From: Methanobrevibacter sp.
Lineage (GTDB): Archaea > Methanobacteriota > Methanobacteria > Methanobacteriales > Methanobacteriaceae
DNA: 47,074 nt
Assembly: GCA_017459665.1 (NCBI GenBank)
Contig: JAFUCN010000083.1
Span: forward strand, 1 to 47,074
Direction: 5' to 3'
In this document: positions 1 through 47,074 of the stretch, piece by piece
Position numbering within the stretch: the stretch's first letter is position 1
Layout: the number at the start of each line of letters is the position of its first letter
The notes under the pieces: generated by a model
What the model saw: the letters and a program-made list of their open reading frames with translations, nothing else
The model's database searches: none
Told to the model about the DNA's origin: nothing
Program-made: the position numbers and the translations under genes

Positions 1-370
1 CACTCCTAGAAACCCATGCAGTGGATGCACTTCCGGTAAATGTCAAACCATTTAAGAAAATATTATCTCCTGAATTTGCATTAATAAGAGTGCTTCTCAA
101 TGAATATAACGTATTTTGAGTTACATAAATATTCCTTCCTACAACATCGCTATCTGCAGCTGCCAACACATTTTCATTGTTCACGCTAACAAGATTGGCT
201 TCATTATAGGATTCTGTTGTTTTGATACTTGTATTGAAGTCTATTTGACTATCAACATCTGTTATTTCCGTTAGATTATAGTTATCATCGTCCTCAAATG
301 CCGTAGACGCTTGAATTGTAAATATAAGAATAATTATAGCCATTATCACGATTAACTTTTTGCCTTTCAT
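1..370 (-). CDS. Adhesin-like surface protein, N-terminal part (runs off the window)
   Basis: The first 123 codons of a minus-strand gene are visible; the rest lies before base 1. It begins MKGKKLIVIMAIIILIFTIQ, a short basic stretch followed by a hydrophobic core and an Ala-containing cleavage region, so a signal peptide. After it come acidic, Asn-rich residues and then a stretch reading NSGDNIFLNGLTFTGSAST, typical of the beta-helix opening of Methanobrevibacter adhesin-like proteins. The start is set by a strong ribosome site, GGGGGTGA, at 381-390. The product should be exported and displayed on the cell wall. Ligand unknown. The family assignment rests on the signal peptide and composition, since most of the protein is not seen. 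Confidence 0.75.
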   Translation of the reverse strand, partial: MKGKKLIVIMAIIILIFTIQASTAFEDDDNYNLTEITDVDSQIDFNTSIKTTESYNEANLVSVNNENVLAAADSDVVGRNIYVTQNTLYSLRSTLINANSGDNIFLNGLTFTGSASTAWVSRS

Positions 371-762
371 TTTTGCGTTTTCACCCCCTGATCCAGTTAA
401 TTAATAAAAATTGAATAAAAATTACAGGCTAATAATTTATATTCGTTGTTATATTTGTATTGCAAATAATATAAATGTTATTAAAAATTTTAAAAAAAAT
501 AGAAAAATAAATGAAAAATTAAAATTTTAACGAAAAAAATTCAATATTAAACATTTAAAACTAAACAGTTCGCAAATTAAAATACCTCAATATAAAATTT
601 ATATTACAAAGTATTTTTTTTAACTAAACAAAACAATAAAATAAAGAATTCCAATTTGAAAATAATCAACAATTAAACATATTGCAGTAAATAGAATAAA
701 CAGTGATACAAAAATAACATGAAAAAATAATCAAAATATAAATTAAAAAAGTAAAATAGAAT
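371..762. other. AT-rich intergenic region with the adhesin promoter
   Basis: No gene seen in 392 bases. An imperfect inverted repeat (430-443 with 468-483) overlaps a minus-strand TATA-like sequence (TTTATATTA, about 470-478), a plausible promoter for the adhesin-like gene, leaving a leader of roughly 75 nt. The rest is nearly pure A/T runs downstream of the CitG-like gene. Confidence 0.45.
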
Positions 763-1638
763 TTAGAAATTTGATTTTAAATAACTGACAAAAATTGAAG
801 CTGCAGTCAAATCGGCAGTTGTTCCGGGATTATACTTGTTTTTAAACAGATAATCATCAAATTCCTTAAGCTTGTCTGAAAAATCAGCCTCGTCTTTAAG
901 ATTAAGCAAATCCCTTGTCATCATTGAGATTTTCAATGCCTCATCTGAACCATATTTTCTTGAAATAAGAGTGTCGGGAACCTGGGACAATATTGTCAGA
1001 AATGTTAAAACGCAGGCATCGTTTTGTGATTTTTCCTCTTTGAGCTCATGATAGGTAGGATAGCCTATTTCAAAAACAGCCGGCATGTCTGAAGTCATCT
1101 CACGAGCAAGCATATCCCATGGAGCTGATATTTTCAATACATCATACATTGTCTGGTTATTATCCTTTAACTCCTGTTTTGCACTGTCACTTGCAACATC
1201 ATATTCGTCCTGGTCACCCATACCGCCGGCATCGGCAATGTTGATTGCATCATACAAGTCACATGCATCGTCAACTGAAGTATTGCCCATCAACAATTTA
1301 ACATTGTCACGAATTTCATCAAATGAATCGCTGATGGCTGCTGCAACTGCAATCGGTGTTGTCATCATGACAATTCCAAGGTTTGTGTTGTTTTTAATCC
1401 ACCTGTCTGTTTCAGCCACAGCCTGAAGAATGTATTTGCCGAGTTTCGGGTTTTCAACATCAACATTTGTACATGCTTCACGGATTGTGTCACCAATTAC
1501 GATTCCGCTGATTACAAAATCCTCAAAGACCATGTCATCATAGTCACGGGTCCTGTGAACGTTACCCGGTTTTGGATAACCGCTTACTTCAAGTGCTGAG
1601 GCAATCTGTGCTATTTTAGCAATTTCAGAAGGATTCAT
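763..1638 (-). CDS. CitG-like triphosphoribosyl-dephospho-CoA synthase family protein
   Basis: 291 aa. The N-terminal motif [17 protein letters not shown] and the later [13 protein letters not shown] match the CitG/MdcB family (PF01874), whose bacterial members make the prosthetic-group precursor of citrate or malonate lyase from ATP and dephospho-CoA. No citrate lyase gene is nearby and methanogens generally lack it, so the substrate here is probably different. From memory, CitG-like proteins also occur in tetrahydromethanopterin-linked C1 gene clusters of methylotrophic bacteria, which hints at a cofactor role; that is inference. Its ATG overlaps the hemB stop by four bases (ATGA), so the two genes are translationally coupled. 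Family certain, function not. Confidence 0.8.
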
Positions 1639-2639
1639 TCTATCACATCATTTAAAAGAAGATATGGTGCAAAATTAGTGATTATCAAGTCCGCTCCTGC
1701 CCTTTTGATTGAAAGTAAAGACTCAAGAATGGCCCTTTCTGTGAGATATCCTTTTTCAATAGCTGCCATAAGCATGGAATATTCACCGCTTACGTTATAT
1801 GCAACCAGAGGCAGCATGAATTCGTCACGAACCATTCGGACAACATCAAGGTAAGGAAGTGCAGGCTTAACCATTAAAAAGTCAGCACCCTCAATAACGT
1901 CAAGTTCACATTCCCTTATGGCTTCAACAGCATTTGCAGGATCCATCTGATATGATTTCCTGTCTCCCAGATGTGGTGATGAACATGCTGCAACCCTGAA
2001 CGGTTCATAAAATGCAGAGGCATATTTGGCAGAATATGACATAATCATTACATTATAAAAACCATTTTCATCTAAAGTTTCACGAATTGCACCCACTCTT
2101 CCATCCATCATATCTGAAGGTGCAACAATATCTGCTCCAGCTTCAGCGTGAGAAAGTGCAACTTTAGCAATGTAAGGTAGGGATTCATCATTCAATATTT
2201 CGATTCCATCATCAGTATCCTCATTTTCCTCAATCATGCCGCAATGGCCATGAGAAGTGTACTGGCATAGACAGACATCACTGATAACAACAAGATTTGT
2301 TTCCTTTTTGAGTTTGCGAATAGCTTTTTGAACGATTCCTGTTGCAGAGTAATCAGGAGAAGCTATTTCATCTTTGGTGTCCTCTTTTGGAATTCCAAAT
2401 ACGATAATTGACTTTAAACCCTTAGCTTCAAGCTGTTTTGCAAACTCAACTCCACTATCCAAAGAATACCTGAATTCACCGGGAAGTGATGAAATCTCTT
2501 CCTTTTCATCACCTTCAAGTTCCTCTTTAAAGTAAATAGGATAAATCAAATCTTCTTTTTCAAGTTTGGTTTCACGGACAATATCTCTTATTTTAGCATT
2601 TTTTCTAAGTCTTCTCATTCTTGTTGTGGGAAATTGCAT
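1635..2639 (-). CDS. hemB: Porphobilinogen synthase (delta-aminolevulinic acid dehydratase)
   Basis: 334 aa from the ATG at 2639, which has an AGTGATT ribosome site; a GTG three codons upstream (2648) is possible but less likely. The enzyme condenses two 5-aminolevulinate molecules to porphobilinogen, the first common step to sirohaem, F430 and corrinoids, which methanogens need. Numbering from this ATG, the two Schiff-base lysines are about Lys205 ([15 protein letters not shown]) and Lys258 ([10 protein letters not shown]). The zinc-site cysteines are Cys123, Cys125 and Cys133 in [14 protein letters not shown], so this is the zinc-dependent type. Full family length. First gene of a two-gene operon with the CitG-like gene. 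Confidence 0.97.
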
Positions 2640-2681
2640 AATAATCACTTATATTAAATATTTGATTTGGAAATATTTAAA

Positions 2682-2776
2682 ATTTTAATAATTGACCTCA
2701 CTTCGTAAAATTGCCCCCACATTGAAAAATTGCCTTGAGCGTGTAAAATTGATTTAAGTTCGTAAAAACCAATATT
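2682..2776. repeat. Degenerate 19-bp tandem repeat, five units (IS21-end-like)
   Basis: An AAAATTG core recurs with an exact 19-base period at 2688 (one mismatch), 2707, 2726, 2745 and 2764 (degenerate). The best unit reads CTTCGTAAAATTGCCCCCA (2701-2719). Several IS21-family elements carry serial AAAATTGACC-like repeats of about this spacing at their ends, where the transposase binds. No transposase is nearby, so this could be an orphan end or simply a diverged repeat. Confidence 0.5.
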
Positions 2777-2881
2777 GAATAAATCTGGAAAATGTTTGGA
2801 AGATATACTGAAAAAAGATATATATGTTGAGGAAAAATAGAATAATAAGTGCAGTCGACTGTTAGATTTTTAGGTGAAAAT

Positions 2882-3380
2882 ATGAAAACAAAATTTAACA
2901 TTTTTGATAAACATGGATATCTTCCAAAGGGTATACACAAAATGACACTTGAAGAAGTAGAAGAAACATTTTCTAAAAACAAGTCATTAAAACGCCAAGA
3001 AATCATGGCAGAATACAAAAAACATCTAAAAGATCTGAAAGATACAGGGTATTATGTTGACCATTGGATAGATGGCAGTTTTGTTACATCAAAAGAAAAC
3101 CCTAAGGACATAGACACATTAACCGAATTTGATGCAACAAAAATCATCGAAAATAATGACAAAGAGAAAAATAGATAACTTAATTAAAGAATCTCATCTA
3201 AAAAGTAACAAACTTTGTCATTCATTCAAAGTGTATAGATACCCTCCTGACGATTATGAGAATTACAAAAGATACATCAACAACAAACGAAGAATCCTCA
3301 TTATTCTGTTTGGAAGCGACAAAGAAAATATTCCAAAAGGAATTGTTCATTTAGTTGGGGGAATGCAAAATGTTATTTAA
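2882..3380 (+). pseudogene. DUF6932-like protein, split by a frameshift
   Basis: The first part (ATG 2882, ribosome site AGGTGAAA) gives 98 codons starting MKTKFNIFDKHGYLPKGIHK and carries IDGSFVTSKENPKDID, the signature of DUF6932, a nucleotidyltransferase-like family. It stops at 3178. The missing C-terminal half continues in another frame from about 3167 to 3380 (SHLKSNKLCHSFKVYRYPP ... IPKGIVHLV). Removing one A from the AAAAA run at 3167-3171 joins both parts into one protein of about 165 residues. The cause could be a real mutation, a slippery site or a sequencing error. The downstream gene starts inside its last codons, so the pair was probably co-translated. Such families often sit in defence or toxin-antitoxin-like pairs; activity is not shown here. 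Confidence 0.65.
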
Positions 3381-4017
3381 AACAATAGAAGAATTCAACA
3401 AAGAATTAACAGAAATGCAAAATGAAATAGATGACACTGAAGAATATCTTAAAAAACATCCAAAAGAATATGGAACTCGAGGAAATTTCAAAACAATGAA
3501 AGAATTATATGAAATATTCAAACAAGACAAAATCAATTTCATCAACGACTTAAACGACATGGATTTGAAACTCAAAGGCGATGAGTTAAGAACCCCTTTA
3601 CTGTTACCAGACATGTATTCATTGGGCAATGCATTTACCATGGCCAATCATTCAGTTACTAATTTGTTAACTGAAACTAACTTAAACGAAGAATTGACAG
3701 TTAAAGAAGTATCATTAGGATCATATAATATCAAGTTTGCATTTCAAAATCCGACTGAAGACGATGTGACAAGAAAATCTCCAAGAAAACAGGGGCTTGT
3801 AAAACTCTTTGATTACATCAAATGCGGAGAGGATATTGAAAAACTGAAAAAGGAAGCTGGACCTGATGGAAAAGATTCATTGATTGCTTACAGGAATTTT
3901 CTAAAGGAAATCGTTGAAAACCACGCTGACTTTACACTATCCACTGAAAAGGGTACACTTAAAGCCGGACTTGCACTTGAACAGTCCAAATTCCTATGCG
4001 AAAATTTAAACATTTAA
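3370..4017 (+). CDS. Conserved hypothetical protein paired with the DUF6932 gene
   Basis: 215 aa from the ATG at 3370, chosen because GGGGGA lies seven bases upstream; an in-frame TTG at 3355 would overlap that ribosome site. I do not recognise a family. The first 75 residues are charged and probably helical (TIEEFNKELTEMQNEIDD), followed by a mixed region with LRTPLLLPDMYSLGNAF and a Lys-rich C-terminal half. There is no signal peptide or membrane segment. The start overlaps the end of the frameshifted DUF6932 reading frame by 11 bases, which points to coupled translation and a two-gene module. Confidence 0.7.
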   Translation: MLFKTIEEFNKELTEMQNEIDDTEEYLKKHPKEYGTRGNFKTMKELYEIFKQDKINFINDLNDMDLKLKGDELRTPLLLPDMYSLGNAFTMANHSVTNLLTETNLNEELTVKEVSLGSYNIKFAFQNPTEDDVTRKSPRKQGLVKLFDYIKCGEDIEKLKKEAGPDGKDSLIAYRNFLKEIVENHADFTLSTEKGTLKAGLALEQSKFLCENLNI

Positions 4018-4065
4018 AAACATTGAAAGACAAATATTTCATCAATTGTTAAAAAGAGGCCAAAC

Positions 4066-5160
4066 ATGTCAAATTCAATTGGAGAAAAATTTAAGATAAC
4101 CAGTTTCGGTTCAAGTCACGGAAAAGCATTAGGTGCTGTTGTTGATGGATGTCCTGCAAATCTCGAATTAAGCGCAGAAGATATTCAAAAAGAGCTTGAT
4201 AAAAGAAAACCTGGAACAAGCAAAGTAACTACAGCAAGAAAAGAAGCTGATGAAGTTCAGATATTGTCTGGAATTTTTGAAGGTAAAACAGACGGCACTC
4301 CAATTACCGGCGTCATTTTTAACACAAACCAGCATTCCAAAGACTATTCCATGTTTGAAAACACCCCCCGCCCATCCCACGGCGATTACGGTTGGATGAT
4401 GAAATACGGCAACTACGACTACAATGGCGGAGGAAGAGGAAGCGGAAGAGTCACTATCGGCCAGGTTATCGGTGGTGCAATAGCTAAAAAGCTACTGAAA
4501 ACCCAAGGCATTGAAATCATATCACATGTAACCCAGATTGGTGATGTAAAAGCTCAAAATAATGATTTAAAATTAATCAAAGAAAACATTGAGAAAAATC
4601 CAATCAGATGCGGAGATTTAAATGCAGCAAAAGAAATGGAAGAGCTTATTTTAGCCAAAAAACAAGAGGGAGATTCCATTGGAGGCATTGTGGAGACAAT
4701 CGCAACAGGAGTTCCTGCAGGTCTTGGGGAACCTGTTTTCGGCAAGCTTGACGGAGACCTTGCAAGAGCATTGATGAACATCGGTGCCGTTAAAGGAGTT
4801 GAAATAGGCCTAGGATTTGATGTTGCAGCACATACCGGAAGTGAAATCAACGACGAATATGAGATTAACGATAATAAAATCACTACCAAAACAAACAATT
4901 CCGGCGGAATAATCGGCGGAATGAGCAATGGAATGCCAATCATATCAAAAATTGCAGTTAAACCTACACCATCCATTTCCAAATGTCAAAATTCAGTCAA
5001 TCTGGAAAAAATGGAAAATGAAAAAATAGAAATCAAAGGCAGACACGATCCTTGCATCTGTCCGAGAGTGACTGTTGTAGCTGAAGCCACAACAGCAATC
5101 GTTCTAGCAGACCACATGATACGTTCAGGATTTATCCACCCAAGCAATCTAAAATATTAA
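4066..5160 (+). CDS. aroC: Chorismate synthase
   Basis: 364 aa, full length. It converts 5-enolpyruvylshikimate-3-phosphate to chorismate with reduced FMN, the last shikimate step. Family signatures are clear: [18 protein letters not shown] at the N-terminus, the basic HKPG-like [10 protein letters not shown] region, [34 protein letters not shown], and the C-terminal [17 protein letters not shown]. Ribosome site GAGG precedes the ATG. It stands 48 bases after the hypothetical gene and ends convergently with the MBL-fold gene, the two stop codons overlapping at 5157-5160. No other aro genes are in view. Confidence 0.98.
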
Positions 5161-6086
5161 TCAAGATTCTTTTTCAATATGGAAAGCTCATCAAATTCAT
5201 GATTCTTAAATGACTGCTGATAAGCATTTCTTCTTTCATTTTTAAACATCTTATGAGATGTTGAGTGAACGACAGAATCAACATCCTTAAGAGAAATCAA
5301 TCTGAAGCGTTTAGGATTGTTATAGTTAACATTAAATGACAATCCGTCAAATGCAGCAATAACCTTAACACCTGTTCTTTTTGAAATCTTTTTAGCCTCA
5401 GTGACGGGATTGTTTGAAATCATCTTAAGGCCTAAATGAGTCATTACGGCAACCTGCGGTTTTACTTCCTCAATAAGTTTGACAAAATCAGTTGAACACA
5501 TATGTCCGGGAATAGATTTGTTCCCAGGGCGCAGAACACTTGCTATTAATATATCTGCTCCTTCATGGTCTTTTGCAAGTCCATCAAAGTATCCTGTATC
5601 TGAAGTGTATGAAACCTTAAATCCTTTGTAGTCTATCTGAAATCCGACACCTGCGGGATCACCATGCTCTGTTCTTGTACCCTTGACCTTGATTTTATCC
5701 ACATTACTGACTTCATCAGGTTTTAAGACTACAACATCCGAATTGGATTGATGATAGCTGGAAATGCATGGACCCCATTTATCATAACCTTCCAAAACGC
5801 TGGTGCTTCCAACAATGGTTCCCATCTTTTTGGTCATTCCTCTTGTCATTGCCTCAATGAGGATTTCAGCATCATTATAATGGTCTGTGTGTGAATGGGA
5901 CACAAACACTCCACTTAAGTTGCGGGGATTGAATCCGAACTGGTATGTTCTGATTAGAGCACCTGGACCCGGGTCAATATGATAATTTTTACCGCCAAGA
6001 TTATCTATCCTGAATCCTCCGGTCATTCTTCTTTGTGATATTGCGGAAAATCTTCCGCCACCACTACCAAGAAACGTAATTTTCAT
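5157..6086 (-). CDS. MBL-fold metal-dependent hydrolase
   Basis: 309 aa with the metallo-beta-lactamase fold. The metal motif HSHTDH is at residues 64-69, with later ligand candidates in YTSDTGYF and MTHLGLKM. The N-terminus [20 protein letters not shown] resembles RNase Z- or PhnP-like phosphodiesterases of this superfamily, so a phosphodiester or cyclic nucleotide substrate is plausible but not shown. The last 60 residues ([20 protein letters not shown]) are rich in Asn and Lys and look like an extra tail. It starts nine bases after the DUF2121 gene and is probably co-transcribed with it. Confidence 0.8.
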
Positions 6087-6095
6087 TTAAATCAC

Positions 6096-7019
6096 TCATA
6101 GAGAACATAGGATGATATCACATCGAAGCAGTATTGATTTGTCCTTTTTAAGACACAGGTTCTCATTTTCAATGATGACTTTATCTCCCAATTTAACATC
6201 ATCACTATCGCTGAACATCAATACGTTTTGACCAGGAGCAGCCAGCTGTTTCCAGTTTCCGTCCATTGCCTGTGTTTTATCGTTCAGCTTGACCTGTATC
6301 ATATTTCCGTCAACAGCTGCGACATTACCCACTTCGCCCTTATCTATGATTTTGCTTGCCATGTTAATGGCTATATTCTGCTGGACGATTTGCTCGGTTA
6401 GCTCCTGTCTGAATTTAGTCAAAACCTTAACATCATTGTCAATAGTGATATTCAAATGCCTTTGAGCCTCGGAAGCTGAGAATTTAGGTTCCTGAATCAA
6501 AACATCAAATTTATCCCCAACAGTAGGGGTTTTTGATGCAACTTCGCTCAGGATTTCCTCAAAAATATCTCCCATATATCTTAGACTTTGTGATGCTTTC
6601 CATTTTCTGGATATCAATGTTTCAGCCATCTTTTTGGCGAAATTGTTACCGAATATAATAATTCCTTTCTCACCAGCCTTACGTGAAGTTACCTCAGAGC
6701 CTACAAGTTCAACAAGTTGATATCCATTTGTAGTCCCATAAATCCTGCGCCTTTTTGTTTCAAAAGTTCCTTTAGTGCTAACTTCACCTCTAACTGTGTT
6801 TCCAACAATTTTTAGCTTATTTGCATCATCAGTAATTTTAATTGAGATTCCAAGCTCAGAAGCTCTTTTATCAAAATCATCGTCATTTGATATTTTTCCA
6901 TCATATAATTCTTTTTCTAACTTTTCCAAATTCTCTTTATCACCGAAATACCCTATCTTTCTTTTATCACTCGCCATTACACATCCTTTTTTACCTATGT
7001 AAGCAATAATTAAGCTCAT
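6096..7019 (-). CDS. DUF2121 methanogen protein with a proteasome-like N-terminus
   Basis: 307 aa. The start, MSLIIAYIGKKGCVMASDKR, follows the pattern of proteasome-type Ntn hydrolases (a short strand, then G-x-V-x-A-x-D-x-R). The protein matches my memory of DUF2121, a family restricted to methanogens and treated as a proteasome homologue. There is no Thr, Ser or Cys at position 1 after a visible propeptide; Ser2 is the nearest nucleophile if Met is removed. The C-terminal third (about 215-307) forms a separate part with beta-rich, barrel-like sequence (GNVAAVDGNMIQVKLNDKTQ). Ribosome site AGGGGA precedes the ATG. First gene of a two-gene operon with the MBL hydrolase. Substrate unknown. 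Confidence 0.7.
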   Translation of the reverse strand: MSLIIAYIGKKGCVMASDKRKIGYFGDKENLEKLEKELYDGKISNDDDFDKRASELGISIKITDDANKLKIVGNTVRGEVSTKGTFETKRRRIYGTTNGYQLVELVGSEVTSRKAGEKGIIIFGNNFAKKMAETLISRKWKASQSLRYMGDIFEEILSEVASKTPTVGDKFDVLIQEPKFSASEAQRHLNITIDNDVKVLTKFRQELTEQIVQQNIAINMASKIIDKGEVGNVAAVDGNMIQVKLNDKTQAMDGNWKQLAAPGQNVLMFSDSDDVKLGDKVIIENENLCLKKDKSILLRCDIILCSL

Positions 7020-7321
7020 TAAATATCCCCTAATTATATAATATATCCTAAAATTTTTAGAATATCAAAATTTATTAACTTATTAATAAGTATATTCATC
7101 ATACATTATAAGTTTATACAATAATTCAAAAATTCTAATTAATGATTAACAAAACAAAAAAATAACCAAATAATATCTAAATCAAACAAAAAGCCATGCT
7201 CTTCTTAAATGAATGAATATGTTTAAATAATAATATTAACTAAAATATGTATAGAATAATTCTTAATTATTTATCATTATAAATAGCTATAATGATTATA
7301 AAATTATAAGGAGAAAAACTT
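7020..7321. promoter_or_regulatory. Divergent promoter region, DUF2121 and acetyl-CoA synthetase
   Basis: 302 bases between divergent genes. A minus-strand TATA-like run (7031-7046) sits close before the DUF2121 start. A perfect 14-bp palindrome ACTTATTAATAAGT lies at 7078-7091 and could be an operator. The plus-strand gene has ribosome site AAGGAG just before 7322. No small ORF worth calling. Confidence 0.4.
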
Positions 7322-9418
7322 ATGAAAGATCTCAATAAGATGTTTAAACCTGAATCTGTGGCTGTTATTGGAGCATCCAACACCCCTGGAAAAGTAGGAT
7401 ACATCATCGTGGATAACCTCATAAACGACGGTTTTGAAGGTGAAATATATCCTGTAAATCCAAAAGGTGGAGAGATTCTAGGCAAAAAAGCATATGCAAA
7501 TATAAAAGACATACCTGGAAAAGTAGACTTGGCGATAATAACAATCCCTTCACCATTCGTAAATCCGACCGTTAAAGACTGTGGTGAAAAAGGCGTGGAA
7601 AACATGGTAGTTATTACAGCCGGTTTTAAGGAAGTAGGCGAAGAAGGTGCTAAATTAGAAGCTGAACTAACAGCCTTAGGTGAAGAATACGGTATAAACA
7701 TTATTGGACCAAACAGTTTAGGAATTACCGATTCACACACACCGTTAAATGGATCATTTTCACAAATGATGCCACCAAAAGGAAACATGGCATTTATCTC
7801 ACAAAGTGGAGCTATGATGGTGGCAATTATCGACTGGAGCGTAACTTCAGGAATAGGATTCAGTAAAGTTATCAGTTTAGGTAACAAGGCAGGAGTAACC
7901 GAAATTGAACTTCTGCAATACCTGGCCGAAGATGACGAAACTGCAGTAATTATCTGTTATTTAGAATCCATTTCAGACGATGAAGACTTCCTAAGGACCA
8001 TGAGGGAAACTGCAGTCAAAAAACCAATTATCGTGCTTAAATCCGGTTCAAGTTCTGCAGGAGCAGCCGCTGCATCCTCACACACAGGAGCGCTGGCCGG
8101 CAGTGACTTGGCATTCGATACATCCTTTAGACAATCAGGAATAATGCGTGTAGAAACAATGGCGGAATTATTCGACTTAGGTTTAGCATTCTCCAAAGCA
8201 CCGCTTCCAAAAGGTGACAATGTAGCTATCATTACCAACGCAGGTGGTGGGGGAGTACTTACCGTGGATGCGATGGAAAAAGTTGGTCTAAACCTTGTTC
8301 AGTTCGATGAAGAGACAACCGCAAAACTGAAAGAATGCGTTACTGAAGAAGGAAGTGCCAAAAACCCTATTGACGTATTAGGTGACGCACCGGTAAGCAG
8401 ATATAAAGAATCATTGGAAATTGTCTTAGGATATGATGATGTTGACAGTTTAATTATTATGGTATGTCCTACAGCATCAGCAGATCCTGACGGAATTGCA
8501 CAAGCAATCCTTGAAGAGAGAAAAGAATTCGACAAACCAATTATCGTTGTAAACATGGGTGGACCATCCTTTGAAGCTGCAAATGAAGCTTTAAGAGAAA
8601 ATGGTGTTCCAACATACGTATTCCCTGAAACTGCAGTAACTGCACTTGAAGCAATGACAAGATTTGCAAAATTAAAAGAAAGAGAATACGACGATGTTGT
8701 CGAAAAAGTTGATGATGTTGACAAAGATGCAGTAAAAGCAATATTCGACAAGGTAAAAGCTGACGGCAGAGACACATTACTTGGTAGTGAAGCATATGCT
8801 GTAGCTGAAGCTTACGGAATTTCAGCAGCACCAATCAAACTATCCACAAGTGCTGATGAAGCAGCACAGCTCGCTGAAGAAATGGAATTCCCGGTTGTGC
8901 TTAAAATTGCATCAGATAAAATCTTACACAAATCAGATATCGGTGGTGTAAAAGTCGGAATTGAAACTGCTGAGCAAGCAAAAGAAACATTTGACGAAAT
9001 CATGGCAAATGCAAAAGCTGCTCACCCAGACATCATTCCTGATGGTGTTGAAGTGCAGAAAATGATGGACTCCGGTGAAGAAGTCATTGTAGGTATGATT
9101 CGTGACAAACAATTCGGACCAATGATTGCATTCGGTATGGGTGGAATCTACGTTAACCTAATTGAAGACGTTTCATTCAACCTCGCAAAAGGATTAAGTT
9201 CACAGGAAATTGATGAACAAATCGAATCCACAAAAGTATCCAAATTACTTGCAGGATACAGAGGAGAAGCACCTTGCGATGTTGAAGAAGTCAAAGAAGC
9301 TATTAAAAGGGTAGCAAGATTAACCTTAGACTTCCCAGAAATATCCGAGCTAGACATAAACCCAATCTTCGTTTACGAAGAAGGTTCAAGCGCACTCGAT
9401 ATCAAAATCAAATTATAA
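7322..9418 (+). CDS. Acetyl-CoA synthetase (ADP-forming), fused alpha and beta subunits
   Basis: 698 aa. It interconverts acyl-CoA + ADP + Pi with acid + ATP + CoA in the cytoplasm. Domains in order: a CoA-binding Rossmann domain (about 5-130, SVAVIGASNTPGKVGY), succinyl-CoA-ligase-like domains (about 150-460) with the phosphohistidine His254 in SSHTGALAGSD, and an ATP-grasp domain (about 475-698) containing PVVLKIASDKILHKSDIGG and the C-terminal ELDINPIFV. The single-chain alpha-beta arrangement is one of the known layouts; some archaea have separate subunits. Acetyl-CoA is the likely substrate, but other acyl groups cannot be excluded. Monocistronic, closed by the hairpin at 9417-9436. Confidence 0.93.
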   Translation: MKDLNKMFKPESVAVIGASNTPGKVGYIIVDNLINDGFEGEIYPVNPKGGEILGKKAYANIKDIPGKVDLAIITIPSPFVNPTVKDCGEKGVENMVVITAGFKEVGEEGAKLEAELTALGEEYGINIIGPNSLGITDSHTPLNGSFSQMMPPKGNMAFISQSGAMMVAIIDWSVTSGIGFSKVISLGNKAGVTEIELLQYLAEDDETAVIICYLESISDDEDFLRTMRETAVKKPIIVLKSGSSSAGAAAASSHTGALAGSDLAFDTSFRQSGIMRVETMAELFDLGLAFSKAPLPKGDNVAIITNAGGGGVLTVDAMEKVGLNLVQFDEETTAKLKECVTEEGSAKNPIDVLGDAPVSRYKESLEIVLGYDDVDSLIIMVCPTASADPDGIAQAILEERKEFDKPIIVVNMGGPSFEAANEALRENGVPTYVFPETAVTALEAMTRFAKLKEREYDDVVEKVDDVDKDAVKAIFDKVKADGRDTLLGSEAYAVAEAYGISAAPIKLSTSADEAAQLAEEMEFPVVLKIASDKILHKSDIGGVKVGIETAEQAKETFDEIMANAKAAHPDIIPDGVEVQKMMDSGEEVIVGMIRDKQFGPMIAFGMGGIYVNLIEDVSFNLAKGLSSQEIDEQIESTKVSKLLAGYRGEAPCDVEEVKEAIKRVARLTLDFPEISELDINPIFVYEEGSSALDIKIKL

Positions 9419-9450
9419 TTTCTCTTTTGAGAAATTACTCTTTTTTTCTT
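9417..9450 (+). terminator. Hairpin terminator after the acetyl-CoA synthetase gene
   Basis: Perfect 8-bp stem AATTTCTC/GAGAAATT with a TTTT loop (9417-9436), followed by T-rich tracts to about 9456. It begins at the end of the stop codon. Confidence 0.7.
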
Positions 9451-9474
9451 TTTTTAGTCACTTATGGTGATGCT

Positions 9475-9831
9475 ATGAATGGTGAACTTGATTTGGAACT
9501 TTATACTATTTCTATTATACGTTTGAACACTGCTTTTGGCAAATTGGAAGACAGTGAAGATGAAGCAATTGAATTATTCAATGAAAGTGCAAAGGATTTG
9601 CAGACATTATATGAAGACATATTAAATGATTTAGACCAGGATGAAGTAAATTTTGGTGAATATTATCCGTTTTTTGAAAACGGAAAACAGACATTTCCGG
9701 AATATATTTCTGCATTAGGCACAATTGAAAATGAAAAGCTGGAAGAACCCATAAGCAAACTAATCAATATATTTAACAATTTAAACAAAATTGCAGGCGC
9801 TTTTCCCGCACAAAATGAAGTGATAAAATGA
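9475..9831 (+). CDS. Small acidic protein upstream of the DUF447 gene
   Basis: 118 aa from the ATG at 9475, which follows GGTGATGCT; a longer reading from 9427 starts inside the upstream terminator and is rejected. I do not know a named family. The protein is acidic and predicted helical throughout (ELDLELYTISIIRLNTAFGK, then EDEAIELFNESAKDLQTLYE), with no membrane segment, and may form a small helical bundle. Its stop overlaps the DUF447 start by four bases (ATGA), so the two products are probably made together and may interact. Confidence 0.75.
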   Translation: MNGELDLELYTISIIRLNTAFGKLEDSEDEAIELFNESAKDLQTLYEDILNDLDQDEVNFGEYYPFFENGKQTFPEYISALGTIENEKLEEPISKLINIFNNLNKIAGAFPAQNEVIK

Positions 9832-10454
9832 ATGAAACCTTAAAAAAAATAGGAATTACAACCGAAGAGAGATACGAATGCATTTATACAACAATCGATG
9901 AGGAAGGAAACAAAAATTCAGCGGCAATCGGCCTTAAATACTTCGGCAGCGACAATATAGGATGCAGAATATTTGAAGGATCAAAAACCCTTGAAAACAT
10001 CCAAAAAACTAAAAAATATGTTATAAACATAACACAGGACCCATTGATTTTTACAAAATCAACTATCGACAAGCTTTCTGATGAATATTTCACAGATGAC
10101 AGCGACATTGCAATTTTAAAGGATGCCGGTTCATATATCATTGTTGATGTTGTTGACATTAACGAACAAAAGCCAGAAAACACTCCAATTGACAATGACC
10201 AGAGCATCTTCATGATTAAAGGCAAAATCAGCAAAATCGTCATTAACGATGAAAGCATTAAGGCATTTAACCGTGGACTAAGTGGAATAATTGAATGTCT
10301 TGTCAATTTCTCAAGATATAAAATCGTGGACGATGAAAAAAGAACCGAATATATGGATAGAGTCATTGAAAACAACAGGATGATTCAAAGAATCGGAAAT
10401 GAAAAAACAAAAGAGTCAATGGAACTAATAAAAAAAGAATATGAAAAAAATTAA
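9828..10454 (+). CDS. DUF447 family protein (flavin-reductase-like split barrel)
   Basis: 208 aa. The pattern of an N-terminal strand (ERYECIYTTIDEEGNKNSAA), a central G-C-R-I-F-E-G segment, and NFSRYKIVD toward the C-terminus fits DUF447, a family widespread in methanogens and related to FMN-binding split barrels. From memory, DUF447 genes also accompany tetrahydromethanopterin-linked C1 genes in methylotrophic bacteria, so a role in C1 cofactor metabolism is reasonable but inferred. Coupled to the small acidic gene by an ATGA overlap. Ends at the terminator shared with the convergent transporter gene. Confidence 0.75.
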   Translation: MNETLKKIGITTEERYECIYTTIDEEGNKNSAAIGLKYFGSDNIGCRIFEGSKTLENIQKTKKYVINITQDPLIFTKSTIDKLSDEYFTDDSDIAILKDAGSYIIVDVVDINEQKPENTPIDNDQSIFMIKGKISKIVINDESIKAFNRGLSGIIECLVNFSRYKIVDDEKRTEYMDRVIENNRMIQRIGNEKTKESMELIKKEYEKN

Positions 10455-10456
10455 AA

Positions 10457-10481
10457 AAGCATAGTTAAATTAACTATGCTT
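10457..10481. terminator. Bidirectional terminator between convergent genes
   Basis: AAGCATAGTTAA and its exact complement are separated by a single A, giving a 12-bp stem. It follows the DUF447 stop and includes the stop codon of the convergent substrate-binding protein gene. Confidence 0.7.
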
Positions 10482-11445
10482 CCCAATATAAATCTTCTTG
10501 AGAAATTGTTTCTTTTAAAATACCTAAATCTACTTCAAGTGCTTGGAATGCATCTACATCCGCTTTGAAACTGTCATCAATACCAGATATGAATGGGAAG
10601 CTTTCTAAAGAGCTAGCTTCTAAATCTGCATCAGAGACAATGTCTTCAGGTAAAAGACTTACTACATCAGCAGCATTACCTGCTGCCACATTTTCGTTAA
10701 TGTAGTCAGTAGCTTCTTTATGGATGTCTAAAATAGTTTTCACAGTATCTTCATGGTTTTTAATGAAATCATCAGATGCAACAACTACACAACATGGGTG
10801 ATTTGGTAATATTTCTTGACTGTCTGCTAAAACAGTGTTTCCTTCTTGAGCTTCAGCAATGCTTACATAAGGTTGGAAAGTAATGATTCCATCAATTTGT
10901 TTGGTTTTTAAAGCATCGTTCATTGAAGGTACTTTCATAGCAGATTCTTCAATATCATCTAATGATAATCCATTTTGTTTTAAGTAGTATGCGAGCAATA
11001 CATGTTGAATTGAAGCATCACCAGGAGTAGCTATGGATTTACCAGCTAAATCAGCACCGGATGTGATACCGGATTCATCAGTTACAACAATTCCACTACC
11101 TTCAGTTTGAGCAGCAGAAATAACTTTTACAGGGACTCCCTTTTCAACAGAGGACAATACTGGTGCAATACCTACGTAACCAACATCAATGTCCCCACTT
11201 GCCATAGCAGTCATTAAGTCTCCACCATTATTGAACTGAACGAGTTCAGTTTCAATACCTGCGTCTTTATATTTACCTTGAGCATCAGCTACAAATAAAG
11301 CAGCATCGTGATCGGAAGGTAAATATCCGATTTTTACAGTGTTGTCTCCTCCACCTAAAAAGTCGAAGAAACCTGCACTAGCTGAACCCATTACAAGGAA
11401 TGCAGCAAGTGCCAACACTAAAACAAATGTAATTTTTTTATTCAT
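10474..11445 (-). CDS. ABC transporter substrate-binding protein (NMT1/SsuA-like)
   Basis: 323 aa from the ATG at 11445, placed five bases after a GGTGA ribosome site; the GTG at 11454 is within that site. A signal peptide (MNKKITFVLVLALAAFLVMG, cut near SASA) is followed by a periplasmic-binding fold typical of the NMT1/THI5, nitrate, sulfonate and taurine group: VKIGYLPSDHDAALFVADAQ, FNNGGDLMTAMASGDIDVGY and GIAPVLSSVEKGVPVKV. It should capture a small anion, sulfonate or heterocycle outside the membrane. No permease or ATPase gene is adjacent, so the partner components must lie elsewhere. Its upstream region carries the TAACAATTGTTA dyad shared with the neighbouring biosynthetic genes. Confidence 0.88.
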   Translation of the reverse strand: MNKKITFVLVLALAAFLVMGSASAGFFDFLGGGDNTVKIGYLPSDHDAALFVADAQGKYKDAGIETELVQFNNGGDLMTAMASGDIDVGYVGIAPVLSSVEKGVPVKVISAAQTEGSGIVVTDESGITSGADLAGKSIATPGDASIQHVLLAYYLKQNGLSLDDIEESAMKVPSMNDALKTKQIDGIITFQPYVSIAEAQEGNTVLADSQEILPNHPCCVVVASDDFIKNHEDTVKTILDIHKEATDYINENVAAGNAADVVSLLPEDIVSDADLEASSLESFPFISGIDDSFKADVDAFQALEVDLGILKETISQEDLYWEA

Positions 11446-11456
11446 ATATTTCACCG

Positions 11457-11484
11457 TAATTGTAAGTTAACTTAATTACAATTA
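11457..11484. promoter_or_regulatory. Inverted repeat in the leader of the substrate-binding protein gene
   Basis: TAATTGTAA and TTACAATTA form exact 9-bp arms around GTTAACTTAA, just before the ribosome site. It could be an operator or an RNA hairpin in the leader. Sequence differs from the TAACAATTGTTA dyad at 11529. Confidence 0.45.
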
Positions 11485-11528
11485 TACTTTAAGAAATTTA
11501 ATATTTATAAATTGCTTTTTTATTAAGT

Positions 11529-11540
11529 TAACAATTGTTA
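11529..11540. promoter_or_regulatory. TAACAATTGTTA operator, site 1
   Basis: Perfect 12-bp palindrome; on the minus strand it reads GTATAACAATTGTTAACT. It lies about 85 bases upstream of the substrate-binding protein start, upstream of a TATA-like TTTATAAATA (about 11504-11513). Same sequence as the sites at 16835 and 19784. Confidence 0.65.
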
Positions 11541-11598
11541 TACTGAATCCCTAAAAGTAGTTTATCAAACAAGATATTTAAAGTTTATCAAAAAAAAT

Positions 11599-12987
11599 TC
11601 ATTTTCCAACTAAGGCAGTATCAACATATTCTGCAAGTTCAGAGCTCTTGTCCAAATCAATATTTTCAATATTGTTGATGCTAGTCTGCTTATTATTCAT
11701 AGATAACATTACATGAGTGTTGATATAACCATCCTGCTCAATTAACTTTAAAATTCTTTTACCATAGGTCAAATCAGGATTAGATATTCTATTTAACATG
11801 AAATTTAAAGTGGAATAATCATTAATGCCTAAAACTTCACACATGCCATACATTTCATTAATTATCTCGGCAGCCCAATCTTTAAGAGTTATCTCTTCAC
11901 CATCTTTCAATAATCTCATTGACTCATCATAAGCTCTCTCGGCAGTATTTATTTCATTGATTGCAGCTTCCTTTTGCCATAAAGGATAATCAGACTCTTC
12001 CTTAATAAACATGTAAATCAAAAAGAAATGTAAAAATTTCATATCCCTTCTTACATGACCGCACTGATAAAATGGATTAATGTCCAAGGTACGTATTTCA
12101 ACATATTCGATTCCATCACTTTTAAGAGAATTTAACATGTCCTTAGGATTCTTTGGTTTTAAACGTATCTGTGTGTATAGCTCTTTAGCTTCAGACAAAT
12201 CACCATCTTCAATGAATCCTTCAACATCCCTGACAAATTCATCAACAGAGACATAAGAAGGATATAACTGTTTTAAATTTTTATATCCGCAGGAAGCATT
12301 TCTAAATGAAGGGCCTTTGGTTGAATAGAAACTGTCATGACCGTCCTGAGCATCCATTAAATTGATAAACTCGCTGGAAAAGGTTTTATGAGCGCTAATT
12401 GAACAGCCAGTAAGATAAATAATCAGCCAGCAGTATCTCAAATAATTTCTGGTAATCTTTAGATAAACTTCATTTTTAAATTCTTTAAATGTCAAATCCC
12501 TATCTTCAAGGGAATAGACTTTATTTAGAAACACATCACTAAAAGAAAAGTTAAAATGAATCCCTGAAATCATCTGTTTTTTAACGCCATACTTTTTAGC
12601 TAGCTTTTCACGATACTTCTGTGATTCTGCACCCTCTTCAGAGTATTGTGCAATCGGTATTTTATTTTTATCCGGCAAAATACATGGAATTGAATGAAAC
12701 CACAGATATTCATCTTCGGGAAGTGAAGAATTGACTAAATCAGACAACAATAAAAAATTATCAAAAGCTTCATCAATAGAATCAAATGTTGGTGTTATTA
12801 TTTCAATTTGGCTTTCTGAAAAATCAGTGGTAACTAACGGATTTGTTAATTTATCACCAAAAATTGCAGGATGAGGAGTTAGGGACAATAATCCATCACT
12901 TTTAGCCCGTAAACTTTCCCATTCTATACCAAATGAACCTGCTAAGATTTCATCTGCAGAAAGGTTAGATAGATTTTTAAAATTCAT
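11599..12987 (-). CDS. GshA-type glutamate-cysteine ligase-like protein
   Basis: 462 aa. The N-terminal third has the class I gamma-glutamylcysteine synthetase signature: FGIEWESLRAK (20-29), LLSLTPHPAIFGDKLTNP (33-50) and TTDFSESQIEIITP (53-66), as in bacterial GshA and the ligase half of GshF. That enzyme joins glutamate's gamma-carboxyl to the amino group of cysteine using ATP. Full length for GshA; no GshB/ATP-grasp domain follows, so it would stop at the gamma-glutamyl product. The type is bacterial and unexpected in a methanogen, suggesting transfer. The acceptor may be cysteine or another amine. It follows the EgtA-like ligase gene by 39 bases and is the last gene of that operon. Confidence 0.85.
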   Translation of the reverse strand: MNFKNLSNLSADEILAGSFGIEWESLRAKSDGLLSLTPHPAIFGDKLTNPLVTTDFSESQIEIITPTFDSIDEAFDNFLLLSDLVNSSLPEDEYLWFHSIPCILPDKNKIPIAQYSEEGAESQKYREKLAKKYGVKKQMISGIHFNFSFSDVFLNKVYSLEDRDLTFKEFKNEVYLKITRNYLRYCWLIIYLTGCSISAHKTFSSEFINLMDAQDGHDSFYSTKGPSFRNASCGYKNLKQLYPSYVSVDEFVRDVEGFIEDGDLSEAKELYTQIRLKPKNPKDMLNSLKSDGIEYVEIRTLDINPFYQCGHVRRDMKFLHFFLIYMFIKEESDYPLWQKEAAINEINTAERAYDESMRLLKDGEEITLKDWAAEIINEMYGMCEVLGINDYSTLNFMLNRISNPDLTYGKRILKLIEQDGYINTHVMLSMNNKQTSINNIENIDLDKSSELAEYVDTALVGK

Positions 12988-13026
12988 TTTCTCACTACTA
13001 ATTTAAACTTAATAATTATATATAAC

Positions 13027-14418
13027 TTAGTCTAATTTACCGTAATCTTCAATCAGTTTCTCAATTTTGCATCCATTATGCATTGAAGAAATAATCTCTT
13101 TTCCAGGATTGGTACGTTTTTTTATGCGCCTGTATAATGGTTTTAAAAATTCCTCTTCACCAATTCCTCTTTCTTCAAGACCGAATGCAGCCAAATCAAC
13201 AATTTCTTTAGATAGTTTACATACATCCTTTATATCGACAAATGATGGAAGCTCATCTCGAATTAAAAGTTTTCTAAGCTCTCCCGCCGTATAACCATTA
13301 TTATAGATAACTTCATCATCATCAACAATTTTCTCCAATTCATCCAAATTGTCTTTTAGGCCAACATGAAAAGCGGCAACACACATTGAATCCCTAATCG
13401 GTTGAGTGCAAATGCTTCTAAATTCTACAGTCCCTCTGAATGTCAGATTAATGAATTTGAATGGCCTTAAATATTTTATATCACTGATACATGGTTTAAT
13501 GTCAATGTCACGGTACTCGCCATTATTATAGATTTCACCACGGACAAAATCCTGGCCAAAATAATCAAGCAGATTCATGGATTCGAAATTAATATATGCT
13601 CCATCGCGCATTACACAGTACATATTTAGAGATTCAAGGTATGACTGAAGGCTTTCAATATCCTTAAAGTCAACATCATACACCCCAATATTGTGAGGAT
13701 TGATTCCATGTGTAGAGTATTCCCATAGGGGATCTCTAAAGCATGTCACATGTTTATTTTCATCCAGCAGAACTGAATTAGAAAACAATAATGCTTTGAT
13801 AGGTTCAATTTTTGAAAAGACATTGATAGTCTTAATTAAATCATCCCTGTGAACATCGATTTGAACCTGTGATGCAGATGAAAACATGCCATATTCAGGG
13901 TATTTGTGAAAATGCATCGGAACATTTTCATACTTTTTAATGGATTTCAAATGATGATAAAGCATCAGATACCTTTCTGACGGAATAGGCTCATGAATAT
14001 TATATTTTCTATACGGATTAATACCCATTCCGGTTAAAGTATGATTATATTCTTCAAATGATTCTTTTACAAAAGAGTAATACTCACCAAACCGTTCATT
14101 TATTGCAAAGAGGTCCTTTTCACGACCCATTGCAAACTCTATATTGTTATATGAACAGTCATAGCATACAATATCATCAGTTTCTGGGTTTTTAAGTGAA
14201 AATACATTTCCATCATAGTCAATTCCATCTTCTTTAAAATCCGAATAATAATTCTGGAATTTATCAGTGACTTTATGGACCACATCAAAATTCACTGCTT
14301 GTTTATCAAGATTGACAATCGGAATTTCGATTTCAATGCCTATGAAATCCTTTTTTTGGTTTGTTGGTTTGATAAACTCATCATAAAGTTTGTTTCTTAC
14401 AGTTTCCGGACTAATCAT
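13027..14418 (-). CDS. GCS2/EgtA-type glutamate ligase-like protein
   Basis: 463 aa from the ATG at 14418 (GAGG four bases before); an ATG three codons upstream has no room for a ribosome site. Motifs FIGIEIEIPIV (25-35), MFSSASQVQIDVHRDD and the C-terminal TFRGTVEFRSICTQP fit the GCS2 family (PF04107: EgtA, YbdK and plant-type gamma-glutamylcysteine synthetases), which form gamma-glutamyl amides with ATP. This is a different family from the GshA-type ligase next to it, so the operon has two glutamate ligases of unrelated sequence type. Its start overlaps the end of the EgtC-like gene by eight bases. Acceptor unknown. Confidence 0.75.
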   Translation of the reverse strand: MISPETVRNKLYDEFIKPTNQKKDFIGIEIEIPIVNLDKQAVNFDVVHKVTDKFQNYYSDFKEDGIDYDGNVFSLKNPETDDIVCYDCSYNNIEFAMGREKDLFAINERFGEYYSFVKESFEEYNHTLTGMGINPYRKYNIHEPIPSERYLMLYHHLKSIKKYENVPMHFHKYPEYGMFSSASQVQIDVHRDDLIKTINVFSKIEPIKALLFSNSVLLDENKHVTCFRDPLWEYSTHGINPHNIGVYDVDFKDIESLQSYLESLNMYCVMRDGAYINFESMNLLDYFGQDFVRGEIYNNGEYRDIDIKPCISDIKYLRPFKFINLTFRGTVEFRSICTQPIRDSMCVAAFHVGLKDNLDELEKIVDDDEVIYNNGYTAGELRKLLIRDELPSFVDIKDVCKLSKEIVDLAAFGLEERGIGEEEFLKPLYRRIKKRTNPGKEIISSMHNGCKIEKLIEDYGKLD

Positions 14419-15208
14419 TATCCTCATCCTGATTGATTGTCTTTAAGAACTCTTCTATAGCTTTTTCATGTTCTTCGGTTAAAATGAATTCATTTTTGTG
14501 CTCTTCACTCTCGAATATGATATTTCCATCAATCAAACCAAACAGCTTGTTCAGTTCAACCTGCTTCCAGTTTGCATCATCATTGAGTGGAGTTGAAGCA
14601 ACAAGAAATCCTTCTTCATTTTTAAGATAATAAAGAGAATCCCTCATATTAGAATGAATATAAGTTAAGTCCCCATCATAAATCATTAAATTAAGCTTGT
14701 TGTTTTTTGATAAGTCTGATACGACATTATTCAGTAGGTTAAAACGTTCCTTTATGGTAGATGGAGCCCCTTTAGCATTTTCAAATTCGTTGACTTTGTC
14801 AATAATGTAAAGAAGAATCCTTTCTGAATCAGTATCTCCATTTTCTCTTTCTTTGTATTTGTCAAGCTCAGGATAGTCGAAAATTGTTCCATTGTGAATC
14901 AACATCCATGATCTGTTATTGTCATCGGCTTCGATAAAGGGATGGCAATTTGGAGATATTATCTCACCTACTGTTGCTAATCTTATATGAGCAAAAACGT
15001 TTTTTCCAATAATAGGATTGGATAATATATCTTTTAAGTGCTGACTGCATGTTGCTTTTACTGGCTCTTTATTTATAACAAATTCATCGGATTGCATTGT
15101 TGCTAATCCCCATCCATGTGGATGTTCATTAGAGTGATTATAAAAACATTCAAGACATTCATTTACTTGTTTTGGCGTATTTGAATTAAAACAAAAAATT
15201 TCACACAT
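14411..15208 (-). CDS. EgtC/YafJ-like class II glutamine amidotransferase-fold amidohydrolase
   Basis: 265 aa. It begins MCEIFCF, so Cys2 becomes the N-terminal nucleophile after Met removal. Class II glutamine amidotransferase motifs follow: HPHGWGLA, FAHIRLATVG, NCHPF, IHNGTIFDY and GDTDSERIL. There is no synthase or transferase domain, so it is a stand-alone Ntn hydrolase like EgtC, which removes the gamma-glutamyl group in ergothioneine synthesis, or YafJ. Next to two glutamate ligases, a deglutamylase role is the best guess; direct glutaminase activity is the alternative. First gene of the operon, with ribosome site GGGAGG and the dyad pair at 15233-15266 upstream. Confidence 0.85.
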   Translation of the reverse strand: MCEIFCFNSNTPKQVNECLECFYNHSNEHPHGWGLATMQSDEFVINKEPVKATCSQHLKDILSNPIIGKNVFAHIRLATVGEIISPNCHPFIEADDNNRSWMLIHNGTIFDYPELDKYKERENGDTDSERILLYIIDKVNEFENAKGAPSTIKERFNLLNNVVSDLSKNNKLNLMIYDGDLTYIHSNMRDSLYYLKNEEGFLVASTPLNDDANWKQVELNKLFGLIDGNIIFESEEHKNEFILTEEHEKAIEEFLKTINQDEDND

Positions 15209-15232
15209 ATATTATCCTCCCATTATTTTATT

Positions 15233-15266
15233 ATCACAATTGTTATATTGCAATAACATATGTTAT
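15233..15266. promoter_or_regulatory. TAACAATTGTTA-like operator pair, site 2
   Basis: On the minus strand AATATAACAATTGTGA (complement of 15233-15248) is followed upstream by ATAACATATGTTAT, a perfect 14-bp palindrome at 15253-15266. The first differs from TAACAATTGTTA by one base. The AATATAA part could serve as the TATA box of the EgtC-like operon, so the operator would overlap it. Confidence 0.6.
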
Positions 15267-15296
15267 ATGGTTAATAGTATATAAAGATTTTTGATA

Positions 15297-15497
15297 TTAG
15301 CCACCATAGATAATCTGAACCAGATTAATTTCATCCCCGTCATTTATTATGCTTTCCTCAATGGTCAGCTCACCATTCTTCTTAGCGACAATTGTCTGGG
15401 AAGACAAATTCAATTCATTTAACAAATCATTAATAGTATAGTTTTCTTTTAAATCTCTATTTTCATCAATATCCTTAAATTTTAATCTGAAATTCAT
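15297..15497 (-). CDS. ThiS/MoaD-like sulfur carrier protein
   Basis: 66 aa beta-grasp protein ending IIYGG. The C-terminal Gly-Gly is the mark of ThiS, MoaD and related carriers, which are adenylated by an E1-like enzyme and turned into a thiocarboxylate that donates sulfur. Internal pattern: TINDLLNELNL (helix), TIVAKKNGELTIEES (strand region) and DGDEINLVQI before the tail. Size is normal. It starts nine bases after the GMC oxidoreductase gene with its own ribosome site (GAGGTGAA), so the two form an operon. The ThiF-like gene at 18180 is the obvious activating partner. Whether it serves thiamine, molybdopterin or another pathway is not visible; the neighbours argue for another. Confidence 0.85.
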   Translation of the reverse strand: MNFRLKFKDIDENRDLKENYTINDLLNELNLSSQTIVAKKNGELTIEESIINDGDEINLVQIIYGG

Positions 15498-15506
15498 TTT
15501 TTCACC

Positions 15507-16814
15507 TCAAATATTTTGATTTACGATTTTAGCGACTTTTTTTGCAATTGCAACAATAGTCAGAATAGGTGGCCTTCCTGGAGCTTCAGGAATTACACTA
15601 GCATCACAGACATACAAACCCTTTATTTTGCTTTCGAAGTTATTGTCCACAACCTCCCCAATAGCTGCAGTTCCACCGGGATGTGCACCTTTAAGAGGTG
15701 TTGCAACAATAGAATCCGGATCAACTCCCATTTTTAGAAGTAATTTTACAGCCTTCTGATAACCTTCCTTAATTAAATCAGCATCAACTTTTGTGAGAGT
15801 TTTTTCGACATTGCCTTCCTTGTCAATTTTTCCAATGCATGTATCTGCAAACTTTAACATCAAACCGATTACATCCCTATCACGAGCTTTAATGCCTTTT
15901 TCCTCAATCAATGGAAGCAATTGCATTGAATAATGTGGTGATAAAAAATAAGGTCCAAATTCGGCCTTTACACCCATCATCAGTTCATTTTTAAGATTTG
16001 CATCTTCAAGATATCCTCCTATTGTTGTGAAAATATCAAAAAATATCTGATCGCCCACATTTTCAATTCCGGAATTCTTTAAAATTATAGGAGTATTTAA
16101 TGCTCCCGCAGAAACAATGACCTTTTTTGCTTTAAAGACATGCTTTTCATTGTTGGCATTTATTCCCACCACCCCAACAACGTTACTGTTTTCATGCAAT
16201 ATTTCAAAGACGTTAAAGTCAGATATTAAATCAGCACCATATTCCAGCGCTTCATCAACAAAGTATGTTGCATCCCATTTTGCATCAAACAGACATCCGT
16301 TTACACATTTTCCGCAAAGCCTACATTTATCAAACTCAATGAATTTTGGCATCGGCTCGACAACATAACCTAATTCATCACCTGCTTTAGCTATTAACTG
16401 TGTAGAATTTCCCCATAGTTTTTTTGGAAAATATATTACCTTAAGCTCCCCGCTTGCCTCCAGGAGTTCTTCAAAAATATCCAAATTCTTATCTTCAAAC
16501 TGCTGCATTATCGAATTTGAATAACATCCACTGCATGAAAAGCAGGCATTCCCGATTGAAGAGGTGGTTGTTCCGCCAATCTCTTCAATGTTTGTTAACT
16601 CCAACGGCTTAGATAGAAATTCATAACCTTTTATATCTTCAGCAGACAAATTGTTTTTCAGATGAATTTCTTTGACTTTCATGTGTTTGACATAGCTACC
16701 ATCATCTTGTCTTGAGCCCTTTTCAAGAATTAGGACTTTATTTCCGTTTTGGCTCAAATCCTTTGCTACTGTGGCGCCTCCAGCACCTGTTCCTATAACA
16801 ATTACATCATATAT
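15507..16814 (-). CDS. GMC-type FAD-dependent oxidoreductase
   Basis: About 435 aa if started at 16814. The FAD motif YDVIVIGTGAGGATVAKDL is at the N-terminus and the GMC C-terminal signature is at the end (GAHPGGTAAIGEVVD ... LYVCDASVIPEAPGRPP). Two Cys clusters, CFSCSGC and CRLCGKCVNGC, resemble those of long-chain alcohol and other GMC oxidases. It should oxidise an alcohol or similar CH-X group. The start is odd: GGAGG (16822-16826) points to an ATA codon at 16814, seven bases away; the nearest ATG is out of frame and hits a stop at once. A TTG at 16883 is in frame, but the coding would then run through the operator at 16835-16846. First gene of an operon with the sulfur carrier. Confidence 0.8.
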   Translation of the reverse strand: MYDVIVIGTGAGGATVAKDLSQNGNKVLILEKGSRQDDGSYVKHMKVKEIHLKNNLSAEDIKGYEFLSKPLELTNIEEIGGTTTSSIGNACFSCSGCYSNSIMQQFEDKNLDIFEELLEASGELKVIYFPKKLWGNSTQLIAKAGDELGYVVEPMPKFIEFDKCRLCGKCVNGCLFDAKWDATYFVDEALEYGADLISDFNVFEILHENSNVVGVVGINANNEKHVFKAKKVIVSAGALNTPIILKNSGIENVGDQIFFDIFTTIGGYLEDANLKNELMMGVKAEFGPYFLSPHYSMQLLPLIEEKGIKARDRDVIGLMLKFADTCIGKIDKEGNVEKTLTKVDADLIKEGYQKAVKLLLKMGVDPDSIVATPLKGAHPGGTAAIGEVVDNNFESKIKGLYVCDASVIPEAPGRPPILTIVAIAKKVAKIVNQNI

Positions 16815-16834
16815 TTTTATTCCTCCACAATAAT

Positions 16835-16846
16835 TAACAATTGTTA
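16835..16846. promoter_or_regulatory. TAACAATTGTTA operator, site 3
   Basis: Perfect palindrome; minus strand reads TTAATATAACAATTGTTAAT directly upstream of the GMC ribosome site at 16821-16828. ATATAA may double as the TATA box, as at sites 2 and 5. Confidence 0.65.
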
Positions 16847-16932
16847 TATTAATTTGGTCAGTTAAAAATATTTCTACTTTCAAAACGGAATTTTTGGCAA
16901 AATATTTATACTATCATAAATATCATATTATA

Positions 16933-16977
16933 ATATGGAAAAAATAACTATTGTTATATTATTATATTTTTCCATAT
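16933..16977. promoter_or_regulatory. Operator site 4 framed by an 11-bp inverted repeat
   Basis: TAACTATTGTTA (16945-16956, one mismatch to the shared dyad) lies between perfect arms ATATGGAAAAA (16933-16943) and TTTTTCCATAT (16967-16977). It is in the space between the divergent GMC and LarE-like genes and could act on either. Confidence 0.55.
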
Positions 16978-16993
16978 CTCGGGCAAATAAGGG

Positions 16994-17010
16994 TAAAACA
17001 AATTGTTTTA
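16994..17010. promoter_or_regulatory. Inverted repeat TAAAACAA-A-TTGTTTTA
   Basis: Exact 8-bp arms with a one-base centre, 17 bases past the previous element. Its CAA/TTG half-sites resemble the operator half-sites but with different spacing. Confidence 0.35.
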
Positions 17011-17107
17011 AGAAATTTAATAAGTATTAATGAGTTAAAATTTAATATACTCCCCAAAAATTTTAAACCTTGAATATCCAACCGATTAAATAAACTTCAT
17101 TAATATT

Positions 17108-17130
17108 AAGGAGCATGAAATATGCTCTTT
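17108..17130 (+). promoter_or_regulatory. Hairpin in the leader of the LarE-like operon (possible attenuator)
   Basis: GAGCAT-GAAAT-ATGCTC stem, extendable by A-T and G-T pairs, followed by TTTTATT. It looks like a terminator hairpin but lies about 30 bases before the larE-like start codon and its ribosome site GGGAGG, so it may control read-through or be incidental. Confidence 0.35.
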
Positions 17131-17158
17131 TATTAAATTTCTAAAAAGGGAGGCTTAG

Positions 17159-18169
17159 ATGAATCTAGAAACTAAAATAGAAATTGTCAAAGATATCTTA
17201 AAAGATAAAAAAGTCGCTATAGGATTTTCAGGAGGTGCAGACTCAACACTAATAGCTTATTTGTCTTCAAAAGTCGCAAAGGACACATTAGCAATAACCA
17301 TTAATAATCATTTATTGCCATCAGGTTTTGTTGAAAATACCGTTGAAGTTGCAAAATCCTTTAAAATCAAACACGAAATAGTTGACATCGACTTTTACGA
17401 AAATGAATATTTCCTGTCAAATGACTCCAAAAGATGTTATACCTGCAGAAACCTAATGTATTCCAATATCAAAAAAATAGCTAACAGTAAAGGATTTGAT
17501 TTTATTTGTGACGGAAATAACATTAGTGATTTGGTAATTGATAGACCCGGAATATTGGTAACCTATAAAAAAGGTTTCAAAACTCCGTTTATCGAAGCAA
17601 AACTAACATCTAAAGAGATTCATGAATATCTGAATAAAAACAATATTCCATATTCAAGATCAACAACATGTCTTGCAACAAGAATTCCTACAGACACACC
17701 AACTACAAAAGAGAAAATAGATAGGATTAGTTATTGTGAAGACTTTATTTCAAATAATACAGCTTGTGAGATTGTAAAAGTTAGAGATTTGGGAAAATAT
17801 GCCATTTGCGAAGTGGATAACTTAGATGAAATCTTAAAAGATGACAATTATACTACCATAAACAGTCAGTTAAAACAGCAGGGATTTAAAAAAGTGGCTC
17901 TAAACTTATCCCCGATTGATGACGATGAATTTATCAGCATTGATTATAAAGATGAAAGATTCAGCTATCAACTCCCTTTTACAATTGACTTGGAAAAAAC
18001 AAAAGAACAGCTTAAAAACGAAATGATAAACGGAAATGATAAAAAAATTACAACTGAAAAAATTGACATTTATAAAAACGGATTAATAAAAGGACATGAT
18101 TTAAAATCATATGAAATTGCATTAGACCAATTTATGGAAATACTGCCAAAATTAAGAAGAAACGTTTAA
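17159..18169 (+). CDS. larE: LarE-like ATP-dependent sulfur transferase
   Basis: 336 aa. A PP-loop (SGGADS, 24-29) marks an N-type ATP pyrophosphatase that adenylates its substrate. LarE puts sulfur into the nickel-pincer precursor of lactate racemase. Here three cysteines, Cys93 and Cys96 in KRCYTCRNL and Cys171 in STTCLATRIP, match the variant in which they hold a [4Fe-4S] cluster instead of a single sacrificial cysteine. The protein has about 60 extra C-terminal residues beyond the usual 270. No larB, larC or racemase gene is nearby, so the substrate may differ. Gene start follows GGGAGG. Ten bases separate it from the ThiF-like gene, so they share a transcript. Confidence 0.85.
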   Translation: MNLETKIEIVKDILKDKKVAIGFSGGADSTLIAYLSSKVAKDTLAITINNHLLPSGFVENTVEVAKSFKIKHEIVDIDFYENEYFLSNDSKRCYTCRNLMYSNIKKIANSKGFDFICDGNNISDLVIDRPGILVTYKKGFKTPFIEAKLTSKEIHEYLNKNNIPYSRSTTCLATRIPTDTPTTKEKIDRISYCEDFISNNTACEIVKVRDLGKYAICEVDNLDEILKDDNYTTINSQLKQQGFKKVALNLSPIDDDEFISIDYKDERFSYQLPFTIDLEKTKEQLKNEMINGNDKKITTEKIDIYKNGLIKGHDLKSYEIALDQFMEILPKLRRNV

Positions 18170-18179
18170 AGGTGAAATT

Positions 18180-18935
18180 ATGCCAACAAGATACATTGGA
18201 GATGGATACTGGGAAATTGCTTCCCGTCAGATGAGTATAGTAACTAGAAGCGAACAGGAAAGATTTAAAGATGCTACAATAACCGTTATCGGTTGTGGTG
18301 GAATCGGTGGAGAAACCATAGAAATGCTTGCAAGAATGGGAGTTGGAAAACTTGTTTTAGTTGATAAGGATGCATTTGATTTATCAAACCTAAACAGACA
18401 GACTTTAGCAAGCATAAAGGATTTGGGACTTGATAAAAGTGCTGTAGCTAAAGAAAAAGTCAGATTGATTAACCCTTACGTTAAAGTGGAAACATTCAAT
18501 GAACATATCGATCAGACAAACATCAACAAAGTCATAGAAACTTCAGACATCGTTATTGATGCACTCGACAACGTTTTAACAAGAGTGATTGTCTCAAGAG
18601 CCGCCAAAGAAAAAGGAATTCCATATATACACGGAGCAATTCACGGTACAATGGGCCAAATCAGCGTATTTTTACCTAATAGCGATAAGACTTATGAAGA
18701 AATGTTTAACTTGCCTTCAATTGGTAAAGACCTGACAGAAGAAGTTATTAATGCATTAAAAAATGTTACTTCAGGAGTTCCGCCAGTCATCGGACCAACA
18801 CCGAATCTCATTGGCTGTCTTGAAGCGTTTGAAGCATATAAAATTATAACTGGAGTAGGTAAAGTAACCGTTGCCCCAAATATTTTGACATTTGATTTAC
18901 TCGATTTAGGTTCATTTTCACTTGATGAACTTTAA
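18180..18935 (+). CDS. ThiF/HesA/MoeB-like adenylyltransferase
   Basis: 251 aa. E1-like fold: nucleotide motif VIGCGGIGGETIEML (36-50), VDKDAFDLSNLNRQ (61-74) with the acidic and Arg residues that bind ATP-Mg, and Lys86. It should adenylate the C-terminal glycine of a ThiS/MoaD-type protein, very likely the 66-aa carrier at 15297. Only two cysteines are present (Cys39 and one in NLIGCLEAF), so the two CxxC zinc pairs of MoeB and ThiF are missing, and a persulfide-carrying Cys is not evident. Sulfur may then come from another protein such as the LarE-like partner. Ribosome site AAAGGTGA precedes the ATG. Confidence 0.88.
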   Translation: MPTRYIGDGYWEIASRQMSIVTRSEQERFKDATITVIGCGGIGGETIEMLARMGVGKLVLVDKDAFDLSNLNRQTLASIKDLGLDKSAVAKEKVRLINPYVKVETFNEHIDQTNINKVIETSDIVIDALDNVLTRVIVSRAAKEKGIPYIHGAIHGTMGQISVFLPNSDKTYEEMFNLPSIGKDLTEEVINALKNVTSGVPPVIGPTPNLIGCLEAFEAYKIITGVGKVTVAPNILTFDLLDLGSFSLDEL

Positions 18936-18940
18936 ATCAT

Positions 18941-19771
18941 CTATTTTTCCAGGCTTATACGTTCAGGTGACGTATAAACTGTAAACCTATTATCACGAAC
19001 AAAACCAACCATCGTAATATTACCTGCACGGGCAACATCAATACCTGAGGATGCAGGTGCAGCATTTGAAATTATTATAGGAATTCCAACACGGATTACT
19101 TTAATTAACATGTCAGCAGGCATTCTGCCACTATATGAAATATAACATTTAGAAAAGTCATAACCCCTTTTTGCAGCAGCTCCAATCACCTTATCAACTG
19201 CCACATGACGGCTGACATCTTCACGAATGATTATTTCCCCACCATACTTTAGCTGGGCAACATGAACCCCTGCCGTCTTTTTCCAGATTTTAGCCTCATC
19301 AGTCAGGTGCTTTATGTCTTTGATGATTTGTGTTGCATCTATTTTTAAATTAGAAGTATTCGGTTCAATTGTTTTTAGTTCAGATCTTATTCCTCCGGCA
19401 TTGTCTGAGTTTACACCCTGATATTCCAGAAGCCTGCATACACATGCATGCTCACAATTGCCTTTCCTCTCCTGAACAATTCCTTCCTGTTCCAAGTCCT
19501 CTTCAGGATTGTGAGTCAATTTTGTTGTAACCAATACGTTTGTCCCATCCAGTTCTATTGACTGGATATCAGAATAATCCTTGATTAAACCTTCACCAAG
19601 ACAATAGCCAACAGCAAAATCTTTCAAATCCTTTGGATAAGTTGAAAATTTCCTTGGAGGAAGATAATCAATAAATAAATAGGTATACTCATCATCAACG
19701 CTGTTTTCCGTGATGGTTTTATATTTTCCATCTTTCCATTGGATTACTTCAGTTTGTCTTAAAAATTCCAT
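18941..19771 (-). CDS. fdhD: FdhD sulfurtransferase for formate dehydrogenase
   Basis: 276 aa from the ATG at 19771; upstream starts have no ribosome site. FdhD passes sulfur to the bis-molybdopterin (Mo or W) cofactor of formate dehydrogenase. Family motifs: YPKDLKDFAVGYCLGEGLI (45-63), KTAGVHVAQL, REDVSRHVAVDKVIG and GRMPADMLIKVIRVGIPIIIS. The sulfur-carrying loop reads GNCEHACVC (Cys106, Cys110, Cys112), which is not the usual CxxC. No fdhAB gene is adjacent, though hydrogenotrophic relatives that use formate have one elsewhere. It ends five bases from the ThiF-like gene (convergent) and has the shared dyad directly downstream of a TATA-like box. It may serve formate dehydrogenase or the local pathway. 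Confidence 0.88.
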   Translation of the reverse strand: MEFLRQTEVIQWKDGKYKTITENSVDDEYTYLFIDYLPPRKFSTYPKDLKDFAVGYCLGEGLIKDYSDIQSIELDGTNVLVTTKLTHNPEEDLEQEGIVQERKGNCEHACVCRLLEYQGVNSDNAGGIRSELKTIEPNTSNLKIDATQIIKDIKHLTDEAKIWKKTAGVHVAQLKYGGEIIIREDVSRHVAVDKVIGAAAKRGYDFSKCYISYSGRMPADMLIKVIRVGIPIIISNAAPASSGIDVARAGNITMVGFVRDNRFTVYTSPERISLEK

Positions 19772-19783
19772 GATTAATAATAT

Positions 19784-19795
19784 TAACAATTGTTA
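19784..19795. promoter_or_regulatory. TAACAATTGTTA operator, site 5
   Basis: Perfect palindrome; minus strand TATAAATATAACAATTGTTAATA lies about 13 bases before the fdhD ATG. TATAAATA just upstream would be the TATA box, putting the operator over the start site, as expected for repression. It is also 64 bases upstream of the divergent gene at 19859. Confidence 0.65.
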
Positions 19796-19858
19796 TATTT
19801 ATAATTATAATAATAAGTTGCAAAAGAAATTAAAGCAATAATAATAGAATTGATTGCC

Positions 19859-20410
19859 ATGTTTACTTATCCAAAAAAACTAAACCGAAAAGAATTGAAA
19901 AAAATTTCCAAATATTCATGTGACGATGAAATAAAAGATGCATACATCAAATATTTATCAAATTACTCATTTAAAGAGTTTGTTAAGTATTGTGAAGAAA
20001 ATAGTGATAAAAACCTAGAAGAATCACTTTTTAAATTCACAGACTTGCAGTTAGAGAAATTTGAACCAAACTCATTGATTTGGGTTTCACACGTACTAAT
20101 TAACTTTTTAATCTATTTTGAAGTCAATTTGGATTATGGCGAATATTATGATGCCTATGCATCTGCACTTCAGTTTACAGTCCTGTATTGTGCCATGAAA
20201 ATGACATTAAACAAGATTTCTTTAGAAGAAGTTGAATTTCCAAAACATTCCAAAAACTGTTTTGAAAAATTATTTGACAAAAAACCTGATTTTAGATTCA
20301 ATTTAGAAAAAGACTGCAATTTGGCGTACAATTCATACAATACCAATTTTGAGTTTACAAGCGAAGAATTCTACGCTAAAATGAAAACACATTTTGATGA
20401 AAATTATTAA
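19859..20410 (+). CDS. Hypothetical protein
   Basis: 183 aa from the ATG at 19859; a TTG three codons upstream is possible. No family recognised and no clear ribosome site, so it may be a leaderless message with a TATA-like region around 19796-19815. The protein is mostly helical by composition, with aromatic and acidic residues (SLIWVSHVLINFLIYFEVNL, then DYGEYYDAYASALQFTVLYC). A hydrophobic central stretch near residues 80-95 and 103-122 is not strong enough to call a membrane segment. It is divergent from fdhD across operator site 5, so it may belong to the same regulon, but it could be unrelated. Confidence 0.65.
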   Translation: MFTYPKKLNRKELKKISKYSCDDEIKDAYIKYLSNYSFKEFVKYCEENSDKNLEESLFKFTDLQLEKFEPNSLIWVSHVLINFLIYFEVNLDYGEYYDAYASALQFTVLYCAMKMTLNKISLEEVEFPKHSKNCFEKLFDKKPDFRFNLEKDCNLAYNSYNTNFEFTSEEFYAKMKTHFDENY

Positions 20411-20426
20411 AAAAATAGTAAAAAAG

Positions 20427-20445
20427 GAGTTATCTACAATAACTC
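20427..20445. terminator. Bidirectional terminator between convergent genes
   Basis: GAGTTAT/ATAACTC stem with loop CTACA, A-rich on one side and TTTTC on the other. It overlaps the purA stop codon. Confidence 0.6.
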
Positions 20446-21453
20446 TTTTCTTAAATCAATTGTATCCTTTAAATCCGGACCGGTTGAGATAATAGTAACC
20501 GGAACACCGGTTTCAGTCTGGATATCTTCGATGAATGCTTTTGTCTCAGCAGACAAATCATCGTAGTTCTGCACACGAGCACAATCAAACAATTTATCAA
20601 CACAGGTTAAAGCAATTTGAGTAGCTCCGTTTATTCTGCATGACTCTTTAGCAAGTTCCATGTCAAAGTAACCGATTCTTCTACGACGACCTGTGACAAC
20701 ACCGTATTCTTCAAGACCTTTGCTTTCAGCTTCTTCCTGAGTCATTTCAGTTGGGAACGGACCTTCCCCAACACGGGAAATGTAAGCTTTAAACACGTCA
20801 ATGACTTCATCTACTTTAGTTGGTCCCACACCAACATCAGCAGCAAATGTAGATGCAGTAGTATCTTTACTGGTTACAAATGGATAAGACCCATAATAAA
20901 GTGATAGAGCAAAACCTTGTGATCCTTCAATAAATACATCTTCACCATTATCGATAGCTTCATTACATGCAACAGAAACATCAGTAATGTAATCTTCAAG
21001 TTCCGGAATGTCACGAGCCAAATCAATAGTCCTCATTACACGGTCTGAATTGGCTGGTCCGCAGCCTGAACCTGTACTTCCTATTTTTTTAGCTAAATGT
21101 TCTGAACTTTTATCCCTGTTCATGTGGTCTTCGCAGATAATAGCACATCTTGGATCAACACACATTCTTTCTTTTACATTATATTTTTTCAAGTCTTCAA
21201 ATTCTTTAAATAATACATCCGGATTTACTAGAACTCCTGCACCAATCATGAGTTTAGCATCGGTATGTACAAAACCTGATGGGGTTAATCTCAAACCATA
21301 TTTTTCACCGTTGAATTCAACAGAGTGCCCTGCATTTGGCCCTACTCCTGCACGAGCAATTATATTCGGTTTATCAGTGTCACAAAGGTAAGTAATACAT
21401 TTTCCTTTACCTTCGTCACCCCAAGCTCCACCAACTAAAATACTACAAGTCAT
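20434..21453 (-). CDS. purA: Adenylosuccinate synthetase
   Basis: 339 aa, the short archaeal form (bacterial enzymes are about 430). It joins IMP and aspartate with GTP to give adenylosuccinate, the first committed step to AMP. The GTP-binding motif [11 protein letters not shown] is at 8-18; [12 protein letters not shown] and [15 protein letters not shown] carry substrate-binding residues, and [19 protein letters not shown] is the Arg-rich segment near the C-terminal half. Ribosome site GGAG precedes the ATG. Single gene, divergent from the kinase operon. Confidence 0.97.
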
Positions 21454-21634
21454 TTAATAACTCCTTAAAATTAATAATTGAAAATTTAGAAAATTTCCGT
21501 AACACTAATATTATATCATTTATGATTAAAAAGCTTTTTGAATATACAATGTTCAATCACAATATCACATTAATATAAATATTAAGTAAAATAGAAATAT
21601 ATAACATTATTAAATAAAACTCAAGGTAATTCAT

Positions 21635-23539
21635 ATGCATATTGAAAGACAATATAGAGAACTTGAAAAAGTCGAGGAAGTGCGTGTTTATAATGTACGC
21701 CCTGACGAAATCTTTAATGAGGTTCCTCCCGTTAAGAAACCTGAAAAGGTTCGTTTTAGTAATGTTATGAAACATGTGCCTTCAGACATAAATGTATTTT
21801 TACCTATCGACGACGGTGAAGATTACATAGTCGAAAGAGTGGGCTGGAATCTACTTGAAAGAACAAATGTTACATTGGAAGATGTTGAAGGCCGTAAATT
21901 CAGCCAGATTTCACCATTCTACTATGAAATATTTCATGAAGCTTTTAAAGAAGTTTATAAAACTAAAAAAACAAAAGCCATGAGAGTTTTCTATTATCTA
22001 AGCGATAGGATTCAGACCCTTGCAAATGTTCACATCCTCTGTGATGAAGGCGAAATTTATGCAATTTCCGATTTAAAAAATACAACAGGAGAAGACAAAA
22101 CTTTTGAACAACAGCAAATGGAAGATGATGAGAACAAAGCCAATATGATTGAATATTTCTCACAAACCGGAAGTTACTATAAAACCAGAGATGAATTTAC
22201 CTGGACACCCGGTATTTACAATATCATAAACCGTTCAAAAGAACCTGGAGATTCCCACTATAACATCATATTCGATTTGGTGATTCCTGAAGACAAACCA
22301 TTAGTCGAAGAGCTTCTTGATACTATGAGTCCTGAAACTGACACATATGAAAACATCATCCGTATCAAAACACCAGGAGGACACATAAAATACCTGGACA
22401 CTTATCTTTACTCAAAATTCGATGAAAATGGTGAGGAAATCAGCCATTATGGTTTATTTAAAGATATAAGTGTGGATTCACACAAGCACATGACAAGACC
22501 TGTCGATTTCATGTTAAACGGATTCAATCACAATTCAAAATTATCATTGCTTGTAGAGCCTTTAAGTAAAAGATACGAGTTCAGTGAAGGATTCTATAAA
22601 ATGATTGAGATTCCTAAAGAGGATTATATCCACAATATGGATGTCCTCGATAACATCATTGAGGATGAACCTAAAAAAGAACTTAAAAGATTAATTGCAG
22701 GAGACCTCAAAGAAGTAAATACAGTTTTCACATACAAAGTAAATGGTGATGAAGACAACATGAAAATATGTGAACTGTTCATTGAAAGATTCACCTACGG
22801 TAATAAGGACCACAGTATTGGATTTTTAACAGACATTACCCTATCACGCAAAAAACAGCAAGAACTAATAAAATCAAATGCAACCAAGAACATATTAATT
22901 AAAGAAGTGCACCACAGGGTTAAAAATAACCTTCAAGTATTGAGTAGTTTTCTAAACCTTGAGAGAAGAGCATATGGTGATAATCCAAATCGTATTTTGG
23001 ACAACATGCAAGCACGTTTGTCTTCACTTGCATTGCTTCACGAGAAAACCTACAATACTGAAGACTTCATTAACATAAACCTTGAAGACTATATGAAAGA
23101 TCAAGATTCAACCCTTCACATGTTATTCGGAGCAAAAGACATCAACTTCACATCAGAAGTGGACCCTGAAATCCACTTATCAATCGATGTTATTACACCA
23201 CTGCTCCTAATAGTTGACGAACTTACAATGAATGCAATCAAGCATGCATTCCCAGACCCCGATATGCCGAACAAGACAATTTCTAAAAAAATTGACTTTA
23301 TTGACGAACATATCTGTAAATTAATATTAAAAGATAATGGAGTTGGACTTAAAGACCCTGATGCATTAATCAACCACAATTTAGGTTGGGAAATTATCAA
23401 CAATTTAACTAGACAAATTAACGGAGAATTAGAGATTTTAGACTGTGAAAAAGGAACTGGATTTAAAATTATATTCCCAGTAAATTTAGACCATACAATA
23501 GCATATCACCGCGAAATGTGGGAGCGTGAGGAAAAATGA
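21635..23539 (+). CDS. Cytosolic PAS-domain HisKA_2 histidine kinase, copy 1
   Basis: 634 aa without membrane segments. An N-terminal region of about 150 residues may be a sensory domain of its own. A PAS-like domain covers about 170-280 (MIEYFSQTGSYYKTRDEFTW ... YGLFKDIS), and a further region at 285-405 is PAS-like as well. The HisKA_2 dimerisation motif EVHHRVKNNLQ has its phospho-acceptor His in the pair 426-427. The HATPase part follows, with N box DELTMNAIKHAF, DNGVGL and GTGFKI. It should phosphorylate one or both receiver domains downstream. Ribosome site AAGGTAAT. First gene of the operon; its stop overlaps the next start by four bases. Confidence 0.92.
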   Translation: MHIERQYRELEKVEEVRVYNVRPDEIFNEVPPVKKPEKVRFSNVMKHVPSDINVFLPIDDGEDYIVERVGWNLLERTNVTLEDVEGRKFSQISPFYYEIFHEAFKEVYKTKKTKAMRVFYYLSDRIQTLANVHILCDEGEIYAISDLKNTTGEDKTFEQQQMEDDENKANMIEYFSQTGSYYKTRDEFTWTPGIYNIINRSKEPGDSHYNIIFDLVIPEDKPLVEELLDTMSPETDTYENIIRIKTPGGHIKYLDTYLYSKFDENGEEISHYGLFKDISVDSHKHMTRPVDFMLNGFNHNSKLSLLVEPLSKRYEFSEGFYKMIEIPKEDYIHNMDVLDNIIEDEPKKELKRLIAGDLKEVNTVFTYKVNGDEDNMKICELFIERFTYGNKDHSIGFLTDITLSRKKQQELIKSNATKNILIKEVHHRVKNNLQVLSSFLNLERRAYGDNPNRILDNMQARLSSLALLHEKTYNTEDFININLEDYMKDQDSTLHMLFGAKDINFTSEVDPEIHLSIDVITPLLLIVDELTMNAIKHAFPDPDMPNKTISKKIDFIDEHICKLILKDNGVGLKDPDALINHNLGWEIINNLTRQINGELEILDCEKGTGFKIIFPVNLDHTIAYHREMWEREEK

Positions 23540-25407
23540 GAGTTGAAAAAGAGTATAGGCGTTTAGAAAACACCGAAGAGGTTCGTATTTACGATATCAC
23601 TGAAAAGGAACTATTTGTACAAGTGCCTAGAGAATTTGATTTGCCGGATTTTCCATTTGAAAAAACATTGAGCAATATCACAAATGATATTGATATTTTT
23701 ATACCTCATGAAGATGGAAAAGATTTTATCGTGCACAGATTAGGTTTGGGTGCACTATCCAGAGGAGAAATAACACATGCAGACGTTTCTGGACGTTTAC
23801 TTAGTAAAACATCCCCAGGATTTTACAAAATTTTAGCTGAACCGCTAAGAGAAGTGTATCAAACCAAAAAGACTAAAAAAATGAGATTTTTTTATCATTT
23901 CCATGAGAAATTAGCCAGATTTTCAAATGTTAAAATCATAAGCGACATGGGCAAACTAATATTAATCTCAGACCACAGGGACAATAGTGAAAGCAGATTG
24001 CATGTATCTAATGATGACACATCTGGTGAAAAAGCAAATCTGATTGAATATTTCTCCCAGACTGGAAGTTACTATAAAATCAATGACAGATATTCCTGGA
24101 CACAAGGTATCTATAACATTATCAATCGTCAAAGAGAAGAAAACGACGAATACTACAACATTGTTTTTGATTTGGTGATTCCTGAAGACAGACCGTTAGT
24201 TGAAAAAATTCTTAGAGAGCTGGATGCCGGAAGAACTACATACGAATCAGTAATCAGAATCAAAACTGATGATGGAACAATAAAATATGTTGAAATTAAC
24301 CTTTATTCAAAATTTGATGAAAATGGAGAATTGGTAAGCCGTTATGGTTTAATGAAAGATGTGAGTACCGATTCCAACAGGAAAATGACAAGACCTGTCG
24401 ACTTCCTGCTTAAAGGGTTTAAAAACAATAAAAAGCTTGCATTATTAATCGAACCGTTAAATGTAAAACAATATGAATTCTCAGAAGGTTTCTATCACCT
24501 CATAGAAATTCCTCCGGAAGAATATAAACACAGCAGAAAAGTATTCGAGAATATCGTTGAAGAAGATGTTCAGTGCAGAATCCTGGAACTGCTTAATGGC
24601 GAAACCAATGAACTTTCTGAAAGATTCACATACAAAGTTCACGGTGATGAACACAACCAGAAAATGTGTGATATCTATCTTGAAAGATTCGAATTCGGCC
24701 AAGACACTCACAGTATCGGATTTATAACCGACATTACTGAAGAGAGAAACAAACAGATGGAACTGATGGAAGCTAACGAACATCAAACCATTCTAATTAA
24801 AGAAGTGCACCACAGGGTTAAAAACAACCTGCAGGTACTTAACAGTTTCCTGAATCTGGAAAAAAGAGCATATAAAAACAAACCGAATGTAATCATTGAC
24901 CATATGCAATCCAGGTTATCCTCACTTGCTATCCTTCACGAAAAAACCTACAATACCACTGACTTCAAGAACATTAACTTAAGTGAGTATATTGTTGATC
25001 AGGACAGCCAGCTTAGAGGTTTAATCGGACTGAGAGATGGAATTGAATTTGAATCTGAAGTTGATGAGGATTTAGTATTAACTATTGAAGTGATTACACC
25101 ATTACTTTTGGTTATTGATGAACTAACCATGAATGCGATTAAACACGCATTCCCTGACAAGTCAGTTCCAAACAAAAAAATCGTCAAGAAAATCACTAGA
25201 ATTGATGAAGACACCGCTCAATTGATTTTAAGAGACAATGGAGTAGGTATCGAAGACCCTAAAGCAATTACTAAAAATCTCGGATGCGAAATTATCAAAA
25301 ATCTAACAAAACAGCTAGACGGACATATCGAATTATTCCAACACGAAAACGGAACAGGGTACAAACTGATTTTCCCAATAACCATGGAACATACAATAGA
25401 AGGATGA
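23536..25407 (+). CDS. Cytosolic PAS-domain HisKA_2 histidine kinase, copy 2
   Basis: 623 aa, a paralogue of the preceding kinase over its full length: the same N-terminal start (RVEKEYRRLENTEEVRIYD), the same PAS-like part (YFSQTGSYYK at 172-181), the same His pair at 425-426 (EVHHRVKNNLQ), and N box DELTMNAIKHAFP. Copies differ most in the first 150 residues and around 340-365, where sensing specificity probably lies. The arrangement points to an in-place duplication. The two could form homodimers or heterodimers. ATGA overlap with copy 1; a 65-base gap with ribosome site GGAAGGAT leads to the receiver gene. Confidence 0.92.
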   Translation: MRVEKEYRRLENTEEVRIYDITEKELFVQVPREFDLPDFPFEKTLSNITNDIDIFIPHEDGKDFIVHRLGLGALSRGEITHADVSGRLLSKTSPGFYKILAEPLREVYQTKKTKKMRFFYHFHEKLARFSNVKIISDMGKLILISDHRDNSESRLHVSNDDTSGEKANLIEYFSQTGSYYKINDRYSWTQGIYNIINRQREENDEYYNIVFDLVIPEDRPLVEKILRELDAGRTTYESVIRIKTDDGTIKYVEINLYSKFDENGELVSRYGLMKDVSTDSNRKMTRPVDFLLKGFKNNKKLALLIEPLNVKQYEFSEGFYHLIEIPPEEYKHSRKVFENIVEEDVQCRILELLNGETNELSERFTYKVHGDEHNQKMCDIYLERFEFGQDTHSIGFITDITEERNKQMELMEANEHQTILIKEVHHRVKNNLQVLNSFLNLEKRAYKNKPNVIIDHMQSRLSSLAILHEKTYNTTDFKNINLSEYIVDQDSQLRGLIGLRDGIEFESEVDEDLVLTIEVITPLLLVIDELTMNAIKHAFPDKSVPNKKIVKKITRIDEDTAQLILRDNGVGIEDPKAITKNLGCEIIKNLTKQLDGHIELFQHENGTGYKLIFPITMEHTIEG

Positions 25408-25472
25408 GGTTTTAAATTAAATTTAAATAAGATAAAAAATAGATAATTAAAATTGTTAATTGGAAGGATAAT

Positions 25473-25883
25473 ATGAATGAAAGAATATTAGTTGTAGAAG
25501 ACGAAGCTATTACTGCATTGGATTTAAAATATAGTTTAGAGGAATTAGGTTACGAAGTTATTGATACTGTTGATACTGGACAAGCTGCAATTGATACAGC
25601 AGCAGAGCAAGTTCCAGATGTAGTTTTAATGGATATTAAATTAAAAGGAGACATGGAAGGTATCGAAGCAGCAGCAGTAATCTCAGAATGGAATATTCCA
25701 ATTATTTATTTAACTGCAAACACAGATACTGATACTTTCGAAAAATCAAACGTTAAAGGCTCCTACGGATTTGTTTCAAAACCATACGATATTAACAAAC
25801 TCGACAAAACACTTAAAATAACTATCAACAGAGCAAAACTCGAAGCTAAAAGATTAAATGATGCTAGCGGTTTTACAGAATAG
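25473..25883 (+). CDS. Stand-alone response regulator receiver (CheY-like)
   Basis: 136 aa, a single receiver domain. The acidic pair is Glu9-Asp10 with Glu11 (LVVEDE), the phospho-acceptor Asp54 (VLMDIKLKGD), the switch Thr81 (LTAN) and Lys103 (VSKPYD). There is no output domain, so it acts by contact with another protein or passes phosphate on in a relay. Directly after two histidine kinases and before a receiver-glycosyltransferase fusion, it is a likely phosphate intermediate or a sink. The sequence of its first 30 residues is typical for the PAS-linked receivers found beside HisKA_2 kinases. Confidence 0.93.
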   Translation: MNERILVVEDEAITALDLKYSLEELGYEVIDTVDTGQAAIDTAAEQVPDVVLMDIKLKGDMEGIEAAAVISEWNIPIIYLTANTDTDTFEKSNVKGSYGFVSKPYDINKLDKTLKITINRAKLEAKRLNDASGFTE

Positions 25884-25893
25884 ATAGATTTAA

Positions 25894-27639
25894 ATGACGG
25901 AATTAACATTAATAGAAGGTAGACCTAAGGTTTTCGTAATAAGTTCGGATAAAGAATTAATAAATGAAATCAGAGACTACGTTGAAAGTTACGAATATGA
26001 CCTTGTAGGTCACGCCGGTAATAAAGGAGACATATTTTCTGAAATTGACAGAAAATCTCCTAATTTACTTTTTTTAGATACTGACCTTGAGGGTATGGAT
26101 TTATTGGATTTGGCTGGAGATTTAGAGCTTTTTAATGTTCCAGTTATACTGGTTGTTGGAATGCGTTTTGACGAAACAGTAGATGAACTTTTAACCAGTA
26201 ATCCTTTTGGTTACTTGCTAAAACCACTTGAAGAAGGAGAAGTACAAAGGTCTATGGCTGTTGCACTTAAAAAGCATGAACAGAACATTTTAAGTGTGAA
26301 ATATGCTCAGGACAAAATCAGAGAAAAGAATGTGGAGCTTGTAATTGAAAAATCAGACTCAAGTTTTCTTTTAATCTTATGTATGGCATTGATTATTCTA
26401 GCCGTCCTTACAAGAAACGCAACCTGGCTTCAATGGTTACTCTTAATACCTACCTTAGCTATGCTTATCAACTCATTAGTTAGTATTAAAAAGCAAAAGA
26501 AAATTATCCCATTTGAAGAAGGGGAAGAACCATTCATCAGCATTTTCATCCCAGCACACAACGAAGAATATACTATCGAATCTACAATCAGAAGTGTTTG
26601 CGCATGCGAATATGAAAAAGACGGGGAACCAAACTTCGAACTTATTGTTGTAAACGACGGGTCTACAGATTCCACAGGTGAAATCCTAGCAGGACTTAAA
26701 AATGAACTTCCACAACTTAAAATCGTTACAAGACACCCTCCAAGATCTGGAAAAGGTAAAGGATTTGTTTTAAACGATGCTTTAGCCCTATCAAGAGGAG
26801 ATATTATAGGAGTATTTGATGCAGACACCCAAGTTAAAACAGATTTCCTATCAACCATAGTAAAATACCTTAATGGAGAAGTTGACGGCGTTCAGTCAAG
26901 GGTAAAGATGTTTAATAAAAATGAGAACTTCCTTGCCCGTATGCAACATGTAGAGTTTGCAAGTTTCGGAAATACATTGATAGCTAAAGACAACCTGGAC
27001 CAGACAGGATTTTTAGGTGGAAACGGCCAGTTTGTAAAAAAACAGGCAATTATCGAATCCGGAAGATGGGACGGTTTTGCTGTAACTGAAGATTTGAACC
27101 TTGCAATTAAGATTATCCTAAATGGTGGAAAAATACGTTACTGCGGCGAATGTGCAGTATACCAGGAAGCGGTTACCGAATGGAAAGCATTCTTCAGACA
27201 AAGAGTCAGATGGGCTATAGGTAACTTTGAGACATTATTTGTATATCTTCCTCAAATTTTAAGATCCAGAATATCAATTGCAAAGAAATTTAATGTAATT
27301 GAGCACATTTCATTTTACAGTTTTAATTTATTAATCTTTTTCGGATTCATTGTCAGTATCATAAATGTAATCTCCTGGTTCCTTTTCCATAATGTTACCA
27401 TCATTAGAATGGAAGCACCATTCATTGTAGGTATCCTTTCAGTCATTTCATTCTTCCCAGGGATCATATTGGCTCTTTCAAGAGACAAACCTGGAATTCA
27501 GGAGTTCTTTAAAGATTTAATCAAATATTATGTTTATTGTTTCCATTTGATTCCATTATTCTTCTTGACAATGATGGAAATGATGACCAGAAAAGAAAGA
27601 AAATGGGCCAAAACTGAGCATAAAGGAGGCAACAAATGA
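25894..27639 (+). CDS. Receiver domain fused to a membrane processive glycosyltransferase (family 2)
   Basis: 581 aa. Residues 11-125 form a receiver domain with the phospho-acceptor candidate Asp62 (FLDTDLEGMD) and Lys110 (GYLLKPL); the acidic pair at the start is weak (ISSDKE). Two membrane helices (about 157-173 and 177-196) follow. Then comes a GT2 catalytic domain: NDGSTDS (254-260), the metal motif DAD (309-311), TED (398-400) and QRVRW (436-440), the QxxRW mark of processive synthases such as cellulose and hyaluronan synthases. Three more membrane helices (474-499, 507-529, 545-562) close it. It probably makes and exports an extracellular polysaccharide, with phosphorylation as the switch. 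Stop overlaps the next start by four bases. Confidence 0.9.
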   Translation: MTELTLIEGRPKVFVISSDKELINEIRDYVESYEYDLVGHAGNKGDIFSEIDRKSPNLLFLDTDLEGMDLLDLAGDLELFNVPVILVVGMRFDETVDELLTSNPFGYLLKPLEEGEVQRSMAVALKKHEQNILSVKYAQDKIREKNVELVIEKSDSSFLLILCMALIILAVLTRNATWLQWLLLIPTLAMLINSLVSIKKQKKIIPFEEGEEPFISIFIPAHNEEYTIESTIRSVCACEYEKDGEPNFELIVVNDGSTDSTGEILAGLKNELPQLKIVTRHPPRSGKGKGFVLNDALALSRGDIIGVFDADTQVKTDFLSTIVKYLNGEVDGVQSRVKMFNKNENFLARMQHVEFASFGNTLIAKDNLDQTGFLGGNGQFVKKQAIIESGRWDGFAVTEDLNLAIKIILNGGKIRYCGECAVYQEAVTEWKAFFRQRVRWAIGNFETLFVYLPQILRSRISIAKKFNVIEHISFYSFNLLIFFGFIVSIINVISWFLFHNVTIIRMEAPFIVGILSVISFFPGIILALSRDKPGIQEFFKDLIKYYVYCFHLIPLFFLTMMEMMTRKERKWAKTEHKGGNK

Positions 27640-28271
27640 GAAAACAAGACATGTTCCGTGGATTAATAATTGTAATTCTTATAATAATTATTGCAGCTAA
27701 TATTAATGGAATTAATAGTTTTTTAAGTGTTCAGACTGATAAAACTGTTGATTTTGGACATAGTGTAACTGTGGTTCCTCATGCATGGAATACCACTGAA
27801 GAGTTAAACTTAACAAACCAGTCAAAAACTCCCCATGCAATAACCAATGAATATGTTTATATCGACCATTGGGACGATTGGCCTGAAGACCATATCACGG
27901 CAATCTCGGAAGCTAAATTCAGAGCAATGGAAGATGGCGGTTATAAAGTTTTGAAAAACGAATATTCAACCATTTCAGGAGTTGAAGTTTCAAAACAATA
28001 TTTCTCAAATCCTTCAAGAGATAATGATGTTGTATGGAGCCATATCGGTGTAAACTATGTATTCCCTAAAGAGGATACAAATTATGCCATTCAGGTACAT
28101 TACTTCACAACCCACGACTACAACAACTCCACTTTCTTAAAAGAAGTTGACGATCGTGTTGAAGACGATATGAGTAATATCCACAACAATGATTATAGAG
28201 CATTTGCATCTACAATCAGACACGGATTTGAGTTCATCTCAAACCTATCTTTTAATCAAAAAGACGATTAA
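27636..28271 (+). CDS. Membrane-anchored extracytoplasmic protein of the synthase operon
   Basis: 211 aa. One N-terminal membrane helix (DMFRGLIIVILIIIIAAN) is followed by a soluble part facing outside. It starts with a PsbP-like edge (DFGHSVTVVPHAWNT) and contains an aromatic, acidic stretch (YIDHWDDWPEDHITAI). No catalytic motif recognised. Its start overlaps the end of the glycosyltransferase gene (ATGA), so it is probably a partner at the membrane, for instance in polymer export or sensing. Last gene of the operon, followed by an inverted-repeat terminator. Confidence 0.8.
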   Translation: MRKQDMFRGLIIVILIIIIAANINGINSFLSVQTDKTVDFGHSVTVVPHAWNTTEELNLTNQSKTPHAITNEYVYIDHWDDWPEDHITAISEAKFRAMEDGGYKVLKNEYSTISGVEVSKQYFSNPSRDNDVVWSHIGVNYVFPKEDTNYAIQVHYFTTHDYNNSTFLKEVDDRVEDDMSNIHNNDYRAFASTIRHGFEFISNLSFNQKDD

Positions 28272-28275
28272 TAAT

Positions 28276-28318
28276 TTTAATAGATATTAAAAATAAATTA
28301 AATAAAATATCTATTAAA
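28276..28318. terminator. Inverted-repeat terminator between convergent operons
   Basis: Exact 13-bp arms TTTAATAGATATT (28276-28288) and AATATCTATTAAA (28306-28318), with more A/T tracts after. Placed to end both the plus-strand synthase operon and the minus-strand dapL operon. Confidence 0.5.
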
Positions 28319-28356
28319 CTAATTTTTTTAATAGATAAAAGAAAAATTAAGTAAAC

Positions 28357-28950
28357 TTATTTTTTGGTATACATCAACGGATGATTTTCACACATTGGGT
28401 CTTTAATAATGTTTCTTTTAAGATGATAATTCAAAAAGTATAGCATCCACTGATTAGACAGTTCCCTTAAACTTCCATCATCAAGTCTTTCATATGGAGT
28501 AAAGAAATCCATCTGATTTCCGCCGGCAACCAAAGCAATTTCATCACATTCAACCAAAATAAAGAAGTCATTGCGGATATTGTGAATATCAAAATCGTCG
28601 ACAACAGAAATGATTTTATCCTTTTTGAAATTATAAAAGAAAGTATTCAGATATTCAAAATCGATGAATTTGACCTTTTTGACATTAAAGACAAATTCTT
28701 CACTGAGCAGCTGATTTTTATAATCGTATTTTGACAGGAAATCAATATCCCAAATGTTATTGTAAAAGGCTGCAAAAAAAGAATCCTCAGCAAAACGAAC
28801 AGTCAGTGAATAGTCATCACCTGTTTTTGGTGAACCAAGTTCAACACCCCTGAAAGTTAAATATATGGAATCGTGAGATATTTCAAGTGCACACCATTTA
28901 CCTGAGTTAGTCATTACATCACAAATCAATTTTAAAGAACGTGTATTCAT
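28357..28950 (-). CDS. Hypothetical protein of the dapL operon
   Basis: 197 aa; no family recognised. Beta-rich N-terminal half (KWCALEISHDSIYLTFRGVE) and an aromatic middle (FIDFEYLNTFFYNFKK), no signal peptide or membrane segment. It starts one base after the stop of the DUF6891 gene. The recurrent phrase NFKKDK resembles NFQKNF in the DUF6882 protein two genes upstream (both in a FYNF context), which might reflect distant kinship; that is a weak observation. Last gene of the operon. Confidence 0.7.
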   Translation of the reverse strand: MNTRSLKLICDVMTNSGKWCALEISHDSIYLTFRGVELGSPKTGDDYSLTVRFAEDSFFAAFYNNIWDIDFLSKYDYKNQLLSEEFVFNVKKVKFIDFEYLNTFFYNFKKDKIISVVDDFDIHNIRNDFFILVECDEIALVAGGNQMDFFTPYERLDDGSLRELSNQWMLYFLNYHLKRNIIKDPMCENHPLMYTKK

Positions 28951-28951
28951 C

Positions 28952-29539
28952 TTAACACCTTTTTATGAAATTTTCATATGCTCCTTCAATTTCATATTCT
29001 GTTTTTTCGCTGAAAGATTTATCCCATTCAAAAGGATTAATAGTAATCTGGTTGTTAACTGTTTCATTCCACTCAATTTCAAAGCCAGCATCTTTTAGTG
29101 ATCTGGCTACAACTTTACCAATATCTAATGCCTTATTTTCATCATTTTCAAAATCCCCAAATGTGATTTTCAGATGATTTTCAATTAAACACTCTTCAAC
29201 ATCGTCAAAAGTGTAAAAACAGAAGCCATCTGGATTGAATTTGTTATTTTTCAAATGGACAAATAATTCAAATGCATCAGCCACTCCCTCTTCAATATCA
29301 AAACCGCAGTTGTGAATAGCTACAATATTATCCTTAGCCAAAGAAGTAAAAACATCCTCTAATTTATTAAAATTGTTATTTGAAGATTCATTTAAGGAAA
29401 TATCAAATTGAGAAAAATCCAATTCCTCCTCAATAAACTGGTCTTCCAATATTTCCAAAATTTCATCATAGCTGAAAAATCCGAATTTAGAAAGTAAATC
29501 AATCAGGTAATCAATTTCTTCTGCTAAATCAGGATTCAT
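28952..29539 (-). CDS. DUF6891 family protein
   Basis: 195 aa from the ATG at 29539, chosen for the GTGAT site before it; the open frame reaches back to 29566. The core AIHNCGFDIEEGVADAFELF, GFCFYTFDDVEECL, LKITFGDFENDENKALDIGK and EWNETVNNQITINPFEWDK fits DUF6891 as I remember it, a cytosolic family of unknown function. Conserved His-Asn-Cys and the Phe-Gly pair could be functional. DUF6882 and DUF6891 genes side by side suggest a functional pair. Confidence 0.6.
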   Translation of the reverse strand: MNPDLAEEIDYLIDLLSKFGFFSYDEILEILEDQFIEEELDFSQFDISLNESSNNNFNKLEDVFTSLAKDNIVAIHNCGFDIEEGVADAFELFVHLKNNKFNPDGFCFYTFDDVEECLIENHLKITFGDFENDENKALDIGKVVARSLKDAGFEIEWNETVNNQITINPFEWDKSFSEKTEYEIEGAYENFIKRC

Positions 29540-29546
29540 ATTATCA

Positions 29547-30248
29547 CTAGTCCTCTTCTTCATCATACATTAAGATACGGGTTACATTTCCCCTTTCGGT
29601 AAATCCAGCAATTATTCTGCTTTCACCAATTTTAGCAACAGCAAAATCATCATGAGGCTTGAATCCGTATCCTTTAAGTTTTGTATAGGATTCAAAAGCT
29701 ATTTTTGGATAAACCTTGAAGTTTTTCTGGAAATTGTAGAAGATGTTTCTGAATTTCAAAAGGGAATTATTCTCTTTAATCAAGTCAGATTTAATAGCTA
29801 CAAATATATCCAAACCTTCTTCTGAAACGGCATAGTATGCATCCATTTTGAGAAGTGAAGTTGCTGTCATTGCTATTGTATGGCAGGTTTCAAAACTTAA
29901 ACTGATGACTGGTGCGTTGAATTCGGGCAAGTTAAATTTATCACCAATCTCTTTAATTTCCACCGCAGATTTGATTAAGTCTTTGCCGAAGATGTCTTCA
30001 TTGTCCCATGCCCAGGACCACTGGTTTAAATCCTGTGAGTAGAATCCCAAGATTTGTGCTGGAAATTCAATATCACCAAAAGTGATTACACCCTTTTCGA
30101 TATCCAAATCGCCAACGGTTTCTCCGATTAAATCAGATAAGTTTTCCTGTTTGTCTAAAGCTAAAGCACCATATTTTGAAAAGACAACTTTGAATGTGTC
30201 ATCTTCTTCAATAGCTACTGGTTTTTCTATTCTTTTCAACTTCAACAC
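29547..30248 (-). CDS. DUF6882 family protein
   Basis: 233 aa at most; starts GTG 30248, TTG 30245 and TTG 30239 are possible, the last having GGTG six bases upstream. The segment FPAQILGFYSQDLNQWSWAW followed by DNEDI is the hallmark of DUF6882, with its Trp-rich W-x-W-A-x-x-N-like motif. A helical segment with FETCHTIAMTATSLLKMDAYY follows. Soluble, with no membrane segment. The frame begins directly after the dapL stop codon, so translation is coupled to it. Function unknown. Confidence 0.65.
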   Translation of the reverse strand: MLKLKRIEKPVAIEEDDTFKVVFSKYGALALDKQENLSDLIGETVGDLDIEKGVITFGDIEFPAQILGFYSQDLNQWSWAWDNEDIFGKDLIKSAVEIKEIGDKFNLPEFNAPVISLSFETCHTIAMTATSLLKMDAYYAVSEEGLDIFVAIKSDLIKENNSLLKFRNIFYNFQKNFKVYPKIAFESYTKLKGYGFKPHDDFAVAKIGESRIIAGFTERGNVTRILMYDEEED

Positions 30249-31484
30249 CTAAAATTCTAATTTTGAAATTCTATCCATTGCTTCTTTTGTATTTTCCAAT
30301 GTATTGAATGCTGTAATTCTTAAATAACCTTCACCACTTGGACCAAATCCTGAACCAGGAGTTCCGACAACATTAGCTTCGTTTAACAGTAAATCGAAAA
30401 ATGCCCATGAGTCCATATCATTAGGAGTTTTTACCCAGATATAAGGTGAACTTACACCACCGTGGACTTCAAGACCAATGTCGGTTAAACTTTCACGGAT
30501 TACTTTGGCGTTTGCCATGTAATAGTCAACAACTTCTTTAATTTGTTCTTGGCCTTCAGGGGAGTAGGTTGCTTCGGCAGCCTTTTGAACAGGATAAGAA
30601 ACACCATTGAATTTTGTGGTTTGTCTCCTGTTCCATAACGGATTAATCTCTACTTGGTTTCCTTCACTGTCATATCCCATCAGTTCTTTAGGAACAACTG
30701 TATATGCACAACGGGTTCCTGTAAAACCGGCTGTTTTTGAATAGCTCTTAAATTCAATTGCAACCTCTTTAGCGCCTTCAATCTCATATATTGTATGTGG
30801 AACATCATCCTCATTAATGAAGACTTCATAAGCGGCATCGAATAATATTAATGCTTTGTTTTCTTTTGCCCAGTCAACGAATACTTTTAACTGGTCTTTT
30901 GTTAAAGTGGTACCAGTAGGGTTATTCGGATAGCATAAGTAAATGATATCAACAGGTTCGGATGGAAGTTCAGGAACAAAACCGTTTTCAGTATTGCATT
31001 TGAGATATGTTAAACCTTCATACATGCCGTCGTCACCCATTTCACCGGTTCTTCCAGCCATTACATTGGTGTCAACATAAACTGTATAAACAGGATCGGT
31101 TACTGCTATTTTGTTGTCAATGCCGAATATTTCCTGAATGTTACCTGTATCACATTTTGCACCGTCACTTATGAACACTTCAGAAGTGTCAAGAGATACT
31201 CCGTATTTTTCGTAATCGTTTTTGATAATAGCTTCTGCTAAAAAATCATAACCTTGTTCGGGACCGTATCCCATGAAAGTATCAGCATTTCCCATTTCAT
31301 CAACTGCTGATTTGAATGCTTCGATAACTGCTGGAACTAATGGTTTTGTAACGTCCCCAATACCCATTTTAATTACGTCAGCATCAGGATTATTTTTTAT
31401 AAATTCTGCTTCTCTTCTAGCAACTTCCACAAAGAGGTAACTGCTTTTCAATTTAAGATAGTTTTCATTAATTTTAACAACCAT
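30249..31484 (-). CDS. dapL: LL-diaminopimelate aminotransferase
   Basis: 411 aa, full length. This class I/II PLP aminotransferase makes LL-diaminopimelate from tetrahydrodipicolinate in one step with glutamate, the lysine route used by methanogens. The PLP lysine is Lys250 ([12 protein letters not shown]). DapL-specific features are seen: [12 protein letters not shown] near the start, [31 protein letters not shown], and [22 protein letters not shown]. Ribosome site AGAGGATT. First gene of a four-gene operon whose other members are of unknown function. Confidence 0.96.
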
Positions 31485-31622
31485 GATTAATCCTCTAATA
31501 AATTATTAATCTGATTTATATTTTATTTTAGGAATTATATAAAATGAATGATTGAAAAAATAATAATATTTAAATTAATAAAATTATATAATGAAATTTA
31601 TAATAAATAAGGGTTGGGAAAT

Positions 31623-33116
31623 ATGAACGGAATTACCATTTTAATTTGGATAACAATTGCAATAATTGCAATTATAGCCATAATAGCTGTTAAATTACAC
31701 TATAAAGGCGAAGAACTTGAGAATGATGAAGGATCAATACTTCCAGATACTGGATCAATAAATGAAATGCTTTCAAGTGGAAAAAGCAATAATAACTCAA
31801 GCAATAACTCTTATTCAAATAACAGACCTAGTCTATCTCCTAGAAAACCCGAGAATAATCAGGCATTTTTTTCAAGAAATACATATGTAGCTCCGAAAAA
31901 TGATGCATATATCGTTCCTCAAAAAGAAGAGGAAAATAATTTACAAAATTATGAATACGAATCACAAAATCAAGTACTTGTTGATTATGGAAATACTGTT
32001 GAAAAATTTCAAGAACCAATTAAACAAAACCAGATGGATATTATGACACAAAATAATAAAGATAAAACAGAATTAAAAGATTTATTCACTATCGATGAAT
32101 TAATTAAAGAATCAAAAAGAAAAGACAGTGAAAGAGAAAAAGAATCACGAAAAATCACTAGCAATGAAGATGAAGACTTAACTGACATCAAAGAAAGCAT
32201 TAAAAGAAATCGTGAAAACAAAACAGAAGAGCCTCTAATTGAAGAAATCATTGAGAAAACCGAAAAAGAAGAAACCATCAGCGATTTGATTAACGATACT
32301 GCTAGTGAAGAAGTGAAAACTGAAGAAAAACCTTTAGAAGTAACTACACAAAAAGATATTGACGAAGCAATCAGTACAGCTTCTAAAGAAACAGAAGAAG
32401 AAATCACAAGCATATCTGAAGATAACAACATCACTGATGTATTGCTTGACTCAGATGACGATTCCAAAGACATTCAAAATGAGAAAATCAAAGAACCTGC
32501 CTTAAAAACCCCAAGCAAAGTTGGTGAAAATACTGACTACAAACTTGGAGCATCAATTGACGATGCAAACCTCTTTGGAAATGACGATGACGACACAATG
32601 GATTTGGATTACAGAAAAGACCTCGATAGAGTAGCAAACAAAATCAGAGGATCCAAAATATTCCAGGAAGTCAAAGAGAAACTTACACCTGAAACTGAAG
32701 AAGCACCCGAAACAGGCGATGAGACTTTCATCAGAAACGTCAATGAATATGATGAATTTGAACCAATCATCAATGAAACACATGTAGATTACGATGATTT
32801 ACACGAAATAACTGAAGATGAAAAATTAAGACAGGAAAATACTCGCAGAGTCTTCAACATGGCTAAAAGATCTCCGGAACCTGAACTTGCAGAGCCAAAA
32901 ATCGGTTCAATTAAAGATAAGCCTGTTAGAGACAACATCAAAATAACCATTAACAATAACGAGGAAGTACTTAAAAAAGGCGATGAAATCATATTCAATC
33001 ACTTGGGAGAAACATACTCAAGCCAAGTTTATGCTATAAACGGTGATGACATCTCCGTTAGGTACAGACGTCAAAACATCACTATCAAACCTGAAGATGT
33101 TAAAAAAATATATTAA
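31623..33116 (+). CDS. Membrane-anchored acidic protein with C-terminal barrel-like domain
   Basis: 497 aa from the ATG at 31623 (GGGTTGGGA before it); the TTG at 31614 is inside that site. One membrane helix (ITILIWITIAIIAIIAIIAV) at the very N-terminus is followed by about 400 residues of low-complexity, Glu/Lys/Ser/Asn-rich sequence, first Asn-Ser-rich then with repeated acidic helices such as EEIIEKTEKEETISDLI. The last 60 residues (KITINNNEEVLKKGDEIIFN ... SVRYRRQNITIKPEDVKKIY) look like a small folded beta domain of SH3 or KOW type. It may tether something to the membrane. No family recognised; composition is unlike its neighbours. Confidence 0.7.
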   Translation: MNGITILIWITIAIIAIIAIIAVKLHYKGEELENDEGSILPDTGSINEMLSSGKSNNNSSNNSYSNNRPSLSPRKPENNQAFFSRNTYVAPKNDAYIVPQKEEENNLQNYEYESQNQVLVDYGNTVEKFQEPIKQNQMDIMTQNNKDKTELKDLFTIDELIKESKRKDSEREKESRKITSNEDEDLTDIKESIKRNRENKTEEPLIEEIIEKTEKEETISDLINDTASEEVKTEEKPLEVTTQKDIDEAISTASKETEEEITSISEDNNITDVLLDSDDDSKDIQNEKIKEPALKTPSKVGENTDYKLGASIDDANLFGNDDDDTMDLDYRKDLDRVANKIRGSKIFQEVKEKLTPETEEAPETGDETFIRNVNEYDEFEPIINETHVDYDDLHEITEDEKLRQENTRRVFNMAKRSPEPELAEPKIGSIKDKPVRDNIKITINNNEEVLKKGDEIIFNHLGETYSSQVYAINGDDISVRYRRQNITIKPEDVKKIY

Positions 33117-33121
33117 AACAA

Positions 33122-33144
33122 GAGTTATTTTAAAAAAATAACTC
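33122..33144 (+). terminator. Hairpin terminator
   Basis: GAGTTATTTT/AAAATAACTC stem with a three-base loop, followed by T-rich sequence (33148-33173). Confidence 0.75.
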
Positions 33145-33236
33145 ATACTTTTCTCTTTTTTTCTTAACTCATTTTTAACTATTTTTATATACCATTACTG
33201 TTTATAAATATTACTATAGAAATATATGGTGATACT

Positions 33237-33926
33237 ATGGAATATGAAATAAGCGGTGGTTCATTTCCTACTGTAGTTTGCAAACTGCAGAAAGGAGAAA
33301 CAATGAAAGATGAAAGTGGAGCAATGGCATTTATGACCTCCAATATTAAAATGGAAACAAATACTGGAGGGGGTCTTTTGAAAGGTCTTGGAAGAGCACT
33401 TTCCGGAGATACCATATTTTTAAATTTCTTCACAGCCGAATCAGACAATCAAAAAATTGCATTCTCAGCATGTTATCCTGGTAAAATTATACCAATAAGA
33501 CTAACCGGATCAAACACCATAATTGGTGAAAAAAATGCGTTTTTAGCTGCAGAAGAAAATGTTGACATTAACATGTACTTCAAAAAGAAGCTTGGAGCAG
33601 GATTATTTGGTGGGGAAGGATTTATTCTTCAAAAATTCAGCGGAACAGGAATGTTATTTATAGAAATTGACGGTGAAGTAATTGAACACGACCTGCAACC
33701 TGGAGAAAAGTTACTTGTAAACCAAGGCCATATTGCAGCAATGGAAGAAACAGTTGATTTTGATGTTGAAAGAGTAAAAGGTGTTAAAAATATGGTATTT
33801 GGTGGTGAAGGACTATTTTTCACCAGATTAACAGGACCTGGAAAAGTTTGGATACAAACCATGCCAGTCAGCAAATTAGCTGATGCAATTGTCCCTTACT
33901 TGCCAAAAAATGTTGGTAACGACTGA
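33237..33926 (+). CDS. AIM24/TIGR00266 family protein
   Basis: 229 aa. Begins MEYEISGGSFPTVVCKLQKG, with later SDNQKIAFSACYPGKIIPI and FGGEGLFFTRLTGPGKVWIQ, the pattern of the TIGR00266/AIM24 family. These proteins form beta-rich trimeric barrels; their role in prokaryotes is not established (a mitochondrial homologue affects inner-membrane structure). No signal peptide or membrane segment. The start follows GGTGATACT. Single gene, ending at a perfect 26-bp palindrome. Confidence 0.9.
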   Translation: MEYEISGGSFPTVVCKLQKGETMKDESGAMAFMTSNIKMETNTGGGLLKGLGRALSGDTIFLNFFTAESDNQKIAFSACYPGKIIPIRLTGSNTIIGEKNAFLAAEENVDINMYFKKKLGAGLFGGEGFILQKFSGTGMLFIEIDGEVIEHDLQPGEKLLVNQGHIAAMEETVDFDVERVKGVKNMVFGGEGLFFTRLTGPGKVWIQTMPVSKLADAIVPYLPKNVGND

Positions 33927-33938
33927 TAAATTTAAAAA

Positions 33939-33964
33939 AAAAGTTTATTTTAAAATAAACTTTT
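33939..33964. terminator. Bidirectional terminator, 26-bp perfect palindrome
   Basis: AAAAGTTTATTTT and its complement abut without a spacer, between convergent genes (AIM24-like plus, PsbP-like minus). A-run before and T-run after. Confidence 0.75.
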
Positions 33965-33979
33965 AAATTCTTTTTTTAA

Positions 33980-34444
33980 CTATTCATGATTGATTCTGTA
34001 GCTTCCATCTTCCACAATATATTTTGGAACGCTGATTTTTAAAGAACGAATTATGTCCAGATAGAAATTATCAAGTTCCCTATCAGCATAAGGATATGTA
34101 AATTCAAAGATGTAGAGATTATTATCTTCGACATACAAAAATTCGTTACGTCTGATTTCATTTTCCCCATCTGAAAAAGAAGAGATAATCATATAGTAAA
34201 TATCATTGTTTATAGGTATGAAATCAGATGCAATTACATTAATCTTTTCGTTGCTTGTTACATTCTTTTCAATGTCTGCACGTATATCAGGAAGGCCTAC
34301 CAATGTGGGGGTTGTGGAAAACTTAATTGACATGGGTATTTTGGTATTTACCAAATATAACTCCGTAAATTCATCTTTAGCATTGACTGCTTCAAAATCC
34401 TTTGGCATTTGAAGAGTGGAAAAACCATTAGTAAACATAGTCAT
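33980..34444 (-). CDS. Small PsbP/DcrB-like hypothetical protein
   Basis: 154 aa with no signal peptide. The layout, with FSTLQMPKDFEAV at the start and YIFEFTYPYADRELDNFYLD then IIRSLKI near the end, is like the PsbP/DcrB/Mog1 alpha-beta fold (a T-Y-P segment followed by a C-terminal helix). I can only propose the fold. Ribosome site GGTGATT before the ATG. It starts nine bases after gltX, in the same operon, with no apparent functional link. Confidence 0.6.
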   Translation of the reverse strand: MTMFTNGFSTLQMPKDFEAVNAKDEFTELYLVNTKIPMSIKFSTTPTLVGLPDIRADIEKNVTSNEKINVIASDFIPINNDIYYMIISSFSDGENEIRRNEFLYVEDNNLYIFEFTYPYADRELDNFYLDIIRSLKISVPKYIVEDGSYRINHE

Positions 34445-34453
34445 TTAAATCAC

Positions 34454-36124
34454 CTATTTATGAGCGAAGTAGAATATCAATTCGTCGTCTTTAATTTCAT
34501 CAAGCCTTGCAAAACCAACTCTTTCGAATTGAACTACGTCACCGACATCTAAATCTTTAAGTGCTCCTTCACCAAGGCCTTTTTTAACAGATGCATCATC
34601 CATGACTATTTTTACATTTACATTGTCTTCAACTGGAACCCATTGGATGATTCTTGCCTTTACAGCCCTTGCATCCTCAAATGAAGTGGAATGGTATGTA
34701 ATGTCTTCACCATTTATCTCAACATTTACGGCGTCCATCAATCTGAATATTCCATCATTGATATCAGCTTTGGCCAGATAAGCACTTCCATCAAACGGCA
34801 AAATCCTGTTTCCTCTGTCCAAGTGATCTGCATGAAGTGGTCTTTCAATGTCGACTTTACCATCTTCATATCCACCAACTTCAATTTTTACAGGCTCTTC
34901 ACAGAAGAAGTATCTGTTTGCAACAGGTTCAAGGAAGTTGCGGTTTAATCCGTAGATTTTTTTCCAGCTGATAGCTGAATCTGCCATTTTGACACCGATT
35001 TCGGTGATTAAATTATAGATTGTTCTTGGATCTATTCCCCTTCTTGCAATAGCTCTTAGAGTGCCGAGTCTTGGGTCATCCCATCCAGAGTAAGTTCCAT
35101 TTTCAATGCCCTCTTTTGCTTTAGAGGTACTTAATGCAATGTCTTCCATTTTAAGTCTACCATAATGGATGAATTCTGGTAAATCCCAGCCCATATGGTC
35201 ATATAAGTATTTCTGCTTTTCTGTATTTGCCAAGTGGTCTTTTCCTCTTAAAACATGAGTCATACCAAGTAAATGGTCATCCACTGCAACGGAAAAGTTC
35301 ATCATTGGATAAATTCTATATTTTGTACCTAAACGAGGATGTTCCTCATCAACCAGCCTCATTGCAACCCAGTCACGGATTGCAGGGTTTTTGTGATTGA
35401 TGTCTGTTTTGACTCTTAAAACTGCTTCACCAGCTTCCATAGTATCAAATTTTTCCCAAAGGGCTAAATTATCTTCAACACTGTTGTCCCTACATGGGCA
35501 TGGTTTGCAGCTGTCTTTGAGCTCTTTGAATGTTGCACCGTCACAGGTGCACATGTAAGCTGCACCTTTTTCAATCAATTGGCGAGCGTAATCATAATAT
35601 ATCTCAAATCTGTCAGACTGAAAGACGATTTCGTCCGGATTGATTCCAAGCCACTTTAAATCCTCAGGAATCATTTCATAAGCAGGTTCAAATACTCTTT
35701 TCGGGTCAGTATCTTCTATTCTTAAGATTAATTTACCATTATGTCTTTTTACATATTCCCCATTTGGAACAGCTGCTCTTGAATGTCCAATATGCAATGG
35801 TCCACTTGGATTTGGAGCAAATCTTAAAACAATGTTTTCGTGAGTTCCGGGAAGCTCCTGAAGGCCTGCTTCTTTAGCTTTAGGTTTTTTCTCTTGAACT
35901 TCAATGCCTAATTTTTCCATTTCACTGGCCTGTTCTTCGGGACTTAAAGCATTTACTTTTGCTACGATTTTACTGGACATTGGACCTATCTCTTTTGCCC
36001 TGCTTCTAAGTTCCGGTTCGTTTGACATTATTGAACCCATTACGGCTCCGGGATTTGCACTTCCCTTATGTTTAGCTGCATTCAATAAAGCATGTTTATA
36101 GATAATTTCTTCTAAATCATTCAT
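34454..36124 (-). CDS. gltX: Glutamyl-tRNA synthetase (archaeal type)
   Basis: 556 aa. It charges tRNA-Glu and, in methanogens, supplies glutamyl-tRNA for haem and corrin synthesis; Gln-tRNA is made by transamidation from Glu-tRNA(Gln). The ATP site shows HIGH-like PLHIGHSRAAVPNG after FAPNPSG; the KMSKS counterpart is LSTSKAKEGI. The C-terminal part is a GlnRS-type beta-barrel (RVGFARLDEI). An N-terminal helical extension of about 95 residues (NDLEEIIYKHALLNAAKHKG) is normal for the archaeal type. Cysteines in CTCDGATFKELKDSCKPCPC form the zinc-binding part. ATG follows GTGATGATT. Confidence 0.96.
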   Translation of the reverse strand: MNDLEEIIYKHALLNAAKHKGSANPGAVMGSIMSNEPELRSRAKEIGPMSSKIVAKVNALSPEEQASEMEKLGIEVQEKKPKAKEAGLQELPGTHENIVLRFAPNPSGPLHIGHSRAAVPNGEYVKRHNGKLILRIEDTDPKRVFEPAYEMIPEDLKWLGINPDEIVFQSDRFEIYYDYARQLIEKGAAYMCTCDGATFKELKDSCKPCPCRDNSVEDNLALWEKFDTMEAGEAVLRVKTDINHKNPAIRDWVAMRLVDEEHPRLGTKYRIYPMMNFSVAVDDHLLGMTHVLRGKDHLANTEKQKYLYDHMGWDLPEFIHYGRLKMEDIALSTSKAKEGIENGTYSGWDDPRLGTLRAIARRGIDPRTIYNLITEIGVKMADSAISWKKIYGLNRNFLEPVANRYFFCEEPVKIEVGGYEDGKVDIERPLHADHLDRGNRILPFDGSAYLAKADINDGIFRLMDAVNVEINGEDITYHSTSFEDARAVKARIIQWVPVEDNVNVKIVMDDASVKKGLGEGALKDLDVGDVVQFERVGFARLDEIKDDELIFYFAHK

Positions 36125-36249
36125 TTAATCATCACAATTTAATTAATTCAAATCAAAATAAGCAATATTATTTATTTACTTGGAGATATATAAAATTAAT
36201 GAGAGTAGTTATTAGAAAAGTAGGAGTAGATAAATTTTAGGTCGATACG

Positions 36250-37257
36250 ATGAGTGATGCTATAACACAAGCAAAACAGTTTATTGAAGAAGAAAACTAC
36301 AAGGAAGCTATTCAGATAGCTCGAAAAAGACATGGTAAAGATGATGTTGAGGAATATCTAAGTATTCTTGATTTACTGATTGAAAATGATTATCTGCTTG
36401 CCCTGGAAGAAAAAGGGATGTATTACCAATATTATGATGAAAACCATGATGGAGGAGATTATGGTGAGAAATACTTTGACGAATACCTCAAAAAGCAGCC
36501 TCGCTCCATTAATGCATTGTGTGATAAGGCAATGTCCCGCTTTAACAAAGGAAAAATTGATGAAGCTCTTGAATATATGAGCAAGGCAGAAGACAAATAT
36601 TCATCTTACAGCAAAATTGAAAAACCACGCTTATCTAAAAAAGAACTTATAATGGCCAGAATCGAACTTTTGATTAAGGCAAAAAGATATGATGAAGCTC
36701 TTAAAAGTTTAGAAAAGTATGAACAGCAATTCTCCTCAGACTATAAATCCGATTTATACAAAGGCCAGATGCTTCAAAAGAACGGCAAAAACAGACAGGC
36801 ACTGGAGTATTTAAACAAATCTCTGCAGGAGGAAGACACTCTAATAGCTTTGAATGCTAAAGGAGATGCGCTTTTCGAGCTTAAGGAATACAAGGATGCA
36901 TTAAAATCATATAATGACTGCATTTCATATGAAAGCAAAATAGAGGATGATTTGGAACTGGTTACTAACTTTAATTATAAGGCGGCCTTCTGCTGCGTTA
37001 ACCTTGGCGATGAACAGAAAGCCATTCAGTACCTGAACAAAACCATTGAAATGCTTAATCAGCACGGAAGACTACCAAAAGATTTGGAAGCCATCTATCA
37101 AAAATGTTCCTTTGAAAAGGAAAGAATCATGAAAAAAGGAAACGTTAAGGATAAAGAGTTCAAAAAAACAAGATTCTTTTCTGCAAGGACATCCATTATA
37201 ATCCTAATAATCATCATTATACTTTATATAATACTTAGAATGAACGGATATGGATAA
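36250..37257 (+). CDS. TPR-repeat protein with C-terminal membrane anchor
   Basis: 335 aa. Tetratricopeptide-type helix pairs run through residues 1-280: AKQFIEEENYKEAIQIARKR, then DALFELKEYKDALKSYNDC, NYKAAFCCVNLGDEQKAIQY. A basic linker is followed by one membrane helix at the C-terminus (SIIILIIIIILYIILRMNGY), so it is tail-anchored with the repeats in the cytoplasm, a scaffold for protein-protein contact. Its last codons overlap the aldo-keto reductase start by eight bases. No catalytic motif. Confidence 0.85.
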   Translation: MSDAITQAKQFIEEENYKEAIQIARKRHGKDDVEEYLSILDLLIENDYLLALEEKGMYYQYYDENHDGGDYGEKYFDEYLKKQPRSINALCDKAMSRFNKGKIDEALEYMSKAEDKYSSYSKIEKPRLSKKELIMARIELLIKAKRYDEALKSLEKYEQQFSSDYKSDLYKGQMLQKNGKNRQALEYLNKSLQEEDTLIALNAKGDALFELKEYKDALKSYNDCISYESKIEDDLELVTNFNYKAAFCCVNLGDEQKAIQYLNKTIEMLNQHGRLPKDLEAIYQKCSFEKERIMKKGNVKDKEFKKTRFFSARTSIIILIIIIILYIILRMNGYG

Positions 37258-38266
37258 CGTGAGACTTGGAAAAACTAATTTGGAAGTAAATAAAAATGGA
37301 TTTGGCGCTCTGCCAATTCAAAGAAGAAACATGGACGATTCTATTGAAATTTTGCAGACTGCCTATGAAAACGGAATTAACTTTTATGACACTGCCCACT
37401 TCTACACTGACAGTGAGGAAAAGATTGGTCGTGCATTAAGTGACGTTAGAGAATATATTTATCTTGCAACAAAAAGCGGATCAGAAACCGTAGAAGGGTT
37501 TTGGAGTGATTTGGAAACCTCACTTAAAAGCATGAAAACCGATTATATTGACCTTCATCAGTTCCACAACATATCATTCTGCCCAAAAGAAGATGATGAT
37601 TTATATAAGGCAATGCTTGAAGCAAAAGACAATGGAATGATTAGACATATCGGAATTACAACCCACAAAATTACATTTGCTCATGAAGCGATTGACAGCG
37701 GACTATATGAAACACTGCAATATCCTTTTTCATACCTAAGCGGTCCGGAAGAGCTGAAACTTGTTGAAAAATGTAAAAACCTTGATGTGGGTTTTATTGC
37801 AATGAAAGCTATGGGCGGAGGACTTTTAAAAAATTCCAAAGCAAGTTTTGCATATATCAATCAGTTTGACAATGTGCTGCCTATCTGGGGAATTCAAAAA
37901 CTGGAAGAACTCAATGAATTCCTTTCATATGATGAAAATACAATTTTAGATGATGAACTGAAAGCAATTATTGAAAATGACAAAAAGGAGCTTGGAGAAA
38001 ACTTCTGCAGAGGCTGTGGATACTGCATGCCATGTCCTGAAGGAATCAACATTAGCTTATGTGCAAGAATGTCACTTTGGATTAGGCGTTTTCCAACTGA
38101 ACCTAATATGGATGATAGAACTCAGGAAATTATGAAGAAAACACTTGATTGTATGGAATGTTATGCCTGTGTAGATAACTGTCCATATGAACTGGATATT
38201 CCTAATCTCTTAAAAGAAAACTATGAGGATTACATGAACGTTCTGGAAGGGAGAACCATAATATGA
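37250..38266 (+). CDS. Aldo-keto reductase with a C-terminal ferredoxin-like domain
   Basis: 338 aa. N-terminal AKR barrel: GKTNLEVNKNGFGALPI, NFYDTAHFYTDSEEKIGRAL (Asp and Tyr of the active site), YIYLATKSGS (Lys) and DLHQFHN (His). The C-terminal 80 residues hold two cysteine clusters, CRGCGYCMPCPEG and CMECYACVDNCPYE, for two [4Fe-4S] centres. This AKR plus Fe-S fusion is widespread in anaerobes; the substrate is not known. It may draw electrons from ferredoxin rather than NADPH. The start overlaps the TPR gene, the stop overlaps the methyltransferase gene by four bases. Confidence 0.88.
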   Translation: MDNVRLGKTNLEVNKNGFGALPIQRRNMDDSIEILQTAYENGINFYDTAHFYTDSEEKIGRALSDVREYIYLATKSGSETVEGFWSDLETSLKSMKTDYIDLHQFHNISFCPKEDDDLYKAMLEAKDNGMIRHIGITTHKITFAHEAIDSGLYETLQYPFSYLSGPEELKLVEKCKNLDVGFIAMKAMGGGLLKNSKASFAYINQFDNVLPIWGIQKLEELNEFLSYDENTILDDELKAIIENDKKELGENFCRGCGYCMPCPEGINISLCARMSLWIRRFPTEPNMDDRTQEIMKKTLDCMECYACVDNCPYELDIPNLLKENYEDYMNVLEGRTII

Positions 38267-39075
38267 GGCAATGCATTGAAAACCCAGATGATGTGGACTG
38301 GATAGGTTTTTGGGCTGAACGGCTTGAGGGCAAAGTTGACAAGAACTGGGATGAAGCAGCTCCAGGATTCTTTAAAAGAACAAGAAAAGAGGATTATCAG
38401 ATTGCATTGTTTGACAAACTGATTTTAGATGAAAATGATACCGTGCTTGATGTTGGCTGCGGTGAAGGTTCTGTAACAGTACCTCTTGCAAAAAAGGTAA
38501 AAAAGGTGATTGGTATAGATTCATCACCTAAAATGCTCGAATATCTCGAAAAAAGAGCTGAAGATAATGATATGGACAATATTGAAACCATATTAAAACC
38601 AATCGAAGAGATAACCTACGATGAAATCGGAAACGTTGATGTCGTAGTATGTTCAAGGTCACTGAATGGAATCATTCCTATTGAAGAAGTATTGACCGAA
38701 TTAGATAATATTGCAAATAAATACGTATTCATAACTATTTTTGGACCGGAAAATAAAAAATTGGAAAAGGATTTTGACCGGGAACTCGGAATAATGACCG
38801 AAAATTACCCGAACTACAATTATTTCTTTAACATTTTATACAACATGGGAATATACGCAAACATTGAAAGATTCGACCTGAACAATTATCGTGAATATGA
38901 CAGCATTGATGAAGCAATGGACAACGGCAAATTCAGACTGGACATCTATTCCGATAAGGAAAAAGAGAAACTAAGAGATTATCTTGAAAGAGCTCTCAGC
39001 TATGATGAAGAGACCAAAAAATACTATAATGTTAAAGATAAGGCTGATTGGGTAATGGTTTGGTGGAAAAAATAG
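38263..39075 (+). CDS. SAM-dependent methyltransferase (class I)
   Basis: 270 aa. SAM-binding motif I is VLDVGCGEGSVTVPLAKK (around 60-77), followed by VIGIDSSPKMLEYL (motif II, Asp), and DVVVCSRSLNGIIPIEEVL (motif III region). The N-terminal 55 residues (DDVDWIGFWAERLEG) are an extra lid-like segment. Substrate unknown. Last gene of the TPR/reductase/methyltransferase operon (ATGA overlap), so it may act on the product or partner of the reductase. Ends before an intergenic region of 200 bases. Confidence 0.9.
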   Translation: MRQCIENPDDVDWIGFWAERLEGKVDKNWDEAAPGFFKRTRKEDYQIALFDKLILDENDTVLDVGCGEGSVTVPLAKKVKKVIGIDSSPKMLEYLEKRAEDNDMDNIETILKPIEEITYDEIGNVDVVVCSRSLNGIIPIEEVLTELDNIANKYVFITIFGPENKKLEKDFDRELGIMTENYPNYNYFFNILYNMGIYANIERFDLNNYREYDSIDEAMDNGKFRLDIYSDKEKEKLRDYLERALSYDEETKKYYNVKDKADWVMVWWKK

Positions 39076-39090
39076 CAAAAACCATGAAAT

Positions 39091-39118
39091 GATTATTGAA
39101 TGAATTCATCCAATAATC
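39091..39118. terminator. Near-perfect 28-bp palindrome after the methyltransferase gene
   Basis: GATTATTGAATGAA/TTCATCCAATAATC pair in all but one position. No T-run follows directly, so it may be a weak terminator or a protein site. The remaining bases to 39279 show only A/T-rich sequence. Confidence 0.4.
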
Positions 39119-39279
39119 CCATAGTTCTGTTTCTAATTGTGGCATATAATATGATAGTATAGAAAAAAAGAAAAGAAAAAATGAACTTAATCACTTTTAA
39201 TCATGGTCTAGATTATGTCTACAAATGATATTATCAAACATTAGTTTCAATATTTTACAATTTAAAAGAATATCATAAG

Positions 39280-39978
39280 TCATAATTTAAAATCAACCTT
39301 ATTGTTTACATGATTAAACTTAAAAATAACTTTGTCGCTGAATTTGAAAACATTTTTACCGATAGTGAACTCAACAGCATAATCTAGGCACATAAATAGT
39401 AATTTACCTTGCACAACATCATTTGGAATATTTGATTTTGCAGTGATGTTAACAGTCTTGTTATTGGTTGTCTTGGAGGTGACATTCACATTGAATTTAG
39501 TGTTGTTTGAGATTGTTGTTTCAGCTTCAGTATAGTATGAATCTGTGTTATGGCGAGCGCTTATGTAATAATTTTCACCTGCAATTATATCCAAAACAAT
39601 CATACCATTCTCATCTGTGACCATAACATCACTTAAAACAAGCTTGTTATTAACAACTACACCAACAGTGATGTTCTGACCCGCTTCCTTATTGGATACA
39701 GACCTAGAAGCACTGAGAGTTGTAATTCCATTTGCTCCCCAATAAGTCACATTGGTAAAAGTAACATCATCGGGAGAATAAATTGCATTTAAGAGGTTAT
39801 TTTGGCCTGTGAAAATAATTGTAATATTATTATCATTTTTAATTATTTCTAAAGCTTCTGCATTTGCTCTATTGTTTAAAAAAATAGAATTGGAAACCGT
39901 ATGGGTTACACGATTATTCCAGAAGTAAATTGCAGAACCAGTAGTTGCATTATTGCCAGTAAAATTATAATTTATTAA
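39280..39978 (-). pseudogene. Adhesin-like protein fragment
   Basis: About 230 codons on the minus strand resemble the C-terminal part of a Methanobrevibacter adhesin-like protein: a beta-helix end (NFTGNNATTGSAIYFWNNRV), then SPDDVTFTNVTYWGANGIT and an Ig-like domain (GQNITVGVVVNNKLVLSDVM). There is no signal peptide or N-terminal half. The open frame extends past about 39978 only as unrelated sequence that runs into the divergent DUF1847 gene, so the gene has lost its beginning. The break is at or near 39970. Probably a relic of an exchange among adhesin genes. Confidence 0.7.
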
Positions 39979-40020
39979 ATTAAAAAAATAAAATATGAAA
40001 AAGTATTGGGGAAAGATATC

Positions 40021-40650
40021 ATGAATAAACACTCCTGCAAGGATTGTGGAATCATAAACTGCAAAAATCAAGACAAGAAATATCCTAAATTCTGTCCGAC
40101 AAAGGATTTAACTGATGATGAAATAATTGAAATTGAAAAGCTGTACAATGAGGACAACAACAGGGAAATTTCCCGCATATCTGCTGAAATAGAAGATGAA
40201 TTCTACTGCAAATACACAAGAGTTGAAGAAATCATTGAATTTGCCAAAAGAATGAAAATGAATAAAATAGGAATTGCTGCTTGTGTTGGACTGTTTGAGG
40301 AAAGCCGGATATTTGCAAAAATCCTTACCAAGCACAACTTTGAAGTTTATTCAGTTGCATGTAAAGTCGGATCGATGAATAAAACTGAAATAACTGGACT
40401 GGATGAGAGTAAAACAAAAGTAACTGGAAATGTAATGTGCAACCCCATACTGCAGGCTAAAATACTCAACGATGAAAAAACAGATCTTAACGTAATAATT
40501 GGATTATGTGTTGGTCATGATAGCTTATTCTATAAATATTCAGATGCTTTATGCACCACTCTTGTAACAAAAGACAAGGTACTTGCCCACAATCCTGCCG
40601 GGGCACTATATCAAAGCAATACATATTATAAAAAGCTGTTAAATGATTAA
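40021..40650 (+). CDS. DUF1847 metal-binding protein
   Basis: 209 aa from the ATG at 40021 (GGGGAAAGAT before it); the TTG at 40006 is less likely. It starts with a Cys-rich part (CKDCGIINCKNQDKKYPKFC) followed by a Rossmann-like domain with IGIAACVGLFEESRIFAKIL, SVACKVGSMNKTEI and IIGLCVGHDSLFYKYSDAL, the pattern of DUF1847 (PF08901). The N-terminal cysteines probably bind zinc or an Fe-S cluster. Function unknown. It is a single gene opposite the adhesin relic. Confidence 0.85.
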   Translation: MNKHSCKDCGIINCKNQDKKYPKFCPTKDLTDDEIIEIEKLYNEDNNREISRISAEIEDEFYCKYTRVEEIIEFAKRMKMNKIGIAACVGLFEESRIFAKILTKHNFEVYSVACKVGSMNKTEITGLDESKTKVTGNVMCNPILQAKILNDEKTDLNVIIGLCVGHDSLFYKYSDALCTTLVTKDKVLAHNPAGALYQSNTYYKKLLND

Positions 40651-40676
40651 AAAAATAAAAAAGAAAAAATTGTAAT

Positions 40677-40856
40677 TCACTCAATTGTGATGCATTCATT
40701 TGGACAAAGGTCTACACAGGTTTCACAGTAACTGCATTCCTCAGGGTCAGTGATGGTTAATTTGCCGTCTTCAAGTATCAAAACTTCCATTGGACACACA
40801 TCAGTGCAGTCTCCGCAATTGTCACATTTTTCTGTATCTATTGTAATATCAGCCAT
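40677..40856 (-). CDS. Ferredoxin, 2[4Fe-4S]
   Basis: 59 aa from the ATG at 40856 (GGAGGACTGAAA before it). Two CxxCxxCxxxC motifs, CDNCGDCTDVCP and CSYCETCVDLCP, each for one [4Fe-4S] cluster, in a normal-sized bacterial-type ferredoxin. It carries low-potential electrons. Third gene of an operon with a DUF134 regulator and a zinc-ribbon protein; 35 bases separate it from the latter. The partner enzyme is not visible here. Confidence 0.93.
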   Translation of the reverse strand: MADITIDTEKCDNCGDCTDVCPMEVLILEDGKLTITDPEECSYCETCVDLCPNECITIE

Positions 40857-40891
40857 TTTCAGTCCTCCAAAAATATAAAAAATTAGTATGC

Positions 40892-41179
40892 TCAGCATAC
40901 TCTGTGTCCGCAGCATTTTTCAGGGTCATGTGGAATGTTTGGGTCATGGTGGTCAGGATATGGTTTTCCACATGTCAGTGGTCCTCTTCCACGGGCGGAA
41001 CCGCAGCATCCTCCCATTCTTTTGTTATGGTTCAGTATTGCATCAATATCTAAATCTTTTACTTCACCAATATATTCTATGGTTTTGCTGTGGCATTTTG
41101 GACACATTTCATGTTCACCGTTTAATGTTATCCAGTTGAATCCGCATTCTTTACATATGTATTCTAGATTATCCGCCAT
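40892..41179 (-). CDS. Zinc-ribbon Cys-rich small protein
   Basis: 95 aa. A zinc-ribbon occupies the first half (YICKECGFNWITLNGEHEMC then PKC). The second half is rich in Cys, Gly and His (GGCCGSARGRGPLTCGKPYP and a CCGHRVC end) and may bind an additional metal or cluster. I do not know a named family. It lies 12 bases after the DUF134 gene and has ribosome site GGAGATGATT. A metal or redox role is suggested by the ferredoxin that follows. Confidence 0.75.
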   Translation of the reverse strand: MADNLEYICKECGFNWITLNGEHEMCPKCHSKTIEYIGEVKDLDIDAILNHNKRMGGCCGSARGRGPLTCGKPYPDHHDPNIPHDPEKCCGHRVC

Positions 41180-41191
41180 TCAAATCATCTC

Positions 41192-41722
41192 CTATTGTAT
41201 ATTACATAATCCTCTTCCTTGAAGCGGTGAACCGCATTCAGGGCATGTTTTTGTTCTGCATGGTACTCCTCTAACTTTAGGTTCTGTGTAACCGCAGTTA
41301 GGGCAGCTGCATGTGTCATTTTTCATCTGATTTCTTCCATTGTTTGCATTTAATTTGCGAATGTTTGTGGACTTGCAGTCTGGACATTCCTCATACTCTT
41401 TTTCGGGATTTGACCATTGAAAACCACAGTCTTCGCATAAATACTTGTTCGGATCAATCATTGTATCACCTTTTACGATAACTATTGGTCGGCCTTCAAT
41501 TAGAGAAGTTGCCAGTTTCTGTCTTGCTGAGTTTAATATTCTGTGGAAGGTTGACTGTGAGATTCCCATGAACTCTGCAGATTCAGTCTGTTTGATGTTA
41601 TGGTAATCTTTAAACCTTATTGCCTCAAACTCGTCTACTGACAGTTCTATAGGATTAAGGTTCTTATTCAGCTCATGCCTATGACATGTAACCACTCTTC
41701 TCATTCTTTTAGGTCTTACCAT
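41192..41722 (-). CDS. DUF134 family DNA-binding protein with zinc ribbons
   Basis: 176 aa. The first 85 residues form the DUF134 (UPF0251, PF02001) helix-turn-helix domain: RPKRMRRVVTCHRHELNK, ELSVDEFEAIRFKDYH, and the recognition part SAEFMGISQSTFHRILNSAR. Two zinc-ribbon-like parts follow (LCEDCGFQWSNP ... CPDCKS, and CSCPNCGY ... CPECGSPLQGRG). This makes a regulator, often found beside small Cys-rich proteins in anaerobes. A perfect palindrome between its TATA-like box and start (41752-41771) fits autoregulation. First gene of the operon; ribosome site GGGGAGAG. Confidence 0.9.
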   Translation of the reverse strand: MVRPKRMRRVVTCHRHELNKNLNPIELSVDEFEAIRFKDYHNIKQTESAEFMGISQSTFHRILNSARQKLATSLIEGRPIVIVKGDTMIDPNKYLCEDCGFQWSNPEKEYEECPDCKSTNIRKLNANNGRNQMKNDTCSCPNCGYTEPKVRGVPCRTKTCPECGSPLQGRGLCNIQ

Positions 41723-41751
41723 AATACTCTCCCCAAATTAATCTTCAGGTA

Positions 41752-41771
41752 TTATGAATATATATTCATAA
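41752..41771. promoter_or_regulatory. 20-bp perfect palindrome in the DUF134/MarR divergent promoter
   Basis: TTATGAATATATATTCATAA, exactly self-complementary. On the minus strand a TATA-like ATTTATATAG (about 41775-41784) precedes it, so it would cover the DUF134 operon start site. It is the likely operator for the DUF134 protein or for the former MarR protein. Confidence 0.65.
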
Positions 41772-41798
41772 CTACTATATAAATGTTTTTTCATTGTT

Positions 41799-42181
41799 TT
41801 GAAAAACAAGTTGTATACGGAAAAAACTAGCACTAACCTAAAGGGATTCAATGTGACCTGTCCAGAGATGTCATTTCTTTTAAAATTAAATGAAATGACA
41901 CAAAAAAATCTTGCCGAGTCTAGAAACCTCAATAATGCAACAGTAACACACGCTCTTGAACGCCTTGAAAAGAAGGGATTTGAAAAAAGAGTTGATGATG
42001 AAAAGATAAAAGAAAAAAGAATGTTTTACTCACCTCTGAAGGAAAACAAATTCTTAATGATATCCTTAAAATGCATGATGATTTCAAAAAGGGAATCTTC
42101 AGTGATTTTAATGAAAATGAATTTGAGAATATGACGAATCTTTTGGATAAGGTATTGTTCAAACTGGAGAATTTGGAATAA
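41799..42181 (+). pseudogene. MarR-family regulator, truncated and frameshifted
   Basis: From a TTG at 41799, the frame gives a MarR winged-helix core (MTQKNLAESRNLNNATVTHA then LERLEKKGFEKRVDDEKIKE), then runs into nonsense after FYSPL at about 42036. A second frame continues with the expected end, EGKQILNDILKMHDDFKKGI and ENMTNLLDKVLFKLENLE, to a stop at 42181. One base change near 42033-42040 would restore it. The first 20-30 residues of a normal MarR protein are also missing. It therefore seems to be decaying. Divergent from the DUF134 operon. Confidence 0.75.
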
Positions 42182-42182
42182 G

Positions 42183-42210
42183 AAAATTAACTGAATCTTT
42201 AGTTAATTTT
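42183..42210. terminator. Hairpin between convergent gene remnants
   Basis: AAAATTAACT/AGTTAATTTT, a 10-bp stem with an eight-base loop, at the end of the MarR relic and over the stop codon of the minus-strand remnant. Confidence 0.5.
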
Positions 42211-42432
42211 TCCGCCAATTCCTTTAACATATTCTTCAACATAATCTTTTTCTTTTTTGTCGAATGTTGAGTAGTCAAATGTGAAATTTGACATAGTATC
42301 GCTGATTTGCTCAATATCGATTATTTCAACATCAATTACACCTTCAATATGTTCAAACATTTTAAGGAGGTATTTTTCATCACAGCTTGAAGGCAGCTGG
42401 GCGGATAAACTGATATTTATGTACCTATCATT
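42199..42432 (-). pseudogene. Headless gene remnant, ACT-like C-terminal fragment
   Basis: A minus-strand frame with no start gives about 75 residues: DRYINISLSAQLPSSCDEKY, LLKMFEHIEGVIDVEIIDIE and an end at EYVKGIGGKIN. A stop codon sits just before the D at about 42432. The strand-helix-strand pattern with an EGVIDVEI phrase is like the ACT-type tail of MgtC-like or other membrane proteins, but I cannot name it with confidence. The rest of the gene is absent, so it was cut by a deletion or insertion. The segment 42433-42492 holds nothing more. Confidence 0.5.
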
Positions 42433-42492
42433 TTAAGAAAATAATGGAAGAAATGTCCTCCAAAACACCTAAAATTTAAAATACGAACAAGA

Positions 42493-43486
42493 TTATCCGA
42501 TGAATTTCCTATGGGATATTTTCACGTTGTTTTGATTCACCATTGCATATTGCATGGTAGTGTCAATCTGCACATGACCCAAGAGCCTTTGAACCTGTTC
42601 AATAGGCATTCCTTTATCAATTGCATTTGTTGCCATTGTTCTTCTGAACTTATGTGGATGTATCTTTTTGATTTTAGCTTCGTGGCCAAGTTTGCGCATT
42701 CTTTTTTCAACACCTGGAATACCCAGCCGATCATGAGGTTTTCTGAGAGATACAAATAGTGCAGGATTATTGTCTTTTCTGGACTCCAAGTATTTTTGAA
42801 GGTGAATTTTTGTTTTTGCATCAAAGTAAACTATACGTTCACTGTCACCTTTGCCCAATACAACACATTCCCTTTCACTAAACAGAACATCATCAATATT
42901 TAGATTTACAAGTTCACCCACACGTACCGGTTGATGCTAAAAGCTCAATCATTGCCAAATCTCTGATGTTATCACACTTGTCCCTTAGGACTTCAAAATT
43001 CTCATCGCTTAAAACCTCTTTCACCACCCTTTTGGTTTTAATCCTATGAATCCTTCTAACCGGATTTTTTGAAATATGTCCCTCATCCTCAAGCCAGCTG
43101 AAAAAACTAGACAAAACTCGCCTGATATTGTCAATCGTTGATTTGGATGCATTACTCTGATTTTTATAGTCTGCCAAATATTTTCTCAAATCATCAGTTG
43201 TGATGCTTTCGATTTTAAGATTAACTGATTCCAACATCTTGAAAATCATGTTTCTGTAATAATCAATGGTTTTTTCAGAACATCCTTCAATTTGTTTGGC
43301 TGAAAGAAAAGACACCAACAATTCATGATTTTCTTTTGATTCATCAAACGATAAATTATTGTCCTTTTTAAACAATTCAAAATCATTCAAAATACTTTTA
43401 AGACATTCATTAAGTCGTGCTATTTGAATTTCATTTAGATAATGTTCCATATTACTTTCTATTAATCTAATCAGTTCATTTTTCAT
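42493..43486 (-). pseudogene. Tyrosine recombinase (XerC-like integrase), frameshifted
   Basis: Two frames make one gene. The first (43486 down to 42914) has the SAM-like N-terminal core-binding domain (SEKTIDYYRNMIFKMLESVN) and runs to LLASTGTCG and a stop. The second (to 42493) holds the catalytic end: GELVNLNIDDVL, HPHKFRRTMATN (His and Arg), LLGHVQIDTT and the Tyr in MQYAMVN. A 2-base deletion in ACGT at 42922-42925 (expected ATGCGT for the Met-Arg of STGMRVGEL) explains the shift and removes the first catalytic Arg. Start has GGGTGATT. Relic of an integrated element or of an XerA-like enzyme. Confidence 0.8.
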
Positions 43487-43676
43487 TTAAATCACCCTAT
43501 GAAAAAATTTATTAATTCAATCTTAAAACATATGGTGAAAACTTTGATATTTAATTTTTCCCATAAACCTAACTTTAATTTAAAGCGTTTTAATGAAAAT
43601 AAAAAAATAATATTGGTTGATGATTAAGGTTGATTATTATAATCATTAACATTAATTAAAATTTAAAAAAATAATT

Positions 43677-43701
43677 AAAATAGTGCATTGGGCACTATTT
43701 T
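43677..43701 (-). terminator. Terminator of the surface protease gene
   Basis: AAAATAGTGC/GCACTATTTT with a 5-base loop; on the minus strand it is followed by an AT-rich, T-tract stretch. It overlaps the stop codon. The interval 43487-43676 contains no gene. Confidence 0.75.
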
Positions 43702-46700
43702 ACTTTAACGGTTGTTTTTATTGTATCCTTAATGTATGTCACTTTGACAGTGTAGGTTTTACCCTTTTTAAGCTTTTTAATAACATTCTTCTTAAGTGTC
43801 GTTTGAGCAATTCCTTTCTTGTTGGTTTTAACCTTATAGGTTTTGCCGTTGAACTTGAATGTTACAGTTTTACCTTTAACCAATTTACCATTGATTTTGA
43901 GCTTAGCTTTCAAGGTAAACTTCTTAGCAGTCTTTTTGACAGTGACTTTGCTGGCTGTTAAGACCTGTTTTACTGTAACTTTATTGGTATAGGTTTTGCC
44001 GTTGAATACAGTTTTGATAGTGTATTTTCCAGGAGTTTGCGTTATTTTTATTTTAGCAATTCCATTGCTGTCAGTATTAACAGTTGTGGTTTTGCCATTG
44101 AATACAAATTTAACACTTGATCCCACAACAATCCTGCCATCGGCAGTAACGACTTTAACTGAGAAATATTTTCCTCCATTATAATCAACTGAAATGTCTT
44201 TGTTGGCGGTGATTTTACTGTCATCGGCTACAGTATAAACCTTAAGGCAAACTGTTCTGTTTTCCAGCGTGATATCCTTCCATGTGCTGCCGTCGGCACT
44301 TACAAAAGACATTCCCTGAATATAATGCTGTCTTGAATATGTCTGGTATGGAAGATTGTTGTTTTTGAATACTACTTTAAACTTATCCCCTTTTTTAACT
44401 GAAACATATTTGCTTAAAACAATTGTCCTGTATCCTGCAAACTCGCTTACACCGCTTTGTGAGTGCACCAGTTTATCGTTCATGTAAATGTCAAATGAAT
44501 AATTGATTCCTAACTGGTTGAAGTATGTTCCAACAGCGGCAATCAAATCATCATACTGTGATGTGAACTCATTGGAATAGTGAGTATAATTGCTGTCGAA
44601 ATCAAACAAACCACCTAAATCTGTCTGGTAATTGACATGATAATCTATTGCATTAGTGAAAATGCAAGCTGTGAACGGATAAATGCAACCGGTATCTACG
44701 TCAGGTGTAAAAAATGATTTTTCATAGTATGAGAGGTAGAAATATCCTTCATCTCCCCATTCGGTTCCCCAGCTGTTTTTAACAATCCATGCACCATCTC
44801 CTGGAGGAGTGATTAAAAAGTTATTAGCCTTAAAGTTATCATCCCATCCTATGATGGCAACTCCATGGTCAATCGGAAGGGATTCATTTGTATACTGTGC
44901 TGAAGTATCTGCATTGAAATAAGGTTCTTCAAAACTGCAGGCATAAGCAATTGAAACAGCACCGTAATTTAAAATCGCTTTTTTAACCTCATCAACATAA
45001 TTACCGGCATCGGGCATGATGAATAAAACATCATGAAGATGTATCTTATTTGGGCTTTCAACAAAAACGGATAATTTCCCGACTTCATCATATTCATCTT
45101 CTGTTTCACCAACACTCAGCCAGCTGACCACATTAGCCAAAGCCATATAGTAAACTCCTCCTTCATCATTCTGTAAATCTCCAAATTCTGAGTATCTTAT
45201 TTGGAGATTCTGAATATAGTTTTCAGAGACATCATATCTGATGCCTGTTGCTTTTAAAAGAGCGGTTTCCAACGCTTCGCCAAAGGCAAATGTCCAGCAT
45301 GAACCCATATGACCCTGATTTTTAACGGGTGTAATCCATCCCCAGTCACGCAAATCAAACCTTGAGGGAAGAGTTGAAATACTAATTGTATTGTTGATTA
45401 AAGTCAGATTCAATCCGGGATATTCGAAAGATACGGGTGAATAAAATGACTGATTGGTGATTACACTGTCATTGGCATATTCATTATTGTTGAGAATGCA
45501 ATTGTTTTTGTCAAAATCTGTGAAAATCGCATTTGCATTGTTTTTAAACACACAACTGGTGATATTATAACATGAATCACAGGCATATACTGCATTTCCA
45601 AGATATGCGGAGTTATTGAGGAATTCTGTTCGGGTCAGTGTCAGGTTACTGATGTCGCAATATACTGCGCCGCCGTAGTGGTTACCGGACAGTTTGTTTG
45701 ATTCAAAAATACAATTGTCAATTGTTGTGTTGGTAAATGAGATGTAAACTGCTCCTCCAACCTGAGCATTATTGTTTGTGAAGTTGGAACCGTTCAGGAT
45801 TAAACTGCCCCCAAGCTGAATATATGCTCCGCCATTCATGGATGATGAATTTATAAACGCACACTCAGTTATTGTAGCATTGTAGGCTTCCATTCCATAA
45901 TCAACCATTATAGCACCTGCATTTTTAATGGATTTGGTGTTGATGAACTCACAGCCTTTGATACATGAGTTACCTGCCCATCTTACGGCAATTGCTCCTG
46001 CGGATTTCTCGGCTGTAAGGTTAATGAATCTGGAATTAGTAATTGAACTTTTAGAATTTTCAAAATAGAGTGCGGATGCATAAGCAGAAGTTATGTTAAT
46101 GAAATCTGAATCATCTATGCTGACTGAGGAATGTGTGGCATAAATTTGACCATATTTACCAGTGCTGTGTGATGTGACAGATGAGTTTGAGACCTTTAAT
46201 GTGGAATTTTGTGAATATATGGATGATCCTCCTTCAGCGCAATTGTCAATAAAACTGGAACCTGCGCAATTTAAAATACCGTTGTAAATGGCAATTGCTC
46301 CGCCACGACTGGCATTATTGGCGATGAAAGTCACATTGTTTAATGTGATATTGCCGGTAGCATATATTGCACCTCCTACATTACTATTACCGTTGATGAA
46401 TACGAGATTGTTGATTGTTATATTGCTTCCTGTAATGTAGAATATTCTGGATTGGCCGTTTGCATCCAGAACATGATTGTTTCCGTTTATTGTGAAATTG
46501 CTTTTTTTAATAACAACCGAACCGCTGTCGGTTTCATTGCTGAAGGTGTAGTCATGTATTATTTCCAGCACATCCTCAGACCAGTTTATATGATTATTCA
46601 AATCTTTAAATGTGTAATTTATTATGTTGTCAACATCCTCAACAGTGTAGACTTTCAAACAAGCAATATTATTCTCAGTGACATATAAGTCTTTCCATTC

Positions 46701-47074
46701 ATAACCATTATAGAAAAATGAAGTGTTTTCAGTGAAATGCACCCTGCACCATGGACAATAACATAAAGGCATCATGTTTGAAGTAATAACCGCTTTGAAA
46801 ATATCTCCTTTTTTGACCGGCACATATTCATTTAACCTGATTGTATGATATCCGCAAAATGGGGACATGCCCTCCTGTATCAGTTTCAGTTTATCGTTTA
46901 CATAGATTTCTACAGTGTAATTCACATCACTGCTGTTGAAGTAGGTTCCCACAGCGGCAATCAAATCATCAGATGCAGCTTCAAACTGATTGGCATAAGC
47001 AATACTTCCATTAACATTAATACCAGGTGCTAATACACCATTCTCATCAAAACCGGCGAATTGACCGGACCATA
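43695..47074 (-). CDS. Giant adhesin-like surface protein with papain-like protease domain (N-terminus off the window)
   Basis: At least 1125 codons, open to the window end, so its start is outside. Order along the protein: a lectin-like domain after a missing first part (SGQFAGFDENGVLAPGINVN), a parallel beta-helix with many N-N and G-G-A-I-Y repeats, then a C1A papain-like protease, a second lectin-like domain, an Ig-like domain and a Lys-rich C-terminal repeat (VTVKKTAKKFTLKAKLKING). The protease has Cys in QGHMGSCWTF (codon 45297-45299), His in PIDHGVAIIGWDD (44865-44867) and Asn in VKNSWGTEWGDEGY (44775-44777). It probably acts at the cell surface on peptides or wall cross-links. Start uncertain. 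Confidence 0.85.
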   Translation of the reverse strand, partial: WSGQFAGFDENGVLAPGINVNGSIAYANQFEAASDDLIAAVGTYFNSSDVNYTVEIYVNDKLKLIQEGMSPFCGYHTIRLNEYVPVKKGDIFKAVITSNMMPLCYCPWCRVHFTENTSFFYNGYEWKDLYVTENNIACLKVYTVEDVDNIINYTFKDLNNHINWSEDVLEIIHDYTFSNETDSGSVVIKKSNFTINGNNHVLDANGQSRIFYITGSNITINNLVFINGNSNVGGAIYATGNITLNNVTFIANNASRGGAIAIYNGILNCAGSSFIDNCAEGGSSIYSQNSTLKVSNSSVTSHSTGKYGQIYATHSSVSIDDSDFINITSAYASALYFENSKSSITNSRFINLTAEKSAGAIAVRWAGNSCIKGCEFINTKSIKNAGAIMVDYGMEAYNATITECAFINSSSMNGGAYIQLGGSLILNGSNFTNNNAQVGGAVYISFTNTTIDNCIFESNKLSGNHYGGAVYCDISNLTLTRTEFLNNSAYLGNAVYACDSCYNITSCVFKNNANAIFTDFDKNNCILNNNEYANDSVITNQSFYSPVSFEYPGLNLTLINNTISISTLPSRFDLRDWGWITPVKNQGHMGSCWTFAFGEALETALLKATGIRYDVSENYIQNLQIRYSEFGDLQNDEGGVYYMALANVVSWLSVGETEDEYDEVGKLSVFVESPNKIHLHDVLFIMPDAGNYVDEVKKAILNYGAVSIAYACSFEEPYFNADTSAQYTNESLPIDHGVAIIGWDDNFKANNFLITPPGDGAWIVKNSWGTEWGDEGYFYLSYYEKSFFTPDVDTGCIYPFTACIFTNAIDYHVNYQTDLGGLFDFDSNYTHYSNEFTSQYDDLIAAVGTYFNQLGINYSFDIYMNDKLVHSQSGVSEFAGYRTIVLSKYVSVKKGDKFKVVFKNNNLPYQTYSRQHYIQGMSFVSADGSTWKDITLENRTVCLKVYTVADDSKITANKDISVDYNGGKYFSVKVVTADGRIVVGSSVKFVFNGKTTTVNTDSNGIAKIKITQTPGKYTIKTVFNGKTYTNKVTVKQVLTASKVTVKKTAKKFTLKAKLKINGKLVKGKTVTFKFNGKTYKVKTNKKGIAQTTLKKNVIKKLKKGKTYTVKVTYIKDTIKTTVKVK

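Follow-up and report, generated by a model that had tools for sequence, protein, structure and literature searches.

The locus analysed here raises the question of whether a receiver domain attached to a membrane polysaccharide synthase controls the enzyme through its own phosphorylation, as the initial annotation had proposed. It lies at positions 21635-28271 of the window, the whole 47,074-nt stretch of Methanobrevibacter sp. DNA (contig JAFUCN010000083.1). Open reading frame and Pfam analyses located five genes in this interval, all on the plus strand: HK1 (21635..23539), encoding a cytoplasmic PAS_3-HisKA_2-HATPase histidine kinase; HK2 (23536..25407), encoding a paralogous kinase of the same architecture; RR (25473..25883), encoding a stand-alone canonical receiver (PF00072, E=1e-21); RGT (25894..27639), encoding a membrane GT2 synthase (PF00535/PF13641, E=1e-26) with a fused pseudo-receiver; and SEC (27636..28271). 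The two kinases, the lone receiver and the receiver-GT2 fusion, with its QRVRW motif and Asp62, were present as first annotated, and SEC is an addition to that account. The genes are indeed joined by overlaps or short gaps, with a 4-nt overlap of HK1 and HK2, 65 nt between HK2 and RR, and 10 nt between RR and RGT in the window; a second 4-nt overlap joins RGT and SEC.

The order HK1-HK2-RR-RGT-SEC was kept in about 20 congeneric loci, indicating that the arrangement is not due to chance. The neighbours of the operon were constant in these loci as well, with purA on one side and an ORF28357-DUF6891-DUF6882-DapL block on the other. In most of the aligned RR upstream regions, an A/T-rich tttaaataaaat-like block was found at the same position; in the window it corresponds to a putative TATA-like element, TTTAAATA (25422..25429, plus strand), approximately 45 nt ahead of RR. 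Because this element is conserved within the 65-nt HK2-RR gap, RR, RGT and SEC may have their own internal promoter. Additionally, RGT starts 6-14 nt past the RR stop codon in most loci (about 25 loci) and lacks an evident ribosome site, a layout suggestive of translational coupling between RR and RGT.

The alignment of RR with the fused receiver (residues 12-130 of RGT; 25927..26283) is gap-free across the active site. The RR pocket is complete in the window, comprising the acidic pair (E-D), the phospho-Asp, Thr and Lys, and the full pocket expected of a phosphorylatable receiver was found in every adjacent RR that was readable. The fused domain of RGT lacks this full pocket: Ser17-Ser18 replace the acidic pair and Val88 replaces Thr, while Asp62 and Lys110 are retained. 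A 2025 review (PMC12632262) defines a pseudo-receiver as a receiver without at least one of the DD, D, T and K residues. Since the acidic pair and Thr are missing, the fused receiver is, judged from its residues, a pseudo-receiver by this definition, and it still matches PF00072 above the cut-off (E=1e-7) and is modelled by AlphaFold2 with the (beta-alpha)5 fold.

The loss is common to the 34 window-type fusions with mapped pockets (the window included), in which the first acidic position is acidic in 0/34, the second in 1/34, Thr is present in 0/34, Lys in 24/34 and Asp in 28/34. These fusions form one clade in the GT2 tree (34 rows, SH-aLRT 97). Conservation of Asp62, which the initial annotation had named as a test of its proposal, gave a divided answer, since the residue is kept in most of these relatives and is replaced by Ser in a 6-member subclade (99% support) that includes Methanosphaera MAGs. 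Given its conservation in Methanobrevibacter-type members, residual phosphorylation of Asp62 or a structural role is possible there.

The median dN/dS was about 0.019 for RR, about 0.076 for the pseudo-receiver and about 0.042 for the GT2 domain, rough values, as many synonymous distances exceed 1. The value for the pseudo-receiver indicates that this domain is under purifying selection and is not decaying, although by this measure RR is four times more constrained (mean identity of 0.89 vs 0.59). Within the pseudo-receiver, conservation was strongest in the hydrophobic strands and alpha5 (beta3 mean identity, 0.79; alpha5, 0.74, among the highest of all elements), and alpha2 (0.45), alpha3 (0.55) and the beta3-alpha3 loop (0.48) were less conserved. 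A 1396-aa variant (L091:5007-9197) carries approximately 800 residues of SKLDxII-type coiled-coil repeats, followed by a very diverged pseudo-receiver and the GT2 domain; it adjoins an RR and two kinases.

The relation of RR to RGT can be read from relatives in which two receivers and the synthase form a single REC-REC-GT2 protein. In the REC tree, RR and REC1 of the Methanobrevibacter-type REC-REC-GT2 proteins fall together with 99/99 support. Moreover, the C-terminal tail of RR, INRAKLEAKRLNDASGF, matches the N-terminal half of the linker between the two receivers of these proteins; a resemblance to the C-terminal half of this linker (IAKxEY/F) is seen in the N-terminal extension of Methanosphaera-type fusions. 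By homology, RR is thus the counterpart of REC1, and the pseudo-receiver that of REC2, in a single protein of relatives, a Rosetta-stone relation that suggests that RR acts on RGT. Both pockets are complete in 15 of the REC-REC-GT2 proteins; in the pair L097 and L098, which are related to each other, the Asp of REC2 is missing. As the pseudo-receiver clade lies among double-receiver relatives in the GT2 tree, the separate RR and RGT genes are best explained by gene fission. The opposite polarity, a fusion of separate genes, is less favoured but possible, as the receiver tree was borderline on whether all REC1 domains share one origin (p-AU 0.050) and a grouping of RR with REC2 was not rejected at 0.05 (p-AU 0.068). 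The loss of the pocket and the separate RR gene fall on one branch and represent a single evolutionary event with no independent replicate. L095, which has double canonical receivers and an adjacent lone receiver, was considered as an intermediate and dropped because its lone receiver has no linker tail and forms a long branch.

The catalytic domain of the synthase (26530..27243) was delimited by Pfam, by invariant columns and by comparison with the BcsA and hyaluronan synthase structures, which were the best structural matches of the core. Its motifs are D309xD311, T398-E399-D400 and QRVRW (residues 436-440; 27199-27213). The DxD, TED and QxxRW columns are invariant and TM helices flank the domain, as in BcsA-like processive GT2 enzymes. 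RGT shares this core and the TM helices with the cellulose synthase BcsA and hyaluronan synthase; unlike them, it has an N-terminal receiver module. No PilZ domain, the C-terminal mark of c-di-GMP control, was found in RGT by Pfam. Together with the genomic context, this supports the earlier view of a two-component system dedicated to one membrane GT2 enzyme without cyclic-nucleotide control. In the AlphaFold2 model of RGT (mean pLDDT 87), alpha5 of the pseudo-receiver continues as one helix (residues 114-173; 26233..26412) through the linker into TM1. A literature search on a polysaccharide or biofilm role in Methanobrevibacter returned nothing specific.

SEC encodes 211 aa with one N-terminal predicted TM helix and has no match in Pfam or, by sequence, in the PDB. 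For its extracytoplasmic domain, the AlphaFold2 model gave a weak PsbP/DcrB-like match in Foldseek (E about 1e-4; target TM-score of 0.46 for the best-ranked hit). SEC occurs next to RGT and almost only alongside it, and it therefore probably assists synthesis or export.

For both kinases, PAS_3 and HisKA_2 scored above the Pfam cut-off, with HATPase_c just below, and the phosphoacceptor His motif, N-box and DNGVG box of HisKA_2 kinases were all present. The phosphoacceptor motif EVHHRVKNNLQ lies at residue 424 of HK1, whose motifs were retained in 22 of the 23 orthologue ORFs compared; in HK2 it was found in 23/23 orthologues, with the N-box and DNGVG/DNGIG conserved. The kinases are not confined to the operon. 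The window genome yielded four kinases, each about 620-640 aa long. Three HisKA_2 kinases are encoded in the closed genome G014, where the other HATPase_c matches are one 599-aa frame and one 130-aa frame. In L084 and L085, RR-RGT occurs without adjoining HK1 and HK2, and other kinases are encoded elsewhere in those genomes. Several kinases thus appear, from this gene content, to converge on one receiver. Beside REC-REC-GT2 in a Methanothermobacter-type genome (L044), no kinases were found, and PolX and PcrB are located there instead.

Two further kinase arrangements were observed. In G024 (contig C35, 20415-23774), HK1 contains an internal TAG and HK2 is shortened, and neither the receiver nor the synthase was found in the genome; this pair probably stems from an operon copy in decay. 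In REC-REC-GT2 loci, the gene immediately following SEC encodes a compact HisKA_2-like protein of approximately 200 aa (NHRLNNDLQ, DNGSG; L040:3154-3774; L092:7717-8337; L093:3396-4001; L094:10081-10683), which may act as a phosphotransferase or represent a minimal kinase.

Receivers are scarce in the genus. The counts rest on one Pfam profile (PF00072), which misses the most diverged pseudo-receivers, and on genomes that are mostly MAGs of varying completeness. In the window genome (81% complete), RR and the pseudo-receiver were the only matches, and exactly these two were the sole matches in 23 of the 67 genus genomes, including closed G014. Any receiver at all was detected in 35/67, almost only where the synthase occurs, and few lay outside the RR/RGT system (G084, G005, G102, G018, G012, G091 and G090). 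Across the order, the receiver-GT2 fusion was found in 55 of 151 genomes. A contig scan covering 84,980 species placed its relatives almost only in Methanobacteriaceae, the exceptions being a contig from a record titled as a Bacillales MAG and a weak match that is unrelated. The fusion on the former (L130, titled uncultured Bacillales MAG) is of the Methanobacteriaceae type and 53% identical, and the record is probably mislabelled. In the single-contig genome G011 (L042:6582-8352), the synthase reading frame is broken into two ORFs that overlap, and the kinase ORFs are fragmentary, representing a frameshift or a pseudogene.

Based on these results, we propose a model in which signals from the cytoplasm would be perceived by the PAS-type domains of HK1, HK2 and their paralogues encoded elsewhere in the genome, and these kinases would phosphorylate RR. 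The pseudo-receiver on RGT would itself not be phosphorylated; instead, RR or RR-phosphate would dock on it in trans, replacing the cis REC1-REC2 pairing of the REC-REC-GT2 relatives. Docking would alter alpha5 of the pseudo-receiver, continuous with TM1 in the model, and this change may gate chain synthesis or extrusion. The intact pocket, present in the upstream RR and lost in RGT, makes docking, rather than phosphorylation of the synthase, probable, and we regard the model as a whole as reasonably likely. That several kinases feed one receiver, which in turn acts on a pseudo-receiver on the synthase, so that the covalent REC-REC switch occurs here as a two-protein switch with a docking site, is a reading to which we give somewhat better than even chances.

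The mechanism first annotated for this locus would have the kinases phosphorylate Asp62 directly, the attached phospho-switch then driving the synthase. The frequent retention of Asp62, the high conservation of beta3 and the mostly retained Lys would fit such a mechanism, and the fully canonical fused receivers of the REC-REC-GT2 relatives make cis phospho-control plausible for those proteins. However, the acidic pair, which holds Mg2+ as part of the receiver catalytic site (PMC12632262), is missing from RGT together with Thr, Lys is lost in 10/34 and Asp in 6/34 of the fusions, and the neighbouring RR keeps its pocket. Phosphorylation of the synthase itself is therefore improbable here. Of similar or even slightly lower probability is a scheme that has a small ligand bind to the pseudo-receiver while the kinase-RR pair acts on operon expression. 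Ligand binding does occur in some bacterial pseudo-receivers, and the models listed in PMC12632262 include one with a constitutively active pseudo-receiver under transcriptional control, but RR has no DNA-binding domain, the operon encodes no transcription factor, and conservation here is comparatively low in the regions that the review links to ligand binding (alpha2, alpha3 and the beta3-alpha3 loop).

Less remote, but still unlikely, is a purely structural or assembly role of the pseudo-receiver in dimerisation or membrane placement, with RR serving another target or acting as a phosphate sink. Strands and alpha5 as the best conserved parts are what fold or dimer contacts would predict, and most archaeal stand-alone receivers have targets that are unknown, according to a passage of PMC5847659. 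Against this stand the homology of RR to a domain covalently joined to the synthase in relatives, its position immediately upstream of RGT in about 25 loci, and the near-restriction of genus receivers to genomes with the synthase. Docking of RR on the pseudo-receiver is thus preferred to these three readings.

The receiver-GT2 architecture, which the initial annotation suggested looking for in other archaea, is not new. It had already been published for three genera by Galperin et al. 2018, in passages on Methanobacterium, Methanobrevibacter and Methanothermobacter proteins in which a BcsA-like glycosyltransferase carries one receiver or two (PMC5847659). RGT resembles these MTH_548-type REC-GT2 and REC-REC-GT2 proteins of Methanobacteriaceae in family (PF13641) and in restriction to the lineage. 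The loss of the pocket, the adjacent REC1-homologous RR, the kinases, SEC and the scarcity of other receivers in the genus go beyond those passages. In the literature search, MTH_548 was mentioned in Galperin 2018 only, and nothing relevant was found on pseudo-receivers with glycosyltransferases.

Like the bacterial pseudo-receiver regulators BldM/WhiI and CmrRST (PMC12632262), RGT has a fused receiver without catalytic residues, and as in CmrRST, a kinase, a canonical receiver and a pseudo-receiver protein are encoded in one operon. Unlike in these systems, the output is a membrane polysaccharide synthase rather than DNA binding, the host is archaeal, and the canonical receiver and pseudo-receiver are two halves of one protein in relatives. 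The review treats pseudo-receiver switching as an open question, puts forward phosphorylation-dependent receiver/pseudo-receiver heterodimers as a hypothesis, and was aware of no publication on the function of an archaeal pseudo-receiver. The RR/RGT locus offers a case for testing this hypothesis, because the presumed partner can be read from evolution as the other half of the same protein and almost no other receiver is present to confuse the result. If the proposal is true, a membrane synthase would be under direct phosphorelay control in methanogens of the rumen and gut, with neither a transcription factor nor a second messenger involved.

Elsewhere in the window, two adjacent minus-strand ORFs (42493-43486) resemble halves of one tyrosine recombinase that is apparently split, and a large repeat-rich ORF (43695-46964) resembles a surface protein with a papain-like motif (GSCWTFA).
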